This document shows positions 1 to 64,000 of a stretch of 64,000 nucleotides of DNA, in pieces (the stretch's first letter is position 1; each line of letters opens with the position of its first letter). The stretch covers positions 1-64,000 of the forward strand of contig JAFQTT010000013.1 of assembly GCA_017408885.1 (NCBI GenBank), given 5' to 3'. The translations under genes were made by a program, and so were the position numbers. Source of the DNA: Methanocorpusculum sp. Its GTDB lineage: Archaea; Halobacteriota; Methanomicrobia; Methanomicrobiales; Methanocorpusculaceae. Under the pieces are notes generated by a model, which was not told the DNA's origin, searched no databases, and saw only the letters and a program-made list of their open reading frames with translations.

Positions 1-78
1 GAACCGAAGTTCGAAGAGAAGAGCTTTCAAGAGAATATTTCATCTCAGAAAGGTGCTCTAACATATTAGTCACCACAA

Positions 79-107
79 CTTATAAACCCTTCGAAGAAAC
101 TTCGAAG
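79..107 (+). promoter_or_regulatory. Putative promoter with two tandem palindromic boxes
   Basis: A TATA-like TTATAAA (about 80-86) is followed by two copies of the 8-bp palindrome CTTCGAAG (89-96 and 100-107), 11 bp apart, about one helical turn. In archaea this position, just downstream of the TATA box and over the expected transcription start, is typical for repressor binding. Related single boxes lie at about 8-14 (GTTCGAAG) and 204-210. No clear gene follows: the hairpin at 121-169 is the first thing a rightward transcript would contain. Function is inferred from spacing only. Confidence 0.4.
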
Positions 108-120
108 AGAGCAAGGCATG

Positions 121-169
121 ACAAGTCCTCAGATTCAGTTTACCTGTATCAGGAAACTGTCTGACTTGT
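121..169 (+). other. Strong bulged hairpin, possible small RNA or RNA element
   Basis: The stretch folds into a stem-loop: ACAAGT (121-126) pairs with ACTTGT (164-169), CAGA (130-133) with TCTG (160-163), CAGTTT (136-141) with AAACTG (154-159) and CCTG (143-146) with CAGG (150-153), leaving a TAT loop. All unpaired bases lie on the 5' side. It follows the promoter-like stretch at 79-107. No T-run follows on either strand, so a plain intrinsic terminator is unlikely. The remainder of 1-219 holds no convincing gene. Confidence 0.4.
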
Positions 170-219
170 GAGGTGACATTGTTGGATCTAGATACATAAA
201 TAAGCTTCGAAATGTCATA

Positions 220-321
220 TCAATAGAAAAATATTGACCCAACAGCAGAAATCAGGATAATTATCATTGCCAAAATCCACAGAATAAGAAAAATACGAAA
301 AATAATTTCTCCTTTACTCAT
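220..321 (-). CDS. 33-residue single-span membrane peptide downstream of scpA
   Basis: A short reading frame begins with ATG 7 bases after the scpA stop; a GGAGGTGA ribosome-binding site overlaps the end of scpA, about 13 bases upstream. The product starts MSKGEIIFR and continues as one strongly hydrophobic span (about residues 8-31) ending IFFY. It would be a single-pass membrane peptide in the SMC-ScpA operon. I recognise no family. Support is the operon position, the ribosome-binding site and a membrane segment in exactly this frame. A link to chromosome segregation, for example membrane anchoring, is speculation. Confidence 0.5.
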   Translation of the reverse strand: MSKGEIIFRIFLILWILAMIIILISAVGSIFFY

Positions 322-328
322 AGAAATA

Positions 329-1075
329 TCAACTCACCTCCATAACATCACCAGTTACAACCACCCATAAATCACCGAAAATCTCCTCCTGCTCTATCTC
401 AACCCTGCCGCCCTGCGCGAGGAAAAGACACGGCAAATAGACCATGTAAAGCGGCCAGTGGAATGCCGCGCAAATCTCAGCAATAGAAACCCCGACATCA
501 CGCGCCTCAGGATTGCGCGCGACAAACTCATAAATTTCCTCTGCAAGCTCCTCATACTTCTCCTCATGAGCAATACCCACAACCTCTTCAGCATCAGGCG
601 AGAATAAATCATCTTCTGAATCAATTAAGCGCTGACGGCGGATTCTTCTGCGCTCCGATTTCTCTGCGAGACGAAGCTGCTTGATTAACTCATAGAGATT
701 CGTATGCCGCTTTCTAACATCCTTCTTCTTAATGCGGCGGTCAATTTCGCGCTCTAAAAGCTCAATTGGTCCAAGTGCGCGCTCTGAAAACTCATCACCC
801 TCACCCTCTTCAAAGAAATCATCCTCGAAATCATCTTCCGGCTCAGGTTCATCCAAGAGCTCGGACTTCATCCTTACAAGAACCGAGAGGTAAAATATAG
901 TAAGTCCTGAAACGCGCAGGCTCATCGCGCGGCGCGCTTCAAGTTCAGCCAAGAACTTCTCTGTTAAGTCTGCAATGTCAATATTCCATGGATCAAGGAC
1001 ACCATCCTTTACCATCTTGACCAGAATAGCAATTGGTTCCTCATTTTCTCCCTGGGGCAGAACAAACTCAGCCAT
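329..1075 (-). CDS. scpA: Segregation and condensation protein A (ScpA, kleisin)
   Basis: A 248-residue kleisin-type protein that in the known family bridges the two head domains of the SMC dimer in the condensin complex of the nucleoid. The N-terminal segment carries the ScpA pattern (EEPIAILVKMVKDG, then DPWNIDIADL near residue 30), followed by an acidic linker, a basic stretch and a C-terminal winged-helix-like region. Its ATG overlaps the smc stop codon by one base (TAATG), so the two are translationally coupled, as expected for subunits of one complex. No scpB is seen in the window. Function follows from family and context. Confidence 0.93.
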   Translation of the reverse strand: MAEFVLPQGENEEPIAILVKMVKDGVLDPWNIDIADLTEKFLAELEARRAMSLRVSGLTIFYLSVLVRMKSELLDEPEPEDDFEDDFFEEGEGDEFSERALGPIELLEREIDRRIKKKDVRKRHTNLYELIKQLRLAEKSERRRIRRQRLIDSEDDLFSPDAEEVVGIAHEEKYEELAEEIYEFVARNPEARDVGVSIAEICAAFHWPLYMVYLPCLFLAQGGRVEIEQEEIFGDLWVVVTGDVMEVS

Positions 1076-4000
1076 TACTCCACCATCTTAACGCCTGTTA
1101 CAAGAGTACTCTTATCACCAGGTCTGACTGTTACGCCCATCATACGGTCTGCTGCCTCAATCATCGGTTTTCTGTGAGATACAATAACAAACTGTGTATC
1201 AGCACAAATCTCGCGGACGAGCTGTGAGAGACGCTCCACATTCAATCCGTCAAGATTGGAATCAATCTCATCCAAAGCATAGAACGGTGCCGGCATGTAC
1301 TGCTGAATTGCGAAGATAAAGGAAAGAGTGGTCAAAGACTTTTCTCCACCAGACATCATGTTTAAGCGGTGAACCTCTTTTCCGCGCGGAGATACCTCAA
1401 AGGTCATGCCGCCTAAGAACGGATCTTCATAATTATCAAGCACAAGACGTCCGTCACCTTCGTTTAAGCGGTGATAGATTCTCTGGAAATTCTCATTAAT
1501 CTCAGTAAACGATTCCATGAACGCATCATGCTTCATCTGACGGAAACTCTCGATTTTGTCCAGAAGTGCCTCGCGTTCGCGTGAAAGCGTGTTTTTCTTC
1601 TCAGTCTTCTCGATAGTCTTCTTCTCGAGCTCATCGAACTGCTCGATTGCAAGCATATTGACATTGCCGAGTTTTCGAATCGCGCGTTCTGTAGTAATGA
1701 TTCCGTCCTGAATCTCAGAAAGCGAGAGTTCGCACTCAATCTCTTCTTCAACCGAGCCTTTCATCTCGGAAATCTCAGCCGCAAGCGATGCAGACTTCTC
1801 ATCGAATGCCGCAATCTGCACTACACACTTCTCCACATCACCCAAGAGTGAAGTGATTCTAAACTGTGCCTCGTCAGCCGCCTCCTGAACGCGTGCCCTC
1901 TCACATGAGAGAGCTTCAAGCTCTCCGGAGAATGCTTTAAGTTCTTCCTCGAATGCAGCAAGAGCTGCCTTTGCTTTGTCAATGTCAGCATAGCATGCAG
2001 AAATTTCTGCATCAAGTTCTGCATTCTTCTCTTCGATTGCAGAACGCTCAGCAGTCTTTTCGTCAACATTCTGTTTGAAGTGACGGCGCTCAAGCATTAC
2101 ATCATTCAATGCGTTAGTCTTGGTCTCAAGACGGCGCTCTGCATTTGACAGATCCTTCTGTGCACGCTGAAACTGCTCGGTTAAGAGATTGAACTCATCC
2201 TCATTCAGGACACTTCGAAGCTCTGCAATTCTTGCGTTCAGTTCTTCAATCTCAGTAGATACTGCATCGATTTCACTCTCGAGAGCAGCAACCTTATCCG
2301 CATTCTCCTTCGAATCGCGCTCAGTTTCTTCTAAGAGACGGGCAGCTTCCACTTCATCAGATGCAATCTTATCGAGCTTTCGTCCGCAGTCTGCAAGCTT
2401 TAACTCCAATGTAGTAATCTTTGAATCAGCAGAAGACCTCTCCTCGCGAAGTCCTTCGGATACAGCACGGTGACGGCTTTCCGCAGATGCCAGGTCAGCC
2501 TCTTCTTCGCGGAGCTCGGCAATCTTTGCAGAAAGCTCCGCAGATTCATGACCGACAGCCACGCCAAATCCACGGATGTTCTTATTAATCGAACCTCCAG
2601 TCATGGCTCCGCCTTTGTCAAGCAGTTCACCATCGAGCGTTACCATGCGGTAGCGTCCCATAAGTCTGCGGCCCGCATCCAGATTTTCTACGACAACAGT
2701 CTGACCGAAGACAAGATTGAAGGCATCACGAAACTCCGGTTCGAAGTCGATTAAATTAATCGCATAGTCAATAATACCGTTTCCGGCAAGAGGCGGAAGC
2801 GGAGGCTGAATCTTCATCTTGTTCAACGGAAGGAATGTCAGACGTCCAAGCCTTTCTTCTTTTAAGTAGCGGATTGCATTTGCTCCAGTCTGGTCAGTGT
2901 CAACAATTACATTATTGAGACGGCCACCGGCTGCAATGTTTAAGGCAACGGTGTGCTGCGCATTAAGGACTTTTCCCAACCTGGAAACAGTACCATACAC
3001 ACCATCCATGCCGGAAACAGCAGAGATTGCACGATCAGACGCCCCTGATGCCTGCTGATGTGCTTCAAGCTGCATCTGTCTTTTAGACAGACGTGAGATT
3101 TCCTCGCGGATTCCATCCAGTAGTTTTCTTGAGTGAAGCATCTGGCGCTCGGCTTCGGCAATCTGTTTGGTGATTACTGCCTTTTCTTCGCGGGCATCTG
3201 AGATTTCACCTTCAAGACGTGAGATTTCAGAAGTAACCTCCAAACGTTCTTCGGCAAGTGAGCCCTGCTCGCGCTGATACTTCTCAAGCTCATTTCGCCT
3301 GACACGGCTTGCTTCGATAATTCCGTCACGCTGGACAACAATAGCTCCGCGGCTTTCTTTCTTTGTTTCGACCCAGGACATCAAGTCAACAAGTTCTGCC
3401 TGAGCTCCTTTAGAGTCGCGGCTCTTCTTGTTTACAAGCTCCTGTGCTTTTTCTAAAACCTTTTTCTGAGCTTCGACCTCCATTGCGAGGTTAGCACGGT
3501 CAATCTGAAGAGTCTGCGCTTCACGGTTCTTGTCGTTGTAGGAGTTCTGGTGCCTTAGAATCTCCATGTAAAGCGCATTTATCTTTGCAAGATTCTGCTC
3601 TTTGTCCTTTCTGCGGCGGGAGATGGTGTCTTCTGCCACACGGATATTTGCTTTTTCAGCCTCCTGACCAGATATTATGGAAAGATATGCAGGCCCCTGT
3701 TTTTCTGCAATCTTTTTGTCGATATCTGCAACCTCTTCGCGGCGTGCATCACGTTCGTTTTCCTCCATTCTGATGCTTTCCTCAAACATCGCTTTTCTGC
3801 CTTCCTGATCGGCACGAGATGATGCAATTATGGAAAGTTCGGTCTCAAGGTTTCTTATACCTGCTATTTTTCGTGCGGCATTTAAGTAGTCGAGCTCTTT
3901 TTTGAGGTTCTGATACTTTACAGCATCCTCGCGGGCGGAGCTTAACTCATCCAGACGCCTGGCATAATCTTCTAAGAGAAGTTCCTCACGCTCGATTTTT

Positions 4001-4524
4001 GCTCTGACCTGTTCAAGCTCGACTAATGCCTGCTCTTTTTTAGTGTCGAATGCGGCAACGCCTGCAATCTCATCAATGATGCCGCGACGGTCACGGTCGC
4101 TCATATTCATAATGCGGGTGATATCTCCCTGCATTACAACGTTGTAACCGTGAGGACGGATTCCGTTCTTTGCCAGATACTCGAGGATTTCGGTCTGCGA
4201 ACTGGTCTTTTCGTTTAGGTAGTAATATGAGTATGTAGATGATGCAGTCTGTTTGATTCTGCGTCGGATTTTTGTACCGTCGGAGAATTCAAGTGTGACT
4301 TCTGCAGTGTTTTTGCCGGATGTGAAGTTGATAAAGTCCGTTATTGTGTCAGCGCGAAGTGAACGGGATGAAGAGAGTGCGAGTACAAAGAGAATAGCAT
4401 CTATGATATTGCTTTTTCCAGAACCGTTAGGTCCTGATACGACAGTGTACCCTTCAAAAAAAGGAATTTTGGTTTTCCTTGCAAAGGATTTGAAGTTGTC
4501 AATCTCAACCTGGACGATGTGCAA
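1075..4524 (-). CDS. smc: Chromosome segregation ATPase SMC
   Basis: An 1149-residue structural-maintenance-of-chromosomes ATPase, normal length for the family. Visible parts are Walker A GPNGSGKS (31-38), a long coiled coil, a hinge around residues 490-660 with glycine-rich GGAMTGGSI, a second coiled coil, then the ABC signature MSGGEKS and Walker B with YALDEID near the C terminus. It compacts and segregates DNA as a dimer closed by ScpA. It sits in a leftward operon after a coiled-coil protein (14-base gap) and before scpA (one-base overlap). Identification is secure from motifs and length. Confidence 0.97.
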   Translation of the reverse strand: MHIVQVEIDNFKSFARKTKIPFFEGYTVVSGPNGSGKSNIIDAILFVLALSSSRSLRADTITDFINFTSGKNTAEVTLEFSDGTKIRRRIKQTASSTYSYYYLNEKTSSQTEILEYLAKNGIRPHGYNVVMQGDITRIMNMSDRDRRGIIDEIAGVAAFDTKKEQALVELEQVRAKIEREELLLEDYARRLDELSSAREDAVKYQNLKKELDYLNAARKIAGIRNLETELSIIASSRADQEGRKAMFEESIRMEENERDARREEVADIDKKIAEKQGPAYLSIISGQEAEKANIRVAEDTISRRRKDKEQNLAKINALYMEILRHQNSYNDKNREAQTLQIDRANLAMEVEAQKKVLEKAQELVNKKSRDSKGAQAELVDLMSWVETKKESRGAIVVQRDGIIEASRVRRNELEKYQREQGSLAEERLEVTSEISRLEGEISDAREEKAVITKQIAEAERQMLHSRKLLDGIREEISRLSKRQMQLEAHQQASGASDRAISAVSGMDGVYGTVSRLGKVLNAQHTVALNIAAGGRLNNVIVDTDQTGANAIRYLKEERLGRLTFLPLNKMKIQPPLPPLAGNGIIDYAINLIDFEPEFRDAFNLVFGQTVVVENLDAGRRLMGRYRMVTLDGELLDKGGAMTGGSINKNIRGFGVAVGHESAELSAKIAELREEEADLASAESRHRAVSEGLREERSSADSKITTLELKLADCGRKLDKIASDEVEAARLLEETERDSKENADKVAALESEIDAVSTEIEELNARIAELRSVLNEDEFNLLTEQFQRAQKDLSNAERRLETKTNALNDVMLERRHFKQNVDEKTAERSAIEEKNAELDAEISACYADIDKAKAALAAFEEELKAFSGELEALSCERARVQEAADEAQFRITSLLGDVEKCVVQIAAFDEKSASLAAEISEMKGSVEEEIECELSLSEIQDGIITTERAIRKLGNVNMLAIEQFDELEKKTIEKTEKKNTLSREREALLDKIESFRQMKHDAFMESFTEINENFQRIYHRLNEGDGRLVLDNYEDPFLGGMTFEVSPRGKEVHRLNMMSGGEKSLTTLSFIFAIQQYMPAPFYALDEIDSNLDGLNVERLSQLVREICADTQFVIVSHRKPMIEAADRMMGVTVRPGDKSTLVTGVKMVE

Positions 4525-4538
4525 CGCTTCAATCCTCT

Positions 4539-5234
4539 TCAGCGGTCAAGGTCTAAGGTGTCGTCTTCGTCTGCTTCAATTACAGCGTGTGAGTCTGCAC
4601 GGATTGCAGATGAACGGGATGCACGGCCTGGCTGATACCCTGTTCCGGCAACGATGACATTCTGTGCTTTTGTCTTTCTGCGCTTCAGAATTGTTCCGTC
4701 CGGCTGCATGACAAACTCGTATTCACCAGCTTTGAGGTGTTCGATGTCTTCTTCAATCGGTGCCGGAGTTGGTGCCGGCTCTGGTACAGGAGATGAGATA
4801 CGGCGCTCCGGTACAGCCTGCGGAGCAGGAGCGGAGACAGGTCTGCGAATCGGATTGCGTGCTGCAGCAGGGGCCTGAGGTACTGCCGGTGCTTCCCGTG
4901 CCGGAGCTGCCTGGATTCCGCGGCCGGTCTGTGCAGGTTCTGCTTCCGGTTTTCTGATGCCGCCTCTGATGATTGTTTCCGGATGGCTCTTTACAGGGGC
5001 GCCTCCGAGTTTTTCGATCTGGGCACTTAATCTGCGGGTCACAGATTTGAGATCCAGGAGTTCTTCGGTTAATCCGTTTACGAGCGCTTCGAGTTCTCTT
5101 ACTTTCCGCTCGAGTGCGATAGTGTTGTCAGGAACGGCAGCAGGCACCGGCTGTTCCTTTTGTTCTGCTTTTCTAAGCTGTTCACGTTCCTGTTCTGCAA
5201 GTTCGTGTTCGAGGAATTTCATGCGGGTATTCAT
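4539..5234 (-). CDS. Coiled-coil, proline-rich protein of the smc operon
   Basis: A 231-residue protein of unknown function, first gene of the SMC operon. Residues 1-90 are charged and predicted helical or coiled-coil; about 95-165 is a low-complexity linker rich in Pro and Ala; the C-terminal third has a conserved-looking segment (EYEFVMQPDGTILKRRK) followed by an acidic tail ending DDTLDLDR. No catalytic motif, membrane span or signal peptide is visible. The 14-base spacing to smc implies co-transcription, so an accessory role to SMC-ScpA is a reasonable guess. I do not recognise a named family. Confidence 0.75.
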   Translation of the reverse strand: MNTRMKFLEHELAEQEREQLRKAEQKEQPVPAAVPDNTIALERKVRELEALVNGLTEELLDLKSVTRRLSAQIEKLGGAPVKSHPETIIRGGIRKPEAEPAQTGRGIQAAPAREAPAVPQAPAAARNPIRRPVSAPAPQAVPERRISSPVPEPAPTPAPIEEDIEHLKAGEYEFVMQPDGTILKRRKTKAQNVIVAGTGYQPGRASRSSAIRADSHAVIEADEDDTLDLDR

Positions 5235-5373
5235 TGTGGGCGTCCAAAATTAATTACTAGGTTTTTCGGTTATTATTCTATATTAGGTTTTTGATTCACG
5301 GTGTTTTACTATTGGGAGAGATGTGATGTGGAACGAGGAGAATGTTCTTCTCTTTAGAGGATAATATATCTGT

Positions 5374-5970
5374 ATGTCACGCCGCCCTGTTGTATCTGTT
5401 ATAGGAGACGGAAGTCTGGATAAGGATTCTGCGAAATACCAGTTCGCCTATGATTTAGGCGAATCACTCGTGTCTGCCGGTTACCGTGTTATATCAGGCG
5501 GGCTTTCAGGAGTTATGGAGGCAGTATTTGCCGGAGCTCATGCATCTCCGGTGTATCGGGACGGAGATACTATAGCTGTTCTTCCAGGGAACAATCCGGA
5601 TGAGGCGAATGAATTCGCAGATATTGTGATCGCTTCAGGACTTGACCATGCAAGGAATTTCATTGTGGCAAACTCTGATGCGGTAATTGCTGTTGGGGGC
5701 GGAGCAGGTACGCTTTCCGAGATATCTTATGCATGGGTGATGAAGCGTCTGATTTTAGCTTATCGCGTTCCATGGGCTAAGAGAAGCAGTCTTCAATTTA
5801 CGGACTGGAGTGCGGTTGTTGCGGATAAAAAGCTGGATGATAAGGTGCGATATCCTGAGATTGAAGACGATAAGATTTTTGGAGTAAGTTCTGCACGTGA
5901 GGTGATATCTATTCTGACAGAGAAGATGCCTTTGTATAATCAAAGGCCCAAAATGGCTGGGAAGCGGTAA
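5374..5970 (+). CDS. SLOG/LOG-fold protein (TIGR00725 family)
   Basis: A 198-residue Rossmann-like protein of the lysine-decarboxylase-like (SLOG) superfamily. Marks are a nucleotide-binding start (VVSVIGDGS), GGLSGVMEA near 42-50, ARN near 93-95 and the superfamily motif GGGAGTLSE at 108-116. Relatives include LOG cytokinin-activating phosphoribohydrolases and molybdenum cofactor carrier-like proteins, so nucleotide or cofactor binding is expected but the substrate is unknown. It is divergent from the smc operon and monocistronic. I place it in the TIGR00725 group on motif order and length, without assigning a reaction. Confidence 0.8.
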   Translation: MSRRPVVSVIGDGSLDKDSAKYQFAYDLGESLVSAGYRVISGGLSGVMEAVFAGAHASPVYRDGDTIAVLPGNNPDEANEFADIVIASGLDHARNFIVANSDAVIAVGGGAGTLSEISYAWVMKRLILAYRVPWAKRSSLQFTDWSAVVADKKLDDKVRYPEIEDDKIFGVSSAREVISILTEKMPLYNQRPKMAGKR

Positions 5971-6304
5971 TGACATGATGTCTGAATAAAGAAAAAAAAT
6001 GGAATAACACATTCAAATATAACCAAATCCCGCAGCAGGTTGAGAATCAATAATTTCCATACATATCCTCTTTTCATTCCGGCAAAATTCAAAAATCCTA
6101 TATTACACGAAGTCCGAAATAAAAATAAATCATTCAAAACACACACATTTTATCAAAATAAATACGGCAAAAATATACAAAAATTGAAAAATACCCCAAC
6201 CGAAAAAGTGCCTCGAATCCCACATATTTATATTCAGAAAACATATGAATTATTTGCAGGACTAACAAACCTGTAAAGAAAAAAGAACCATCCAGGGAAA
6301 AAAA
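5971..6304. other. AT-rich intergenic region ahead of the bile salt hydrolase
   Basis: This 334-bp gap has A-runs and no convincing gene on either strand. A TATA-like CATATTTATATTC near 6221-6233 probably drives the hydrolase gene, giving a leader of about 45 bases; GGGA lies just before its ATG. Short overlapping frames here have AT-driven composition and no recognisable protein. Confidence 0.5.
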
Positions 6305-7279
6305 ATGTGTACCGCTGCCGATTACAAAACTGCCGACCACTACTTCGGACGCAACCTCGACCTTGAGTACTCGTATAACGAAACAGTCACGGTCACTCCA
6401 AGAAACTATCCGTTTCACTTCAGATGCGGCACAGATATAACCTCCCACCATGCCATTATCGGTGTCGCATTCGTAGTAGATAACTACCCGCTCTACTACG
6501 ACGCAGTAAACGAAAAAGGACTTGGAATTGCAGCCCTCAACTTTCCGGGAAACGCCGACTACAAACCGGAAACAGAAGGCAAGGATAACATCGCACCATT
6601 CGAACTTATCCCGTGGATTCTTTCACAGTGCTCAAGTGTATCCGAAGCAGAAAAACTCCTTTCCCGCATCAATATAACCAATAAAAACTTTAGTGACACG
6701 TTACCACTCTCACCCCTTCACTGGATGATAGCCGACAAAAACCGCGCAGTTACCGTAGAAACGGTAACTGAAGGCGTCAAAGTATTTGAAAATCCCGTCC
6801 ATGTACTAACCAACAACCCCGGATTTGACATGCAGATGTTTTCCTTAAACAACTACATGTCATGCTCAGCCAAACCTCCGCAGAATTCTTTCTCTACACA
6901 CCTCAGCCTCGAAACCTACAGCCGCGGGATGGGTGGAATTGGTCTCCCAGGAGACCTCTCATCCCAGTCCCGCTTTATCAAAGCTGCTTTCACCCGTGCA
7001 AATTCCGTTTCCAAAACCTCAGAGTCGGAAAGCATCAGTCAGTTCTTCCATATCTTAGGCTCCGTTGCCCAGCAGCGGGGATGCGTAGATCTTGGAAAAA
7101 ATCAATACGAATATACCATCTATACCTCATGCTGTAACACGGATAAAGGAATCTTCTACTACACCACATATGAAAACAGTCAGATCTCAGCTGTTGACAT
7201 GCGAAAAGAAGACCTTGATTCCAAAAAACTGGTCTCCTACCCAATGATAAAAGACCAGCAGATAAAAATGCAGAACTAA
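6305..7279 (+). CDS. bsh: Choloylglycine (bile salt) hydrolase family protein
   Basis: A 324-residue Ntn-hydrolase that cleaves the amide bond of conjugated bile salts in characterised relatives (penicillin V acylase is a sister activity). After removal of Met1 the nucleophile would be Cys2 (MCTAADY). Arg16 and Asp19 lie in FGRNLD, a conserved Asn in AALNF, the paired Asn in TNNPGFD near 170-175, and the active-site Arg in DLSSQSRFIKAAF. All expected catalytic positions and the full length are present, so it should be active. There is no signal peptide. It is monocistronic. Methanogens living in animal guts are known to carry such genes; lateral acquisition from gut bacteria is inferred. Confidence 0.92.
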   Translation: MCTAADYKTADHYFGRNLDLEYSYNETVTVTPRNYPFHFRCGTDITSHHAIIGVAFVVDNYPLYYDAVNEKGLGIAALNFPGNADYKPETEGKDNIAPFELIPWILSQCSSVSEAEKLLSRINITNKNFSDTLPLSPLHWMIADKNRAVTVETVTEGVKVFENPVHVLTNNPGFDMQMFSLNNYMSCSAKPPQNSFSTHLSLETYSRGMGGIGLPGDLSSQSRFIKAAFTRANSVSKTSESESISQFFHILGSVAQQRGCVDLGKNQYEYTIYTSCCNTDKGIFYYTTYENSQISAVDMRKEDLDSKKLVSYPMIKDQQIKMQN

Positions 7280-7300
7280 AAGGGGATTTGCCGACCCCTT

Positions 7301-8050
7301 TTATTCTCTGACTATTACATCCTCTTTTTCAGCAAATGGACTTTTTCTCAAAGACAGCGAGAAAAGATACGGATAATGCTCTGCAAGATACTCCATATGA
7401 GATATCCAGACATCGCAAAGCGAACAGTAAACACGACTGATATCTCCCGTCAGATGACCTATATCTGATTTTGGAAGATTTGCAAACTCCCCTCTTCCGT
7501 CAAGCTCCTCGCTTAAATGGAACAAAGCCTGCATAAGTTCAGTAATCTTTCCATGCTCCAGAAACACCGGATTTTCAACTAACCGCAGCAGGAATTCGTG
7601 ATTGACCCGGAGAAGTTCTCTAATCTCTTCGAAGTCATCTGTTTCAGGCTGAAGACGACTGCAATGATTTTCAATGACCTCACGTGCATTCGCATACTCT
7701 TTTCTGGTCCAGCTCTTCTGCACATTCATAACGGATTTGAGATTGTTAGATGCTGTATCACAGCGGACAAAGATTCGAAGCAGCTTTGAACCAAACTCCG
7801 AGAAGAAAAGACCCACAATCATCTTCATCTTCTCCTGCTGTTCCTTCTTTGCACGCATGGAAAGCAGGCTGTTTAAGATTAAAGTTACCAGAAGAACATT
7901 GAGCGGCAGGAAACCAAGCGCATTGAAGATGTAGGTTGCAGTATTGCTCGTGCCGTCATCTCCTATTATGAGGAATTTTAATGTGTAGATGATAATTGTC
8001 GCCGCAATTAAGCAGAGCGAGAGTTTCATCTCCCATGAAAATTTCTTCAA
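7301..8050 (-). CDS. Membrane protein of unknown function, two N-terminal spans
   Basis: A 249-residue protein with two hydrophobic segments (about residues 9-30 and 40-62) followed by a long soluble, mostly helical cytoplasmic part with no recognised catalytic motif. I choose the TTG start at 8050 because it overlaps the upstream stop codon (TTGA) and has a GGAGGG ribosome-binding site 6 bases before it; the next Met is codon 8. It is translationally coupled to the TIM-barrel gene upstream. I recognise only a conserved hypothetical type; function unknown. Confidence 0.75.
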   Translation of the reverse strand: MKKFSWEMKLSLCLIAATIIIYTLKFLIIGDDGTSNTATYIFNALGFLPLNVLLVTLILNSLLSMRAKKEQQEKMKMIVGLFFSEFGSKLLRIFVRCDTASNNLKSVMNVQKSWTRKEYANAREVIENHCSRLQPETDDFEEIRELLRVNHEFLLRLVENPVFLEHGKITELMQALFHLSEELDGRGEFANLPKSDIGHLTGDISRVYCSLCDVWISHMEYLAEHYPYLFSLSLRKSPFAEKEDVIVRE

Positions 8051-8769
8051 AGAAGTCCCTCCAGAACCTTTGCTGAGGCAAGGGATGCTTCAAGTGTTGC
8101 GCACTCAATAACAGGGCACTCAACACCAAACCTCAAAATTGCCTCTGCCACCTTTAGAGTATCAATATTTCCCTCTCCAAACGCAGCATGAGAATCTGAT
8201 TTTCCGTCATTATCATGCACATGAATATGCATAAACGGCACATCAAGGAACGAATCAAGCGTTCCGCACTCATTTGCATGTCCGATATCCAGACAGAACG
8301 GAGTATCACCGACAAGCGGTATGTCGCTTTTGTCTTTCAGGAAAAAGTAGCCCCAGTTACCCATATTCTCCACACAGCAGGTAACACCTGCATCTTCTGC
8401 ATACTCATTAATTGCCTCAAGAGATTTCTTCAACGACGAAACAGCCTTATCATACTCTTCAGTAAAAGCATAATATCCCGGATGGAAAACAACCGTCTTG
8501 GAATCTGCTGCAACTGCAAGCTCAATGCTGTCACAGATAATCTCTTCAGATGCGCGGCGGATTGGTTCTAAGACGGATGCGATGTTTACACTTCTTGCCG
8601 GAGCATGAATGCTGTATGTAAATGAATGTGAGAGAAGCGGTTCTGCATTTTCTATGTAGTGCCTTCCGTCATTCATGACCTCGACATGAGATGTATGCGG
8701 TTCTAGTGCAGACAGTGCTTCGTCAAGTGTCATGGATGACAGACAATGAGTGGAGAAGGAAAAGGGCAT
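8047..8769 (-). CDS. TIM-barrel sugar-phosphate isomerase/endonuclease IV-like protein
   Basis: A 240-residue protein of the AP-endonuclease-2/xylose-isomerase-like TIM-barrel superfamily. Metal-ligand-like positions appear in order: VFHPGYY, CVENMGNWG, CLDIGHANECG, FMHIHVHDNDG and VIECAT at the end. Members include sugar isomerases and epimerases; the substrate here cannot be told. The frame stays open to 8880, but I choose the Met at 8769: it begins MPFSFSTHCLS, typical of the fold, and a TATA-like box at 8796-8804 sits about 31 bases before it, implying a leaderless mRNA. Coupled to the following membrane protein by a 4-base overlap. Confidence 0.8.
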   Translation of the reverse strand: MPFSFSTHCLSSMTLDEALSALEPHTSHVEVMNDGRHYIENAEPLLSHSFTYSIHAPARSVNIASVLEPIRRASEEIICDSIELAVAADSKTVVFHPGYYAFTEEYDKAVSSLKKSLEAINEYAEDAGVTCCVENMGNWGYFFLKDKSDIPLVGDTPFCLDIGHANECGTLDSFLDVPFMHIHVHDNDGKSDSHAAFGEGNIDTLKVAEAILRFGVECPVIECATLEASLASAKVLEGLL

Positions 8770-8795
8770 GATACTATAGAATATGTATGGGCGGG

Positions 8796-8804
8796 ATAAA
8801 TATG
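8796..8804 (-). promoter_or_regulatory. TATA box for the TIM-barrel gene
   Basis: On the minus strand CATATTTAT lies about 31 bases before the Met codon at 8769. The usual archaeal TATA-to-start-site distance of 25-30 places transcription initiation at or next to that codon, which excludes the upstream in-frame starts. Confidence 0.55.
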
Positions 8805-9004
8805 TGTCTCTTGGGAAAAGCGCGATGTTCGATGCGGACTCTCTATAACACATCATTATATTGTGTACAGTAACACACACAATGTATCATCAGTGTTTTG
8901 TACCATACCTATATCTTTATCCCTCATCAGATAAGATTTAAAGATAATCCCAAGACGCTTTTGGTATGGTCTTTTCCCAAAGGCGAAGGGATGGAGATAT
9001 TATC

Positions 9005-9766
9005 ATGACGAAACTTTCAGGAAAAGTAGCTGTCGTTACCGGAGCCTCTTCCGGAATGGGCCACGCCATTGTTGAGCGTTACGTAAAAGAAGGAGCCAGC
9101 GTTATTGCTGTAGCCCGCAGAAAAGAGCGCCTTGATGAACTTGCTGAATCTCTCAAAGATGCCCCGGGCAAAGTCATCCCATATGTTGGAGATGTCTCTA
9201 TTGCCGAAGTCAACGAAGGTATGATTGATGCAGCAGTCAAAGAGTTTGGAAGACTTGACATCTTAGTCAACAACGCAGGAATCATGGATGACATGGGACC
9301 GATTGCCGATGTCAAAGATGAGATGTATGAGAAGGTCTTCAAACTCAACGTCTATGGTCCAATGTGCGCCATGCGAAAGGCAGTAAATGTATTCCTTGCA
9401 CAGGGAGGCGGAGGGTGCATTATTAATGTGGTATCTGAAGGAGCATTCCATGCCTGTGCAGGTGCTGTTTACTGTGCATCCAAAGCAGCTCTTGTCTCGT
9501 TTACGAAGAACACTGCATTCATGTATATGCCGCAGAACATCCGCTGCAATGCCATTGCACCGGGAGGAATTGCTACGGAGATTAGTTCATCCATGGGCGT
9601 TCCAAACATGAACGGATACGGCAGAGTTCAGAGTGTTCTTGCCTGTGCACCGCCGCCGGGAGCTGCAGAACAGATTGCAGGAGCCGCCTTCTTCCTCGCA
9701 TCAGAGGATGCATCCTACGTCAGCGGAGATGTTCTCATGGTTGACGGCGGATGGTGCTCTATGTAA
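9005..9766 (+). CDS. Short-chain dehydrogenase/reductase (SDR family)
   Basis: A 253-residue classical SDR oxidoreductase. The NAD(P)-binding motif is TGASSGMG (about 12-19), followed by NNAG, a catalytic Ser in NVVSEGA and the YCASK (YxxxK) pair; the C terminus ends VDGGW as in many SDRs. Arg-Arg-Lys after the second beta strand (VARRKER) favours NADP(H). The start at 9005 has GGAGAT 8 bases upstream; the longer frame from 8966 lacks support. A TetR regulator follows 33 bases downstream and probably controls the pair. The substrate is unknown. Confidence 0.88.
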   Translation: MTKLSGKVAVVTGASSGMGHAIVERYVKEGASVIAVARRKERLDELAESLKDAPGKVIPYVGDVSIAEVNEGMIDAAVKEFGRLDILVNNAGIMDDMGPIADVKDEMYEKVFKLNVYGPMCAMRKAVNVFLAQGGGGCIINVVSEGAFHACAGAVYCASKAALVSFTKNTAFMYMPQNIRCNAIAPGGIATEISSSMGVPNMNGYGRVQSVLACAPPPGAAEQIAGAAFFLASEDASYVSGDVLMVDGGWCSM

Positions 9767-9799
9767 AATAGAAATAGTCTCCCCTCCTATTTTTTAATC

Positions 9800-10378
9800 G
9801 TGACTGACAGGCCGGATCGCAGATTTCTCCGTACAGAAAAGCTCATCAAAACTGCATTCATTAGTCTGCTTGCTGAAAAGAGCTTTGCAGACATCTCCAT
9901 CAGCGATATTGCAGAGCGGGCAGAAATCGGACGCGGTACATTCTACAAACATTATGCGGATAAACATGCACTTCTTTCATCCTTTGAGGAACGTATCAGA
10001 CGTGATCTGAAACAGAAACCATACCCGAAGTTCATGCAAAACCGCGAAGACTATGTGCGGAAAAAAATCCTCTACCGTTATCAGTACTTTGCAGAGCACA
10101 TTGATATGATGCGCTCTCTTTTCGGACCAAACGGTGACGCAGCATTTCAGCAGAAGATGCGGGATGTTATCTGGCACGGCCTCTATATTGAAGATGATGA
10201 GATTTATCTCATCGAGAAGCGGGACAAAATCCCAAGAGAATATGTCAGCATCATCAACACCACTGCCTCATTTGTCTTCGATGCCTGGCTGAAAAAGGAA
10301 AACCGTGAATCACCAGAAGAGATTGTAGAGATTATAATACACATGACAGGTATTGCAAAGTATAAAATTCTTGAATGA
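9800..10378 (+). CDS. TetR/AcrR family transcriptional regulator
   Basis: A 192-residue one-component repressor. The N-terminal TetR helix-turn-helix is clear (ISDIAERAEIGRGTFYKHYA, about residues 33-52) followed by a helical ligand-binding and dimerisation domain with no assignable ligand. Translation must begin at a non-ATG codon; GTG at 9800 fits, since the next Met is far inside the domain. It lies 33 bases after the SDR gene on the same strand and probably regulates it, possibly with the membrane proteins that follow. TetR regulators are mostly bacterial, so lateral origin is possible. Confidence 0.88.
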   Translation: MTDRPDRRFLRTEKLIKTAFISLLAEKSFADISISDIAERAEIGRGTFYKHYADKHALLSSFEERIRRDLKQKPYPKFMQNREDYVRKKILYRYQYFAEHIDMMRSLFGPNGDAAFQQKMRDVIWHGLYIEDDEIYLIEKRDKIPREYVSIINTTASFVFDAWLKKENRESPEEIVEIIIHMTGIAKYKILE

Positions 10379-10474
10379 GTTTTTATCTATTGGCGATTTT
10401 AGCACTGGAAAATAGAATTTTGTTCATCATGAACCCACATATCTTTATACTGTGAAATGTAACATTATCCCAAT

Positions 10475-11260
10475 ATGTTAGAAGAACTCAAGGGAGCTCA
10501 TCAGAAAGCATGGGGCATAGTAATGCGTCTTTTGATGCTGCTTGGTCCATTTGCTGCATACGGGGTTCTTCTTGTCTTCTTCTGGTTTGTCTATCCGCCG
10601 CAGGATGGTGCACTCTTCTCATTCAGTCCGCAGTACCTAGTACTTCTTGGTCTCTTATTTGTCTACATGGTTCCGCCGTTTGGAAAAGAGACCATTATTC
10701 CTGTGGCATTAATCGGAGGAGAGGGCCTAATAAATCTGATTGCAACGGTAACAGGTGTTGTTCTTGACTCATCCGACATTACAGGATTTCCATTATGGGT
10801 TCTTGTGCTCGGCATTGTAGGAATGGATATTGCCTGGGCGGCATTTATCACCTTAAACTTCAATCTGCTCTTAAAAATACCAGGTATTGGAAGATGGCTG
10901 CGCTGGATTATGCGTGGAGCAGATAAAATCATCAACTCCAAACCATGGATTAAGAACCTTTCAAGTACAGGACTTCTGCTGTTTATGTACATCCCGTTCC
11001 AGGGCTCAGGAGCCATTACGAGTTCAGTTATTGCCAGGCTCTTGAACTACCCGCCGCTCTTTGCGATCGGTCTTGTGACATTCGGAAGTCTGCTTTCAAC
11101 ACTCAGTATCGGTCTTGGTCTATCCTCAATTCTGACACTTTGGGAGGTTCACCCGCTCTACGGCATCTTAATGGCAGCAGGTCTCCTTGGATTAATCGTG
11201 CTCTTTGCATTCTCCTGGGGAAAGATTATGTCCAAACTCCAGAACAAATCTCATGAGTGA
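10475..11260 (+). CDS. Small multidrug export family membrane protein (PF06695-like), copy 1
   Basis: A 261-residue integral membrane protein with about six to seven hydrophobic spans. It matches the small multidrug export protein type: PPFGKETIIPVAL in the first half, a buried LLLKIPGIGRWLRW loop, then LLLFMYIPFQGSGA in the second. Transport function in this family is poorly established. A TATA-like ATCTTTATAC at 10441-10450 lies about 29 bases before the ATG, suggesting a leaderless transcript. It overlaps a homologous gene by 8 bases, so the products may form a heterodimer. Confidence 0.75.
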   Translation: MLEELKGAHQKAWGIVMRLLMLLGPFAAYGVLLVFFWFVYPPQDGALFSFSPQYLVLLGLLFVYMVPPFGKETIIPVALIGGEGLINLIATVTGVVLDSSDITGFPLWVLVLGIVGMDIAWAAFITLNFNLLLKIPGIGRWLRWIMRGADKIINSKPWIKNLSSTGLLLFMYIPFQGSGAITSSVIARLLNYPPLFAIGLVTFGSLLSTLSIGLGLSSILTLWEVHPLYGILMAAGLLGLIVLFAFSWGKIMSKLQNKSHE

Positions 11261-11936
11261 AGTTTATCATTTGTATCGCCCGGGACTTAAAACCCGGCTT
11301 ATTTTTTCGATTGGTATTTTAGCAGTTCTTGCACTCTGGATTACTGCGATGTACATCGTATTCGGCGGAGAGAAGTTCGGGATTTTTATGGGAATCTTTG
11401 CTGTCTACTTTGCCCCGGGATTTGGAAAGGAAAGTCTCATTCCAATTATGACTGCGGTAGGGTGTCCGCTTGCTGCAATCGTCTCAGGCATTGTTATTCT
11501 GGATATGACACTTGCAATTCTCATATCCTTTAACTTCGACCTGCTCTTGAAAATCCCGGGAATAGGTCATGCTCTTCGGTATGCAACAGACAAATCCGCA
11601 ACAACTCTCCATGACCACCCATGGGTAAAAGGTCTGGCAGGCACGGGACTGTTTCTTTTTATGTACATCCCGTTCATGGGTTCGAGTGCGATTATAACTA
11701 CGATTATCGGAAGACTTCTGGCTGTCCATCCAAAAGTTCTGCTCCCTATCATATTTTCCGGAAGTCTGTGTGCAACGCTTACAGTTGCAGTCGGCGTAAA
11801 GGCAGTCATTGCACTGTGGTTTGCCAACCCCTGGTATGCAGTGATTGCGGTCATTGTTACTGCCATAGTCATCGTTCTTATCTGGAAACTCTGGCAGAAG
11901 TTCATTGCGCCCAGGTTCGCAAAAGATACAAAATAA
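11253..11936 (+). CDS. Small multidrug export family membrane protein (PF06695-like), copy 2
   Basis: A 227-residue paralogue of the preceding gene with the same blocks: APGFGKESLIPIMTAVG, LLLKIPGIGHALRYA and GLFLFMYIPFMGSSA. I use the ATG at 11253 inside the end of the upstream gene (ATGAGTGA overlap); the frame is open from 11205 but the extra residues are polar and shared with the other gene's coding. It has about six membrane spans. Tandem duplication and translational coupling suggest a two-component membrane complex. Substrate unknown. Confidence 0.75.
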   Translation: MSEVYHLYRPGLKTRLIFSIGILAVLALWITAMYIVFGGEKFGIFMGIFAVYFAPGFGKESLIPIMTAVGCPLAAIVSGIVILDMTLAILISFNFDLLLKIPGIGHALRYATDKSATTLHDHPWVKGLAGTGLFLFMYIPFMGSSAIITTIIGRLLAVHPKVLLPIIFSGSLCATLTVAVGVKAVIALWFANPWYAVIAVIVTAIVIVLIWKLWQKFIAPRFAKDTK

Positions 11937-11942
11937 GAGAAA

Positions 11943-11976
11943 GATTATATTTATTGAAACACTTACATTATGTAAG
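11943..11976 (+). promoter_or_regulatory. Promoter and CTTAC-N5-GTAAG operator of the HSR1-like gene
   Basis: A TATA-like TTATATTTAT (11945-11954) is followed 8 bases later by the palindrome CTTAC-ATTAT-GTAAG (11962-11976). The expected start of transcription, about 25 bases after the TATA box, falls in the right half of the palindrome, so a bound repressor would block initiation. The same arrangement precedes hsp20 at 15549-15580. This supports autoregulation by the adjacent regulator. Confidence 0.72.
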
Positions 11977-11989
11977 CAGGTAATTAAAC

Positions 11990-12649
11990 ATGTTTGAACA
12001 GGAACATATAGCCCAGCTTCTCGATATCCTGGGAAACCGTAACCGGAGGCGTATTATTGAGCTCCTGCGGTATAAGCCATGTTTTGTTACTGAAATTTCA
12101 GACCGTCTTTTACTTAATCCAAAGGCAGTCATTGAGCATCTGGCTCTCATGCAGAAGGAAGATGTGGTATCTTTCTATCAGGATGAGAAACGCAGAAAAT
12201 ACTATTATTTAATTCAGGACTTCAGGCTGTCTGTTGAGATGCAGCCGAAAGATGAACCGGCAGAAGCTGTTTCTGTTGTTCCTAATGAGACTGAGGATGC
12301 AGAACAAGCTCTTCCTCTTATTGACAAGATAGTTCAGATCCGCTTCCTCCTGGATGCAAGAGAAAAACTTATCGAGCACTTGGAGGCAGTCGAGAGTGAT
12401 ATTGACAATAAGATGGAAGAGATTATGGAAGGCGGACGCGATGTGCTCAACAATAATATTGAGGCTGAGATTCTTATCTCTTTAATTTATGCACCGCTTA
12501 CTCCAATCGAGATTGCAGACAGCATTGGTCGAAGTATTCCTGATGTGACTGCTGCCCTTCGCTCTCTTATATCCCAGGGTTATCTTGAAACAAACTCCGG
12601 CAGATACTCACTTGTTGTTCCAAAGAAGCAGGCGGTAAAGGCTCAGTAA
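11990..12649 (+). CDS. ArsR-like winged-helix regulator, HSR1 (heat-shock) type
   Basis: A 219-residue transcription factor with two winged-helix units: an ArsR-type domain at about 5-75 (LLDILGNRNRRRIIELL, then EISDRLLLNPKAVIEHLALM, wing EKRRKYYYL) and a second at about 158-213 (PIEIADSIGRSIPDVTAAL), joined by an acidic linker and a helix likely to dimerise. Layout and first domain resemble HSR1 of Archaeoglobus fulgidus, a heat-shock repressor reported to bind CTAAC-N5-GTTAG. A near-identical palindrome lies in this gene's promoter and in that of hsp20. Repression relieved by heat is inferred. The stop overlaps the next ATG by one base. Confidence 0.82.
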   Translation: MFEQEHIAQLLDILGNRNRRRIIELLRYKPCFVTEISDRLLLNPKAVIEHLALMQKEDVVSFYQDEKRRKYYYLIQDFRLSVEMQPKDEPAEAVSVVPNETEDAEQALPLIDKIVQIRFLLDAREKLIEHLEAVESDIDNKMEEIMEGGRDVLNNNIEAEILISLIYAPLTPIEIADSIGRSIPDVTAALRSLISQGYLETNSGRYSLVVPKKQAVKAQ

Positions 12650-13071
12650 TGGAAGCAATTGAGATTATCCACTGCCGCGGACATGAAAATGTCCTTGGAC
12701 TTCACAAAAGTACTTTTGAGATTACAAAAGAGAGTGAACTATCACCTCAGGGAGACTGCATCATTGGTGTTGCCGCAGACAAAGGTGCGGCTGATTTATC
12801 TAAAGAATTTCGTGAGCTCATGGCAAAAGAGGGAGCACGCCTCACTGCTGTATTTTCAGCAGGAGGAGTTGAGGCGGTTGTAACCTCTGATGGGTGCCCG
12901 GGGATTTCCTTAACACATCCAACTGATCTGGTCTGGCGCAGGAGTTCTTTTGTGTGCCCGAGAACAATTGGCATCTATTCAGATGCAACAGCAGCTCTTC
13001 TTCCGCGTGAGTTAATCGAGGTCTTAAAAACCGGTGCTGAGATGACAGTAACGCTGAAGGTTGAGGTTTAA
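12649..13071 (+). CDS. DUF371 domain protein
   Basis: A 140-residue protein spanning the whole archaeal DUF371 family. Recognisable blocks are HCRGHENVLGLHKSTFEIT at the start, DCIIGVAADKGAADL in the middle and HPTDLVWRRSSFVCPRT towards the end, followed by a beta-rich C terminus (MTVTLKVEV). No membrane span or known catalytic motif is visible and the function is unknown. It is coupled to the HSR1-like regulator by a TAATG overlap, so it probably belongs to the same stress-responsive operon; this link comes from position only. Confidence 0.85.
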   Translation: MEAIEIIHCRGHENVLGLHKSTFEITKESELSPQGDCIIGVAADKGAADLSKEFRELMAKEGARLTAVFSAGGVEAVVTSDGCPGISLTHPTDLVWRRSSFVCPRTIGIYSDATAALLPRELIEVLKTGAEMTVTLKVEV

Positions 13072-13108
13072 GAGGAATAGTTTAAGTCAAACTGTCATTT
13101 TTGGACAG

Positions 13109-13447
13109 TTATGATTTATCTTTAAGAATATCTGTTACAGATTTATAGAGTTTGGGGACATCTGTTACTGCAATCTGCCAGACGGTTCTAATATCTATAC
13201 CGCGATATCCGTGTACAAGTTTATCTCTCGTTTTTGCAAGAAGACTAATTGGTATTCCGGGATGAGTTTCTTTAAACTCTTCTGACAACTGTTTTGCCGC
13301 TTCACCTATGATAATTATTGAAAGTATGATTCCATTCTGGTATATCCTGCGGTTGGAAAATTCTTCATAGGTAATGTTTGATGTTTCTTCAATGATATCA
13401 GCACACTGATCTCTGATATCTTTGAGATAGAGGACATCATCTTTCAT
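13109..13447 (-). CDS. hepT: HepT-like HEPN ribonuclease toxin
   Basis: A 112-residue HEPN-domain protein of the HepT/DUF86 group. The catalytic R-X4-H-X-Y motif is intact as RDKLVHGY near residues 75-82, so RNA cleavage is expected. It overlaps the upstream nucleotidyltransferase gene by 4 bases, the standard MntA-HepT order, in which the antitoxin silences the toxin by adding AMP near the catalytic Tyr. The pair lies between DUF371 and deoxyhypusine synthase. Toxin activity is inferred from the family. Confidence 0.88.
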   Translation of the reverse strand: MKDDVLYLKDIRDQCADIIEETSNITYEEFSNRRIYQNGIILSIIIIGEAAKQLSEEFKETHPGIPISLLAKTRDKLVHGYRGIDIRTVWQIAVTDVPKLYKSVTDILKDKS

Positions 13448-13773
13448 GCCTCAGCTTTTCCTCCGCCAAACAAAATCATGTCCTTCTCTATATATGGACG
13501 AAGGTTTGGATTCATAAACTCAAGGGAGACAAAATCAATCTCTCGTCCAAGCAGTTTTTCAAGATACTCTGCCGCACCTGCATAATCATGCAGGCTGCCT
13601 CTGTTTTCCTGAAAAACATAGAGGATATCAATGTCTGAATTTTCCGTATCCTCACCGCGTGAGACGGAACCAAATATACCAACACTATCAATACCGAACC
13701 GGCTTTGCAGTACCGGCAGGTGCTCCTCCAGTTTTTTTATTGCATCTTCTTTGATGCTGGTATATTGGTTCAT
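13444..13773 (-). CDS. mntA: MntA-like nucleotidyltransferase antitoxin
   Basis: A 109-residue minimal nucleotidyltransferase. The GSX10DXD active site is intact (GSVSRGEDTENSDIDIL near residues 35-51). In the characterised MntA-HepT system this enzyme transfers AMP groups to a Tyr of the HEPN toxin and neutralises it. It is the first gene of the pair and overlaps hepT by ATGA. A TATA-like stretch with ATATAAGC lies just upstream on this strand (about 13784-13792). Identification is good from motif, size and partner. Confidence 0.88.
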   Translation of the reverse strand: MNQYTSIKEDAIKKLEEHLPVLQSRFGIDSVGIFGSVSRGEDTENSDIDILYVFQENRGSLHDYAGAAEYLEKLLGREIDFVSLEFMNPNLRPYIEKDMILFGGGKAEA

Positions 13774-13824
13774 ATTCGTATGCTTATATGTGTCAGATTT
13801 GGTAATAGTTTTTTCTCTCAGAAT

Positions 13825-14787
13825 TTACGCCCGCTTCACACCGGATGCGATAAGAGCAGACGTTACAATCGGCAGAGCAATTGTGATATCGCAGAAGCAC
13901 TGTAATTTCCGCGACTCCGGACGTTCCTTACCCCAGCTGATTCCCTCCTCAAAGGTACAGCCTGAAAGACCACCCCAGTGCGGAGCATCAGTTGTGTACT
14001 GAAGCGCAAACTCGTGTCCGCCTAAATAGTGGTCATGATACTTTGGAAAGATTACTTCGGTCTGCTGGATGAAGTTCTTAGGCGTTCCCCCTCCAAGGTA
14101 AATAACACCGCTCTGCTCTCCAAGTTCCACAAACTCAGACAGCTCATCTGCATCAGCCACCTGATCAATAACAAGTTCTGCCCCCTTTCTTCTCGCTGCA
14201 ACAAGTCCGATTCCAATCGATGAATCAGACAGTGCCGGAACATGAATTGGAACTCCCATCTTAGCACATGTACCAAGAATGCTTCTGCCCTGCGGATACT
14301 CCTCATTTATCCTCTCGCCAACCAGCTTTAAGAAAGCACGAGAAGACATTGTTTGTTTACCAAGTTCCATACCAAATGCCAAAACCCAGTTCTCCATATT
14401 GCAGATCTCCTTGTCCGAGGCAAACACATCATAGATTCTGTTCACTCCGCTGTTGAAAAGTGCAGCATCATCTGCTAAATGCGTTCCCTTGTAATGTTTA
14501 ATGCCTGCATGTTCGCAGAGGTCGTGGAACATATTTGCGCCTGTTGAGACAATGCAGTCTACAAAACGGTTTTCAACGAGCTGAATAATACATTCCTGCA
14601 TACCGGCAGGAACAATCGCTCCGGACAGGCCAATAATTATTCTGATTCCCGGAGTTTCAATCATCTCCTTCCAGATCTGAAAACTCTCTCCAAGCTTTCT
14701 TCCCTGGAATCCCGAACTGCTCATATTTTCCAGAAGCTTATCCACAGAAGCCTCAGGCTTCATAGGATTTGTAGGAGTATCAAACAT
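13825..14787 (-). CDS. Deoxyhypusine synthase
   Basis: A 320-residue deoxyhypusine synthase family protein, which uses spermidine and NAD to modify a Lys of translation factor aIF5A. Family blocks include GLSGAIVPAGM, VDCIVSTGANMFHD, GKQTMSSRAFLKL, IYLGGGTPKNFIQQ and GISWGKERP. The SWGK Lys corresponds to the catalytic Lys of eukaryotic enzymes, so this copy should be active, though family members can instead make homospermidine-type products. A TATA-like CTATTTAG near 14811-14818 fits a nearly leaderless transcript. Confidence 0.88.
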   Translation of the reverse strand: MFDTPTNPMKPEASVDKLLENMSSSGFQGRKLGESFQIWKEMIETPGIRIIIGLSGAIVPAGMQECIIQLVENRFVDCIVSTGANMFHDLCEHAGIKHYKGTHLADDAALFNSGVNRIYDVFASDKEICNMENWVLAFGMELGKQTMSSRAFLKLVGERINEEYPQGRSILGTCAKMGVPIHVPALSDSSIGIGLVAARRKGAELVIDQVADADELSEFVELGEQSGVIYLGGGTPKNFIQQTEVIFPKYHDHYLGGHEFALQYTTDAPHWGGLSGCTFEEGISWGKERPESRKLQCFCDITIALPIVTSALIASGVKRA

Positions 14788-14848
14788 AGTATTAGATTGC
14801 GCAGGACTACGCTAAATAGCTGTTCGTTTGAATAAAAAAAGTATTGGA

Positions 14849-15481
14849 TTATGAAATCTGCAGGTATCCTGCAAATCTCATCTCAATCTCGTCAGTGCCG
14901 TACTGAAGGGTGAGTTCTTTGTCGTTGATTTCGATGATGACGCCGGTTCTGACCGCGTATGCGAGTTCTCCGAGGTCATCGATGTATGGGAAGTCTAACT
15001 GAAGCATTCCGCCTTTTTCGAGCTTTTCGAAGTCAAGTCCCATCTCTTCGACATCTTCTTTGGAGTAGGTGTACTTTAAGGCAGAGCCGTCAAGCGCAAT
15101 CTTTCTTGTCTCTCCCTGATTCATTCCGATAACTTCAGTGGAGATTGCATTCTGTTCTTCTGCATAGACCATATATGGCTTTTCAGAGTTCTCGATTGGG
15201 ATGTATGCACTCTGGTTGGTCTCGTATCCTGCGATGAATCCGCCGACTGTTGCAAAGACAGCTTTACCGTCAATGTACATAGTATATTCAACAGCAACCG
15301 GGTTTCCTGCTTCGGCTGCTCCGGAAGCTCCTCCTCCTCCGAAGAAGTTCTGGAAGTTTGCGAATGAGAGAACGCACATAACAACCATTAAGACACAGAA
15401 GGCAATGACTCCAATCTGCATCCAGTTGATTTTTTTCTCCTCCGGTTTATCACCGGCGTTTGACTTTTTCTGTACAGCCAT
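14849..15481 (-). CDS. Membrane-anchored FKBP-type peptidyl-prolyl isomerase
   Basis: A 210-residue protein with one N-terminal membrane anchor (about residues 20-41) and an outward-facing FKBP-like domain: VAVEYTMYIDGKAVFATV, then an inserted flap region, MNQGETRKIAL, and a C-terminal beta strand pair resembling the IF-domain type seen in archaeal FKBPs. It is expected to help fold extracytoplasmic proteins. The frame is open to 15601, but I choose the Met at 15481 since the extra 40 residues look like promoter DNA. It is divergent from hsp20, so the CTTAC-N5-GTAAG site between them could influence both. Confidence 0.78.
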   Translation of the reverse strand: MAVQKKSNAGDKPEEKKINWMQIGVIAFCVLMVVMCVLSFANFQNFFGGGGASGAAEAGNPVAVEYTMYIDGKAVFATVGGFIAGYETNQSAYIPIENSEKPYMVYAEEQNAISTEVIGMNQGETRKIALDGSALKYTYSKEDVEEMGLDFEKLEKGGMLQLDFPYIDDLGELAYAVRTGVIIEINDKELTLQYGTDEIEMRFAGYLQIS

Positions 15482-15548
15482 GTGTGTATATAATTTATTT
15501 TTCTTATCATAAACACCTTCCCTTCCGTATTTTGCCGCCATGAGAAAA

Positions 15549-15580
15549 CATATATACAAATGACACTTACTATATGTAAG
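15549..15580 (+). promoter_or_regulatory. Promoter and CTTAC-N5-GTAAG operator of hsp20
   Basis: A TATA-like CATATATAC (15549-15557) precedes the palindrome CTTAC-TATAT-GTAAG (15566-15580; it extends to ACTTAC...GTAAGT). Spacing between TATA box and palindrome is 8-9 bases, as at the HSR1-like gene, and the palindrome covers the predicted transcription start. Two occurrences of the same 10 fixed bases with the same geometry support a shared repressor. Confidence 0.75.
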
Positions 15581-15602
15581 TCTTAGAAGACTAAATACCA
15601 TA

Positions 15603-16088
15603 ATGGAGAATATGAAAATGTTTGTAACTCAATATCCTTTCAGCTTTGAAACCCTTGGAAGCACCCTTGACTCCTTCTTTGCAGGAATTGAATCCCGTGC
15701 AAATGCAGTAATTCCAAAACCGGAATATGTAAAGACCACAGTTAGAAATGCAGTGCCGAGAATTCAGGGAAACTTCAATGTTGACTTAAGCGAAACTGAC
15801 GAAGCCTTAATTCTTACATGTGACCTTCCTGGATTTTCAAGAGAAGATATATCTGTCAAACTGATTGACGCAAAGACAGTTGTGATCAGAACAGAGGTAT
15901 GCACCGAATCTGTATCTGCCGGTGTATATCACTTACGCGAGAGACGATCTGCTTCCGGTAAGCGCACTATCCTTCTCCCGGAAGAAGTTACAGCAGACGG
16001 TGCAAAAGCCGCGTTCCGCGATGGTGTCTTAGAGATTGTCTTAATCAAAGCAAAGCCGGAAGAGGGCGAGACAATTCCGGTTGAGTAA
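15603..16088 (+). CDS. hsp20: Small heat shock protein, Hsp20/alpha-crystallin family
   Basis: A 161-residue ATP-independent chaperone that holds unfolding proteins. The N-terminal arm (residues 1-55) is variable; the alpha-crystallin domain follows (FNVDLSETDEALILTCDLPG, SREDISVKLIDAKTVVIR) with the GVLEIVL motif near residue 145 and an IP-containing tail (TIPVE). Translation could begin at 15603 or at the ATG nine bases later. Its promoter carries the same palindrome as the HSR1-like regulator gene 3.6 kb upstream, so heat induction by relief of repression is likely. A T-run after the stop (about 16107-16113) probably terminates it. Confidence 0.93.
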   Translation: MENMKMFVTQYPFSFETLGSTLDSFFAGIESRANAVIPKPEYVKTTVRNAVPRIQGNFNVDLSETDEALILTCDLPGFSREDISVKLIDAKTVVIRTEVCTESVSAGVYHLRERRSASGKRTILLPEEVTADGAKAAFRDGVLEIVLIKAKPEEGETIPVE

Positions 16089-16162
16089 ACCGCAACCCGC
16101 CCCCTCTTTTTTTAACTGTTCGAGAAGGCATATATGCCGACAAATACCATAATTTAGATACT

Positions 16163-17197
16163 ATGGATAAGGGACAGAAAAAACTGCTGATGATATCTGT
16201 TGGTATCAGCCTTGCCGTTCTTTTTGCGGTCCTTATCTTTACTATCGATGGAGATACAATAACTGCTCTCAAAAGCTGTATGCCTGCTCTTCTGATTCTG
16301 GCGCTTTTCATGCATGTTGTATCTCTCATCTTCTGGGCACTTCGGATTAAACTGATGTGCAGATCTCTTGGATATAAAATCCGCTTTTTCCACTGCGTAA
16401 ATCTAGTCTGTTCCAACACATTTATCGCATCAATTACTCCGTCCCAGATTGGAGGAGAGCCGGTTCGTGTGTATGAACTAACAAAAGCCGGAATGCGCGG
16501 AGGGGATGCGACAGCTGTTGTCATCATGGAGCGCGTTTTTGATGGAATTGTTCTGGCTGTTGGAACTGCTATTTGTGTTTTTGCGCTTGGAGTATTCTTC
16601 GGAGACATAGCTCTTCCTGATGCATGTATCTTTACAGCATACGCAGCAGCCGGTGTATTTACTGCTCTGGTTCTTCTGTTCTTTGTATTTGCAAAGAACC
16701 CGAAGTTTGGCTATGCACTTATGGCAAAAGTGTCTGCTTTCCTTTCCAGAAGGGACAGCAAGGAAAAAACCCAGGCAAGATTCAGACGCTTTGAAGGATA
16801 TGTCTCGCAGTTCTACACAACAGTCTCACAGTTCGGCGGAAAAGCAAAGACCGGAATCTTATTCGGAGTTCTGTTTACTGTTCTTTACTGGGTAAATGAG
16901 TTTGTTATCGCATACTTTATCTGCATTGGTCTTGGAGTAGAACCAACACCAGCGCTTTTCCTGCTATCGCTCATCTTCCAGCTCTTAATTACAGTAATCC
17001 TGATGATTCCAATAACTCCCGGAGGAGTTGGAATTGCCGAGCTTTCTTTGAGCGGATTTTATGCTTTAATCATTCCGACAGCACTGGTAGGTATTTTTGT
17101 TCTTATCTACCGCTTTATCTTCTACTACTTCAACCTCATTGCGGGCTTTATTGCAAGTATGCTTATTGTACGCCGCGAAGCACATACGGTGAATTAA
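16163..17197 (+). CDS. Flippase-like membrane protein (UPF0104/LPG synthase-like), copy 1
   Basis: A 344-residue polytopic membrane protein with about eight spans, of the lysylphosphatidylglycerol-synthase transmembrane-region family. Typical blocks are SITPSQIGGEPVRVYELTKA near residue 90 and MIPITPGGVGIAELSLSGF near residue 285. Family members are linked to movement of lipid-linked molecules across the membrane; the true substrate is unknown. TATA-like CATATATGCC at about 16129-16138 is about 30 bases before the ATG. It is followed without a gap by a paralogue and then an FkbM methyltransferase, suggesting a cell-envelope glycan or lipid module. Confidence 0.85.
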   Translation: MDKGQKKLLMISVGISLAVLFAVLIFTIDGDTITALKSCMPALLILALFMHVVSLIFWALRIKLMCRSLGYKIRFFHCVNLVCSNTFIASITPSQIGGEPVRVYELTKAGMRGGDATAVVIMERVFDGIVLAVGTAICVFALGVFFGDIALPDACIFTAYAAAGVFTALVLLFFVFAKNPKFGYALMAKVSAFLSRRDSKEKTQARFRRFEGYVSQFYTTVSQFGGKAKTGILFGVLFTVLYWVNEFVIAYFICIGLGVEPTPALFLLSLIFQLLITVILMIPITPGGVGIAELSLSGFYALIIPTALVGIFVLIYRFIFYYFNLIAGFIASMLIVRREAHTVN

Positions 17198-18247
17198 ATG
17201 GACGCAAAATACAAGAAACTCCTCTGGATATCAATCGGCCTTTCGCTTGGAATTATGCTTCTTGTTATCCTCTTTACTTTCGATGAGGAAACAGTTGTTG
17301 CCCTTAAAAACTTTGACTACCGTTTCCTGCTTATCGCATTCGGTCTGCATCTCTTAGCAATTGTGTTTTGGGGATTGAGGATTGTTGTGCTCTGCAAATC
17401 TCTTGGATACCGTGTGCCTCTCCGTCATTCAATTAATATGGCAGCAGCAGGTCAGCTATTAGCTGCTATTACTCCGTCCAATATAGGAGGTGAGCCGGTT
17501 CGTGTTCATGAGCTCTACAAAGCAAAGGTGCCTCTTGCTGATGCAACGGCCGTTGTCCTGGTTGAGCGTTTGTTAGAAGCTGTACTTCTTGTCTTGGGAG
17601 TTATTGGCGGAATGACTGCATTCTCTCTTGTGTACCGCAATGGTGAGATTCCGTCAGGGCTGATTACTGCTGCATGGATTGGTACTGCATTCTTTGTTGC
17701 GATTCTCCTCGTTCTGGTTCTGATTATGCGAAAACCGGATACTGTGAAGAGATGGGGCGGAGCTATTCTCGGTTTTGTCGGGAAGAAGATGAAGGCTGAA
17801 CGCCGCGAAAAACTCCAAAGCGATATGGAGGGCGGAATCGATCAGTTCTACGGAACGTTTAGACACTTCGCGGGAAAGGATGGAAGAATTGGTTTGTTCC
17901 TCGGGCTGCTGCTCTCGCTTGCATTCTGGACCTGCGAGTACTCTATTGCTTCGGTTATCATGATGGGCTTAGGCTATGAGCCGCATATTCTTCTGTCGAT
18001 TATCTTCCAGATGATTATTGCTGTCATCTTAATGATTCCGTTGACTCCTGGAAGTACCGGTATTGCAGAGCTTTGTTATGCCGGATTCTACTCTCTGATT
18101 CTGCCGACAGCAATTATTGGTCTCTTTGTTGTGCTTCTTCGTGCGATTCTGTACTATTCGAATCTGTTAATCGGATTTATTGCAACGTTTATTATTGTGA
18201 AGCGCGAGGCGAAGAATGAGACTGTGGTTTTAGGCGATGAGGAGTAA
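17198..18247 (+). CDS. Flippase-like membrane protein (UPF0104/LPG synthase-like), copy 2
   Basis: A 349-residue paralogue of the preceding gene, starting at the base after its stop codon. Equivalent blocks are AITPSNIGGEPVRVHELYKA and MIPLTPGSTGIAELCYAGF, with about eight membrane spans. Tandem, contiguous arrangement implies one transcript and possibly a heteromeric complex, or two substrate specificities. The next gene begins inside its last codons. Function as in copy 1: probably transbilayer movement of a lipid or glycolipid, unproven. Confidence 0.85.
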   Translation: MDAKYKKLLWISIGLSLGIMLLVILFTFDEETVVALKNFDYRFLLIAFGLHLLAIVFWGLRIVVLCKSLGYRVPLRHSINMAAAGQLLAAITPSNIGGEPVRVHELYKAKVPLADATAVVLVERLLEAVLLVLGVIGGMTAFSLVYRNGEIPSGLITAAWIGTAFFVAILLVLVLIMRKPDTVKRWGGAILGFVGKKMKAERREKLQSDMEGGIDQFYGTFRHFAGKDGRIGLFLGLLLSLAFWTCEYSIASVIMMGLGYEPHILLSIIFQMIIAVILMIPLTPGSTGIAELCYAGFYSLILPTAIIGLFVVLLRAILYYSNLLIGFIATFIIVKREAKNETVVLGDEE

Positions 18248-19061
18248 ACCAACTTTTTTTGATTCTCTGCGCTACCGAATGACTGTTTCGGGCAGGACTG
18301 AGGATTTTTACCGGCTCCAGTATGAGCGGATGTTTAGGCGTCACTATTCGAGAAAGTGTGATTGTTTAAAGGTTGGAAATCTACTGCTCCCGCGTCTGTC
18401 GCATGCAGAGTTTCCAACACGTGAGGAGGCCTACTATGCGATGGAGATTGGAGATATTCTATATCCGGCACTTCTTGGTTCTTTCCGATATGCAGATGAA
18501 GGGCCATACGAATGGGGAGATGTTGGAATCGAGGATGGGGATGTGGTGTTTGACTGCGGAGCAAACTTAGGAATATTTTCTCTTCTGGCAGCCTATCGGG
18601 GGGCTGAGGTCTATGCATTCGAGCCGATTTCTGCGGCACGTGCCGAGCTTCGAAAGACTCTTGATTTGAATCCTGAGCTAAAGAAGAGAGTGCATATTGT
18701 ACCGGCAGCACTTTCAGACAGTGAGGGTACAGCTGAGTTTACTGTGCTTGACGGGACACTTGTCGGGTCATCAATGGTTCTACAGCAGCAGGGAAGAAAG
18801 GAGACTGCACGTCTTACAACAGTTGATGCATTCTGTGAGAGCGAAGGCATTTCCCCTGACTTTATCAAAGCAGACATCGAAGGTGCTGAGCGGCAGATGA
18901 TGCGGGGGGCTGTTTCAACGCTTTCCCGTGATGCGCCGAAGATTGCTATATGTACGTATCATTTCAAAGATGATGCAGAGGTTCTGCGCGGGATTATCAA
19001 AGAGGCGAATCCGGCGTATCGGATTGTTGAGAAGTGGAAGAAGATGTACGCACGGGTTTGA
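18237..19061 (+). CDS. FkbM family SAM-dependent methyltransferase
   Basis: A 274-residue class I methyltransferase of the FkbM type. The SAM motif is VVFDCGANLGIFSLLAA near residues 101-117, followed by VYAFEPISAARAEL and the FkbM block FIKADIEGAERQMMRGA. FkbM enzymes usually O-methylate sugars or polyketides; with two upstream flippase-like genes, methylation of a surface glycan is a reasonable guess. The ATG lies 11 bases inside the previous gene, so translation is coupled. The last gene before an 787-bp noncoding region. Confidence 0.85.
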   Translation: MRSKPTFFDSLRYRMTVSGRTEDFYRLQYERMFRRHYSRKCDCLKVGNLLLPRLSHAEFPTREEAYYAMEIGDILYPALLGSFRYADEGPYEWGDVGIEDGDVVFDCGANLGIFSLLAAYRGAEVYAFEPISAARAELRKTLDLNPELKKRVHIVPAALSDSEGTAEFTVLDGTLVGSSMVLQQQGRKETARLTTVDAFCESEGISPDFIKADIEGAERQMMRGAVSTLSRDAPKIAICTYHFKDDAEVLRGIIKEANPAYRIVEKWKKMYARV

Positions 19062-19165
19062 TTTTCTCTTCAATCGCCTTTAATTTGTCTGTTATCTCGG
19101 CTTTGCCCCTTATTCACAGCGCAAACGCCGCATTACATTTTGTAGTTTGGAGTATTTTCCCTTGT

Positions 19166-19538
19166 CTTTGGATACCATTAGTAAAAAACGCAGACCACGC
19201 AGACGCGAGCTTTCGCTCGCGCAGCTCGTCGCTCTCGCTCGTGTCGCAAGTCTCTTCGAGCCTTGCTCATGGCTCGAGTAAACTCTCGCCTTTCACTCGC
19301 GAGCTGCTGCCGCAGCCGCTTTGGAGCTGCATGACGAAATTCCAAACTCTCATAAATTGTCCTAAAATTTAATTTAGCGACCACAAAGCGGCTGCGGGAG
19401 CAGTTCGCCGAAGGCGAAAGCGACTGGTCGCTGCGGGCGGCGAGAGGCACGGAGTGACTCAAGCCAGGAGCAAGCCCAAAGGGCTGGCGACGAAGCCCGC
19501 GTCTGCGTGGTCTGCGTTTTTTCCAAAGGTGTCCAAAG
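19166..19538. repeat. 373-bp imperfect palindrome (MITE-like or structured element)
   Basis: The outer ends are inverted copies: CTTTGGATACC plus a 20-base match reading AACGCAGACCACGCAGACGC on the left returns in reverse complement at about 19499-19538. The inner arms pair again: 19304-19322 with 19385-19403 (CTGCTGCCGCAGCCGC against CTGCTCCCGCAGCCGC). The centre (about 19325-19380) is AT-rich. Small hairpins sit inside both arms (for example TTCGCC-GAA-GGCGAA, AGCCC-AAA-GGGCT). No transposase or protein is recognisable. I see a decayed mobile repeat or a large foldback element; target-site duplications are not obvious. Confidence 0.65.
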
Positions 19539-19579
19539 CCGGAAGAAAACTTCAATCATTTACTCACAGGATTACCATT

Positions 19580-19606
19580 TTTACAACACCTTTAACGTGC
19601 TGTAAA
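19580..19606. other. Hairpin in AT-rich spacer before nob1 stop
   Basis: TTTACAACAC (19580-19589) pairs with GTGCTGTAAA (19597-19606) with one mismatch and a 7-base loop. It lies between the large palindrome and the end of the nob1 gene. The rest of 19539-19848 is AT-rich and shows no gene. It may be a bidirectional terminator or a small structured RNA. Confidence 0.35.
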
Positions 19607-19848
19607 ACATATACTCCTATTGTATAAGGAATAAATACAGTTCCGGATTTTCAGAAAAATCACGCGCAATAGCCCCAAAACAACAAACAAACCGCGCAGA
19701 AAACCCAATTACAACACACAGAAAAATCCTGTTTTACAATCAAAATACCTCTGCCCAAAAACAGCATAGGAAGCACAGCTTTACACTCCTGAAAAATAAT
19801 AAACCACAGGACTTAGACAGAAAATGCTGTCATATGTCCCTCAGATAT

Positions 19849-20343
19849 TCAGCGCCTACTTCTCTGCCTGCCTGATGCTGCCTTCTCCGTTCCCCGCATC
19901 TTCGGAGGTGCTCCGCAGATTGGGCAGTCTTTTTCGCCTGCCGGAATTTCCGCACCGCATCCAGAGCAGAGCATCTTCCAGACCTTCTTCTTTGCTGTCT
20001 TTGAAAGCAGGCTTTTGACAGGGATTTTCATATGCCGGCAGACATTCTGCACAGCAAAATCACCAGACACAACAGTACCTCCGGATGCGAGAGCGAATGC
20101 AATTACTGAGATGTCTGTATTTGAAAGAACACGCAGGTCTCCGGATTTTTCTGCCGCAGCCTTCACTTCTGAAAACTCAGCAGGTGATGCACCACCGATT
20201 TTAAGACCTTCGGCTGTCAAGACCTCAAAGCGCATCTTTGAGACATGGTCGCGAATTTCATCTGCCACCTCAGGCGTTGTCCAGAGGTCACCCTCTAAAC
20301 GGTGTTCGGCGAAAAAAAAGGAAGCATCCAGAATATACTGCAT
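19849..20343 (-). CDS. nob1: Nob1-type PIN-domain rRNA endonuclease
   Basis: A 164-residue protein with a PIN nuclease domain followed by a zinc ribbon, the archaeal Nob1 layout; the family trims the 3' end of 16S rRNA. PIN acidic residues are visible at LDASFF (Asp6), PEVADEIRD, SNTDISVIAFAL and SGDFAVQN. The zinc ribbon is CSGCG...CPICG near residues 126-143. The basic tail ends GRQRSRR. It lies 2 bases after the prs stop, so it shares the prs transcript. Confidence is high from domain order. Confidence 0.88.
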   Translation of the reverse strand: MQYILDASFFFAEHRLEGDLWTTPEVADEIRDHVSKMRFEVLTAEGLKIGGASPAEFSEVKAAAEKSGDLRVLSNTDISVIAFALASGGTVVSGDFAVQNVCRHMKIPVKSLLSKTAKKKVWKMLCSGCGAEIPAGEKDCPICGAPPKMRGTEKAASGRQRSRR

Positions 20344-20345
20344 GC

Positions 20346-21191
20346 TTATTTGCGGATTGCGTCAGCAATAATTCCGGATGCAGAGAACTTCGAGGATGCA
20401 CGCTCAATGGTATCAGAGTTTGCAACATCTGCAAGTCCGCCCTGCATGAGCTTGATATATCCGCCGGATGCAAAGACACCGTGCACACCTGCTGCACGAA
20501 CTGACTTTGCTCCCTGCTCCATTAACATACTGGCAGCAAGAGCCATCGAACCTCCGGTTGCGATAATGTCATCGACAATTACACAGTCGCGTCCGTTGGC
20601 ATCAAGGTGCTTTGGAGCCATCTTGACTTCAGAGCCGGAAAGTCTGGTTTTGTCTAAGTGATCGCAGTCCCATCCAAACGGTGCTGCAACACTCTTTGCA
20701 AACTCCCATGCCCCAATATCAGGGGATAAGATAAGCGGGTTTTCAACAGGCTGAGTCTGGATGTATGCTCCGATTTCCGGTGCAACGTTGAGATTTACTG
20801 CCGGACAGCGGAAGTGGTTTAAGACAGACGGATCATGGATGTTTACTGTAAAGACACGGGATGCACCCTCAGATAATGCGCGTGCGAGTGCGCGGGCTGA
20901 GATTGGTTCACCCTCGTTGAAGCGTTTGTCCTGTCTTGCGTATCCCATGTACGGAAGAACCAGAGTTACATCTTTTCCTTCGCATGCATCCATCAAGAGC
21001 ATAACCTGAAGGGCTGTTGTGGTATCAACGGTACTTGCAACAACGACCATTTCATCATCAAGCTCTTCTACGCGCACATAAAGCTCACCGTCAGGGAAGG
21101 TGGTGTACTTTACGTTAGAGAGTTTGCATCCGAGTTTCTGGGCTGTACGGGCCGCAAGCAGCTGACTTTTTTCTGTATAGATGACCTTCAT
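20346..21191 (-). CDS. prs: Ribose-phosphate pyrophosphokinase (PRPP synthetase)
   Basis: A 281-residue enzyme making PRPP from ribose 5-phosphate and ATP for nucleotide, His and Trp synthesis. Marks are FPDGELYVRVEE, the ATP/flexible-loop region YARQDKRFNEGEPISARAL and the PRPP-binding loop CVIVDDIIATGGSMA near residues 210-225. Slightly shorter than bacterial enzymes, as usual for archaea. A TATA-like TATTAAG near 21211-21217 is about 23 bases before the ATG. It is transcribed away from lonB, from a shared intergenic region, and is followed by nob1. Confidence 0.95.
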   Translation of the reverse strand: MKVIYTEKSQLLAARTAQKLGCKLSNVKYTTFPDGELYVRVEELDDEMVVVASTVDTTTALQVMLLMDACEGKDVTLVLPYMGYARQDKRFNEGEPISARALARALSEGASRVFTVNIHDPSVLNHFRCPAVNLNVAPEIGAYIQTQPVENPLILSPDIGAWEFAKSVAAPFGWDCDHLDKTRLSGSEVKMAPKHLDANGRDCVIVDDIIATGGSMALAASMLMEQGAKSVRAAGVHGVFASGGYIKLMQGGLADVANSDTIERASSKFSASGIIADAIRK

Positions 21192-21221
21192 ATTTGTGCA
21201 GATACTATCTTAATACTGAAA

Positions 21222-21244
21222 GTACTTAAATTATAATCAAGTAC
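21222..21244. promoter_or_regulatory. Inverted repeat between prs and lonB
   Basis: GTACTT (21222-21227) and AAGTAC (21239-21244) are perfect inverted copies separated by 11 AT-rich bases that could hold a TATA element for lonB. A second small palindrome, CTTCA-TC-TGAAG, follows at about 21258-21269. A regulator of lonB could bind here; chance cannot be excluded in AT-rich DNA. Confidence 0.35.
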
Positions 21245-21283
21245 AAATAATACAGACTTCATCTGAAGGCAGGTATATACAAT

Positions 21284-23296
21284 ATGGAAGAACCAAATAC
21301 AACGCCGGTCAGAGAGACCGAGGCTGTTTTAGAGCCGGTTTTGACTGAAAATCCGCTGGCAGCGGAGCAGGCAGAATCCGCGCGGGAGGAAATGCCGGTA
21401 AAGGAGCATTATGCATCTGATGAGTATGCAGACCTTTTCGGCGGTGTCCGTTTCGACACAACAGCAGATATCCCGATTCCGGAGTCGTTAATCGATCAGG
21501 TTATCGGACAGGAGCATGCAGTAGACGTGATTAAGAAGGCAGCAACTCAGCGCCGCCACGTCATGATGATTGGAAGCCCCGGTACTGGTAAGTCCATGCT
21601 TGCCAAGGCAATGTCTGAGCTTCTTCCAAAGGAAGATATGCAGGACATCATGGTCTACCCGAACCAGGAGGACAATAACAACCCAATCATCCGTGTTGTT
21701 CCGGCAGGCCGCGGAAAAGAGATTGTTGCCCACCACAAGGAGGATGCAAAGCGTCAGGCTTCTTCAAGAAATACTCTCCTGATTGTTTTAGTGATTGGAG
21801 TTCTTGGTATTTCCTTTATCTCAGGCCAGCTTTTAATGGGTATCATTGCTGTTGCATTCCTGTTTATGGCATTCCGCTCTTTAATTCCAAAGGAGAGCGC
21901 AATGGTTCCAAAGCTGATTGTATCAAACAAACCAGACAGTTTCGCTCCGTTTGTTGATGCAACCGGCTCTCACGCAGGAGCGCTTCTCGGTGATGTCCGC
22001 CACGATCCGTTCCAGTCCGGAGGTCTTGAAACTCCGGCTCATGACAGAGTTGAGGCTGGAGCTATCCACCGTGCTCACAAGGGAGTTCTTTTCATCGATG
22101 AGATTAACTCGCTTGAGTATCAGTCACAGCAGTCTCTTCTGACTGCTCTTCAGGAGGGTGTTTTCCCGATTACAGGTCAGTCAGAGCGTTCTTCCGGTGC
22201 AATGGTCAGAACCGAGCCGGTTCCATGCCGCTTCTTAATGATTGCCGCAGGAAACCTCGATGCAATGCAGTACATGCACCCGGCACTTCGAAGCCGTATC
22301 AGAGGTTACGGTTATGAAGTTTACATGACAGAGACTATGGATGATACCGCAGAGAACCGCGGAAAGCTCGTCCGCTTCATTGCTCAGGAAGTTAAAAACG
22401 ATGGAAAGATTCCGCCGTTTGACCCGTCTGCTGTGTCTGAGATTCTCCGCGAGGCAAGACGCCGTTCCGGACGTAAGGGACATCTGACGGTAAAGCTTAG
22501 AGATTTAGGCGGTCTTGTTCGTGTTGCAGGAGATTTAGCCATTAAAGACGGTTCTTCGACGACTACTCTCCGCCATGTGCTTGATGCTAAAAAGATTGCC
22601 CGCTCGGTTGAGGATCAGATGGCTGATGAGTACATCAGAAGAACCCGCGATTATGATTTAACTATCGTTGAGGGCACTCTCGTAGGTCATGTTAATGGTC
22701 TTGCTGTTGTTGGAAATGACGGAGGTTCAGTGCTTCCAATCGCTGCTGAGGTAACTCCGGCTCAGGGTGCAGGTTCTGTTGTTGCAACCGGAGGTCTCAA
22801 GGAGATTGCACAGGAGTCTATTAAGAATGTCAGCGCATTAATCAAGAAGTTCTCCGGTGCTGATGTTCGTAAGATGGATATCCATGTGCAGTTCGTTGGA
22901 ACTTACAATGTAGATGGTGATTCTGCATCTGTGACGATGGCAACGGCTGTTATCAGTGCATTAGAGGATATTCCTGTCAGACAGGATGTTGCAATGACCG
23001 GTTCACTTTCTGTCAGAGGAGATGTTCTCCCGATTGGCGGTGTGACCTATAAGATTGAGGCAGCAGCTAAAGCAGGAATTAAGACGGTAATTATTCCACA
23101 GTCAAACCTGAATGATGTGTTAATCGAGGATCAGTATGCAAGTATGGTCTCTATCATTCCGGTTACCAGAATCGAAGAGGTTTTACGCTACGCATTAGTT
23201 CCTGAAAACAAGGCTGAGTTCGAGGAGAAGCTCGCCCGTATGGGCAAGCACATGGAAATCCCGAAGGACGAGCCGAAAGCAGAGAAGAGCGAGTAA
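21284..23296 (+). CDS. lonB: Archaeal membrane-bound ATP-dependent protease LonB
   Basis: A 670-residue LonB. Walker A GSPGTGKS is at 97-104, two membrane spans are inserted in the AAA+ domain (about 164-200), Walker B is GVLFIDEIN near 267-275, and the protease domain carries the Ser547 (DGDSAS) and Lys590 (VTYKIEA) dyad, 43 residues apart as in bacterial Lon. The long N-terminal LonA substrate domain is absent, as expected for archaeal LonB. It degrades misfolded and regulatory proteins at the inner face of the membrane. It is monocistronic and divergent from prs. Confidence 0.96.
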   Translation: MEEPNTTPVRETEAVLEPVLTENPLAAEQAESAREEMPVKEHYASDEYADLFGGVRFDTTADIPIPESLIDQVIGQEHAVDVIKKAATQRRHVMMIGSPGTGKSMLAKAMSELLPKEDMQDIMVYPNQEDNNNPIIRVVPAGRGKEIVAHHKEDAKRQASSRNTLLIVLVIGVLGISFISGQLLMGIIAVAFLFMAFRSLIPKESAMVPKLIVSNKPDSFAPFVDATGSHAGALLGDVRHDPFQSGGLETPAHDRVEAGAIHRAHKGVLFIDEINSLEYQSQQSLLTALQEGVFPITGQSERSSGAMVRTEPVPCRFLMIAAGNLDAMQYMHPALRSRIRGYGYEVYMTETMDDTAENRGKLVRFIAQEVKNDGKIPPFDPSAVSEILREARRRSGRKGHLTVKLRDLGGLVRVAGDLAIKDGSSTTTLRHVLDAKKIARSVEDQMADEYIRRTRDYDLTIVEGTLVGHVNGLAVVGNDGGSVLPIAAEVTPAQGAGSVVATGGLKEIAQESIKNVSALIKKFSGADVRKMDIHVQFVGTYNVDGDSASVTMATAVISALEDIPVRQDVAMTGSLSVRGDVLPIGGVTYKIEAAAKAGIKTVIIPQSNLNDVLIEDQYASMVSIIPVTRIEEVLRYALVPENKAEFEEKLARMGKHMEIPKDEPKAEKSE

Positions 23297-23420
23297 GGCT
23301 CTTTTCTTTTTCTTTTTTTTAGATTATTCTGAATTTATTCGGTATCTACAATAGCTATAAATTCAGAGCAAACCAATTTAGGAGTACAAGTAGCACTATT
23401 TGTTTTGGAGAGGGAAATCT

Positions 23421-24149
23421 ATGGATATACACATGCCGTACAGAAGAGAGAATGGTAAATATCTTTGTAGTGGATGTGGAAGACAGGTTGATTTTTCAGA
23501 GTTGAAATGTTGTGAGACCTGTGGTTATTTCTTTTGTCCTTCATGTCAGGAAAGACACAGATGTAGAATTACAGAACAGGGTGCTGTTGAAATCCATGTT
23601 TTTGACCCATATAGCCAAAGGAAAGAGAGTGCGGTTGACGATTTATTTGAAGATATACCTACTGTTGAGGATGTTGTATTTTTTGATTCTAAAAATAAGG
23701 ATTCTAAATCTGATGCCTCACATACAGTTGAACGTGTTTTCTGTTCAAAATGTGGGGATGTCATAATCAAAGAAAATGCAATTATCTGTCCAAGGTGTGG
23801 AAAATATTTCTGTAAAAAATGTATTTCCACTCATATCTGTGACCCTGAAGATATAGATAATTATCAGGATAAATTAGAGCAGGTACGTATAGAGAGACAG
23901 AAGGAAACAGAACGTCTCCGACATGTGGAACAAGAACGTAAAAATCGTGAGAGGTCAAGTTCTCCTGATACATTTGCCAGATGTGATAATTGTGGTAATT
24001 ATTTCTTTAAACATGAGATGAGAAAATGCGGAGATTGTGGTGCTGTTTTATGTCAATCATGCAGAGAATCACATACCCATTCTGTCTTAGAAAATTTGTT
24101 GAGAGATAGAAATAAAATAAAGGGCGCATTCACCCGCAGGATTAAATAA
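23421..24149 (+). CDS. Protein with three zinc-binding modules (B-box/RING-like)
   Basis: A 242-residue cytosolic protein of unknown function. Three Cys-rich modules are visible: CSGCG...CCETCG...CPSC...H (about residues 13-45), CSKCG...CPRCG...CKKC...H (about 105-145) and CDNCG...CGDCG...CQSC...H (about 193-225). Each has paired CxxC knuckles ending in a Cys/His set, resembling treble-clef, B-box or AN1-like fingers. A charged helix separates modules two and three. The start at 23421 is chosen because GGAG precedes it by about 12 bases; a TATA-like GCTATAAATT lies near 23353-23362. Codon use is more AT-rich than its neighbours, which may signal lateral origin. Confidence 0.7.
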   Translation: MDIHMPYRRENGKYLCSGCGRQVDFSELKCCETCGYFFCPSCQERHRCRITEQGAVEIHVFDPYSQRKESAVDDLFEDIPTVEDVVFFDSKNKDSKSDASHTVERVFCSKCGDVIIKENAIICPRCGKYFCKKCISTHICDPEDIDNYQDKLEQVRIERQKETERLRHVEQERKNRERSSSPDTFARCDNCGNYFFKHEMRKCGDCGAVLCQSCRESHTHSVLENLLRDRNKIKGAFTRRIK

Positions 24150-24176
24150 ACGTGATATCTTATCTCTAAAATAATT

Positions 24177-24330
24177 AGGATATCTCCACCGCGGGCGGCT
24201 CCGCGCCGAAGTCGCCGCCCCGCACCCCTGTTTCAAGAAATAAGATTTGGGATTGTTTTTACCTTTTTTTTATAATTCGGGGTGCGGAGCCGCGACTTCG
24301 GCGCGGAGCGGCTCGCGGTGGGGATATCCT
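24177..24330. repeat. 154-bp palindrome with 52-bp arms
   Basis: Arms at 24177-24228 and 24279-24330 are nearly perfect inverted copies: AGGATATC...CCACCGCG, CTCCGCGCCGAAGTCG and CCGCACCCC recur in reverse complement, with only a few mismatches. The 50-bp centre is AT-rich with a T-run. The arms are very GC-rich against AT-rich flanks. It could extrude as a cruciform or, if transcribed, form a very stable hairpin that ends transcription between the convergent genes. The remaining bases to 24477 show nothing else. Origin as a mobile repeat is possible. Confidence 0.75.
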
Positions 24331-24477
24331 ATGTTCAAATGAGTGTTCAAGATAACTTTTTGAAAAATAGAGATTGTTAGAAAATCTCTAATCTTTTATG
24401 TTTAATCTGTTGTTTAGTTTTCGCGGGGGAAATACGCTCACCCAAAGCTAAACGATACATTCAAAAAAGTATACTAT

Positions 24478-25215
24478 TCAGATAAGCACCTCAACATCAA
24501 ACCTGTCATCACGCATCGACAAATCCAGGGCTTCTTCGATTGTTAAATGAGATGCGTGTACGTTTTTCATATACTTGCATGCAGCATCCTTTGCATCTTC
24601 TATCTGTTTGTTTGTAGGTCTTTTCCATGGCTGACCTGGGACTGGTATGTATCCTGAGATGCGGAACGGAATTGAATCATCCAATCCGGAAAGGAAACTG
24701 CAAAGACCTTCTATTTCACCAAGACCTACAAATCCCGGGACATATACAATGTTTGCTTCCATCTCCATCCCGCTTTCCCATGCATTTTCAAAGTTGGTGT
24801 AGATTAAGTCCTTCGGCTTTCCTGTGATTTTGTAGTGCAGGTCACGACTCCAGGCTTTAAATCCGACATTAGCATAATCCAGATTTTCTGTAGGGATTCG
24901 TGTTCCGTTGGTGTGTCCTAGTTTGGTTTTTGCGCCAAGTTCTTCTTTTGCGAAAGCAAGAAGTTCATCAAGGTTCGGTGCAAGGGACGGTTCTCCCCCC
25001 ATTAAAGAAACAGTTTTCGGACGCTGTCCGGAAAGTACTGTTTTGATTTCTTCGGTCGTAAGAAAAGATGCAGGCTTTGGCGTCATAAATCCCGGCTTTG
25101 AATCAGCACCGCCTCTTAATTTGTATGAACAGAACGGACAGCGGAAGGTGCATCCCCAGTTGTGGAGGGTTGCAAAATCATACTTCTTGTTGTAGGTAAT
25201 CTGATAGAATGCCAT
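24478..25215 (-). CDS. Radical SAM protein of unknown specificity
   Basis: A 245-residue radical SAM enzyme. The [4Fe-4S] motif is CTFRCPFC (CxxxCxxC, residues 22-29) and the SAM-binding GGEP follows as SLMGGEPSLAP near residues 72-82. The remainder resembles the compact activase-like members (as in PFL-activating enzymes), with a short C-terminal region and no extra iron-sulphur cluster motif. It is monocistronic behind a 330-bp region with direct repeats. The substrate cannot be told from sequence. Confidence 0.82.
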   Translation of the reverse strand: MAFYQITYNKKYDFATLHNWGCTFRCPFCSYKLRGGADSKPGFMTPKPASFLTTEEIKTVLSGQRPKTVSLMGGEPSLAPNLDELLAFAKEELGAKTKLGHTNGTRIPTENLDYANVGFKAWSRDLHYKITGKPKDLIYTNFENAWESGMEMEANIVYVPGFVGLGEIEGLCSFLSGLDDSIPFRISGYIPVPGQPWKRPTNKQIEDAKDAACKYMKNVHASHLTIEEALDLSMRDDRFDVEVLI

Positions 25216-25261
25216 GATGTACTCCTTGGGTTCAGTAATAATAAGTTGAGTTTGTTATGTG

Positions 25262-25285
25262 TTTAATATTACGTATTTAATATTA
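25262..25285. promoter_or_regulatory. Direct repeats upstream of the radical SAM gene
   Basis: TTTAATATTA occurs at 25262-25271 and again at 25276-25285, a 14-bp period, about 50-70 bases before the leftward radical SAM start. The 10-mer contains the palindrome TAATATTA, so both strands read similarly. It may be a tandem operator or overlapping TATA boxes. The rest of 25216-25546 holds no gene I can support. Confidence 0.35.
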
Positions 25286-25546
25286 GTAATACTAAATTTG
25301 CACTTTTGTTATATTGTTGTTATTTGTGTGAGTAAATAGAGCTCAGGACCAGATATTATCACACCAGACTATCCTGTGTGTTACATTGGTTGTGAGAGAA
25401 TAATCCATACAGTAATACTTCGTGCGCTGTTTTTAGTGCGGTAAAAAATCATATATTTCTACTCTCCCGGAGGGTAGAATGCAGATAGTATTTTGATACC
25501 TGGAAATTATGATAAAAAGAGAGGTTCGTGATTTTTGTCTGATGTC

Positions 25547-26650
25547 TCAGACCTCAACCAGCCTATACTCGCGCCGTCCGACATTCATCTCCTCGGCTGC
25601 TTCGAGCTGAAGCTCAGGATTTGTTCCAGGCCAGACGCGGGTGAACTTTTCCTCGCCTGCTTCGTGGTGGTCCGGCAGAAGCGAGCCTTTGATTCCCTCT
25701 GCAGCATTCACCAAATCATAGCATGCCTTATCGAGTGCCACAGGATCGAGGGATGCAAGGATTCCAATGTCAGGCACGAATGGAATGTCATTCCATGCCG
25801 TACAGTCGCAGTGCGGGGTGATATTGGTTAAGAAGTTGATGTAGAATGCCTTTCCTGTCTTGTTTGCAACAGCTCCTGCTGCATAGTCTGCCATCTTCTC
25901 CACAAAGACAGTGCCGTCATCCTGCCAGTCCAAATCGATTGCATGCTCAGGACAGACGTTCATGCACATCAGACATCCAACGCAGTGATCGTAATCGATT
26001 ACAATCGACGGGCCTTCAAGACCGATGCAGAACTCGCCGCAGGCATTCATGCATGCTCCGCAGGTCACACATTTGTCTTCCAGAACAAAGGGACGTGTCT
26101 TGTGCTGTTCGCGCTTTCCTTCATTTGCGGCACAGCCCATTCCAAGATTCTTAATCGCTCCGCCGAATCCGGCAACCTCATGTCCTTTGAAGTGTGAAAC
26201 CACAACCAGACTGTCGGCTGCAACAATGTCGGATGCAATCTTTACAGAATCGAAGTGTTTTCCATACACCTCAACCTCTTCGTAATTCTGACCTTTTAAT
26301 CCGTCTGCAATAATCACCGGACATGAAACAACCGGATAGCAGAAGCCGTGCTGTGCGGCTGTCTCTAAGTGGTCGGCGCTGTTTTTCCTGCCGCCGAGGT
26401 ATAAGGTATTTGTATCTGTTAAAAACGGTTTTGCCCCTGTCTTCTTTACAGCCTCAACAACTGCTGCAACACTCATAGCAGGCACAAACGCATCATTGCC
26501 GCGCTCACCGAAGTGGACTTTGACTGCTGTCAAATCACCGGCAGATACCATCATGTCAAGTCCTGCCGCCTCACATAACGCCTGAATCTTTTTCTCCGTA
26601 CTGCGCTCAGCAGACAGAGCTCCGGCGCGGGCAATAAATACATCTTCCAT
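25547..26650 (-). CDS. DUF362 protein with two [4Fe-4S] motifs
   Basis: A 367-residue iron-sulphur protein of the DUF362 family. The N-terminal two-thirds is the DUF362 domain (AVKVHFGERGN, KPFLTDTNTLY, VVSHFKGHEVAGFGGAIKN), with a ferredoxin-like insert holding two clusters: CVTCGACMNAC and CVGCLMCMNVC, about residues 192-235. Such proteins are common in anaerobes and expected to take part in electron transfer or redox enzyme maturation, but the reaction is unknown. It is alone on its strand; the adjacent CNNM gene is divergent. Confidence 0.88.
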   Translation of the reverse strand: MEDVFIARAGALSAERSTEKKIQALCEAAGLDMMVSAGDLTAVKVHFGERGNDAFVPAMSVAAVVEAVKKTGAKPFLTDTNTLYLGGRKNSADHLETAAQHGFCYPVVSCPVIIADGLKGQNYEEVEVYGKHFDSVKIASDIVAADSLVVVSHFKGHEVAGFGGAIKNLGMGCAANEGKREQHKTRPFVLEDKCVTCGACMNACGEFCIGLEGPSIVIDYDHCVGCLMCMNVCPEHAIDLDWQDDGTVFVEKMADYAAGAVANKTGKAFYINFLTNITPHCDCTAWNDIPFVPDIGILASLDPVALDKACYDLVNAAEGIKGSLLPDHHEAGEEKFTRVWPGTNPELQLEAAEEMNVGRREYRLVEV

Positions 26651-26726
26651 GTAAGTACATGGGGCGTTGGAACAGATAAATGCGGTGTCTTTTTTCCTTC
26701 AGCGGAGTTTTTGCCGGTATTGACAA

Positions 26727-26819
26727 GATATATTTATGCTCTCAGGGCTCATATTAATACAGAATTATTCATATGACCGTTTGCAGACATCCTCTTAATC
26801 GATTAGCCGCAGATGCGGC
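26727..26819 (+). promoter_or_regulatory. Promoter and structured leader of the CNNM/CorC gene
   Basis: A TATA-like GATATATTTATGC (26726-26738) predicts a transcript starting near 26757, about 80 bases before the ATG at 26835, unusually long for this window where many genes look leaderless. The leader ends with the GC hairpin GCCGC-AGAT-GCGGC (26806-26819), 15 bases before the start codon. This could control translation, for example in response to divalent ions carried by the encoded protein. The idea is inference. Confidence 0.4.
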
Positions 26820-26834
26820 GTGGGCTTTCGAGTA

Positions 26835-28103
26835 ATGTATACGAATATCGTTCTTTTTGTAATCCTGCTGGCTTTGTCAGCATTCTCCTCGGCATCCGAG
26901 GTCGCATTGGTCGGCTTAAACCGTGCAAAGGTAAAGGCTCTGGCTGAAACCGGAAAACGCGGAAAGCGGATTGAGAAATTAAAGGAAAATCCGGATCACT
27001 TCTTAATCACTATCCTGATTCTGAACAATGTGGTAAACACCGGTACTGCATCTCTTGCAACAGCTATTGCTCTTGATTTATTCGGCAATGCAGGTATTGC
27101 AATCGCAACCGGAGTGGTTACCCTGCTGATTCTCGTCTTCGGAGAGGTTGGACCAAAGACCTATGCAAATACCCATCAGGAGCAGATTGCACTCTTTGCA
27201 TCAACTCCGATTTACCTGCTCACCACAATCCTTACTCCGTTCTTCTGGGTTTACGACAAGGTGCGCGGTGTTGTAAAGAAGGGCGATGATGCTCCGGCAG
27301 TAACAGAAGAAGAGATTCGCGACTGGATTGATGTAGGAGAGATGGAAGGAGCTATTGAAGAGGATGAGAAAGAGATGATTTACTCTGTTCTCCGCTTCAA
27401 TGATATCACGGCAAAGGAGATTATGACTCCAAGACCTGATGTCTCGATGATTGAAGACTCAGCAACATTAGAAGAAGCTGTAGCCTATATCAGAGAGACC
27501 GGATACTCCCGTCTTCCGGTCTATCATGAATCTGTTGACAACATTGTTGGTTCAATCAACTTTAAGGACGTATTCAATGCATATACTTCAGGCGACCACA
27601 CGAAGCTGACGGTCAAGAACCTCATGGTTGAGGTTTACTGTGTTCCGGAGTCGAAAAAGATTGACGATCTGCTCCGCGACCTGCAGGTTCGCCGTGTTCA
27701 CTTAGCTATTGTGCTCGATGAGTTTGGAGGATTCTCCGGTGTTGTTACTTTCGAGGACATCTTAGAGGAGCTTGTCGGAGATATTATGGATGAGACTGAT
27801 GTCGATGAGGTCGAGGATATCATCGAGATCTCGCAGGGTATGTATATGCTTGATGCGCAGGTTCGCGTCAGTCAGTTAAATGAGTATTTCGATATCGAAC
27901 TTCCGGAAGATCCGGGAAGCTATGAGACTATCGGCGGTTTAATCTTCTCAACCCTTGGTCACATCCCGCGCCTTGGAGAGGCTATTAAGGTGCTTGACGA
28001 TATCACGCTGGTTGTTACCAAGATGCGCGGACGCCAGATTTTAAAGGTAAAAATGATTTTCCCGATTCCGTATGATGAAGATGCGGAAGGGGACGGAGAG
28101 TAA
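26835..28103 (+). CDS. CNNM/CorC-type membrane protein with paired CBS domains
   Basis: A 422-residue protein with an N-terminal DUF21/CNNM domain of about four spans (SAFSSASEVALVGLNRAKVK near the start), two CBS domains (MTPRPDVSMIE and the LAIVLDEFGGFSGVVTFEDI region) and a C-terminal CorC/HlyC domain (ETIGGLIFSTLGHIPRLGE). Family members affect magnesium or cobalt transport, often as Mg2+ efflux systems regulated by ATP binding to the CBS pair. The start at 26835 is used because it begins at the first membrane span; the GTG at 26820 overlaps the leader hairpin. Monocistronic. Confidence 0.88.
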   Translation: MYTNIVLFVILLALSAFSSASEVALVGLNRAKVKALAETGKRGKRIEKLKENPDHFLITILILNNVVNTGTASLATAIALDLFGNAGIAIATGVVTLLILVFGEVGPKTYANTHQEQIALFASTPIYLLTTILTPFFWVYDKVRGVVKKGDDAPAVTEEEIRDWIDVGEMEGAIEEDEKEMIYSVLRFNDITAKEIMTPRPDVSMIEDSATLEEAVAYIRETGYSRLPVYHESVDNIVGSINFKDVFNAYTSGDHTKLTVKNLMVEVYCVPESKKIDDLLRDLQVRRVHLAIVLDEFGGFSGVVTFEDILEELVGDIMDETDVDEVEDIIEISQGMYMLDAQVRVSQLNEYFDIELPEDPGSYETIGGLIFSTLGHIPRLGEAIKVLDDITLVVTKMRGRQILKVKMIFPIPYDEDAEGDGE

Positions 28104-28113
28104 TCTCCTTTTT

Positions 28114-28914
28114 TTACTTCCTATACCATTCTGTCTCTTTTGTAAGAATCGCTGTTTTTTCTTCAAGCGTTAATTCGCCGAAGTTTAAGTCCTCGAACTC
28201 ATAAGTGACGCGCCCGGTGTATCCGATTTTCGAAAGTACTTTTTTGAGTTCTTCACCTTCTTTTGTTCCGGCAAGAGGCGAATGCATTTTGCCGGTTCTG
28301 CCGAGGCTTGCGTGGATGTTTACCATGCGGTCTCTGCAGAGTTCAACAAATGAGAATGGTTCTCCTGCTGCCTGTGCATGGGCATAGTCGAATGTAAAGT
28401 AAAGCCATGAGTATTCGTCTAAGACTTCGCGCATTTCAGGAGCGGTTGTCATGTGGGCATTTACGGCAGGCGGCATATTTTCAAGCGCAATCTGCACATT
28501 CTTTTCGGCAGCGTCTGAGAGACGGCCTAAGTAGTGGTGGAAGCGTTCTTTGTCAAGATGAGTTATCGGACGCTTTGATGTACGCTTTCCGGGATGTATT
28601 GTGACAATGCCTCCGCCTAATGCTTCAAGCATTTCGATGCATTCAAGTGTACAGTCTGCGGAGAGCTCTGCAACCTTCGGGTTAAATGAACACGGGTTTA
28701 AGTCAAAGATCGGGGCATGCATGGCTATCGGGAAGAGATGCGGATAGCGCTTTTTCTCTTCCAGGAGCTCATCTATGTCTGCTCCTGCCATCCAGAACTC
28801 GGGTGTCTCCATCCAGAACTCCACGGAGTTGAGACCAGCCTTGTTCATGGCGGCAAAAATCTCCGGGGTTTTGTATGAGTGGAAGAACATACTGGATGCT
28901 TCAAGCTTGTACAT
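28114..28914 (-). CDS. TIM-barrel sugar isomerase/endonuclease IV-like protein
   Basis: A 266-residue member of the AP-endonuclease-2/xylose-isomerase-like superfamily. Ligand-like positions appear in order: SVEFWMETPEFW, VTIHPGK, IALENMP, WLYFTFDYAHAQAAG, MVNIHASLGRTG and VTYEFEDL. It is a distant relative of the protein at 8047-8769. I choose the Met at 28914 over the open start at 28989: a TATA-like CTATTTAG (28938-28945) lies 27 bases before it, implying a leaderless mRNA, and the extra residues look non-coding. It is divergent from xseA. Substrate unknown. Confidence 0.8.
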   Translation of the reverse strand: MYKLEASSMFFHSYKTPEIFAAMNKAGLNSVEFWMETPEFWMAGADIDELLEEKKRYPHLFPIAMHAPIFDLNPCSFNPKVAELSADCTLECIEMLEALGGGIVTIHPGKRTSKRPITHLDKERFHHYLGRLSDAAEKNVQIALENMPPAVNAHMTTAPEMREVLDEYSWLYFTFDYAHAQAAGEPFSFVELCRDRMVNIHASLGRTGKMHSPLAGTKEGEELKKVLSKIGYTGRVTYEFEDLNFGELTLEEKTAILTKETEWYRK

Positions 28915-28937
28915 GAAGGATAGTTGTACGCGGGAAT

Positions 28938-28945
28938 CTAAATAG
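28938..28945 (-). promoter_or_regulatory. TATA box for the second TIM-barrel gene
   Basis: CTATTTAG on the minus strand is centred 27 bases before the Met codon at 28914, the distance expected for a leaderless archaeal transcript. The reverse reading (CTAAATAG) could serve xseA on the other strand with a leader of about 30 bases. Confidence 0.5.
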
Positions 28946-28998
28946 GTGTTGGCTTTGAACCCGAACCTTTCTTCATCTCGCAAATCCAATATATCATC

Positions 28999-30387
28999 AT
29001 GGCAAAAAAAGCGCCCGTTCAGGCTACCCTTTCCTTTGACGAAAGCGAGAGCGGAAGCGCATTTTCCTTCATAAGTCCGGTAAAGGACCCGAATCCTCTG
29101 CCAAAAAAAGAGCCGGAAAGCCCTGGAATTATTACTGTCTCCGAGCTTGGAGAGCGTATTCGCGATGTCCTGGACTGCGAGCTGCTTACTGGAATTACTG
29201 TCACCGGAGAGGTTACAGGATACAGACCTAACTCAAGCGGGCACTTGTACTTCTCGCTGACAGAGAAGGGGGATATCGATGCTGCTGTTTCCTGTGTTAT
29301 GTGGAAATATGCTGCAAAGCATCTCGCATTCCCGTTAAAAGACGGACTTGCTGTAAACATCACAGGACATGTAGATTACTATCCTCCGTCTGGTCGGATG
29401 CAGTTTATCGTCAAGAAAATTGAACCGGCATCCGGCGGAAAGACAGGTCTTTACCTGCAAAAAGAGATGTGGAAAAAACAGCTCGAAGCAGAAGGTGTAA
29501 TTCCGCGTCCTGAATCAGAGAAAAGAGACCCTCCTCTTTTCCCAAAATGCGTTGGTGTTGTAACGTCAAGGACAGGCTCTGTTCTTCAGGATATAAGAAA
29601 TGTTTTGTCCAGACGTTATCCGCTGCCGGTTCTTCTCGCACCAGCCCAGGTGCAGGGAGCAGGCGCTGAGGTGTCGATTGTTTCTGCAATCGAATCATTG
29701 CAGGGCAAAGTCGATGTCATAATCGTTGCACGAGGCGGCGGTAGTTTTGAGGATTTATTTGTCTTCAATCACCCGGATGTTGTCCGCGCAATCCGCCGTT
29801 CCAGGGTTCCAATTATCAGTGCGGTTGGACACGAAACAGATACAACGCTTTCTGATTTCGCAAGTGACAGACGCGTTCCAACTCCGTCTGCTGCGGCAGA
29901 GACTGTTGTTCCTGACAGGACTGTTCTCTTAAATAATCTCGAAGAGTACAGGCGCCGTATGCATGACAGAGCCAGAGGGATTATCAGCACGAACCGCTCG
30001 GCTGTTGCTGAGCTTAAGATGCGTGTTGATCCGTCCCGTCTGTCCCGCAGGCTTGATATGATGCATCAGCAGACAGCAGACATTGAGGAGCGGATAAAAT
30101 CTGCATTCTCAAGAAAGCTTAAAGCCGAGGCTGATGGTCTCGAGCAGCTTGCAGAGCGCATATTCAAAGGAGCAAAAACCAGAATCAGTACTGCGGTTCT
30201 CGAGCTTTCAGCGCAGAAGGAAAAGATTCTCTCATGCGATCCGAAAAAGCCGCTTGAGAGAGGTTATGCTCTTGTGCAGATGAACGGAACTGTTATTCGT
30301 TCCAAGGAACAGTTGAAGAAAGATGACAGCTTAACTCTCTGCTTATCTGATGGAGAGGTTACAGCCATTGTGGAGAAGATATCATGA
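28999..30387 (+). CDS. xseA: Exodeoxyribonuclease VII large subunit
   Basis: A 462-residue catalytic subunit of exonuclease VII, a single-strand DNA nuclease used in repair. An N-terminal OB fold (TVTGEVTGYRPNSSGHLYF) is followed by the nuclease core with VIIVARGGGSFEDLFVFN and SAVGHETDTTLSDFASDRR, then a coiled-coil region and a C-terminal segment with ERGYALV that contacts the small subunit. Fully typical of bacterial XseA. It overlaps xseB by 4 bases (ATGA). The enzyme is widespread in bacteria and patchy in archaea, so old lateral transfer is likely. Confidence 0.95.
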   Translation: MAKKAPVQATLSFDESESGSAFSFISPVKDPNPLPKKEPESPGIITVSELGERIRDVLDCELLTGITVTGEVTGYRPNSSGHLYFSLTEKGDIDAAVSCVMWKYAAKHLAFPLKDGLAVNITGHVDYYPPSGRMQFIVKKIEPASGGKTGLYLQKEMWKKQLEAEGVIPRPESEKRDPPLFPKCVGVVTSRTGSVLQDIRNVLSRRYPLPVLLAPAQVQGAGAEVSIVSAIESLQGKVDVIIVARGGGSFEDLFVFNHPDVVRAIRRSRVPIISAVGHETDTTLSDFASDRRVPTPSAAAETVVPDRTVLLNNLEEYRRRMHDRARGIISTNRSAVAELKMRVDPSRLSRRLDMMHQQTADIEERIKSAFSRKLKAEADGLEQLAERIFKGAKTRISTAVLELSAQKEKILSCDPKKPLERGYALVQMNGTVIRSKEQLKKDDSLTLCLSDGEVTAIVEKIS

Positions 30388-30593
30388 CTGAAATTGAAGC
30401 AAACGAACCAAACTATGAAGAGATGATTTCTGAGCTTAGAGAGATTGCAAGGAAGCTTGACAATCCAAATACCTCTGTTGAGGAGGCAGTAAAGCTGCAT
30501 ACCAGAGGTATGGAGCTTATTTCAAAGTGCGAGGCTTTCCTTGCAAAGGCTGAGCTTACTATTACTGAGGTACACGGAGAGCAGACCGAATAA
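30384..30593 (+). CDS. xseB: Exodeoxyribonuclease VII small subunit
   Basis: A 69-residue small subunit. The family pattern is visible: YEEMISELREIARKLDN near residues 9-25 and SVEEAVKLHTRGMELIS near 29-45, two helices forming a coiled hairpin that wraps the large subunit's coiled coil. Length is normal. It overlaps xseA by ATGA and is followed two bases later by an MFS transporter gene, so all three may share a transcript. Confidence 0.93.
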   Translation: MTEIEANEPNYEEMISELREIARKLDNPNTSVEEAVKLHTRGMELISKCEAFLAKAELTITEVHGEQTE

Positions 30594-30595
30594 AT

Positions 30596-31762
30596 ATGGC
30601 TAAATCCTCTCCTCTTACCGGTGCTGTTGCAGGTCATTTTTTAATTGACCTCTATACTCCGGTTCTTCCGATTGTTCTTCCGCTGTTAATTGAGGGTATG
30701 GGGCTTTCCTATTTCCTTGCGGGTTTGGTTGTAACGGTTTTTAATGTGGTGTCGTCTATTACCCAGCCGCTTGTCGGTATCTGGGGCGATAAGACAGGAA
30801 AGCATGCGGATGTGGCATTCTGTGTTCTGCTTGGAGCAGTTGGTATTTCGCTTTCGGTTCTGACGAGTAATTATCTGATTCTTTTGATGCTTGTAACAGG
30901 TGCTGCCATAGGCCACGCCCTTTTCCATCCGGCGGCGATGGATCTGGTTTACAGAATCAGTCCTCCGGCGTCTCTTGGTAAGTATAATTCAATCTTTACG
31001 ACAGCGGGCAGTATCAGTTATGCTTTAGGTCCGCTTGTTGCAGGTGCTCTTATTGCATTCGGCGGTCTTCCTGCTGTCTGCTGGATGGTGCTTCCGGGTA
31101 TTATCGGTGCTGCATGGATTTTTAAGCTGACACGCAAAACTGAGTCTCTTGAGCCTGCGGAAAAGAAGTCTCGTGTTTCGTCAGTTGAGGGTTCGAAGTC
31201 CGGTGCGGCTCTGGTTGTTGTTGTGTGCGCTCTTCGGGCTATCGGGTATATGGCTGTGATTACGTATCTTCCAACGCTTCTGACTGTTGTTTACGGTATG
31301 GGGTCTTTTGTGTCTTCTGTGATTGTGACAGTGATGCTTTTCTTCGGTGTTGCAGGGCAGATTGCAGGAGGGCGTTTGTCTGATTTGTACGGGCGAAAGA
31401 GGATGCTTGTTGCAGGTCTTGTGCTTGCGATTCCGTGCTTTATGCTGATTTTTGCAGGCGGCTTTGTGATGATTTTTGGTGTTATGAGCTATGCGTTCTT
31501 TGCAAGTTTCTGTTATGTGACTTCAGTTACTATGACGCAGGAGCTTTTGCCAGGAAAAACAGGTCTTGCGTCAGGTCTGACACTTGGGTTTACGATGGGA
31601 GTAGGCGGTCTTGGAGCTGCGGTTGTGGGATTGGCTGCTGATATTACGGGCAATCTTTCCTTTGCTATGTCTTTGATGATTCTGCCGATTATTATCGCGC
31701 CTGTTATTGCGCTGTTTGTGAAGTATAGGAAAGCGGAAGCAGGGTCTCTCCCCCTTCCATAA
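30596..31762 (+). CDS. MFS transporter, fosmidomycin-resistance (Fsr)-like
   Basis: A 388-residue major facilitator protein with twelve predicted spans. The Fsr-like start (GHFLIDLYTPVLPIVLPLLI) and the loop 2-3 motif GIWGDKTGKH identify the group, and the second-half equivalent is GGRLSDLYGRKR near residue 260. Relatives export fosmidomycin and other small molecules; the natural substrate here is unknown. It starts two bases after xseB. The gene is rich in T and G codons compared with argG downstream. Family call is good, specificity open. Confidence 0.87.
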   Translation: MAKSSPLTGAVAGHFLIDLYTPVLPIVLPLLIEGMGLSYFLAGLVVTVFNVVSSITQPLVGIWGDKTGKHADVAFCVLLGAVGISLSVLTSNYLILLMLVTGAAIGHALFHPAAMDLVYRISPPASLGKYNSIFTTAGSISYALGPLVAGALIAFGGLPAVCWMVLPGIIGAAWIFKLTRKTESLEPAEKKSRVSSVEGSKSGAALVVVVCALRAIGYMAVITYLPTLLTVVYGMGSFVSSVIVTVMLFFGVAGQIAGGRLSDLYGRKRMLVAGLVLAIPCFMLIFAGGFVMIFGVMSYAFFASFCYVTSVTMTQELLPGKTGLASGLTLGFTMGVGGLGAAVVGLAADITGNLSFAMSLMILPIIIAPVIALFVKYRKAEAGSLPLP

Positions 31763-31832
31763 GTATTCGATATTCTTCGATTACGCAGGATACCCAAAGC
31801 AAAAAGCGGAGGGAAACCAACTCCTCAAAAAA

Positions 31833-32924
31833 TTACTCCCCTCTTTCCCTCTTTTCAAGCTCTGACAAAGCATTCTTAATAATACCAGCCAGAATAGGAT
31901 TTTTCACCTGAGAAGCCGAAACCAGAGCTGCCTTCGCCTTCTCTCCACCGATCTTACCAAGAGAATTAGCAGCCGCAGCACGGATTCCAGGCTTTGGATC
32001 ACTCAAAGCCTCAACCAGAGCAGAGATAACAGCATCCCCCTCAGCATTAGCTAAAGCAGCCGCAGCAGCACGCCGAACTCCGGGCATCTCATCTTTCAGC
32101 ATCGGAATCAAAACCTCATCCATCCGCATACCGCGCTTTCCAGCCGCATCGGCCGCCGCCGTCCGCACTGAAGAGTCAGCATCCATCAAAAGCATCCGAA
32201 GAATAGAAGCCGAAGAAGTAACCTCTGCTACAGCACGGCGAACACGTGAATCACAATCCTCAGCCGCAGAATCAGGAACAGCCGCATCCAAAACATACAC
32301 AGCAGCAGACCTAACCAGCACATCCGGATTTGACAAAAGCGGCATAACAGACAAAAGCGCATCAGACGAAAGAACCCTGCCCCGAAGACCTGACAAAGCC
32401 GCAGCACAAACCGCAGAATCATCACTCAGACAGGAAAGAAGAGCGCAAGTCACATCATCATCTGCGAAGCGGGCTAAAGAATAAGCCGCAAGCTCCCTGA
32501 CCTCCGGAGAAGAAGAAGAAAGAGAAGAGAGAAGCGGCTTTTTAGCACACTCGCTTCGCATCTGACCAAGCGTCTCAACTGCCGCATACTGAAGATTCAG
32601 ATCATCAACCGAAAGAGAAGACACAAGAGCCCTGCATGCAGCATCCCCGCCTTCCATAAAAAGAACCTGAGCTGCCTCACGAACATCATCATCGTCTGAT
32701 GCCACATAGGGCATAAACTGAGTATAATCAGACAACTCGTAATTTCTAAGCGCCCAAAGCATAACACGCTGAACCAGAGCAGTGCCCAACCCAAGCGCCT
32801 CTAAAATAAGAGGATAGGCATTTGCATCCCGCAGGGCGCAGATAGTATTTGCCGCATCCTCAACCTTTGCAAAGTCCTCGGATGATAAATCTGCAACAAG
32901 ACGGGCAAAGGTCTTTGCATTCAT
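31833..32924 (-). CDS. HEAT-repeat protein
   Basis: A 363-residue alpha-solenoid of about nine to ten PBS-lyase-like HEAT repeats, each about 30 residues with a hydrophobic two-helix pattern (for example SSPEVRELAAYSLARFADDD, PDVLVRSAAVYVLDAAVPD, PKPGIRAAAANSLGKIGGEK). No catalytic motif. Such proteins act as scaffolds, or in some cases as bilin or cofactor lyases, but nothing here supports that. It starts one base after the stop of the parvulin gene, so the two are co-transcribed. Confidence 0.85.
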   Translation of the reverse strand: MNAKTFARLVADLSSEDFAKVEDAANTICALRDANAYPLILEALGLGTALVQRVMLWALRNYELSDYTQFMPYVASDDDDVREAAQVLFMEGGDAACRALVSSLSVDDLNLQYAAVETLGQMRSECAKKPLLSSLSSSSPEVRELAAYSLARFADDDVTCALLSCLSDDSAVCAAALSGLRGRVLSSDALLSVMPLLSNPDVLVRSAAVYVLDAAVPDSAAEDCDSRVRRAVAEVTSSASILRMLLMDADSSVRTAAADAAGKRGMRMDEVLIPMLKDEMPGVRRAAAAALANAEGDAVISALVEALSDPKPGIRAAAANSLGKIGGEKAKAALVSASQVKNPILAGIIKNALSELEKRERGE

Positions 32925-32925
32925 C

Positions 32926-33207
32926 TTAGTTCTTCACATCAACGACTTTAATAACGTGGTAACCAAACTGAGTCTTAACAGGACCTACAACATCCCCCGC
33001 CTTAGCATTAAAGCAAGCAGTCTCGAACGGTTTTACCATCTGGCCTTTTCCAAAGTAGCCAAGGTCGCCTCCATTGTTTCCGCTCGGACACTGGGAATAC
33101 ATTTTTGCAAGCTTTGCGAAGTCATCGCCTGCTGCAAGCTTCTGCATAATCTGTTTTGCCTCGGACTCAGTCTTTACTAAAATGTGGGATGCTTTAACGC
33201 GTACCAT
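32926..33207 (-). CDS. Parvulin-type peptidyl-prolyl isomerase
   Basis: A 93-residue single-domain parvulin, which speeds prolyl cis-trans changes in proteins. The whole domain is present: [47 protein letters not shown] and [10 protein letters not shown]. No signal peptide, so cytosolic. Length equals small bacterial parvulins such as PpiC. It leads a two-gene operon with the HEAT-repeat protein. Together with the membrane FKBP at 14849-15481 this gives the window two isomerase types. Confidence 0.93.
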
Positions 33208-33331
33208 AGTTCATAATAATTTCCCGTGAGAGAGTATAAAGGGTAGGGGTTGCCTTCGGATGACATGTACAAGCATTGAATATCTCAGCCGTCAAATGAA
33301 TATACACTATTCCATTTGGAGTAACTCGAAT

Positions 33332-34543
33332 ATGACTGAAGAAGCACAGAAAGGCGGAAAAGGCACTGTTGTTCTTGCCTTCTCCGGAGGACTTGACACC
33401 TCTATTTGCGTTCCAATCTTAAAGAACATGTACGGCTACGACAAGGTCATCACCGTTGCAGCTGATGTTGGACAGCCGGAAGCAGAAGTCAAGATGGCAA
33501 CCGACAAGGGAGAACTCATCGCAGACAAGCACTACACCTTAGACTTAAAGGAAGCATTCGTCAGAGAACACGTCTTCCCGGCAATCAAGGCAAACGCACT
33601 CTACGAAGGATACCCGATGGGAACCGCACTCGCACGCCCGCTTATCGCATCCGAGATTGCAAAGATCGCAAAGCAGGAAGGAGCAAAAGCAGTCGGACAC
33701 GGCTGTACCGGTAAAGGAAACGACCAGCTCAGATTCGACTACATCTTCCGCTTAAACGGACTCGAAATCATCGCACCAATGCGTGAACACAACATGCGCC
33801 GCGACTGGGAAATCGAATACGCAGAACAGAATAACATCCCAATTCCGGTCAAGAAGGACACCCCGTGGAGTGTTGACGAGAACATCTGGTCACGCAGTAT
33901 CGAAGGCGGACACTTAGAAGAGCCATCCTACCACCCGCCGGAGGAAATCTACCACTGGACCGCTGCATTAAAGGACGCACCGGATGAGCCTGAAATCGTC
34001 TCCATCGGATTCGAAAACGGTGTTCCTGTCTCCTTAAACGGAGAGAAGATGGCAGGTGTTGACTTAATCGTTGCATTAAACAAGATTGCAGGAAAGCACT
34101 CTGTTGGAAGAAACGACATGGTCGAAGACCGTGTCTTAGGACTTAAAGCACGTGAGAACTACGAGCACCCGGCAGCAACCGTCTTAATCGCAGCACACGC
34201 AGACTTAGAGAAGCTCGTTCTCTCCCGCTTCGAACTCAAGTTCAAGCACATCGTAGACGACCAGTGGGCAGAGCTTGCATACATGGGATTAATCCACGAA
34301 CCGCTCTACCACGACCTTGGTGCATTCATTAACAAGACTCAGGAACGCGTTACCGGAACCGTCGATGTCCAGCTCTTCAAGGGCGGCCTCCACATCATGG
34401 GACGTTCATCTCCATTCGCACTCTACTCCGAAGACTTAGTCTCCTTTGATACCAACACCGGAATCGACCAGCGCGACTCCATTGGCTACTCCAAGTACTA
34501 CGGTCTCCAGGGCAGACTTCTCCACCAGTTAAACAACGAGTAA
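33332..34543 (+). CDS. argG: Argininosuccinate synthase
   Basis: A 403-residue enzyme that joins citrulline and aspartate with ATP in arginine synthesis. The ATP pyrophosphatase P-loop AFSGGLDTS is at residues 16-24, followed by [27 protein letters not shown] and [15 protein letters not shown] choose the ATG at 33332; a TATA-like AATATACA near 33298-33305 lies about 30 bases before it, implying a leaderless mRNA, and the frame to 33260 adds unrelated residues. Codon use is strongly biased to C-ending codons, as in fdhA, suggesting high expression. A glycosyltransferase follows one base after its stop. Confidence 0.96.
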
Positions 34544-34544
34544 G

Positions 34545-35483
34545 ATGACCGAAATCAACCGGGATTTAGTCTGCGTCTTAATTCCGACGCTGAACGAGAA
34601 GGCAACAATAGGCCCTGTTATCGAGGAGCTGAAAGCTTTCGGCTACCGCAATATCTTAGTAGCAGACGGCCGCTCGACAGACGGAACGGCAGAGATTGCA
34701 GAAAAGCTCGGTGCAAAGGTCTTTACCCAGAAGGGAAAAGGAAAAGGCAAGGCAATGATTGAGGCATTCTCAATCATTGAAGAGCCATACATTCTCATGC
34801 TTGACGGAGACGGAACAAACCCTCCGGAGTTTGCAGACCGCATGGTCGAACCTCTGTTTGACGGACGTGCGGATCATGTTATCGGAAACCGTCTGGAATC
34901 ATATGAGAAGGGAGCACTGACCAAGCTGAACCGTTTCGGAAATGATGTGATGAATAGGATGTTTAAGTGGGCGCACGGCGTCTATATGACTGACATCCTA
35001 TCAGGATACCGGGCATTTACGAAAGCATCCTTAGAACAGATGCATCTGACTGAATCCGGGTTCGAGATTGAGACCGAGATTTCATCAGAAGTAATCCATC
35101 ACAATCTCCGTTTCGAGGTCGTGCCAACCTATTACAAGAAGCGTCCGGGGTCTCCTACCAAGCTGAATCCGATTAAAGACGGGGCAAAAATTATTCTCGC
35201 AATCAACAAGTACGGAAAGATGAACAATCCAATGTTCCATTTCGGAATAATTGGTCTTCTGGTTTCATTTGTAGGATTTCTCTGCGGCCTCTATGTTGTT
35301 TACGAGTGGTTCCAGGGAATCGAACACATTCCGCTTACTATTCTAACCATGCTCTTAATTGTAACAGGTATCCTTGCTTTTATGATGGTGTTGTTAAGTG
35401 ATATGATGGTGGCATACCACCGCGAAGAGATTAGAGAGATATCTCTTCTGAAAGCAGAGATTGAAGAGTTAAAGCGCAAATAA
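34545..35483 (+). CDS. AglJ-like family 2 glycosyltransferase with membrane spans
   Basis: A 312-residue glycosyltransferase resembling dolichol-phosphate sugar transferases and archaeal AglJ of the N-glycosylation pathway. The GT2 domain shows VLIPTLNEKATIGPVIEEL, LVADGRSTDGTAEIA, the metal-binding MLDGDGTNPPE, and SGYRAFTK. Two C-terminal membrane spans (about 228-253 and 263-287) are followed by a charged helix. It probably adds the first sugar to a dolichol carrier for S-layer glycans. It is one base after argG, though a functional link is not evident. A run of ten T follows the stop, a likely terminator. Confidence 0.85.
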   Translation: MTEINRDLVCVLIPTLNEKATIGPVIEELKAFGYRNILVADGRSTDGTAEIAEKLGAKVFTQKGKGKGKAMIEAFSIIEEPYILMLDGDGTNPPEFADRMVEPLFDGRADHVIGNRLESYEKGALTKLNRFGNDVMNRMFKWAHGVYMTDILSGYRAFTKASLEQMHLTESGFEIETEISSEVIHHNLRFEVVPTYYKKRPGSPTKLNPIKDGAKIILAINKYGKMNNPMFHFGIIGLLVSFVGFLCGLYVVYEWFQGIEHIPLTILTMLLIVTGILAFMMVLLSDMMVAYHREEIREISLLKAEIEELKRK

Positions 35484-35708
35484 CTCTTCAGAATCTTTTT
35501 TTTTTACACAAGTATCACACACTTTTAAAACCTGACAATTTTCCAGCCGATACTGCGGCACCCCCTAAAAACACACTTGAACCTGCATTTTTGAATAAGA
35601 AATAAACTATATAATGATTTACAAAAAGAGTGGCCAATTCTCTGCCGCATCCAAGATTTTGATAAACCTGCAAGGCAAGAAATACCATTATACCACGGAA
35701 AAAGAACC

Positions 35709-36125
35709 ATGAAGAAACTAATCATAACAGCCGCACTTCTGCTTCTTGCAGTACTGGGTGCAGGATGTGTAAATATTGAAGAAACAGAACCAGGAAAAAC
35801 CATTCCAAGCATCCCGCCTGTAAGCTATCCGCCAAATACCATCCAGCCGATTGTCGGCGAGTGGGACGGATACGACACAGAAAACAAAACATCATATGAA
35901 CTCACCTGCCTCTACGACGGATATGCAAAACTCGATATCGAGATTGAATCAGGATATCAGGATAGAGAATATGTCTACCGCGGAGCATGGGAAGGTGAAA
36001 ACACTTCCTACAAGCTCAAACTTGATTATGGTGATTACACAATGCAGCTTTCAGGAAATGGAAAGACAGCAGAACTCACCACACCAAGCGGTGCAAATGT
36101 CAAAATGACTTACGAATCGTTCTGA
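35709..36125 (+). CDS. Small predicted lipoprotein
   Basis: A 138-residue secreted protein with a signal peptide (MKKLIITAALLLLAVLGAGC) ending in a Cys at position 20 that could be lipid-modified, although the lipobox is imperfect (GAG before Cys). After a Pro-rich linker, the mature part has about six beta strands with repeated Tyr and Gly (IVGEWDGYDTENKTSYELTC), resembling small beta-barrel or lipocalin-like domains that report a WG-type motif. Promoter: TATA-like CTATATAATG at about 35607-35616. Its last 16 bases overlap the end of the convergent tiaS. Function unknown. Confidence 0.72.
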   Translation: MKKLIITAALLLLAVLGAGCVNIEETEPGKTIPSIPPVSYPPNTIQPIVGEWDGYDTENKTSYELTCLYDGYAKLDIEIESGYQDREYVYRGAWEGENTSYKLKLDYGDYTMQLSGNGKTAELTTPSGANVKMTYESF

Positions 36126-37324
36126 ATCCGACAAACAGGCTTGGACAAATGCCGCCGTGCATCAGGCGGCACCTCATACCAGCCTTCCGCAATGCCTCTT
36201 GAAGCCGCTTCCGTATCACGAATTCTGCCTGAACACTCACGGCATTTGTATCCTTTGCCTTTACCAGCAGAAGTCATACGCCCGCCGCAGACAGGACAAC
36301 GCGGAGATGCACGAACCTCTTTTTTCGCAGCCTTTCTCAGGCAGAACTTTTCAACATGAATAACACCTTTCTGGAAACTGCCGAAAACTGTCAGACAGTC
36401 ACCTTCGATTAACTCCCGCACAATATTCCTGAAAGACTTGGTTGGCTCAAACGCATAGCAGACCACACCCCCAACAGAAAATGACACATGACCTCCGCGC
36501 TGAGTTTTTGGAGCAGAAGTTACAACCCCGTCGAATACATAAGATCTGCCCTCTTCAAATCCGGAAGTTGGAGATAATATATGTGCATCCGTTCCCTGAT
36601 TCGTTTCCCAGATGACAAAACGCTCAACCTCTTCTGATTGAAGATACGACACCGCCTTTTCCACCCATTCACGCGACTCGCCGCGGATTCCAAAGAGAAC
36701 AGGATCTTTTCCATGCGGGATGCAAACTGGCTTTTCTGCTGCAAAATCCCACGTATCAAAGCAATGCGGGAATGTCTCTTCTGCCGACTTCCGAAAAGAA
36801 TCCGCGTCAAACACCCTTGGAGTTCCAAACGCGTCAGGCTTTCTGTATGCAAGATACTCATAGGTTTTATCAGGCAGTTCTGCTGAAACAGCAGCCAGCG
36901 CACCGATTAAACCGCGGCAATTTTTATACCCTTTATAGATTGCACCAATTGAATCAAGAACAGCCTTCGCTTCATCCACAGTACAGAATCCCCGAAGCGC
37001 CGAGTAGTAAAAATCAGGAGCAGGCTTTGTCTCACACACCACAAATCCGGGATTTGTATTCAGGCAGTCAAACATTGCATACTTATCGATAAACCTCTCC
37101 GCGGTTTGTGACGCAATTTCAGCACCTCCTTCGAACTCGATGCACACCGCAGCATTCCCGCGTGTTTTCCAGGGCACATTCGGATTCAAGCGAATTAAAC
37201 GCATATTTTTGATGATACAGCCCTGCATCTCAAGTGCTTCAGCTACCAAAGCACCAAGATATGTAGTACACATACCATCCGGAGAATCCGTATCATCAAG
37301 CCCAAGGAACATAGAAGTATACAT
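36110..37324 (-). CDS. tiaS: tRNA(Ile2) 2-agmatinylcytidine synthetase TiaS
   Basis: A 404-residue archaeal enzyme that attaches agmatine to C34 of the tRNA(Ile) with anticodon CAU so that it reads AUA. The N-terminal kinase-like part has FLGLDDTDSPDGMCTTYL (about residues 6-23); a middle region has KNCRGLIGALAAVSAEL; an OB-fold and a C-terminal zinc ribbon (CPVCGGRMTSAGKGKGYKC) complete the known layout. The start could also be the Met four codons further in. No tRNA(Ile2) gene is visible here. It is convergent with a lipoprotein gene, with 3' ends overlapping by 16 bases. Confidence 0.95.
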   Translation of the reverse strand: MYTSMFLGLDDTDSPDGMCTTYLGALVAEALEMQGCIIKNMRLIRLNPNVPWKTRGNAAVCIEFEGGAEIASQTAERFIDKYAMFDCLNTNPGFVVCETKPAPDFYYSALRGFCTVDEAKAVLDSIGAIYKGYKNCRGLIGALAAVSAELPDKTYEYLAYRKPDAFGTPRVFDADSFRKSAEETFPHCFDTWDFAAEKPVCIPHGKDPVLFGIRGESREWVEKAVSYLQSEEVERFVIWETNQGTDAHILSPTSGFEEGRSYVFDGVVTSAPKTQRGGHVSFSVGGVVCYAFEPTKSFRNIVRELIEGDCLTVFGSFQKGVIHVEKFCLRKAAKKEVRASPRCPVCGGRMTSAGKGKGYKCRECSGRIRDTEAASRGIAEGWYEVPPDARRHLSKPVCRIQNDS

Positions 37325-37410
37325 TTATTGGACGTGAAAGAAAGATAGGGTTTTCCCTCCTCATCCAAGAGATATATAACTAATTCAGTGGAAAATATAG
37401 ATAACAGAGC

Positions 37411-38295
37411 ATGTACGGAATAATTGATATAGGCTCAAATACAATCCGGCTTGTCTTATATGACGTACAAGACGGCAGAATAAGACCAATGCTGAATAAA
37501 AAAATAACAGCAGGTCTTGCAGGCTACGTCAAAAAAGGGCGCATGACGGAAAAAGGAATTAAGAAACTCATCGAAGTACTGACAGAGTTTTCTGAAATTC
37601 TACCATACATTCAGATAAAAGAAATATTCTGCCTTGCAACCGCTTCCCTTCGAAATATAGAAAACACAGATGAAGTATGCACCGCAGTTAAGATTCGGTG
37701 CGGATTTGATATCATTGTACTCTCAGGCGAAGAGGAAGCACTCTACGACTACTATGGCGCTATGCAGTCTGTAAATGAACCTGCCGGAGTTGTAATTGAC
37801 ATTGGCGGCGGAAGTACCGAATTCGTATTCTATATGGAAAATTCCATCAGCAAAATACTCTCAATTCCAATAGGTTCTCTTACTGCATACTCCGCGTATG
37901 TAAAAGACATTATTCCAACTGCAAAGGAAAGAAAAGAGATAGAGTCTGCAATGGAATCTGCAATGTCTGAAATCTTTGAAAAGTCCCCGGATGTTATCTG
38001 CGGAGTTGGAGGTTCGATTCGTGCAGCAGTTAAAGTATACAATGAAATTTTCCCAACGCTTCCAAAAGGAAGAGTTCAAATATCATCGCTCGCATCCCTG
38101 CTTAAAGTAAGAAAAGACATTCTTGCAAAAGCCATTCTAAAAACAGCGCCCGAGAGGATTCACACGTTTGTCCCGGGGCTTGTTCTGCTCTGCACGATTG
38201 CACAAAAATGGAACATCAAAGAGCTTACAGTCAGCACATCCGGTGTTAAAGAAGGATTTTTGACAGAAAAACTGAATGAAAGAGGGGTGCTCTGA
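37411..38295 (+). CDS. ppx: Exopolyphosphatase, Ppx/GppA family
   Basis: A 294-residue protein of the ASKHA phosphatase fold. Phosphate-binding loops are IIDIGSNTIRLVLYD at the start and VVIDIGGGSTEFVF near residues 128-141; GVGGSIRAAV is near 192. It is the short form, without the HD domain found in larger bacterial Ppx. It removes terminal phosphates from polyphosphate, or pppGpp in other members. It is followed at once by polyphosphate kinase with a TGATG overlap, which strongly supports polyphosphate as substrate. Confidence 0.92.
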   Translation: MYGIIDIGSNTIRLVLYDVQDGRIRPMLNKKITAGLAGYVKKGRMTEKGIKKLIEVLTEFSEILPYIQIKEIFCLATASLRNIENTDEVCTAVKIRCGFDIIVLSGEEEALYDYYGAMQSVNEPAGVVIDIGGGSTEFVFYMENSISKILSIPIGSLTAYSAYVKDIIPTAKERKEIESAMESAMSEIFEKSPDVICGVGGSIRAAVKVYNEIFPTLPKGRVQISSLASLLKVRKDILAKAILKTAPERIHTFVPGLVLLCTIAQKWNIKELTVSTSGVKEGFLTEKLNERGVL

Positions 38296-40394
38296 TGCCG
38301 ACATATATGCAGAACCGTGAGCTTTCGTGGATTCGGTTCAACGAGAGAGTGCTTGCAGAAGCGGCAGATGAATCTGTGCCGCTTTTAGAGAGACTAAAGT
38401 TCCTGTCAATATTTACAAGCAACTTAGATGAATTCTTCATGATTCGGGTTGGAAGTCTCTTCGATTTGCAATCCGTCAATGCCGGAGCGCTCGATTCAAA
38501 GACAGGGATGACACCCAAAGAACAGCTCGATAAACTGTATGCGAGTGTACATCCGCTCATTAAAAAACGTGATGAGGTGTACTTCAACCTTGAGAGAAAA
38601 CTTCGCGGAGCAGGCGTCTTTAATCTCTCGATTGCTGAACTCTCAATCGAGGAGTACAGATTTGTCAGGAAGTACTATGAACAGGAGATTGCCCCCATCT
38701 TATCTCCGCAGATTGTTGATTCACATCATCCGTTCCCGCATCTTCAAAACAAAGTCCTGCACATAGGAGTGATGCTCAAAGAAGGAGAAAAGAGCCTCTT
38801 TGGCGTAATTCCAGTCCCGCAGTCTCTTCCGGATATTGTAAGAATTCCGGGCAAAGGTCTTCGATACATAAGAATCGAGGAAATCATTCTCGACAATGTC
38901 GAGACAATATTTTCGATGTATAGGATTTCCGAGAAGACGACTCTCTGCATCACAAGGAATGCAGACATCAATCCGGATGACGAGGCGTTTGATGTAAATC
39001 AGGACTTTCGTGAGAAGATGCAGAGGCTCTTGTACGAAAGACGCCGCCTTGCAGCAGTAAGGCTTGAGCTGAACTCTCCTGTAACATCAGAGTTTTGCAA
39101 ATATCTTTGCGAGACATTAGAACTCACGCCAAAACAGGTTTTCATTTCAAGAGCCCCGCTGATGCTTTCATATGCATTCTCTCTTGCAGGTGATGAGAAA
39201 AAGCACCTGCTCTATAAACCGTTTACTCCATGCAGAACCGCAGGAGTATCAGGAGATACGATGTTTAGACAGCTCGCAAAAAGAGACATCCTGCTGTCAT
39301 ATCCTTTCGAAAGCATGGCTCCTTTTCTCCGGCTGATAAAAGAGGCGGCAAATGATAAGAATGTCGTATCCATCAAAATTACAATCTACCGCCTGGCCAG
39401 AAAAGCAAAACTCGTGGATTACCTTTGCCGTGCTGCCGAGAATGGAAAAGATGTTACGGTCTTTATCGAACTTCGAGCCAGGTTTGATGAGCAGAATAAC
39501 ATTGACTGGTCAGAGAGGCTTGAGGATGCCGGATGTAAGATTATCTATGGATTTGAGGAATACAAAATTCACTCCAAGGTATGTCTGATTACCCGCAGGG
39601 AAAAGAATACAGTCCGCTACTACACACAGATTGGAACCGGAAACTACAACGAAAGAACAGCCGAACAGTACACTGATGTGTCTCTTATGACCTCAAACCA
39701 GATTATAGGCCGTGAGGCAAATGAGTTTTTCCGCAACATGGCGCTTGGAAATCTCTTAGGCGAGTATGAACTTCTTTTAGTATCGCCTGTAAGCCTGAAA
39801 AAGACTGTACTGCGCCTGATTGATGAGGAAACCGCAAAAGGTGCAAACGGCAGGATTCTTGTAAAGATTAATTCAATGACTGATGTAGATATTATCGAAC
39901 ATCTTCAAAAGGCCTCATGTGCCGGTGTACAGATTGATCTGATAATTCGCGGAATCTGCTGTATCCTGCCTGGAATACCAGGTGTTACTGAGAATATCAG
40001 AGTTCGAAGCATTGTCGGGCGGTTTCTTGAGCATTCCAGAATTTATGTCTTCGGCAAAGGTGATTCCAGGAAGATGTATATTGCATCAGCCGATTTTATG
40101 ACCAGAAACACCGAGCGCCGCGTTGAGGTGGCATGTCCTATCTACAGCCCTGCTGTAAAAGAGAAACTGATGCATATCCTGGAAACCGAACTCTCCGATA
40201 CGGTGAAAGCCAGAATGATGACTTCAGACGGAAGTTATGTAAGAGTTGCAGGAGATGGTGTTGACAGTCAGCAGGTTTTGATGGATGAAGCAGGAGAGAC
40301 TGATATACCAGAACAGGTGGAAGGGTTTGTAAGATCCATGATTCAGAGATTTGTCGGGACGAACATAAATGTTCAGAGAAACACGACACATTAA
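38295..40394 (+). CDS. ppk1: Polyphosphate kinase 1
   Basis: A 699-residue PPK1, which reversibly makes polyphosphate from ATP. The N-terminal domain begins NRELSWIRFNERVLAEA, the head domain has LDEFFMIRVG, and the phospholipase-D-like core has the phospho-accepting His426 in EEYKIHSKVCLI, with TQIGTGNYNERTAEQYTD and a second HKD-like region with ADFMTRNTERRVEV. Length is normal. It is translationally coupled to ppx. Polyphosphate in methanogens is linked to stress and phosphate storage; regulation of this operon is not visible. Confidence 0.96.
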   Translation: MPTYMQNRELSWIRFNERVLAEAADESVPLLERLKFLSIFTSNLDEFFMIRVGSLFDLQSVNAGALDSKTGMTPKEQLDKLYASVHPLIKKRDEVYFNLERKLRGAGVFNLSIAELSIEEYRFVRKYYEQEIAPILSPQIVDSHHPFPHLQNKVLHIGVMLKEGEKSLFGVIPVPQSLPDIVRIPGKGLRYIRIEEIILDNVETIFSMYRISEKTTLCITRNADINPDDEAFDVNQDFREKMQRLLYERRRLAAVRLELNSPVTSEFCKYLCETLELTPKQVFISRAPLMLSYAFSLAGDEKKHLLYKPFTPCRTAGVSGDTMFRQLAKRDILLSYPFESMAPFLRLIKEAANDKNVVSIKITIYRLARKAKLVDYLCRAAENGKDVTVFIELRARFDEQNNIDWSERLEDAGCKIIYGFEEYKIHSKVCLITRREKNTVRYYTQIGTGNYNERTAEQYTDVSLMTSNQIIGREANEFFRNMALGNLLGEYELLLVSPVSLKKTVLRLIDEETAKGANGRILVKINSMTDVDIIEHLQKASCAGVQIDLIIRGICCILPGIPGVTENIRVRSIVGRFLEHSRIYVFGKGDSRKMYIASADFMTRNTERRVEVACPIYSPAVKEKLMHILETELSDTVKARMMTSDGSYVRVAGDGVDSQQVLMDEAGETDIPEQVEGFVRSMIQRFVGTNINVQRNTTH

Positions 40395-40425
40395 TCTCTA
40401 ATCAGCGGCAATTCTTATCTAACAC

Positions 40426-41349
40426 ATGCGATACTATCTCCGAAAAGACACCTTAATCGTCAGAGGTAACTTCCGTGCGGCAAGCAACGGGGCTGAAGGA
40501 GGGTTAAAGGATGCAAGAACCCTGCTGAATGTCACAGTACCCCGCGGATTTTCGGAGAACGCATCAGAATATCTTGAAAGAGTGTCAGCAAGGAATGGAT
40601 TTCTTGCCCCATACTTCGGGCTTCTGACAGCAGTACCTATAACAAATCTCTGTATTGCCCAGTATGATTACATCACAGCCTTTGTAACAGCCGCAGTTTC
40701 GGACAGAAACCGTACAATTAACATCATCGTAACATCAGAAAAGCCGCTGACTGATGCGGCTCTTCTTGGTGCCATGATGATGGTAACTGAGGCCAAGATG
40801 AAAGTAATCTTAGAGAGAAAGCTTCCATCAACTGCCCTGTCAACCGATGCAGTAATCGTGGCCGCAGAAAAAAGCGGATGTGCCGCTGAAGAGTTTGCAG
40901 GACCTCTGACTGAGATTGGAATGAGGATTACAAAGGCAGTATCACATGCCTTAACTGAAGCGTTTGTCAGATTCGATAACTACCTCTTAACCAACTGGGG
41001 AGTTTCACGCGGATGGGGAGGGGGTGCTAACGCAGCACTTCTCAAAAGAAAGCGGCCGTCATTTTTTATCTTCAGCAGATACGGCGGAGAGCACTGGAAC
41101 GAATGGATTCCGGAAGGCTGCCCGTATCATCCGTGTCATAAATTTGAAGAACAGAGGTGCGACTTCTGCTACTGCCCGTTATACCCATGTCATGACAGTG
41201 AATTTTCAGAGGAGATAGAAGCCCCGCAGGGAAAAATCCAGAGCTGTATGGACTGCCGCTTCATACACGAACCATCTGTTGTTGAGCACTTAAAAGCAAA
41301 TCCTGAAGCGGGAATGGCTGAACTGAAAGCGGTTCTGAAAAACAGATAA
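40426..41349 (+). CDS. cbiZ: CbiZ-like adenosylcobinamide amidohydrolase fused to a Cys-rich domain
   Basis: A 307-residue fusion. Residues 1-205 match CbiZ, which removes the aminopropanol arm during cobinamide salvage into the B12 pathway (STDAVIVAAEKSG, FAGPLTEIGMRITKAVSHAL). Residues 215-307 form a Cys-rich small domain with about eight Cys and several His (EGCPYHPCHKFEEQRCDFC, CPLYPCHDSE, IQSCMDCRFIHEP), probably binding metal ions or a cluster. Both modules are known in methanogens and fusions occur. It follows ppk1 by 31 bases, possibly in the same operon. The role of the second domain is unknown. Confidence 0.82.
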   Translation: MRYYLRKDTLIVRGNFRAASNGAEGGLKDARTLLNVTVPRGFSENASEYLERVSARNGFLAPYFGLLTAVPITNLCIAQYDYITAFVTAAVSDRNRTINIIVTSEKPLTDAALLGAMMMVTEAKMKVILERKLPSTALSTDAVIVAAEKSGCAAEEFAGPLTEIGMRITKAVSHALTEAFVRFDNYLLTNWGVSRGWGGGANAALLKRKRPSFFIFSRYGGEHWNEWIPEGCPYHPCHKFEEQRCDFCYCPLYPCHDSEFSEEIEAPQGKIQSCMDCRFIHEPSVVEHLKANPEAGMAELKAVLKNR

Positions 41350-41366
41350 AACAAAGGGTAAAACCC

Positions 41367-41528
41367 TTACTTCTTCTTTTTGGGATTCGATTTACATGCA
41401 GCACATCCGCCGCCGCATCCGCATCCGCAGTCGCCGTTCATAGACTTGCGGACCATTTTCACGAAAAAGAAAAGGATTGCCGCGGCAACCGCTACAAAAG
41501 CGATTCCCCAGACAACATCAGAAACCAA
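41367..41528 (-). CDS. FeoB-associated Cys-rich membrane protein
   Basis: A 53-residue protein with one membrane span (about residues 8-24) and a Cys-rich cytoplasmic tail ([15 protein letters not shown]), followed by Lys residues, the usual pattern of the small partner often found after FeoB. I choose a TTG start at 41528 because GGGAGGT sits 7 bases upstream within feoB and the resulting length matches the family; the ATG at 41579 would add 17 residues encoded entirely inside feoB. It overlaps feoB by 11 bases. Binding of ferrous iron during uptake is assumed, not shown. Confidence 0.82.
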
Positions 41529-43476
41529 GGAGAAGACCTCCCTGGTAGACGATGAATGAGACAACCCATGCAACGACAAGCATCAATGCTGCGGCAAAGA
41601 TGGTAAACTTCCATGAGCCGGACTCCTTTTTGATGGTGAAGAGTGCTGCAAGACATGGAACGTAGAGCAGGACAAAGACCATGAAGGAGACTGAAGACAG
41701 CGGAGTGAACAGATTAATCAGTACATCTCCTAAAGCTTCCTCGCCGACACCGAAGAGAGTTCCAAAGGTACCGACAACAACTTCCTTTGCGAGAAGTCCC
41801 ATGATAATTGCGACTGCCGCTTCTGCAAAGCCGAATCCGAGAGGCTCAAAGATAGGTGCGATTGCAGATCCGATCATACCAAGCACGGAGTCAAGAGATC
41901 CGTACTCAACGCCGAATGGAAGGGATGCTAAGAGCCAGACAACCAGACATGCTGCAAAGATAATTGTTCCGGCGCGGACTAAGAACTCCTTTGCGTTGTT
42001 CCAGGTGTGGAGTAAGACACCCTTGATGGTTGGAAGTCTGTATGGAGGCAGTTCTAAGACAAACTCGGTCTTTCCTGCCTTGAATACAGTGTGTCTTAAG
42101 GCGATACCCACAAGCAGTGCGACAACGATTCCAAGGAAGTAGAGCGCAAACATTGCAATACCCTGCCACTCCGGAGCGAAGAAGATTCCAACGAACAGAA
42201 TGTAGACCGGCATTCTTGCACCGCAGGACATGTACGGAGTAAGGAGCATGGTGAGTTTTCTGTCGCGCTCGGACTCTAAGGTTCTGGTTGCCATGATTGC
42301 CGGAACACTGCATCCGAATCCGAGAATCATCGGAATGAATGATTTTCCGTGCAGACCTAAGGCATGCATGATTCTATCCATTAATACTGCAACACGTGCA
42401 AGATATCCTGATGCCTCCATGATTGAGAGCAGGAAGAACATGATAATAATGTTCGGCAGGAATACAATGACACCTCCAACGCCGCCAATGATTCCGTCAA
42501 CAACTAATGAAGTCACCCAGTCCGGTGCGGAAACTGCGGCAAGTCCTTCCCCGCATACTTCTCCAAGCCATCCGAAGAATGTCTCAATCCACTCCATAGG
42601 CGGTGCGCCGAGGGTAAAGACGAGCTGGAAGATGACGTACATGATAAGCGCGAAAATCGGGAATCCAAGCCAGCGGTTGGTTAAGATTCTGTCAATTCTG
42701 CCGGTCTGGCTTTTTCCGCCTGCCTGCATGTGGTGAACTGATTCGTGAAGAACACCTGCGATGTATGCGTAGCGTGCGTCAGCGATAACTTCTGCGATAT
42801 CTGCGCCACACATGTTTTCGATGTGCTTTCTGGTTGAGGTAATCTCTGCCGGCTCATCTTCGGTATTGTTTAAGAGAGCAAATAACGCATCGAAACGTTC
42901 TGACGGAGTTTTGGCAATCTCTGCGATGTGCTCTTCGAGCTCTTCAGAGTATCTTGGAAGAATATTTGACGCAGCAGGTTTTCCAATGATTGCTTTTAAT
43001 AAATCCTCGCGTCCTGTTTTGTCGATTGCTTCGATTTTGACAACCGGAACGCCAAGGAGTTTGGAAAGTTTGTTTGTATCGATGACAAAGCCCTCTGCTT
43101 CGGCGTACTTGTTCATGTTGAGTGCCAGAACAAGCGGACAGCCAAGCTCGATTAACTGCATCGTTAAGTAGAGGTTGCGCTCCAAGTGTGCTGCATCAAC
43201 GATGTTGACTACAACATCCGGCTTTTCGTTTCTGAGATATTCGGCAGCGATTTCCTCATCTAACGCACGGGAGGATAAACTGTAGGTTCCAGGCAGGTCA
43301 ACGATTTCGAATGTATATCCGTTGTACTCTGCTTTGCCTTCCATGCGTTCGACAGACACGGTCTTTCCCGGCCAGTTTCCAACATGGTTTCTCATGCCGG
43401 TTAATGCATTGAAGAGAGTGGTCTTTCCGGCATTCGGGTTTCCGGCAAGAGCAACCGTTAATTTCTTGTCGCTCAT
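41518..43476 (-). CDS. feoB: Ferrous iron transporter FeoB
   Basis: A 652-residue GTP-dependent Fe(II) uptake permease. The N-terminal G domain has [16 protein letters not shown] (G1), then DLPGTY (G3) and NMNK (G4), followed by a helical regulatory part and a membrane region with about ten spans carrying two gate motifs ([20 protein letters not shown] with its conserved Cys, and the second [11 protein letters not shown] block). It overlaps feoA by 4 bases upstream and a small Cys-rich partner downstream. The operon sits behind an array of TTTCGGA half-sites, a likely metal-responsive control. Confidence 0.97.
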
Positions 43477-43715
43477 ATGGTTTTCACCTCGATTCCTTCA
43501 GCTTCCTTTTTGCGCAGTGCAAGGCGGCAGCCTTTTACTTCCAGAACAATCGGGTCACCAAGCGGTGCCTCGCCGCATACGGTAACACGGGAACCGCATG
43601 TCATGCCAAGCTCAAGAAGTCTTCTGCGAAGGTCTTCGCTTACTCCGTTGAACTTTGCAATCTGTACTGTCAGTCCGGGCTTTACGTCCCGAAGAGACAT
43701 GCTTGTCTTCTGCAT
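43473..43715 (-). CDS. feoA: FeoA ferrous iron transport accessory protein
   Basis: An 80-residue SH3-like FeoA domain: [47 protein letters not shown] and LRKKEAEGI. It is needed by FeoB for iron uptake. I choose the Met at 43715, because the minus-strand TATA-like CTTATATC (43740-43747) is 28 bases before it, giving a leaderless mRNA; the open frame to 43778 would extend through the TATA box and operators. Its stop overlaps the feoB start (ATGA). Confidence 0.92.
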
Positions 43716-43739
43716 GGGATGTATGTTTTTTGTTCGGTT

Positions 43740-43895
43740 GATATAAGCTGAATCCGAATAAGTTTCGGAAGAGTTCAATTATCCGAAATTTTTTCGGATT
43801 GAAAAATGCATTCCGAAAATACGCGCAGGAAAGATTTTATTTGAGTAAATATCTTATGAAGAGAGTTTTTCGGATTTGCCAAATTTTCCGAAAAA
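43740..43895 (-). promoter_or_regulatory. Promoter and TTTCGGA/TCCGAAA operator cluster of feoAB
   Basis: Beyond the TATA box (43740-43747) lie at least seven half-sites in 145 bp: ATCCGAAT (43752-43759), TTTCGGA (43763-43769), the perfect 19-bp palindrome ATCCGAAA-TTT-TTTCGGAT (43781-43799), TTCCGAAAA (43811-43819) and a wide inverted pair TTTTTCGGA (43866-43874) with TTCCGAAAAA (43886-43895). Repeated spaced palindromes next to the iron-transport promoter suggest cooperative binding of a metal-dependent repressor or other regulator. The regulator gene is not in the window. Confidence 0.72.
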
Positions 43896-44041
43896 GTTCC
43901 GGCTCGTGTTTATTACAACCGAACAACAGAATAAATTATGGAGGCGGTAACAAAAAACAGACATAGATTCCGCGGGATTTTGCGCAGTACAGGCATATCG
44001 TGACCTAAGCCTAAAATATCAATACAGGCTTCTCTTAAAAA

Positions 44042-44068
44042 TATAAATACACACTTCCTGCATGTAAG
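44042..44068 (+). promoter_or_regulatory. Possible third HSR-type promoter site, near the copA 3' end
   Basis: A TATA-like TATAAAT (44042-44048) is followed by CTTCC-TGCAT-GTAAG (44054-44068), one mismatch from the CTTAC-N5-GTAAG sites at the HSR1-like and hsp20 promoters, with similar spacing. A rightward transcript would start antisense to the end of copA, at about 44070. The region 43896-44103 holds no gene otherwise; a hairpin AAGGG...CCCTT follows. This may be coincidence. Confidence 0.3.
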
Positions 44069-44103
44069 GGATGAAAACCCTTTTCTTTTCTAAAAAAGTA
44101 TTT

Positions 44104-46515
44104 TTATGCAGTCTCAACACCGGTGACTGTAAAGTCCTCAGCTTCGACTGCTGTTTTCAGTTCTGCATCAGAAACCTCTTTTGCGAGATTTACAACTGCA
44201 CATTTATCATCAAGGCTTACGTCAACAGTTTCAACACCGTCAACAGCCTGTAATGCGTTTGTTACTGCTTTTACACAGTGCTTACACATCATTCCTTCAA
44301 CATGGATAATCTTCTTCATAGTAATATCACTCATTTGTTTTTCTTCGTAATCAGTTTCACCTTCAGGCTCTCTAAACCGTCTAAGACGCAGTGCATTGGA
44401 CACAACGCAGACGGATGAAAAACTCATTGCAAGGGCAGCGATTCCCGGAGATAATAGAACTCCAAACGGTACATACAAAATACCTGCCGCGAGAGGAATG
44501 CCTATCGTGTTGTAGATGAATGCCCAGAAGAGATTCTGCTTCACATTTCTGATAACAGCCCGGCTTAACCGAACCGCTGACGCTGCAGCCTGCGGATTAC
44601 TGTTTATCAGAACAATATCTGCGGATTCAATCGCGATATCAGTACCCGCACCAACAGCCATCCCGACATCAGCTCTGGCAAGAGACGGAGCATCATTTAT
44701 GCCGTCTCCGGCCATGATAACCCGGCGTCCTTCCTCCTGCATTCTGCGGACAGCTGCTTCCTTATCGGATGGAAGAAGTCCTGCATAGAACTCATCAACA
44801 CCAATCTCATCTGCAACACGCTTTGCTGTTGCCTCAGAATCGCCTGTGAGCATTACAACCTTTAAGCCCAACTCATGAAGAGACTCAACAGCTTTTGCCG
44901 AACTCCTGCGGACAGCATCCGAAACAGTAATAATTCCAAGAGGAGTGGTATCCTTCGCAAAGAAAATCACAGCCCGGTCTTCAGGAACATCCGGGAAATT
45001 ACCTATAACCCCTGCTTCTCTCATATATGCAGCGTTTCCTGCATAGTACCGGACACCGGAAGCAGCAGCAGTCACCCCTCTTCCAAGAACAGCTAAAAAG
45101 TCATCAACAGCAAAAGGAGTGATGCCCATCTTCTTCGAATAGTCAGTTACGGCCTTTGAGAGCGGATGCTCTGAGGGCGCTTCGACAGACGCGGCAGATA
45201 AAATCAGCTCATCACGCGAGATACCTTCTGCTGCAAAGATGCCGTCAACAGACGGTTTGCCTTCGGTAAGCGTTCCTGTCTTGTCGAAGACAATTGTATC
45301 AGCCTTTCCTGCTGTCTCAAGAGTTTCAGCGGATTTAATCAGGATTCCAAGCGATGCAGCTTTTCCTGTACCAACCATCACGGCGACAGGTGTTGCAAGA
45401 CCTAAAGCACACGGGCATGAGATAACAAGGACTGAGATTGCAACACCAAGCGCAAATGAAAACTCGGCACCGACAAACATCCAGATGCAGAATACGAGCA
45501 GAGCAATAAGCATCACAGCAGGTACAAAAATACCGGCGACACGATCTGCAAGACGGGCGATTGGAGCTTTGGAAGATGAAGCATCACGAACCAGTTCAAT
45601 AATCTGCGAAAGCGTTGTGTCATCTCCAACTTTCTCAGCACGGAACTTTATGTTTCCGTAAAGACAGATTGTTCCAGCCTGAACAGCATCTCCGACACGT
45701 TTTGCAACAGGCATGCTTTCACCAGTCAGAACTGAGGAATCAACAGAAGAACTTCCTTCAGTTACCGTGCCGTCAACAGGAATTTTTCCGCCGGGACGGA
45801 CAACTACAATATCCCCAACAGAAACATCAGAGATTGGAACAGTAAGCTCTTCGCCGTTTCTTAGAATCGTTGCAGTCTTTGGAGCAAGGTCTAAGAGTTT
45901 TGTAATCGCCTCGGTTGTTTTTCCCTTCGAGCGGGATTCAAGATACTTACCAACTGTAACAAGCGTGAGAATAGTTCCTGCGGACTCAAAGTAGAAGTGT
46001 GACGGAGGATATCCAAGAAGAATCGCGAAAAGTACAACTGTACTGTAGATAAAAGCTGCACCGGCTCCGACAGCCACAAGCGAATCCATATTCGGAGACC
46101 TGCGGAAAAGTGCCGGGATTCCCTGCAGGAAGAACTTGCGGTTCAGAATTATAATCGGGATTACAATTACAAACTGAAGAATGCCTGAAACTTCTGCTGA
46201 GAGAGGAAGCCCTGCCATATGTCCCATGCTTATTACAAGAAGCGGAACTAAAAGGCAAAGAGATGCAATCAGCCGCTTTTTCATGTGTACGTGTTCTGGA
46301 GCTACGGCTTTTCTTCCGGAAAGAGCCTTGTATCCGGCATTTTTTACAGCATCGATAATAATCTCATCGCTGACGCTGTCTGATTCTACCTCAAGCGTGT
46401 TTGCAAGCAGATTCACACGTGCTGCATTAACACCTGAGATTTTCGATACGGCACGCTCTACGTTTAATGCGCATGCCTGGCATGACATGCCAAGGACAGT
46501 ATATGTTTGTTTCAT
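44104..46515 (-). CDS. copA: Copper-exporting P1B-type ATPase with fused C-terminal CopZ-like domain
   Basis: An 803-residue copper-transporting ATPase. An N-terminal metal-binding domain has GMSCQAC (9-15), eight membrane spans follow with the CPC motif in [13 protein letters not shown], the phosphorylation site [25 protein letters not shown] and the hinge [16 protein letters not shown]. Unusually, about residues 728-803 form a second heavy-metal domain ([19 protein letters not shown]) resembling a complete CopZ chaperone, joined without a stop. Its start overlaps the sua5 stop by 4 bases, so it lies in a three-gene operon with DUF5612 and sua5. Confidence 0.94.
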
Positions 46516-47114
46516 TTGTTATTTCTGATAAATTCTGCGACCTCGTCAAGCATGGCTCCGGGACGCTCAATTTTTCTGGTTTCCAGGTTTACAACAGTAC
46601 TTGGAGTTCCAGGAAGCGAGCCGTCTTCGATGAAGTAATCGTGCGGGACATTAACCTGCCCCGGATTTACAGGAGAAATTTCTCCGGAGATGTTAGCTGA
46701 AGTCGAGGTGATTGGTGAGTCAAGCTCACTGATTAATGCAAGAGCCAGCGGATGGTCAGGGAAACGAATCCCAATTGTCCCTGTTCCGCATGACAAGTCA
46801 CCCGGAAGAGAGTTTTTGACAGGAAGAACAACTGTGACCGGACCTGGCAGGAAGCGGTCGATGAACTCTTCTGCAAACTCATCAACATATGCAATACCAT
46901 AAATCATTTCGAGATCTGATACGGCAACGGATATCGGTTTTCCAAGGAGCCGCTGTTTTGCCTCAAAGACTTTGAGGACAGCCGGTTCTGAAAGAGCGTC
47001 AGCTCCAAGACCGTAGACAGTCTCTGTTGGATATACTACAAGCCCGTCACGTAAGAGAACAGAAACTGCTTTCTCTATACGGGCAGAATCGGATGGTGAA
47101 AGATTTACTGACAT
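46512..47114 (-). CDS. sua5: L-threonylcarbamoyladenylate synthase (Sua5/YrdC family)
   Basis: A 200-residue YrdC-domain protein which makes threonylcarbamoyl-AMP from Thr, bicarbonate and ATP, the first step of t6A37 tRNA modification. Visible blocks are [20 protein letters not shown] at the start, [27 protein letters not shown] and [13 protein letters not shown]. It is the short YrdC form without the Sua5 C-terminal domain. It overlaps its neighbours on both sides (DUF5612 upstream, copA downstream), an odd partnership with copper transport that may reflect only operon packing. Confidence 0.93.
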
Positions 47115-47782
47115 TAGAACTCCTTTCCTCTGACACGGGATATGTCAAATACTCCAATTGTACTGATGTGCATGACAGCCATAACTCCAGCCTGTATGGG
47201 ATCGGTTACAACCAGATCAGCGGCAGATGATGCACTTCCAACCATTTTAAGACACACGACAGGTATTCCGCGTGACTGAACATAGCGGATTGCATCTGTT
47301 ATTTTTCCACCCATGAGTGAACCTGCAAGAACTAAAATTGCAGCTCTTGGAAGGCGCGGCACTGCTTCAACGGCCCGTGCGATTGTTTCTTCACCAACAA
47401 GCGGGATAGTATCGACCGATATTCTCTCGCCTCTGATGTTGTGACGGTCAGCTTCATTTACGGCACCAAGAGCCACCTGAGCCACCTGAGCACCGCCGCC
47501 AATTACAATAACACGCTTTCCGAAAATTTCCGCAGCAGAACTGTGGTTTTCGGCAGAGATGATTCCTTCAATTTCACGCAATCTGGAAAGCAGAAGTTCC
47601 GGGTTTCCTGAGTATTCCGCTTCAATACTGACTACGGCAAAGCCTGCATCTTTTCCTTCGGTAGAGATTTCATGCTTGGTTGTCAGGATGTTTGCATCAA
47701 TCTCTGCACAAACGGCACCGATATCTCGAAGGATGCCTGTTTTGTTTTCCGCAATTATTGTTACTGCACAGTTAGCTGTCAT
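47114..47782 (-). CDS. ACT-domain regulator-like protein (DUF5612 type)
   Basis: A 222-residue protein with an N-terminal ACT domain (TANCAVTIIAENKTGILRDI, about residues 2-75), followed by a Rossmann-like domain (KRVIVIGGGAQVAQVALGAV) and a C-terminal part with AAILVLAGSLMGGKITDAI and SASSAADLVVTDPIQAGVMA. Found mainly in methanogens; ACT domains bind amino acids or other small ligands, so a regulatory or sensor role is likely, but none is proven. It leads the operon DUF5612-sua5-copA. Confidence 0.78.
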   Translation of the reverse strand: MTANCAVTIIAENKTGILRDIGAVCAEIDANILTTKHEISTEGKDAGFAVVSIEAEYSGNPELLLSRLREIEGIISAENHSSAAEIFGKRVIVIGGGAQVAQVALGAVNEADRHNIRGERISVDTIPLVGEETIARAVEAVPRLPRAAILVLAGSLMGGKITDAIRYVQSRGIPVVCLKMVGSASSAADLVVTDPIQAGVMAVMHISTIGVFDISRVRGKEF

Positions 47783-47883
47783 GGTGGCGATACATTTGCG
47801 GAAGTTACTCTGTTTTCCGCGGGATAGAGATGTATTAGCTTTCAGAAATATTAGAGATTACTATCTATACAGTGGTAAAAAAG

Positions 47884-48672
47884 TTACAGCCCGCCTACTA
47901 AATCATGCAGTGCATCACATGCAGAGTAGGCGGTGTTGTCCATTGTAAGCGGGGTGATTGAGACAAATCCGTCCTGAATTGCCTCAACATCCGTTCCCTT
48001 TTCGTTTAAGTGAACGACGTCTCCGCAAATCCAGTAATATGGTTTTCCGCGGGGGTCGGTGCGCATCTCAACAGATGTATCAAAGAGGCGGGAGCCAAGC
48101 GTTGTAACACGGTATCCCTTGACCTCTCCTGCCGGGATGTTTACATTGATTAAGTCTGCACCCTTCGGAAGGCCTTTTTCGAGGAAGACAGGGATGAGTT
48201 TTTGAATTGCCTTTTTTGCTTCGGAAAAATCAATCCGATGTGCCCTTGGATCGGTAAACTTGTCTCCGTGGTTTGTCATCTGCAAAGAGAAGGCAACAGA
48301 TGGAACTCCCTGGTTTGCGGCTTCCATGGCGGCGCCGACTGTGCCGGATGTGGTAATGGATTCACAGGAGATGTTTTCTCCAAGATTGATGCCTGAAACA
48401 ACCAGATTCGGGCGGATGTCTAAAGCATAGAGACCAAGAAGCAGTGAATCCGTTGGTCTTCCTTCAACAATGTGGGCTGTGTATCCGTTAATCTGGACCT
48501 CATTCATTCGAAGCGGTTCAAAAATAGAAATGGAACGGCCGACAGCACTTTGCTGAACAGCCGGAGCAGAGATTACAACCTCTGCAAACTCTGAAAGCGC
48601 TTCATATGCAGCCCAGAGACCAACAGAATTTACTCCGTCATCGTTGGTTAGAAGAATGACCGGTTTGCTCAT
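47884..48672 (-). CDS. surE: 5'/3'-nucleotidase SurE
   Basis: A 262-residue survival protein E type phosphatase. The metal-binding site is ILLTNDDGVNSVGLWA (about 5-20), and VVSGINLGENISCESITTSGTVGAAMEA is the second active-site region. It removes phosphate from nucleoside monophosphates and, in some members, short polyphosphate. Its start overlaps the mfnF stop by 4 bases, ending the operon mrp-mfnD-mfnF-surE. A link to methanofuran synthesis is not known; polyphosphate activity would fit the ppx-ppk1 genes elsewhere in the window. Confidence 0.95.
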   Translation of the reverse strand: MSKPVILLTNDDGVNSVGLWAAYEALSEFAEVVISAPAVQQSAVGRSISIFEPLRMNEVQINGYTAHIVEGRPTDSLLLGLYALDIRPNLVVSGINLGENISCESITTSGTVGAAMEAANQGVPSVAFSLQMTNHGDKFTDPRAHRIDFSEAKKAIQKLIPVFLEKGLPKGADLINVNIPAGEVKGYRVTTLGSRLFDTSVEMRTDPRGKPYYWICGDVVHLNEKGTDVEAIQDGFVSITPLTMDNTAYSACDALHDLVGGL

Positions 48673-49598
48673 TCCATCTCCTTTGCAAGCTGGAGAACTG
48701 CATAGGCAGGAAGAGCATCTGCGTGGATACCGGTCGCAGAGGTCAATTCGATACCGGAAACAAGCGGAGCAAAGGTTGGAGAGCCGATTCCGCCGACAAG
48801 AATGGTGTCAGCACCAGCTTCGGCTTTTGCTTTTGCAACTGCATCACAGACAAGCTTCTGCTGAGCTTTACAGAATGCTTCAGCGATAGATACAGCTCCT
48901 TCCTCGCCGATTTCCTCTAAGTCTGCGCAGACAGTCCGTGCCAGACGGCGCAGACATGCCTCGCGGGAAACCTCTTTTCCATCAGGGGTTGCCGCTGTGT
49001 ACTCTTCGTCTCCAATGTTTCCTAAGACATAGTTTGCATCTCCGCTGCATGCAAAGTACTCAGTAGAAAACGGAGTAACTTTTCCATCGATTACTGCTTC
49101 GGATGCAAGAGTTGCAACAGGAGTTCTAAGCATTCCGGTGTAGACTAAGTATCCTGCCTGAAGACGGAGAGTATCGGTCATGCCGATGAGCTTTTCGAAA
49201 TCTTTGAACGGCACAATATCAGCGGTGGTGCTTCCGATATCAAGCATCATTCCATTCGGATACTGCTTTTTCAGATAAGCAACCGAGGCAAGCCAGTTTG
49301 CAGCGGCAAGTTCGCGGCAGGCTTCGCGGTGGAATTTTCCGTCCATGCCGTAGAAGATTGCATCAGGGAATGACTTCCTTACCGCATCGACAATGAAGGC
49401 GATACCTTCGTTCTTATCAAAGAATCCGTCTGCAAGCTCTCCGCTCATGACAACAGCGGCATTGTCTGCACCGGTCTCCTTGTACTCTGCAATGATTTCT
49501 GCAAGAGGTGACTCTTTCCAGAGCGGGCAATAGTGAATGTGGACGCCGGATTCGTCAACAATTTTCAGATTGGCGCCGCCGACGTCGATTCCAATCAT
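48669..49598 (-). CDS. mfnF: Methanofuran biosynthesis enzyme MfnF
   Basis: A 309-residue member of the hydantoinase/oxoprolinase-like ASKHA family. MfnF joins the aminomethyl furan diphosphate to gamma-glutamyltyramine, building the core of methanofuran, the first C1 carrier of methanogenesis from CO2. Visible marks are MIGIDVGGANLKIVDE, MLDIGSTTADIVPF near residue 113 and LVGGIGSPTFAPLV near residue 270. It overlaps mfnD by 4 bases and surE by 4 bases. Both neighbours on the same pathway (mfnD) and the motif set make the call strong. Confidence 0.9.
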   Translation of the reverse strand: MIGIDVGGANLKIVDESGVHIHYCPLWKESPLAEIIAEYKETGADNAAVVMSGELADGFFDKNEGIAFIVDAVRKSFPDAIFYGMDGKFHREACRELAAANWLASVAYLKKQYPNGMMLDIGSTTADIVPFKDFEKLIGMTDTLRLQAGYLVYTGMLRTPVATLASEAVIDGKVTPFSTEYFACSGDANYVLGNIGDEEYTAATPDGKEVSREACLRRLARTVCADLEEIGEEGAVSIAEAFCKAQQKLVCDAVAKAKAEAGADTILVGGIGSPTFAPLVSGIELTSATGIHADALPAYAVLQLAKEME

Positions 49599-50500
49599 TC
49601 TACGACAACTCCGCCTGCGGCATCGTACTTTGCGGTCTTTCCGTTGTAGTGAACACCTTCCGGCGGGAGACCGACGGTTGCCTTGAGAAGAACCTCTGCG
49701 ATTTCCTCCTCAATGACTTCCACAATTCCAACAAGGCTCATGGTTGGTCTGGAGTTTACGTCAACAACGTAAATCTCATCTGCGACAACCATATCGATTC
49801 CGGTATATCCCTGACATCCAAGCGTCTCGATAGTCTTTTTGGCGACCTCGATCATCTCAGCTTCGCGCTCCGGGTGAACCGGGGTAACGCCTCCCTTGTA
49901 GACGAAGTTTCCGTTCTCGTCAGGGTAGGAGTTCTGCTTATTGATTGTAAGGAATACCGGCGGCAGTCCGCTGTAGAATCCGCATGCTTCACCAACAACA
50001 CGGCTTCCGACAATGCTTACGCTGTAGTGTTCGCCTTCGATGTACTCAACAGACATCTCGCCTTCTTTTGGCTCTTCACCGTCTTTTGCGATGCGGACAC
50101 CGTTTGAGCCTTCGCCTTTAATCGGCTTGATGACTCTCTTTCCGGCAAAGTCAGTTCCAACTTCCTTTGGAACATTGATTCCGACATTTGCAAGGAGCTT
50201 AGAGGATAACCGCTTGCTTGCACAGACTGCAACAGCAGTGCTGTCGGTTCCGATGTTGTGCGTTGCAAGCTCTAAGGTGTGTGTGAATCTGGAAAGAAGT
50301 GCATCCGGGGCGATGACAATTCCATAATCACATTCAGGTGCTAAACGCTCAATTTCTGCATTGAAGTCTCCACTCTGCGGGAGGACAACTTCATGTCCGC
50401 ATTTTTCAAAGCTCTTTTTAAGAGCCGAGACCATGGCCCGTCCCTCTGGTGCGAGGTGCGGGTCGTGGAATGTGGTATATTCGGCGATTAAGACTTTCAT
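49595..50500 (-). CDS. mfnD: Tyramine-glutamate ligase MfnD
   Basis: A 301-residue ATP-grasp ligase which joins tyramine to glutamate in methanofuran synthesis. ATP-grasp blocks are KRVIKPIKGEGSNGVRIAKD near residues 112-131, VEYIEGEHYSVSIVGSR and the metal site VVDVNSRPTMSLVGI near the end. It is followed by mfnF with an ATGA overlap and preceded by mrp with a 2-base gap. Other ATP-grasp functions are possible from the fold alone, but the mfnF neighbour makes this the best assignment. Confidence 0.9.
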   Translation of the reverse strand: MKVLIAEYTTFHDPHLAPEGRAMVSALKKSFEKCGHEVVLPQSGDFNAEIERLAPECDYGIVIAPDALLSRFTHTLELATHNIGTDSTAVAVCASKRLSSKLLANVGINVPKEVGTDFAGKRVIKPIKGEGSNGVRIAKDGEEPKEGEMSVEYIEGEHYSVSIVGSRVVGEACGFYSGLPPVFLTINKQNSYPDENGNFVYKGGVTPVHPEREAEMIEVAKKTIETLGCQGYTGIDMVVADEIYVVDVNSRPTMSLVGIVEVIEEEIAEVLLKATVGLPPEGVHYNGKTAKYDAAGGVVVE

Positions 50501-50502
50501 AC

Positions 50503-51372
50503 TTATTCTTCGCGTTTTTCAACTTCTGCGATGAGGTTTTCCATGACCTTGTCAACAGCATCCCAGGTCGGGCTCTTTTCCTGTCCCGGCTTTCTGATGA
50601 TGAACGGTCTTCCCTCATCTCCTGCCTTTCTCATCTCGATGTCGATTGGGATGGCGCCAAGGTATGGAACATCGTACTTCTCTGCTGCTTTGACTCCTCC
50701 GCCTTTGCCGAAGACTTCGAGGATTTCACCGCAGTGCGGGCAGACAAGTCCAGACATGTTTTCGATGATTCCAAGAACCGGAAGATCCATCATTTCGATG
50801 AACTTGATTGCCTTGGTGGAGTCGAGAACTGCAACATCCTGCGGAGTGGTAACAATAACTGCTCCTTCAACGTTTGGTGCGAACTGCACAATGTTGAGTG
50901 CCTCATCACCGGTTCCCGGCGGAAGGTCAACTACAAGGTAGTCAAGCTCTCCCCAGTCAACATCGCCTAAGAACTGCTGGATTGCTGCTGCCTTCATCGG
51001 GCCTCTCCATACAACAGGGCTGTCAGTCTCGTTTAAGAGCAGAGCCATAGAAACTGCCTTTAAAGAACCGGTTACCTTAATCGGCATAATCTTGTTTCCG
51101 ATTGCCTGAAGTCTGAGGTCTTCGATACCGAGCATCTTTGCAATAGAAGGTCCATGAATATCAAGGTCCATTAAACCAGTCTGATATCCGTGGTTTGCAA
51201 GAGCATATGCGAGGTTGACAGAGACAGTACTCTTTCCAACTCCTCCCTTACCGGACAGGACTAAGATGACATGGCGTACACTGATATCTGCTTTCTGTGG
51301 TTTCTGGCAGGAATCGGTCTTGGAGGTACATCCCTCACAGTTTCCGTCGCATCCTTCTGGTTTGTCACTCAT
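50503..51372 (-). CDS. Mrp/NBP35-type P-loop ATPase, iron-sulphur cluster carrier
   Basis: A 289-residue Mrp (ApbC/NBP35) ATPase that binds and delivers [4Fe-4S] clusters to target proteins. A Cys-rich N terminus (CDGNCEGCTSKTDSC) is followed by the deviant Walker A GKGGVGKSTVSVN, DLDIHGPSIAKMLG, DLPPGTGDEALN and the cluster-binding CPHCGE near residue 212. It leads the mfnD-mfnF-surE operon. TATA-like AATATAATAG lies about 35 bases before the ATG and a GGAG precedes it. Cluster delivery suits the many iron-sulphur enzymes of a methanogen. Confidence 0.93.
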   Translation of the reverse strand: MSDKPEGCDGNCEGCTSKTDSCQKPQKADISVRHVILVLSGKGGVGKSTVSVNLAYALANHGYQTGLMDLDIHGPSIAKMLGIEDLRLQAIGNKIMPIKVTGSLKAVSMALLLNETDSPVVWRGPMKAAAIQQFLGDVDWGELDYLVVDLPPGTGDEALNIVQFAPNVEGAVIVTTPQDVAVLDSTKAIKFIEMMDLPVLGIIENMSGLVCPHCGEILEVFGKGGGVKAAEKYDVPYLGAIPIDIEMRKAGDEGRPFIIRKPGQEKSPTWDAVDKVMENLIAEVEKREE

Positions 51373-51547
51373 ATTTTTCTAATCTCCAGTTTGTAATTCT
51401 ATTATATTTGTGAGGATGTACTATAGGTCTTTTGGATTGGTTCTGTTTTCGGGAACCGTACTCAGTGTGAATATGTTTGCCGCATTACCCGCATATTTAT
51501 ATTCTCGAGTTCAATTTTCATCTTTATTATGAAAGGAGATGAGTTCA

Positions 51548-52390
51548 ATGCTCTATCAATTCCTCCCGGAAAACTGTCGGATAGATAACTCAGACAGTAT
51601 CAGAGCCTGCAAAGGCAATGTCGTGAAGTTTCTGAAAATAGCTGCCATATCAATTCTGTTGTTTGCAGTATTCTATATGGCACCGGCAGCAGCCATGCCC
51701 GCCGACTCCTATGAAGAAACAGAAACAGAGCGAAATCATCTCGACATTTACGTAAAAAAGAATTATGACAGAGGATCCTTATTAGGAAAGAATTCAGAAA
51801 ATACCATAGCTGCTTTATCCTCAATTCGCGAGACAAAAAGCCGCTCACAGCAAAAAAAGGATCAGTATCTGACAGCAGACTATATGTCATATGCAGATGA
51901 ATCAGGAGATGTTTTCTTCTCAGACAGCCCGGTTATTACAGGCATACACCTTCCAAAGGGGACTACAGGTTCTGTATCTATTATGAACGAGCCTGAAAGT
52001 GCAGGACCTAACTGCCGCGAGGTATATGATGTATTCGATATTTTTGTTGAGAACTACCCATGCGGTTCAGAATCAATTATCAGATACACTCTCCCGCTTT
52101 CAGAAATCGAAGACAGAGGATATTCTCCGGCTGACATCTTTATGTACTTCCATGAAGGTGAGACCTGGACAAAACTTCCAACAGAGTATTATATGGACTC
52201 AAATAATGCATTCTTTGAATCCATTACCACCTCTCTTGGTGTTTTTGCGATTGTGATGGATGAGTGTGAATCCGAGATAGAATCAGTCCATCTCCATTCT
52301 CATTCTCTGGAGCCTGGAAGAGTTATGCTGGACATTTCTCCAGTCTGCATCTTAACGCATCCGGTATCATATACTGCAACCGCAGATTAA
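51548..52390 (+). CDS. Secreted PGF-pre-PGF domain protein
   Basis: A 280-residue protein with an N-terminal membrane or signal segment (about 25-48, IAAISILLFAVFYMAPAAAM) and a C-terminal half resembling the PGF-pre-PGF domain of archaeal surface proteins (YSPADIFMYFHEGETWTKLP, then SLGVFAIVMDE). No PGF-CTERM anchor follows; the end is short. I use the ATG at 51548 because AAAGGAG precedes it by 9 bases; the ATG at 51539 is too close. TATA-like CATATTTATA lies at 51491-51500. Probably exposed outside the cell; function unknown. Confidence 0.7.
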   Translation: MLYQFLPENCRIDNSDSIRACKGNVVKFLKIAAISILLFAVFYMAPAAAMPADSYEETETERNHLDIYVKKNYDRGSLLGKNSENTIAALSSIRETKSRSQQKKDQYLTADYMSYADESGDVFFSDSPVITGIHLPKGTTGSVSIMNEPESAGPNCREVYDVFDIFVENYPCGSESIIRYTLPLSEIEDRGYSPADIFMYFHEGETWTKLPTEYYMDSNNAFFESITTSLGVFAIVMDECESEIESVHLHSHSLEPGRVMLDISPVCILTHPVSYTATAD

Positions 52391-52553
52391 CCACTTCTCT
52401 TTTTTGCAAGGTCTTTTCTTTACCTCTTGCGCGCGACATTCACTAAATATAGTTTCAAATCAAGAGTTGTTATTGATTTGTAATTAACGTGACAGAATTT
52501 CACCCCCAACACCACCCACCAATATTGCTCAAAACAAGAAGATTGGCAGACAG

Positions 52554-52594
52554 GGTTAAATACTCTCCAGACTGACAAATATTGTATCCGAGGT
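52554..52594 (+). promoter_or_regulatory. fdhAB promoter and ribosome-binding site
   Basis: TATA-like GTTAAATAC (52555-52563) lies about 43 bases before the fdhA ATG, placing transcription start near 52587, and GAGGT (52590-52594) is 7 bases before the start codon. The mRNA thus has only a short leader. No other gene lies between this and the PGF protein's stop. Confidence 0.55.
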
Positions 52595-52601
52595 TTTTAC
52601 C

Positions 52602-54665
52602 ATGGAAATTAAGTTTGTTACAACAACCTGTCCATACTGTGGATCCGGATGTTCTTTCAACTTAGTCGTAAAAGACGGAAAGATCATCGACACACAGCCA
52701 TGCCAGAGAGGCCCGGTTAACGAGGGTAAGCTTTGTCCGAAAGGTGTATTCGGATTTGAGTTCATCAACTCTCCAGACCGCCTGACCACTCCGCTCGTCA
52801 GAAAGAACGGCGAGTTAGTACCGGCATCCTGGGACGAAGCACTCGCAGTCATTGCAGAGAACTTCGCAAAGTACCAGCCGGACGAGTTTGCAGTTATCTC
52901 TTCCGCACGCTGCTGTAACGAAGACAACTACGCAATGCAGAAGTTCGCACGTATTGTCTTAAAGACTCCAAACATCGACCACTGTGCACGTCTCTGCCAC
53001 GCACCGACTGTCGCAGGTCTCGCAAAGGTCTTTGGATCTGGTGCATCCACCAACTCCTTCGACGACCTTGCAATCGCAGACCTCGTCTTCATCATCGGTT
53101 CCAACAACTTCGAGGCACACCCGCTTGCAGCACGCAGAATCATGCAGGCAAAGGAAAAGGGAGCACACATCATTGTTTGTGACCCGCGCCGCACCCCGAC
53201 TGCAAAGCAGGCAGAACTTCACATCCAGCACAGACCGGGAACAGATATCCAGCTCCTCAACTGTCTCATGAAGAACATCATCGAGAACGACTGGATTGAC
53301 CACGACTTCGTCGAGAACAGAACTCTCGGATACGAAGACCTCAAAGCATGTGTCACTCAGGACAAATACTCCATCGAGAACACCGCAAAGGTCTGTGGAG
53401 TCCCAGAGGAGTCCATCAAGCAGGCTCTTGAGTGGCTCCACGAGTGCCAGCACAAGACTGCATTCGTTCACTGTCTCGGTATCACCCAGCACACTGTTGG
53501 TGTCGACAACGTCCGCTCCATTGCATTCGTCCAGACTCTCCTTGGAAACATCGGAAAGCCGGGATGTGGTGTCAACGCACTCCGCGGTCAGAACAATGTT
53601 CAGGGATCCTGTGATATGGGAGCACTGCCGAACGTATACGCCGGCTACTTCTCTGTCATGAACCCGGACCTTGCAAAGAAGGTCGCAGACTACTGGGGCG
53701 TCGAGTCCATCCCGCAGGGCAAGCTCGGTCTTCACATCCCAGAGATGCTCGACACTCTCTATGAGCACCCGGACCAGGTCAAGTGTATGTACCTGATGGG
53801 TGAGAACCCGGTTATCTCTGACCCGAACTCCAAGATGGTCGAACAGGCAATGGAGAACTGTGAATTCCTCGTTGTCCAGGATATCTTCGAGACCGAAACC
53901 TCCAGATACGCAGATGTTGTCCTTCCGGGATCCTGCTACGCAGAGGAAGACGGTACCCAGACCAACGCAGAACGCCGTGTCCAGAGATTCAGAAAGGCAC
54001 AGGATGCACCGGGAGAGTCCAAGCTCGACTGGGAAATCATGAAGATGATTGCAGAGAAGATGGGCTACGGCCAGTACTTCCAGTGGGAGACCTCCGAGGA
54101 TGTCTTCAACGAGATGCGCGGAATCACCCCGCAGTACGCAGGTATCACCTACGCAAAGCTCGAGGGAGACGGTATCCAGTGGCCATGTCCGACTGAGGAC
54201 CACCCGGGAACTGCAATTCTCCACATCAACGAGTTCGCAGGCATGCCGGAAGGCAAAGCAGCACTCGAGGCAGTCGAACACCGCGAACCGGCTGAGGTTG
54301 TCGACGAGGAATACCCGATCTGGCTCACCACTGGTGCAACCATCTGGCACTGGCCAAGCGGATCTATGACCCGCAGATGCGAACAGCTCGACAAGGACGC
54401 ACCGACCGCATGGCTCGAGATCAACGTCAAGGACGCAGAGAAATACGGCGTCAAGGACGGAGAGACTGTTGTACTCTACTCTCGCCGCGGCGAAGTCGAA
54501 GTCGCAGCACGCGTTATCCCGGACATCAAGGAAGGCGTTTTCTTCATGCCGTTCCACTTCACCGAAGCACGTGCAAACTTAGTTACGAACACTGCATACG
54601 ACCCAGTCTCCAGAACTCCGGAGTTCAAGGTCTGTGCTGTTAACATCAGAAAGAAGGAGGCCTAA
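52602..54665 (+). CDS. fdhA: Formate dehydrogenase alpha subunit, molybdopterin enzyme
   Basis: A 687-residue catalytic subunit oxidising formate to CO2. An N-terminal [4Fe-4S] domain (CPYCGSGCSF, GKLCPKGVFGFEF, residues 8-50) precedes the Mo/W-bis-MGD domains. The metal ligand position is Cys132 (HCARLCHAPTVAGL), where some relatives use selenocysteine, so no recoding is needed. Other blocks are FVHCLGITQHTVGVDN and GVNALRGQNNVQGSCDMG. Strong bias to C-ending codons suggests high expression. The FdhB gene follows two bases after the stop. Formate is thereby used as an electron donor for CO2 reduction through F420. Confidence 0.97.
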   Translation: MEIKFVTTTCPYCGSGCSFNLVVKDGKIIDTQPCQRGPVNEGKLCPKGVFGFEFINSPDRLTTPLVRKNGELVPASWDEALAVIAENFAKYQPDEFAVISSARCCNEDNYAMQKFARIVLKTPNIDHCARLCHAPTVAGLAKVFGSGASTNSFDDLAIADLVFIIGSNNFEAHPLAARRIMQAKEKGAHIIVCDPRRTPTAKQAELHIQHRPGTDIQLLNCLMKNIIENDWIDHDFVENRTLGYEDLKACVTQDKYSIENTAKVCGVPEESIKQALEWLHECQHKTAFVHCLGITQHTVGVDNVRSIAFVQTLLGNIGKPGCGVNALRGQNNVQGSCDMGALPNVYAGYFSVMNPDLAKKVADYWGVESIPQGKLGLHIPEMLDTLYEHPDQVKCMYLMGENPVISDPNSKMVEQAMENCEFLVVQDIFETETSRYADVVLPGSCYAEEDGTQTNAERRVQRFRKAQDAPGESKLDWEIMKMIAEKMGYGQYFQWETSEDVFNEMRGITPQYAGITYAKLEGDGIQWPCPTEDHPGTAILHINEFAGMPEGKAALEAVEHREPAEVVDEEYPIWLTTGATIWHWPSGSMTRRCEQLDKDAPTAWLEINVKDAEKYGVKDGETVVLYSRRGEVEVAARVIPDIKEGVFFMPFHFTEARANLVTNTAYDPVSRTPEFKVCAVNIRKKEA

Positions 54666-54667
54666 AA

Positions 54668-55924
54668 ATGTCAGCAAAAGGCGATATGTTCTACGCATGG
54701 ACTACCGATGCGGGAATCAAAGGCGAATGCGGAGGAGCTGTCACTGCAATCCTCAAGAACCTGCTTGCATCTGGAACTGTTGACATGGTCTTAACCGTCA
54801 AGAAAGGTGTCGATGTATACGACCCAGTTCCGGCATTCATCACTGACCCGGCAGAACTTGACAAGTGCGCAGGATCCCTCCACTGCGGTACTCTGCTTCT
54901 CCCGAAGCTCATCAAGAAGTACCTCGGCGGTGCAAAGGAAATCAAGGTCGCAGTTACCTGCAAGGGCTGTGACGCAAAAGCAATGTACGAGCTTGCAAAG
55001 CGTAACCAGATTAACATGGACAACGTTGTCATGATTGGTCTGAACTGCGGTGGTTCTATCCCGCCGATGCAGGCACGCCGCATGATTAAGGAAAAGTACG
55101 GTGTCAACCCGGACTCTGTCTTCAAGGAGGAGATTGACAAGGGACAGTTCATCATCGAATACACCGATGAGAACGGTGCACACCAGACCAAGGGTATCAA
55201 GATCGACGAGCTTGAGGAAGAAGGCCTTGGCCGCAGAAAGAACTGCCAGCGCTGTGAGACCAAGATTCCGCGCCAGTGCGACCTCGCATGCGGAAACTGG
55301 GGTGTCTTCGGTGAGAAGGCAGGCAAGGCAACCTTTGTTGAAGTCTGCTCCGAGAAGGGTGCAGCAGTCTTTGACGCAGCAGTAAACGCAGGCGTTATCC
55401 AGACCGCAGCTCCGGAAGCAAAGGGTCTCGAGATCCGCGCAAAGATCGAGAAGACCATGGTCAACATGGGTAAGAAGGGACAGGAAAAGCAGTTCGCAGA
55501 ACTCGGCGAGGGTCAGGAGAGACTCGAGAAGATTATGCGTGCAACCAGCAAGTGTATCAAGTGTTACTCTTGTATCGAAGCATGTCCAATCTGTTACTGT
55601 GTCGAGTGTTCCACCAAGAAGCCACACCTCGTCCGCCCAGGAATTGTCCCGCCGGACTTCATGTTCCAGATGATCCGCTTCGCACACATCGCAGACTCCT
55701 GTGTCAACTGCGGTCAGTGTACCGAACTTTGTCCGATGGACATCCCGAACTCCCTCTTCATGCACGCCCAGCAGGTCGAGCTTGAAAAGATGTTCGGCCA
55801 CAAGCCGGGATACGACATGGAGCTCCCAGTCCTCGCCTTCGCAGAAGAGATGGACGAGCGCGCCAGACTCAACGCAACCGGCTCCGACATGATCTACGAG
55901 AACGTGTTCGGACAGGAAGAGTAA
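54668..55924 (+). CDS. fdhB: Formate dehydrogenase beta subunit, F420-reducing
   Basis: A 418-residue FrhB/FdhB-type protein that passes electrons to coenzyme F420. The N-terminal F420/FAD domain includes GIKGECGGAVTAILKNLLAS and VTCKGCDAKAMYELAKRN; two [4Fe-4S] motifs follow, CIKCYSCIEACPICYC near residue 296 and CVNCGQCTELCPM near residue 345. It is in the same operon as fdhA (two-base gap) and is also codon-biased. The stop codon lies in a hairpin that probably terminates the operon. Confidence 0.96.
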   Translation: MSAKGDMFYAWTTDAGIKGECGGAVTAILKNLLASGTVDMVLTVKKGVDVYDPVPAFITDPAELDKCAGSLHCGTLLLPKLIKKYLGGAKEIKVAVTCKGCDAKAMYELAKRNQINMDNVVMIGLNCGGSIPPMQARRMIKEKYGVNPDSVFKEEIDKGQFIIEYTDENGAHQTKGIKIDELEEEGLGRRKNCQRCETKIPRQCDLACGNWGVFGEKAGKATFVEVCSEKGAAVFDAAVNAGVIQTAAPEAKGLEIRAKIEKTMVNMGKKGQEKQFAELGEGQERLEKIMRATSKCIKCYSCIEACPICYCVECSTKKPHLVRPGIVPPDFMFQMIRFAHIADSCVNCGQCTELCPMDIPNSLFMHAQQVELEKMFGHKPGYDMELPVLAFAEEMDERARLNATGSDMIYENVFGQEE

Positions 55925-55958
55925 ACGGAAAAACCGTTTACCCCTCTAATTTTTCTAT
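55921..55958 (+). terminator. Hairpin terminator after fdhB
   Basis: GTAAACGG (55921-55928), an AAAAA loop and CCGTTTAC (55934-55941) form a perfect 8-bp stem that includes the fdhB stop codon, followed within 15 bases by ATTTTTC. The rest of the gap to nifB (to 56126) has only A/T runs. Confidence 0.65.
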
Positions 55959-56126
55959 AGTTAAACCTCACCAGTCTGCCGAATCGATGAGCGATAGCTC
56001 TCGAAAACGGCATTCTGTATTCTAAAAAAGAATTTTTTCCCAGTTAAAACACCTGGAAGTCTTTAATTACAAAGCCCAAGTGTCTCTGAAAAACCACGGT
56101 AAAAAAAAAAAGAATAAAAAATAATT

Positions 56127-57050
56127 TTAGAGATTTCCAGAGCAACCGCCGCCGGAACCGTCACCTTTGCCGCAGCAGCCGAACTCATTCTGCACATCTT
56201 TTCCAAGAAGACCAACTGCATCAGCTCTGCATCTCTGACAGTGTCTCATCTGGCGAACATACGGAGCACAAAGCTCGTGCATCTTTGCCTTCTCTGCCGG
56301 TGTTGGAGGAACAACATCCTTGAACTTATACTGCGGAATTACCGGGATAATATTATAGTTGAATACACCAAGAGCCCCAACCTTCTTTGCAATCTCAGGG
56401 ATATGGTGATCATTGATTCCCGGAATATAGACAGTATTAATCTTAACAAGCATGCCGCGCTTGACAGCCTCTTCAATTCCTTTTAACTGCTGAGACAACA
56501 GAAGCTCTGCTCCTTCAATTCCATGATACTTCTTACCTTCGTACTCGACAAAGGAGTAAATCTTCTCACCGATTGAGGCGTCAATAGCATTTAATGTGAC
56601 AGTGATGTTCTTGACATTGTACTTCTCAAGCTCATCAATCTTGTCCGGCAGAAGAAGACCGTTTGTACTGATGCAGAGAATCGTCTCCGGGTACTTTTCG
56701 TGGACAAGGCGCAGCGTCTCAAACGTTTCCTCGTTTGCGAGCGGATCGCCCGGGCCTGCAATACCGACAACCTTGATGTGTTTCATGCGGTCGACAACCT
56801 CATCGATTCTCGAAAGAGCATCTCCAGGCTTGAGAATCTCGCTTGCAACACCAGGTCTTGACTCGTTTACACAGTCAAAATCACGGACACAGTAGTTACA
56901 CTGAATATTACACTTCGGAGCGACAGCCACATGACAGCGTCCGAACTTGTGGCGTGCATCCTGACTGTAGCATGGATGCTCGTTAATCCGGCGCAGTGTA
57001 TCCGGGTCGTATGGGAGGGAGGATGGATTCTGCTGTATTTTCTCGTCCAT
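56127..57050 (-). CDS. nifB: Nitrogenase cofactor maturase NifB (short form)
   Basis: A 307-residue radical SAM enzyme that builds NifB-co, the 8Fe-9S-C precursor of nitrogenase cofactor. Motifs are CNIQCNYC (Cys47, 51, 54), HPCYS near 25-29, KVVGIAGPGDPLAN and a C-terminal CQRCRADAVGLLG with a Cys-rich tail (GCCGKGDGSGGGC). It lacks the NifX-like domain, the normal form in methanogens. No nifHDK genes are in the window, but stand-alone nifB genes also occur. TATA-like CATTAAATAC lies about 30 bases before the ATG. Confidence 0.96.
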   Translation of the reverse strand: MDEKIQQNPSSLPYDPDTLRRINEHPCYSQDARHKFGRCHVAVAPKCNIQCNYCVRDFDCVNESRPGVASEILKPGDALSRIDEVVDRMKHIKVVGIAGPGDPLANEETFETLRLVHEKYPETILCISTNGLLLPDKIDELEKYNVKNITVTLNAIDASIGEKIYSFVEYEGKKYHGIEGAELLLSQQLKGIEEAVKRGMLVKINTVYIPGINDHHIPEIAKKVGALGVFNYNIIPVIPQYKFKDVVPPTPAEKAKMHELCAPYVRQMRHCQRCRADAVGLLGKDVQNEFGCCGKGDGSGGGCSGNL

Positions 57051-57100
57051 ACTATTCCTATTTGGTTTACAGGTATTTAATGGATGTTTTTGAGTACTTC

Positions 57101-57679
57101 CTAGAAGATGTTTTTTGGAAAAATTCCGATAACTTCTGAACGAGGATGATCTACACCGCGAATACGCATAGACCAGTTATTCTCAAAAACCTCACCCTCT
57201 CCAAAAAGTGAAAGAACCTCATCAACAGAAAAATAATGAGTCATCATACCATCTCCCCGAAGAAAAGTATTCGGCTCAACCTCACAACCTTTCCCGAACC
57301 TGAAATCACCCACAGAAAAAGCCTTGAAAAAAACAGAACCTGAAGGCTTTAACACACGGAAAAGCTCTGATACCGCATTTCTGCGGTCAGCTTCCTTCAG
57401 ATGCCCCAAAACATGCCAGCAGAAAACACAATCAAACACCGAATCAGAAAACGGAAGCGCCCGAATATCACCTGCAACAGCATTCTTAGCTCCTGCAAGA
57501 CGAACAGCTTCTGAAGAAATATCAACACCCACCGCTCTGCACGAAAAAGCAGAGAGAGTCTTTCCATTCCCGCATCCGGTCTCAAGAACCAAAGCATCTT
57601 TCGGAAGCGGAGGAAGAGACACAGCCCCTGCCCAGCGGCTTCCACGTTTCTTATAATCTGACTGGAACGCCTCTTCCAT
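57101..57679 (-). CDS. Class I SAM-dependent methyltransferase
   Basis: A 192-residue small methyltransferase of the UbiE/COQ5-like group. The SAM motif is [17 protein letters not shown] near residues 29-45, with [36 protein letters not shown]-type post-motifs and [15 protein letters not shown]. The substrate is unknown. Its start lies 29 bases inside the end of hisF, a long but workable overlap; no better start is visible because the first methionine is next to the fold's N terminus. Co-transcribed with hisF and patatin. Confidence 0.82.
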
Positions 57680-58451
57680 GCAGATACTCTTTCACCTGGG
57701 AAATAGTCATCTCACCATAGTGGAAAACAGATGCAGCAAGACAGGCATCAGCCTTTCCAAGAACGAATCCGTCATAGAAGTGAGACAGCTCACCAACGCC
57801 GCCTGAGGCAATGACCGGAACATCAACCGCATCAGAAACAGCCGAAGTAATCATCAGGTCAAATCCTGTCTTGACACCATCCGTTTCCATACTTGTTAGA
57901 AGAATCTCTCCAGCACCTTTTGAAACCGCATCCTCTGCCCACTTGACCGCATCAAGTCCAGTTCTGTGACTTCCGCCATAGATAACAACCTCATACCAGA
58001 ACTCCCCGGTCTCATCTGACATTGGAGTGACCCCTTCCTTCATCTCATAATTTCTGCGCACATCTTCAGCCAAGACGATACACTGATTTCCAAAAAGACG
58101 CGAACCCTCTGTTATGAGTTCCGGAGTTTTCACAGCAGAAGTGTTTAATGATACCTTATCTGCCCCTGCACGAAGCATAGTCCTGATATCATCAACAGTC
58201 CGAAGGCCTCCGCCGACTGTAAGCGGAAGGAAGAGTTCATCTGCCGCACGCCCAATGACGTCCACCATCGCACTCCGGCCCTCTTTGGATGCTGAGATAT
58301 CAAGGAAAACAACCTCGTCTGCCCCCTGTGCGTTGTATCTGGCAGCAAGCTCAACCGGATCTCCTGCATCGCGAAGTCCTTCGAAGTTAACTCCTTTGAC
58401 CACCCTTCCATCCTTTAAATCAAGGCACGGAATGATTCTGCGGGTTAACAT
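57651..58451 (-). CDS. hisF: Imidazole glycerol phosphate synthase cyclase subunit
   Basis: A 266-residue TIM-barrel enzyme of histidine synthesis which, with HisH glutaminase, makes imidazole glycerol phosphate and AICAR. Marks are [20 protein letters not shown] with the catalytic Asp11, [33 protein letters not shown] and [11 protein letters not shown]. The second catalytic Asp is expected near position 130 and appears replaced by Glu in VLAEDVRRN, but with Asp at the next residue, so activity is likely retained. It overlaps the patatin gene by 7 bases. Confidence 0.94.
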
Positions 58452-59302
58452 GTATCCTCCAGAAAAGCCTTGAGCCTCGGCATAGCCTCAATTCCATCCT
58501 CATATCCTTCACGGTAGAGAGCAAGCATCTTCTTTCTGTTCAGCTCAAGACGCCCTATTTTTACCGGCTTTTTGGGGCGAAGCACAAATGCACGTCCTGC
58601 CTTCTCCTCCTCTGCAATCTGGTCAAGGGATGCATTGTACCTGATATGTCTTGTCTTTACCATGTACACGAATCCCGGAAACTTCCTGTATTTGATTGCA
58701 ACAAGCGGGAGAATTTTATCAAGCTTCTTTCTGTAAGTAGCATCCTGAGTCAGGACAAGGACGCTTTTTTTGTTTCCGTCGTTTATTGAACGCTGAATTG
58801 GAAGAGAGTCGGAGATTCCACCATCAAGATATCGCTGACCATCAATTTCGACCATGTTTGCGATTAATGGAAGAGACATTGATGCGCAAACCTTCATGTA
58901 CTCCTCTTCGATATCCTTGACACGAAGGAATTCGCCTTTGGAAGTCTCCATGTTAATAACGCCTACAAAGAACTTCGCGGGATTGTTCTTTGCGGTTTCA
59001 TAATCATACGGATTTAGTTCATGCGGGATTGTGTCGTATATGAAATCAACGTTAAACAGGTTACCTGTTTTAATCAGATTTTTGATGCTGAAGTAACGTT
59101 TGTCTTTGATGTAGTCTGTTACAATCTGAATCGCCCTTCCTCTCTGTTTGGATAGGTATGTTGTTGCATGCGTTGCACCAGACGAAATTCCGTAACAGTA
59201 TTCAAAGTTCATATCATGTTCAAGAAGTGCGTCGATAATACCTGCGGTATAAGCCCCGCGCATACCTCCGCCTTCAAATATAATTCCCGCATTATAGAAC
59301 AT
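58445..59302 (-). CDS. Patatin-like phospholipase
   Basis: A 285-residue lipolytic enzyme with the patatin Ser-Asp dyad: oxyanion loop [12 protein letters not shown] (about 11-22), nucleophile in GISSGATHA (Ser near position 41) and [10 protein letters not shown] near residue 162. Similar to RssA/YjjU-like bacterial proteins (Pfam patatin and DUF6363). No signal or membrane segment, so likely cytosolic or membrane-associated acyl hydrolase. In archaea with ether lipids the natural substrate is unclear. It leads the patatin-hisF-methyltransferase run. Confidence 0.88.
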
Positions 59303-59415
59303 TATGCATTATATTTATTTTCTGAGTTATTCTATACTTTTCCATACAATGAGTTTACTGCACGGATTAAAAGTACGTGCAGGTTATTTCTATTCCAAGA
59401 TTCAATAGCATACAA

Positions 59416-60174
59416 ATGATTTCTCTGCCCATATCGATATCAGCCGCAGTTGTTCTGCTGACCTTCGTTTTTGCCGCATGGCAGGACTTAAAAACGCGGA
59501 CTGTCATCCGTGCAACATGGTATCCGGGGGCAGTAATCGGAGGCATATGTGCTGTTATCTTCTGGTCAGAGTTCATACATGTCAGAGGAGCGGCTTTAGT
59601 TCTTTTCATATCAGTAATTTTTGCATGCCTCTGCGCGGCATTTTCATTTCTTGGGATGTTTGGAAAGGCCGACGCAAAGGCCCTGATTCTGCTCTCGCTC
59701 ACAGTTCCTGTGACACCCTTTGCACCATACATTTTCCCGTCTCTTGCAGTATCTACGCTAATAAACGCAGGAGTTCTGACACTATTTGTGCCGATAATCT
59801 TTCTCGCATACAATATCATCAAACAAAACCGCGCACCATTTCTTCTGATGTGCTCCGGACGTCCTGTAAGCGGAAAATCTGTCAAAGAACAGTTCGGGTT
59901 CATCGCAGAAAACATCTCTGATGAAAACGGAGAGATTCAAAAAAGATTTGTAAGTTCAAAAGACCTGATATTTTCACTTAAGAATAATCCTGAGAGAAAC
60001 ACAAGACACCTTAGGGAAGAGCCGGAAAAATATGCAGAGAGATTATCTCTGCTTGAGAGATGTGACACAGTCTGGGTAACATTTGGAATCCCACTTCTTG
60101 TACCTCTCACAGCAGGACTTATCCCGGCTCTTTTTGGAGTGTCGGCGATAGATATCCTTCTGTCTCTTATTTAA
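59416..60174 (+). CDS. A24 family prepilin/preflagellin peptidase
   Basis: A 252-residue membrane aspartyl protease with about six spans. The two catalytic Asp are in AWQDLKTR near residue 28 and GMFGKADAKAL near 86-96 (the archaeal G-x-x-D form). It would process class III signal peptides of archaellins, pilins or adhesins. An extra soluble loop before the last span (about 155-220) is larger than in minimal FlaK. I choose the Met at 59416, about 27 bases after a TATA-like TTATTTCT; 59377 is also possible. Its end overlaps the convergent EamA gene by 8 bases. No pilin genes lie nearby. Confidence 0.82.
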   Translation: MISLPISISAAVVLLTFVFAAWQDLKTRTVIRATWYPGAVIGGICAVIFWSEFIHVRGAALVLFISVIFACLCAAFSFLGMFGKADAKALILLSLTVPVTPFAPYIFPSLAVSTLINAGVLTLFVPIIFLAYNIIKQNRAPFLLMCSGRPVSGKSVKEQFGFIAENISDENGEIQKRFVSSKDLIFSLKNNPERNTRHLREEPEKYAERLSLLERCDTVWVTFGIPLLVPLTAGLIPALFGVSAIDILLSLI

Positions 60175-61117
60175 CCTCAAAGCCGCTTACAATCCGTTTT
60201 TCCATGATGTATGGAAGAGCAATTCCAAGAAGGATAATCACAACACCAATCCAGCGAAGAGGTTCTACCGGCTCTAAGATGATAAGAGCTGCCAGAAGTA
60301 CTTCGAGAGGGAGCTCTGCTGAGTTCAGAATTGTGGCCATGCCTGTTGATATTTTTGGAGCGCCTACAGCAAGGAAGAGAATTGGAACAGCGATTCCAAA
60401 GATACCAAGCGGTATGCTGTATACAAGGCTTCCAATATTTGTTATTCCTTCAAGAACAGCCGGCCCTCCGTAAACTGTTCCAACGAACAGCAGAACAAAG
60501 AGCATGCCGAATGTTGAAATGCTGAAACTTTTTGAAAGCGGAGGCATGTCAGTAGACACACGACCGCTTAAGAACACGAAGAGCGCATAACAGAATGCCG
60601 CAGAAAGTCCAAGCAGGATTCCAATTGGGTTCATTTCAGAAAGAGAGACGGAAGATCCGATAATACCGCCTGCAAGAATTGTACCTGCAAGAATTACGAG
60701 GCATGATACAGTCTTGCTTTTCGAAGGAAGTCTTTTGTTTGCAGCAGATTCAATAACAACCCCCATCCATGAATACTGGAAGAGCAAAACAACGGCCAGA
60801 GATATCGGAAGATAGCTTAGCGAGTGGAAATAACAGACGGTAACGAGAGCCATAACAATGCCCGTTCCCGCAAGACACATAACACGTTTTCTATCCCATG
60901 AAATCTTCTGTCTCTTGCGTACAGCAAATACGATAGCAGAAATTATGAGAAGAATCACCCAGCCGTAAAAGAATTTACCAACAAGGACAACATCAATCCC
61001 ATATCCCGCGCGTACTGCAAGACTGACTATTGTTGAGAGGACTGCATAAGAGCAGGATGCCAGAAGTACCAGAATCGAACAGAACAATACTGATGATAAC
61101 AAACCCTTCGGATTCAT
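60167..61117 (-). CDS. EamA family drug/metabolite transporter
   Basis: A 316-residue membrane protein with ten predicted spans arranged as two EamA repeats. Repeat ends are FQYSWMGVVIESA and NSAELPLEVLLAALIILEP with the family's proline-rich last helix VIILLGIALPYIM. Transport direction and substrate cannot be told; many members export amino acids or nucleotides. It is convergent with the A24 peptidase and its promoter region faces the tRNA pair. No operon partner. Confidence 0.87.
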   Translation of the reverse strand: MNPKGLLSSVLFCSILVLLASCSYAVLSTIVSLAVRAGYGIDVVLVGKFFYGWVILLIISAIVFAVRKRQKISWDRKRVMCLAGTGIVMALVTVCYFHSLSYLPISLAVVLLFQYSWMGVVIESAANKRLPSKSKTVSCLVILAGTILAGGIIGSSVSLSEMNPIGILLGLSAAFCYALFVFLSGRVSTDMPPLSKSFSISTFGMLFVLLFVGTVYGGPAVLEGITNIGSLVYSIPLGIFGIAVPILFLAVGAPKISTGMATILNSAELPLEVLLAALIILEPVEPLRWIGVVIILLGIALPYIMEKRIVSGFEVK

Positions 61118-61258
61118 AAAATATAGTTAGTATTTTTAGTATTTATTTTGAATTAATCCGCAAAATAAACTAAATTTAGCTTTAATTTAGGACAACTAAA
61201 GAAAAATGGATATAGAATGATATAGGGATTTAGAGTTTAGAAAAGTTAAGAAAAACAT

Positions 61259-61332
61259 AGCGAGGAATGGATTTGAACCATTGGTCTTCGGGTTATGAGC
61301 CCGACGGGATCTCCTGACTACCCCACCTCGCT
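61259..61332 (-). tRNA. Initiator tRNA-Met (CAU)
   Basis: The 74-base minus-strand sequence forms a full cloverleaf: acceptor AGCGAGG/CCTCGCT, anticodon stem TCGGG/CCCGA with loop CTCATAA (anticodon CAT) and a T arm with GGTTCAAATCC. A1 pairs with T72, and three G-C pairs flank the anticodon loop (GGG/CCC): the archaeal initiator pattern. It is therefore not elongator tRNA-Met or the tRNA(Ile2) that TiaS modifies. CCA is not encoded; a T5 run follows. Confidence 0.9.
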
Positions 61333-61441
61333 TCCTATAAGGGATATAATTATATGCAGTGCGTACTTAAAAACCTTATTGTACGCAGTTACAGCAACTC
61401 TCCTTCTTCGAGAAATTTTCAGAAGAACTCAAAAGAAAGAG

Positions 61442-61514
61442 TGCTGATATGGGGATTCGAACCCCAGTAGCCGGCGTGAGAGGCCGGCATGATTGGCCAC
61501 TACACTATATCAGC
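61442..61514 (-). tRNA. tRNA-Glu (CUC)
   Basis: The 73-base minus-strand sequence folds with acceptor GCTGATA/TATCAGC plus discriminator A, anticodon stem CCGGC/GCCGG with loop CTCTCAC (anticodon CTC) and T arm GGGGTTCGAATCCCC. The variable loop is short. CCA is not encoded. A TATA-like TATAAATA lies about 36 bases upstream (61547-61554). The initiator tRNA follows 109 bases downstream on the same strand. Confidence 0.92.
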
Positions 61515-61546
61515 TTGATGTTGCGTAATAAGATACGATTCATGAA

Positions 61547-61554
61547 TATTTATA
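61547..61554 (-). promoter_or_regulatory. TATA box for tRNA-Glu
   Basis: TATAAATA on the minus strand is centred about 36 bases before the first base of tRNA-Glu, a usual archaeal tRNA promoter position, leaving a short 5' leader to be removed by RNase P. The 219-bp gap to the DRG gene shows nothing else. Confidence 0.6.
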
Positions 61555-61733
61555 GTTGTCGATTTTGAGAAACACACATCACCCAGACAACTGGCTTACC
61601 GCATATATTTAGAACAAAGCATACTGACAGCATCGATTCATCACCCAATCGCGCGGCATATGAGAACATCACCGCCCAATCTTTCATCCCCCAGATATTT
61701 TATCTAATACCAACGCCAATTAATATAGACAAC

Positions 61734-62846
61734 ATGGGTTTTGATGAAGAGATTCGTGCTATTGAGGACGAGATACGAAATACAAAATATAACAAAGCAA
61801 CCTCACAGCACATAGGACGTTTAAAGGCAAAACTTGCCAAGATGAAGGACGAGGCGGTCATGCGTGCCATGAAATCCGCCGGCGGAGGCGAAGGTTACGC
61901 AGTCAAAAAGAGCGGAGACGGAACGATTGTCTTAGTCGGCTTCCCGTCTGTTGGTAAATCCACGCTTCTCAACCGCTTAACCGGTGCTGAAAGCCAGACC
62001 GGAGCATACGCATTCACCACACTTACAGTCGTCCCGGGATTAATGGAGTACAAGGGCGCAAAAATCCAGATTTTAGATATCCCAGGATTAATTGCCGGAG
62101 CAGCCATGGGCAAAGGACGCGGAAAGGAAGTTATCGCTGTGGTTAGAACAGCAGACCTAATCGTCATCTTAGGAGATGTCTTCAACGCAGTCCACGTCGA
62201 TGTCTTAATGCGCGAACTCTACGACTCAGGTATCCGCATCAACAAGGAAAAGCCGGACATCACCATCAAGAAAACCACCTCAGGCGGAGTCTCACTCCAC
62301 ACTGTTGGAGCATCTTCTGTGAACATTGAAGAGGTGCGCGCAATCCTTGCCGAGAACAAGATTATGAATGCAGAAGTTCTCTGCCGCGGAAAGGACATCA
62401 CACAAGATGACATCGTCGATGCCATGATGGGCAACCGTATGTACATCCCGGCATTTATCGCCATCAACAAGGTCGATTTAATCACACCTGAGCAGAGAAA
62501 AGAGGTAGAAGACCACATGCGCGAGAAGTACGGTGTTGACCCGATTATGATTTCCGCGCACGCAAAATACAATATCGACACCCTTCAGGATGCAATCTAC
62601 GACCACTTAGGCTTCGTGCGCATTTACTTAAAGCCGTACGGACATGAAGCAGACATGGACGAGCCGATGATCATGAGAAAGGGAACCAAGATTGAAGACA
62701 TCTGTAAGAGACTTCACCGCGACTTCGTCGACCAGTTCAGATATGCAAAAATCTGGGGACCATCCGTTAAGCACGACGCAGCAAAAGTCGGACTTCAGCA
62801 CGTAGTTGCTGACGGCGATATTGTAACTATCGTTACAAAACTCTAA
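61734..62846 (+). CDS. DRG-family (Obg/DRG) GTPase
   Basis: A 370-residue archaeal/eukaryotic DRG-type GTPase linked to ribosome function. A helical N terminus is followed by G1 GFPSVGKSTLLNRLTG near 65-80, G3 LDIPGLIAGAAMGKGRGKE, G4 NKVD (AINKVDLITPEQ) and a C-terminal TGS domain with IWGPSVKHDAAKVGL and VVADGDIVTIVTKL. Length is typical. TATA-like GATATTTTATC lies about 36 bases before the ATG. Monocistronic between the tRNA pair and the ArsP-like permease. Confidence 0.95.
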   Translation: MGFDEEIRAIEDEIRNTKYNKATSQHIGRLKAKLAKMKDEAVMRAMKSAGGGEGYAVKKSGDGTIVLVGFPSVGKSTLLNRLTGAESQTGAYAFTTLTVVPGLMEYKGAKIQILDIPGLIAGAAMGKGRGKEVIAVVRTADLIVILGDVFNAVHVDVLMRELYDSGIRINKEKPDITIKKTTSGGVSLHTVGASSVNIEEVRAILAENKIMNAEVLCRGKDITQDDIVDAMMGNRMYIPAFIAINKVDLITPEQRKEVEDHMREKYGVDPIMISAHAKYNIDTLQDAIYDHLGFVRIYLKPYGHEADMDEPMIMRKGTKIEDICKRLHRDFVDQFRYAKIWGPSVKHDAAKVGLQHVVADGDIVTIVTKL

Positions 62847-63015
62847 TCTTTTTTTTATAGATAATTTTCAACACCACTTAGCAGAATTTCATCTTGTAAA
62901 AGGCAAACTGAAGAAAACATATTTTGAAAAAAAAGAGATGGATAGATTCTCAAACATCACATCGAGTACCGCTGTTTCATTTACAGAAGAATACTGAAGA
63001 CAACACCCATCTTTT

Positions 63016-63897
63016 TTAGATGATAATCTGCATTGTAAGTCCGGTAAGAACGGCGACTGCAAACACCAGAATAATAAATACCCAGAGAAGTTTTTTCCTG
63101 AACATTGCAGACAGCATAATAATCTCAGGGAGACTTAAACCTGCGCCGCCGATTAACAGAGACACTACAGAACCAACACCCATGCCTTTGGCGATCAATG
63201 CAGCACCTATTGGAAGAATTGTCTCTGCACGAATATAGAGTGGAATTCCAATAATCGCAGCAAGAGGAACTGCAAACAGATTTTCAGGACCGGCCACAGC
63301 AAGAACCCACTCTGACGGGAGGAAACCATGTATCACAGAACCCACTGCTGCTCCAAGCAGCAGGTATGGAAACATCTGTTTGAAAATTTTCACTGCATAT
63401 CGAACAACCCGCTGGAATTTTGGACCGACCTCTTCAACCAACCCTTCAACAACAACTTCTTTCAGGCAACTGGAAAAACCTGCTTTTTCCAGAACCAATC
63501 CTGCTGTGACAGACACAACAAACATAATTACAGCATAAATCACAGTAATTTTTGGGCCGAAAAGAACAGCCATCATAGTCAGGATTACCGGATTCATAAG
63601 CGGCGATGCAAAAAGAAAAGACATTGCACTGGAAAATGCCACCCCTGAATTCAGAAGACCGAGAGTTATCGGAATCGTTGAGCAGGAGCAAAACGGTGTT
63701 AGAGCACCAAATACTGCTCCAAGAATACTTCCCAGAAACGAGCGTTTAGTACCCAGCACACGTTGAATGCGCTCTTTTGAAATATATACAGAAAGAATGC
63801 CGACAAGAATACTTACCAATACAAAAAGAACTGCAAGTTCAAGCGAAATAGTAACAAATTCTTTGATAGTAATAAGCAGTGAATCAGTGAAACTCAT
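63016..63897 (-). CDS. Permease, ArsP/SO_0444-like (PF03773)
   Basis: A 293-residue protein with eight predicted spans. The family motif FGALTPFCSCSTIPITLGLL has two close Cys (CSC), and the second repeat shows IGIPLYIRAETILPIGAALI. Related permeases export organoarsenicals or copper-associated compounds; the substrate here is unknown. Its start overlaps the stop of an upstream Cys-rich small gene (ATGA), so the two form an operon that may extend past the window edge. The two Cys suggest soft-metal binding. Confidence 0.85.
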   Translation of the reverse strand: MSFTDSLLITIKEFVTISLELAVLFVLVSILVGILSVYISKERIQRVLGTKRSFLGSILGAVFGALTPFCSCSTIPITLGLLNSGVAFSSAMSFLFASPLMNPVILTMMAVLFGPKITVIYAVIMFVVSVTAGLVLEKAGFSSCLKEVVVEGLVEEVGPKFQRVVRYAVKIFKQMFPYLLLGAAVGSVIHGFLPSEWVLAVAGPENLFAVPLAAIIGIPLYIRAETILPIGAALIAKGMGVGSVVSLLIGGAGLSLPEIIMLSAMFRKKLLWVFIILVFAVAVLTGLTMQIII

Positions 63898-63992
63898 TTA
63901 TCCCCCTTCTTCTCAACAATCCTGACGCCGCAGCAGCATCCGCCAGATGAAAATGTCTTTTTCATGCGGTTCAGTAATCCTCCTTTTTCCAC
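63894..63992 (-). CDS. Small Cys-rich peptide upstream of the permease (may be partial)
   Basis: A frame ending MKKTFSSGGCCCGVRIVEKKGDK overlaps the permease start by 4 bases (ATGA). A GTG at 63992 gives 32 residues; ATG at 63965 gives 23; the frame stays open to the window edge, so a longer gene is possible. Three adjacent Cys after a Gly pair suggest binding of arsenic, copper or another soft metal, matching a permease with a CSC motif. I do not recognise a named family. Confidence 0.6.
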   Translation of the reverse strand: MEKGGLLNRMKKTFSSGGCCCGVRIVEKKGDK

Positions 63993-64000
63993 AGTTACCT

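Follow-up and report, generated by a model that had tools for sequence, protein, structure and literature searches.

Genes and promoter elements of the regulator-hsp20 locus

The window, that is, the whole 64,000-nt stretch of DNA analyzed from Methanocorpusculum sp., a methane-making archaeon of animal guts, contains genes encoding a putative transcriptional regulator and a small heat-shock protein, each preceded by the palindrome CTTAC-N5-GTAAG (Table 1). Both copies are exact, and the spacing from the TATA box, given as 8 to 9 bases in the initial annotation, is 9 nt at both promoters. Judging from this distance, operator 1 would lie over the transcription start predicted for the regulator gene. 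A short inverted repeat directly follows operator 2, and hairpins of a comparable kind were seen by eye 3' of the operator in a number of relatives' hsp20 leaders.

Table 1. Features of the regulator and hsp20 promoters and genes in the window
Feature	Position	Strand	Remarks
TATA-like box, regulator promoter, TTATATTT	11945..11952	+	Ends 9 nt before operator 1
Operator 1, CTTACATTATGTAAG, exact CTTAC-N5-GTAAG	11962..11976	.	Upstream of regulator; conserved in genus and order
HSR1/Phr-like regulator, 219 aa	11990..12649	+	ORF plus family and structure comparison
DUF371 gene	12649..13071	+	PF04027, 5.5e-49; TAATG overlap with regulator stop
TATA-like box, hsp20 promoter, CATATATA	15549..15556	+	Ends 9 nt before operator 2
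Operator 2, CTTACTATATGTAAG, exact CTTAC-N5-GTAAG	15566..15580	.	hsp20 promoter; conserved in genus
Short inverted repeat GTCT-TAGA-AGAC	15580..15591	+	Directly 3' of operator 2; by eye
hsp20 (small heat-shock protein), 161 aa	15603..16088	+	PF00011, 9.1e-13; NF041799, 4.7e-16, below its cut-off

The assignment of hsp20 and the reading frame of the regulator agree with the initial annotation, which had also drawn two neighboring genes into the discussion. The stop-start overlap of the regulator and DUF371 suggests that these genes are probably co-transcribed, as had been proposed, and the DUF371 family is clear; DUF371 was found next to the regulator in just 8 of 30 loci tested, in some species only. 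For the gene divergent from hsp20, previously labeled FKBP, searches against Pfam, NCBIfam, and PDB sequences gave no support for this label. With a start at 15481, it would lie 84 nt from the operator (a longer frame is open to 15601). Its co-regulation is likewise unsupported and was set aside.

The regulator and its relationship to HSR1, Phr, and SurR

The regulator is predicted to consist of an N-terminal winged helix (residues 1 to 74, with the recognition helix at 44 to 56), a poorly predicted linker (80 to 106), a long helix (109 to 152), and a second winged helix (156 to 208), in keeping with the double winged-helix protein originally described. A match was found in 96 of 100 genomes. 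The ArsR-like N-terminal winged helix related to Phr, which is a trait of the HSR1/Phr (arCOG01684) regulators, is present. In sequence comparison, the regulator is nearer to Phr than to SurR; the NCBIfam Phr model NF053602, of the "exception" kind, gave 59.9 bits and did not reach its curated cut-off of 320, and the SurR model NF047699 gave 2.2e-7, below its cut-off. In the Foldseek search with the predicted structure, the best match was SurR (PF0095) of Pyrococcus furiosus (5.7e-8, over about 210 columns or nearly the whole chain), ahead of Phr (1.3e-6). SurR was absent among the 50 VIA-align matches listed, in which the N-terminal domain predominates. The redox switch of SurR is a CxxC pair located in its N-terminal winged helix. 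No such pair was found at the aligned place in the regulators, where only Cys31 is conserved, being invariant in one set of 52 sequences and in 64 of 64 in another.

According to a review (PMC9133787), only two archaeal heat-shock regulators have been identified, and little is known of the mechanism of HSR1. In the published description by which it is compared here, HSR1 of Archaeoglobus fulgidus is an autoregulated repressor that recognizes a palindrome with an N5 spacer, and hsp20 and cdc48 respond; the operator before its own gene, the palindrome, and both genes have counterparts in the present system. HSR1 forms an operon with hsp20 in the review's account (PMC9133787), whereas in this genus separate transcription units carry the regulator, hsp20, and cdc48. 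The same account describes Phr of P. furiosus as controlling its own gene and binding over the hsp20 start site at a 29-bp site with TTTA, TGGTAA, and AAAA elements, which is unlike CTTAC-N5-GTAAG (PMC9133787). The Phr regulon is also wider. Features in common with Phr are the N-terminal winged helix and, as proposed here, binding over the hsp20 start and control of its own gene.

Conservation of the operator and the gene set

Conservation was counted as sites upstream of the target genes that differ from CTWAC-N5-GTWAG at no more than one position. The regulator gene has such a site in 56 of 66 loci; the corresponding figures are 21 of 22 genus loci for hsp20 and 37 of 48 loci for cdc48, an AAA+ gene, where fewer than 0.5 were expected in each case. 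In the genome examined, the cdc48 promoter region lies on contig C7 near 77096. No site within one mismatch was found at the remaining 10 regulator and 11 cdc48 loci or at 16 of 38 hsp20 loci of other genera, second hsp20 copies included; two genomes (G022 and G024) lack a site at this threshold in both the regulator and the cdc48 promoters. By sequence comparison, the operator marks the promoters of the regulator, hsp20, and cdc48 in the genus and in the related order, where the palindrome is slightly different. The shared operator of the originally proposed two-promoter regulon is thus retained, but with cdc48 the protein-gene promoters number at least three. AAA+ genes had been expected among the targets, as had hsp60/thermosome genes; no thermosome gene was seen beside exact or one-mismatch sites among the ORFs examined, and the thermosome seems not to be part of the regulon. 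The initial annotation held that a lack of motif enrichment before stress genes, in this genome or its relatives, would speak against the regulon; the operator proved to be conserved at the stress-gene promoters and at that of the regulator.

A genome-wide search had also been suggested, and here the motif is not above its control. The window contains 5 sites with at most one mismatch against 1.06 expected (none of 100 shuffles reached 5), but the 1.55-Mb genome has 3 exact CTTAC-N5-GTAAG sites against 4 for the reversed control, and 32 one-mismatch sites against 56, so that whole-genome enrichment fails as proof of a regulon. The genus is hardly enriched (68 exact sites, control 57), 12 of these 68 sites fall outside every class that could be named, and CTAAC-N5-GTTAG in the order's other genera is not enriched (55 versus 71). 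The bare motif lacks genome-wide enrichment; the evidence is that of position and phylogenetic conservation.

Several other sites were set aside. In 22 of 22 genus loci, a CTTAC-like palindrome, matching to within one mismatch, is found some 20 nt upstream of the DUF7123 start codon; it overlaps the Shine-Dalgarno sequence, at a greater distance from the TATA box than the regulon operators, and at 8 loci of a sister genus, the best matches carry at least two mismatches. The DUF7123 genes are placed outside the regulon, although this is undecided. Geometry or distance differs for a one-mismatch site between a class I tRNA synthetase gene and a beta-lactamase-fold gene, in their divergent promoter (L245), and for a site near a TPR gene (L241); look-alikes in L109 and L239, and in L049 and L050, are intergenic. 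In family f5, 11 of the 12 loci inspected have a CTAACANNNTGTTAG-like site upstream of a gene for a small membrane protein; it was taken to belong to another system.

Operator shift and residue 43

The HSR1 operator form CTAAC-N5-GTTAG, to which the initial annotation had related the palindrome, stands in exact copies at the promoters of the regulator and of hsp20 in the order's other genera, whereas the Methanocorpusculum operator is CTTAC-N5-GTAAG and no exact CTAAC-N5-GTTAG site occurs in 25 genus genomes (control, 14). The published HSR1 gene set, along with the HSR1 operator form in other genera, points to an HSR1/Phr-type regulon whose operator has shifted. Residue 43, which adjoins the recognition helix, is Asn in Methanocorpusculum and in one other genus with CTTAC-like sites, and elsewhere it is Ser; this pattern has two exceptions. 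Asn43 goes together with CTTAC-type sites in Methanocorpusculum, and genus g18 shows the same less clearly. In two genomes (G098 and G073), Ser43 proteins are found alongside CTTAC-type sites, and thus regulator and operator types do not correspond one to one. The correlation of residue 43 with the operator type looks like a new extension of the HSR1 picture. Among the papers searched, the one operator string to turn up of those tried was CTAAC-N5-GTTAG, in one review.

A candidate non-coding RNA

In 16 of 25 genus genomes, the promoter-operator unit also stands upstream of what is probably a non-coding RNA gene. In the genome examined, this locus lies on contig C7 near 123111, and a transcript of 200 to 330 nt would be expected. 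A covariance model (R1) built on six loci (G001, G004, G005, G008, G018, and G019) recovers those six and gave no convincing match in other clades or genera, so that a single RNA family for all clades was abandoned. Rfam searches of 6 RNA loci returned sub-threshold noise only, no tRNA was found in 9 RNA loci, and nothing in the titles and abstract openings searched points to such an RNA. It is probably operator controlled and appears to be previously undescribed.

Proposed regulation and alternative explanations

The regulator is very probably the counterpart in this genus of the HSR1/Phr repressor, proposed to act through CTTAC-N5-GTAAG at its own gene, hsp20, cdc48, and probably the RNA gene and to be released by heat. 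At growth temperature, a regulator dimer would sit on the palindrome, which lies 9 nt downstream of the TATA box and spans the predicted start site. In this way, it is proposed to block RNA polymerase at its own gene, at hsp20, at one of two cdc48 AAA+ genes, and probably at the RNA gene. Upon heat shock, the repressor would release the DNA and these units would be expressed, and autoregulation would then restore repression.

An unlikely variant keeps the same regulon and operator but takes redox or another stress as the signal. The SurR-like layout, the SurR family match below its cut-off, and the invariant Cys31 lend it some weight; the closer sequence relationship to Phr, the single cysteine where SurR has a pair, and the targets hsp20 and cdc48, which are the published HSR1/Phr set, count against it. 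Binding of the operator by a factor other than the product of the gene at 11990 is very unlikely: the Ser43 proteins with CTTAC-type sites would accord with it, but most loci have the site upstream of the regulator's own gene, the described HSR1 offers a precedent, and Asn43 accompanies CTTAC-type sites. That the two palindromes arose by chance or are generic hairpins is scarcely credible. The control counts, the unclassified exact sites, and the exact CTAAC-N5-GTTAG of another kind before an unrelated gene in family f5 speak for it, yet orthologous promoters keep the site in the same position downstream of the TATA box, far more often than expected from shuffling, which agrees with the original argument against chance.

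The heat-released repressor may have a further role, which we put forward tentatively and rate as somewhat less than an even prospect: an HSR1-type repressor might directly control a structured, fast-evolving RNA that tunes translation under heat stress, with a co-switch of repressor and operator (Ser43 to Asn, CTAAC to CTTAC). Unpaired ACCUCC-like stretches of the RNA could pair with Shine-Dalgarno sequences, and the repressor and all operators of this small regulon would have changed specificity together, in parallel.

These results take HSR1 from a single-species case to a regulon that can be followed across a methanogen order and whose core is defined as the regulator, hsp20, and cdc48. 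The operator and regulator variation would provide a natural change of specificity on which co-evolution of protein and DNA could be tested. The RNA is a candidate for heat regulation in archaea, with a clear hypothesis for how its transcription is controlled.

Conservation of the operator before the regulator, hsp20, and cdc48 genes

The initial annotation proposed that an HSR1-like regulator and hsp20 share the operator CTTAC-N5-GTAAG, and both palindromes are present and exact, with TATA-like boxes that end 9 nt before each, in agreement with the spacing claimed. The window holds 5 operator sites with at most one mismatch (1.06 expected), and the genome-wide search that had been suggested found in the 1.55-Mb assembly only 3 exact sites, against 4 for the reversed control, or 32 against 56 when one mismatch was allowed. 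Since the counts in the whole genome lie at or below those of the control, motif counting proves nothing, and the proof must rest on position and conservation.

A match to the regulator was found in 96 of the 100 genomes searched, including a very weak one in genome G084 and a fragment in G023; in G088 there is also an additional, weak one. The five named contigs bearing the regulator all come from Methanocorpusculum MAGs, and the titles of four name gut samples of cattle, buffalo, goat, or deer. A site precedes the regulator gene at 56 of 66 loci, where base-shuffled versions of these stretches predict 0.42 (≤1 mismatch to CTWAC-N5-GTWAG, which covers both this operator and the published Archaeoglobus HSR1 operator CTAAC-N5-GTTAG, ≤70 nt upstream); the ten misses include two loci, L166 and L168, where a site is visible by eye and was cut off by the start codon chosen. 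Before hsp20, a site with ≤1 mismatch is present at 21 of 22 loci in the genus (taken as Methanocorpusculum) and, in two sets from other genera, at 15 of 20 and 7 of 18, with 8 of these 38 loci having been picked for an already known exact site; leaving these 8 aside gives 14 of 30, with second hsp20 copies counted. In hsp20 leaders of other genera (L177-L183, L192, and L193), a hairpin immediately downstream of the operator and ahead of the Shine-Dalgarno sequence seems by eye to recur, with differing stem sequences.

Matches had also been expected at AAA+ and thermosome genes. The window's own genome has 29 one-mismatch sites, and one of these, on contig C7, reads CTTACCTAAAGTAAA and stands 24 nt upstream of a CDC48-type AAA+ gene; a TATA-like box precedes this site by 9 nt. 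Among the ORFs examined around the sites, no thermosome gene adjoined them. Of the 48 scored loci with related cdc48 genes, 37 carry a site, against an expected 0.39; one more locus was too short for scoring. No site was found at the second cdc48 copy of the own genome (contig C1), at five loci from a single clade of the genus (L284-L287 and L296), or at the loci of G022 and G024. The regulator, hsp20, and cdc48 are the target set named for HSR1/Phr in passages of PMC5852551; the HSR1 operator and autoregulation are given in a passage of PMC9133787.

Two neighboring genes had been suggested as further members. The DUF371 gene does overlap the regulator stop codon in the window (TAATG), but it follows the regulator in only 8 of 30 loci tested, each reaching about 1.5 kb or less past the regulator gene. 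The gene divergent from hsp20 is supported neither as a member of the FKBP family nor as part of the regulon; with a start at 15481, it would be 84 nt away from the operator. Between the DUF371 and deoxyhypusine synthase genes, a HepT-like gene is paired with a nucleotidyltransferase gene, and the two resemble a HEPN/MNT toxin-antitoxin module.

Coordinates of the operators, associated genes, and the probable RNA
Feature	Position	Strand	Remarks
Operator before regulator gene	11962-11976		exact
Regulator gene	11990-12649	+	219 aa
DUF371 gene	12649-13071	+	
HepT-like/nucleotidyltransferase pair	13109-13773	-	
Operator before hsp20	15566-15580		exact
hsp20	15603-16088	+	
Operator-controlled probable non-coding RNA	C7:123111-123340 (L001:1501-1735)		several hairpins, ACCTCC stretch, T-run near end
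DUF7123 locus with inverted repeat	C4:35681-35964 (L114:1501-1784)		

Operator change and regulator residue 43

Exact CTAAC-N5-GTTAG is absent from the 25 genus genomes (14 for the reversed control). The genus has 59 sites with at most one mismatch (22 at the regulator, 21 at hsp20, and 16 at cdc48), and every one of them shows T and A at the two variable positions. Left halves of the CTAAC type prevail in other genera, where they occur at 31 of 34 sites before the regulator and at 19 of 21 before cdc48. The right half there is often GTAA, so the switch affects mainly the left half before the regulator and cdc48, and both halves before hsp20. Outside the genus, exact CTAAC-N5-GTTAG occurs at 55 sites in 38 genomes (71 for the reversed control), 10 of them by coordinates at the regulator and 15 at hsp20.

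All 24 genus sequences have Asn at residue 43, directly before the recognition helix (44-56), and 39 of the 40 others have Ser there; further positions that differ between the groups include 52, 55, 56, 59, and 67. The exception among the 40 is an Asn in G063 (genus g18), a residue shared by its relatives G078 and G097. The regulator promoter of G097 carries CTTACTTTAGGTAAA, those of G063 and G078 carry the weaker TTTACTTTTGGTAAA (two mismatches) and TTTATTTTTGGTAAA (by eye), and no site was seen in the hsp20 promoters of these three genomes. CTTAC-type sites also occur in two Ser43 genomes, G098 and G073. Because of these weak or absent g18 sites and the two Ser43 genomes, the link between Asn43 and CTTAC is a correlation with exceptions.

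A probable RNA as a fourth target

The third exact site of the own genome, on contig C7, has a TATA-like box 6 to 7 nt before it, and in the approximately 200 nt downstream no ORF conserved among the corresponding loci was found. None of 200 dinucleotide shuffles folds as well as a 226-nt stretch there (z = -3.5). The unit of promoter-operator and downstream stretch is present in 16 of 25 genus genomes, with nine exact sites, six with CTTACTATTAGTAAT or one further change, and one degenerate (G007). It adjoins a metallo-beta-lactamase-fold gene and/or a TrkA-like gene (by eye) in G009 and the clades of G015 and G008, and it sits elsewhere in the window's clade, beside a PNPOx gene or a uvrB-like gene (by eye). 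In four loci of the latter clade, hairpins appear by eye to be swapped wholesale between fixed unpaired stretches. In two other clades, both partners are altered in one or more sequences for 11 of 60 and for 7 of 34 predicted base pairs, with RNAalifold covariation terms near zero (-0.2 and +1). Five of six sequences of the G008 clade show no folding advantage over base shuffles (z = -0.9 to +0.7), and a covariance model, R1, built from six loci (G001, G004, G005, G008, G018, and G019) failed to bridge the clades. The promoter-operator at this locus is firm and the non-coding RNA probable; the units of different clades are no more than candidate homologs, and any function proposed for the RNA is conjecture.

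Look-alike palindromes

Exact CTTAC-N5-GTAAG sites number 68 in the genus, spread over 24 of 25 genomes (57 for the control). They were sorted by coordinates and context into regulator (15), hsp20 (12), RNA locus (9), cdc48 (2), DUF7123 genes (18, including one placed by its neighborhood at a contig end), and other (12). At DUF7123 genes in the genus (also L304-L325), an inverted repeat such as CTTACRTGAGGTAAG covers the Shine-Dalgarno sequence, which might be masked by a hairpin of the repeat in the mRNA, a possible RNA thermometer. A small membrane-protein gene in relatives of family f5 (L197-L206 and L214) has a CTAACANNNTGTTAG-type palindrome upstream, and in L204 and L214 an XRE-type-looking regulator gene follows. 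Look-alikes (TATACTTA...TAAGTATA) in intergenic stretches of L109, L239, L049, and L050 are probably a repeated element.

With the site conserved before the regulator, hsp20, and cdc48 far above shuffle expectation, the proposed HSR1-like regulon is borne out, and the palindromes and genes are, on comparative sequence evidence, a real and conserved regulon of the HSR1/Phr type. The regulon is of a known kind, here with a shifted operator and a probable RNA member.
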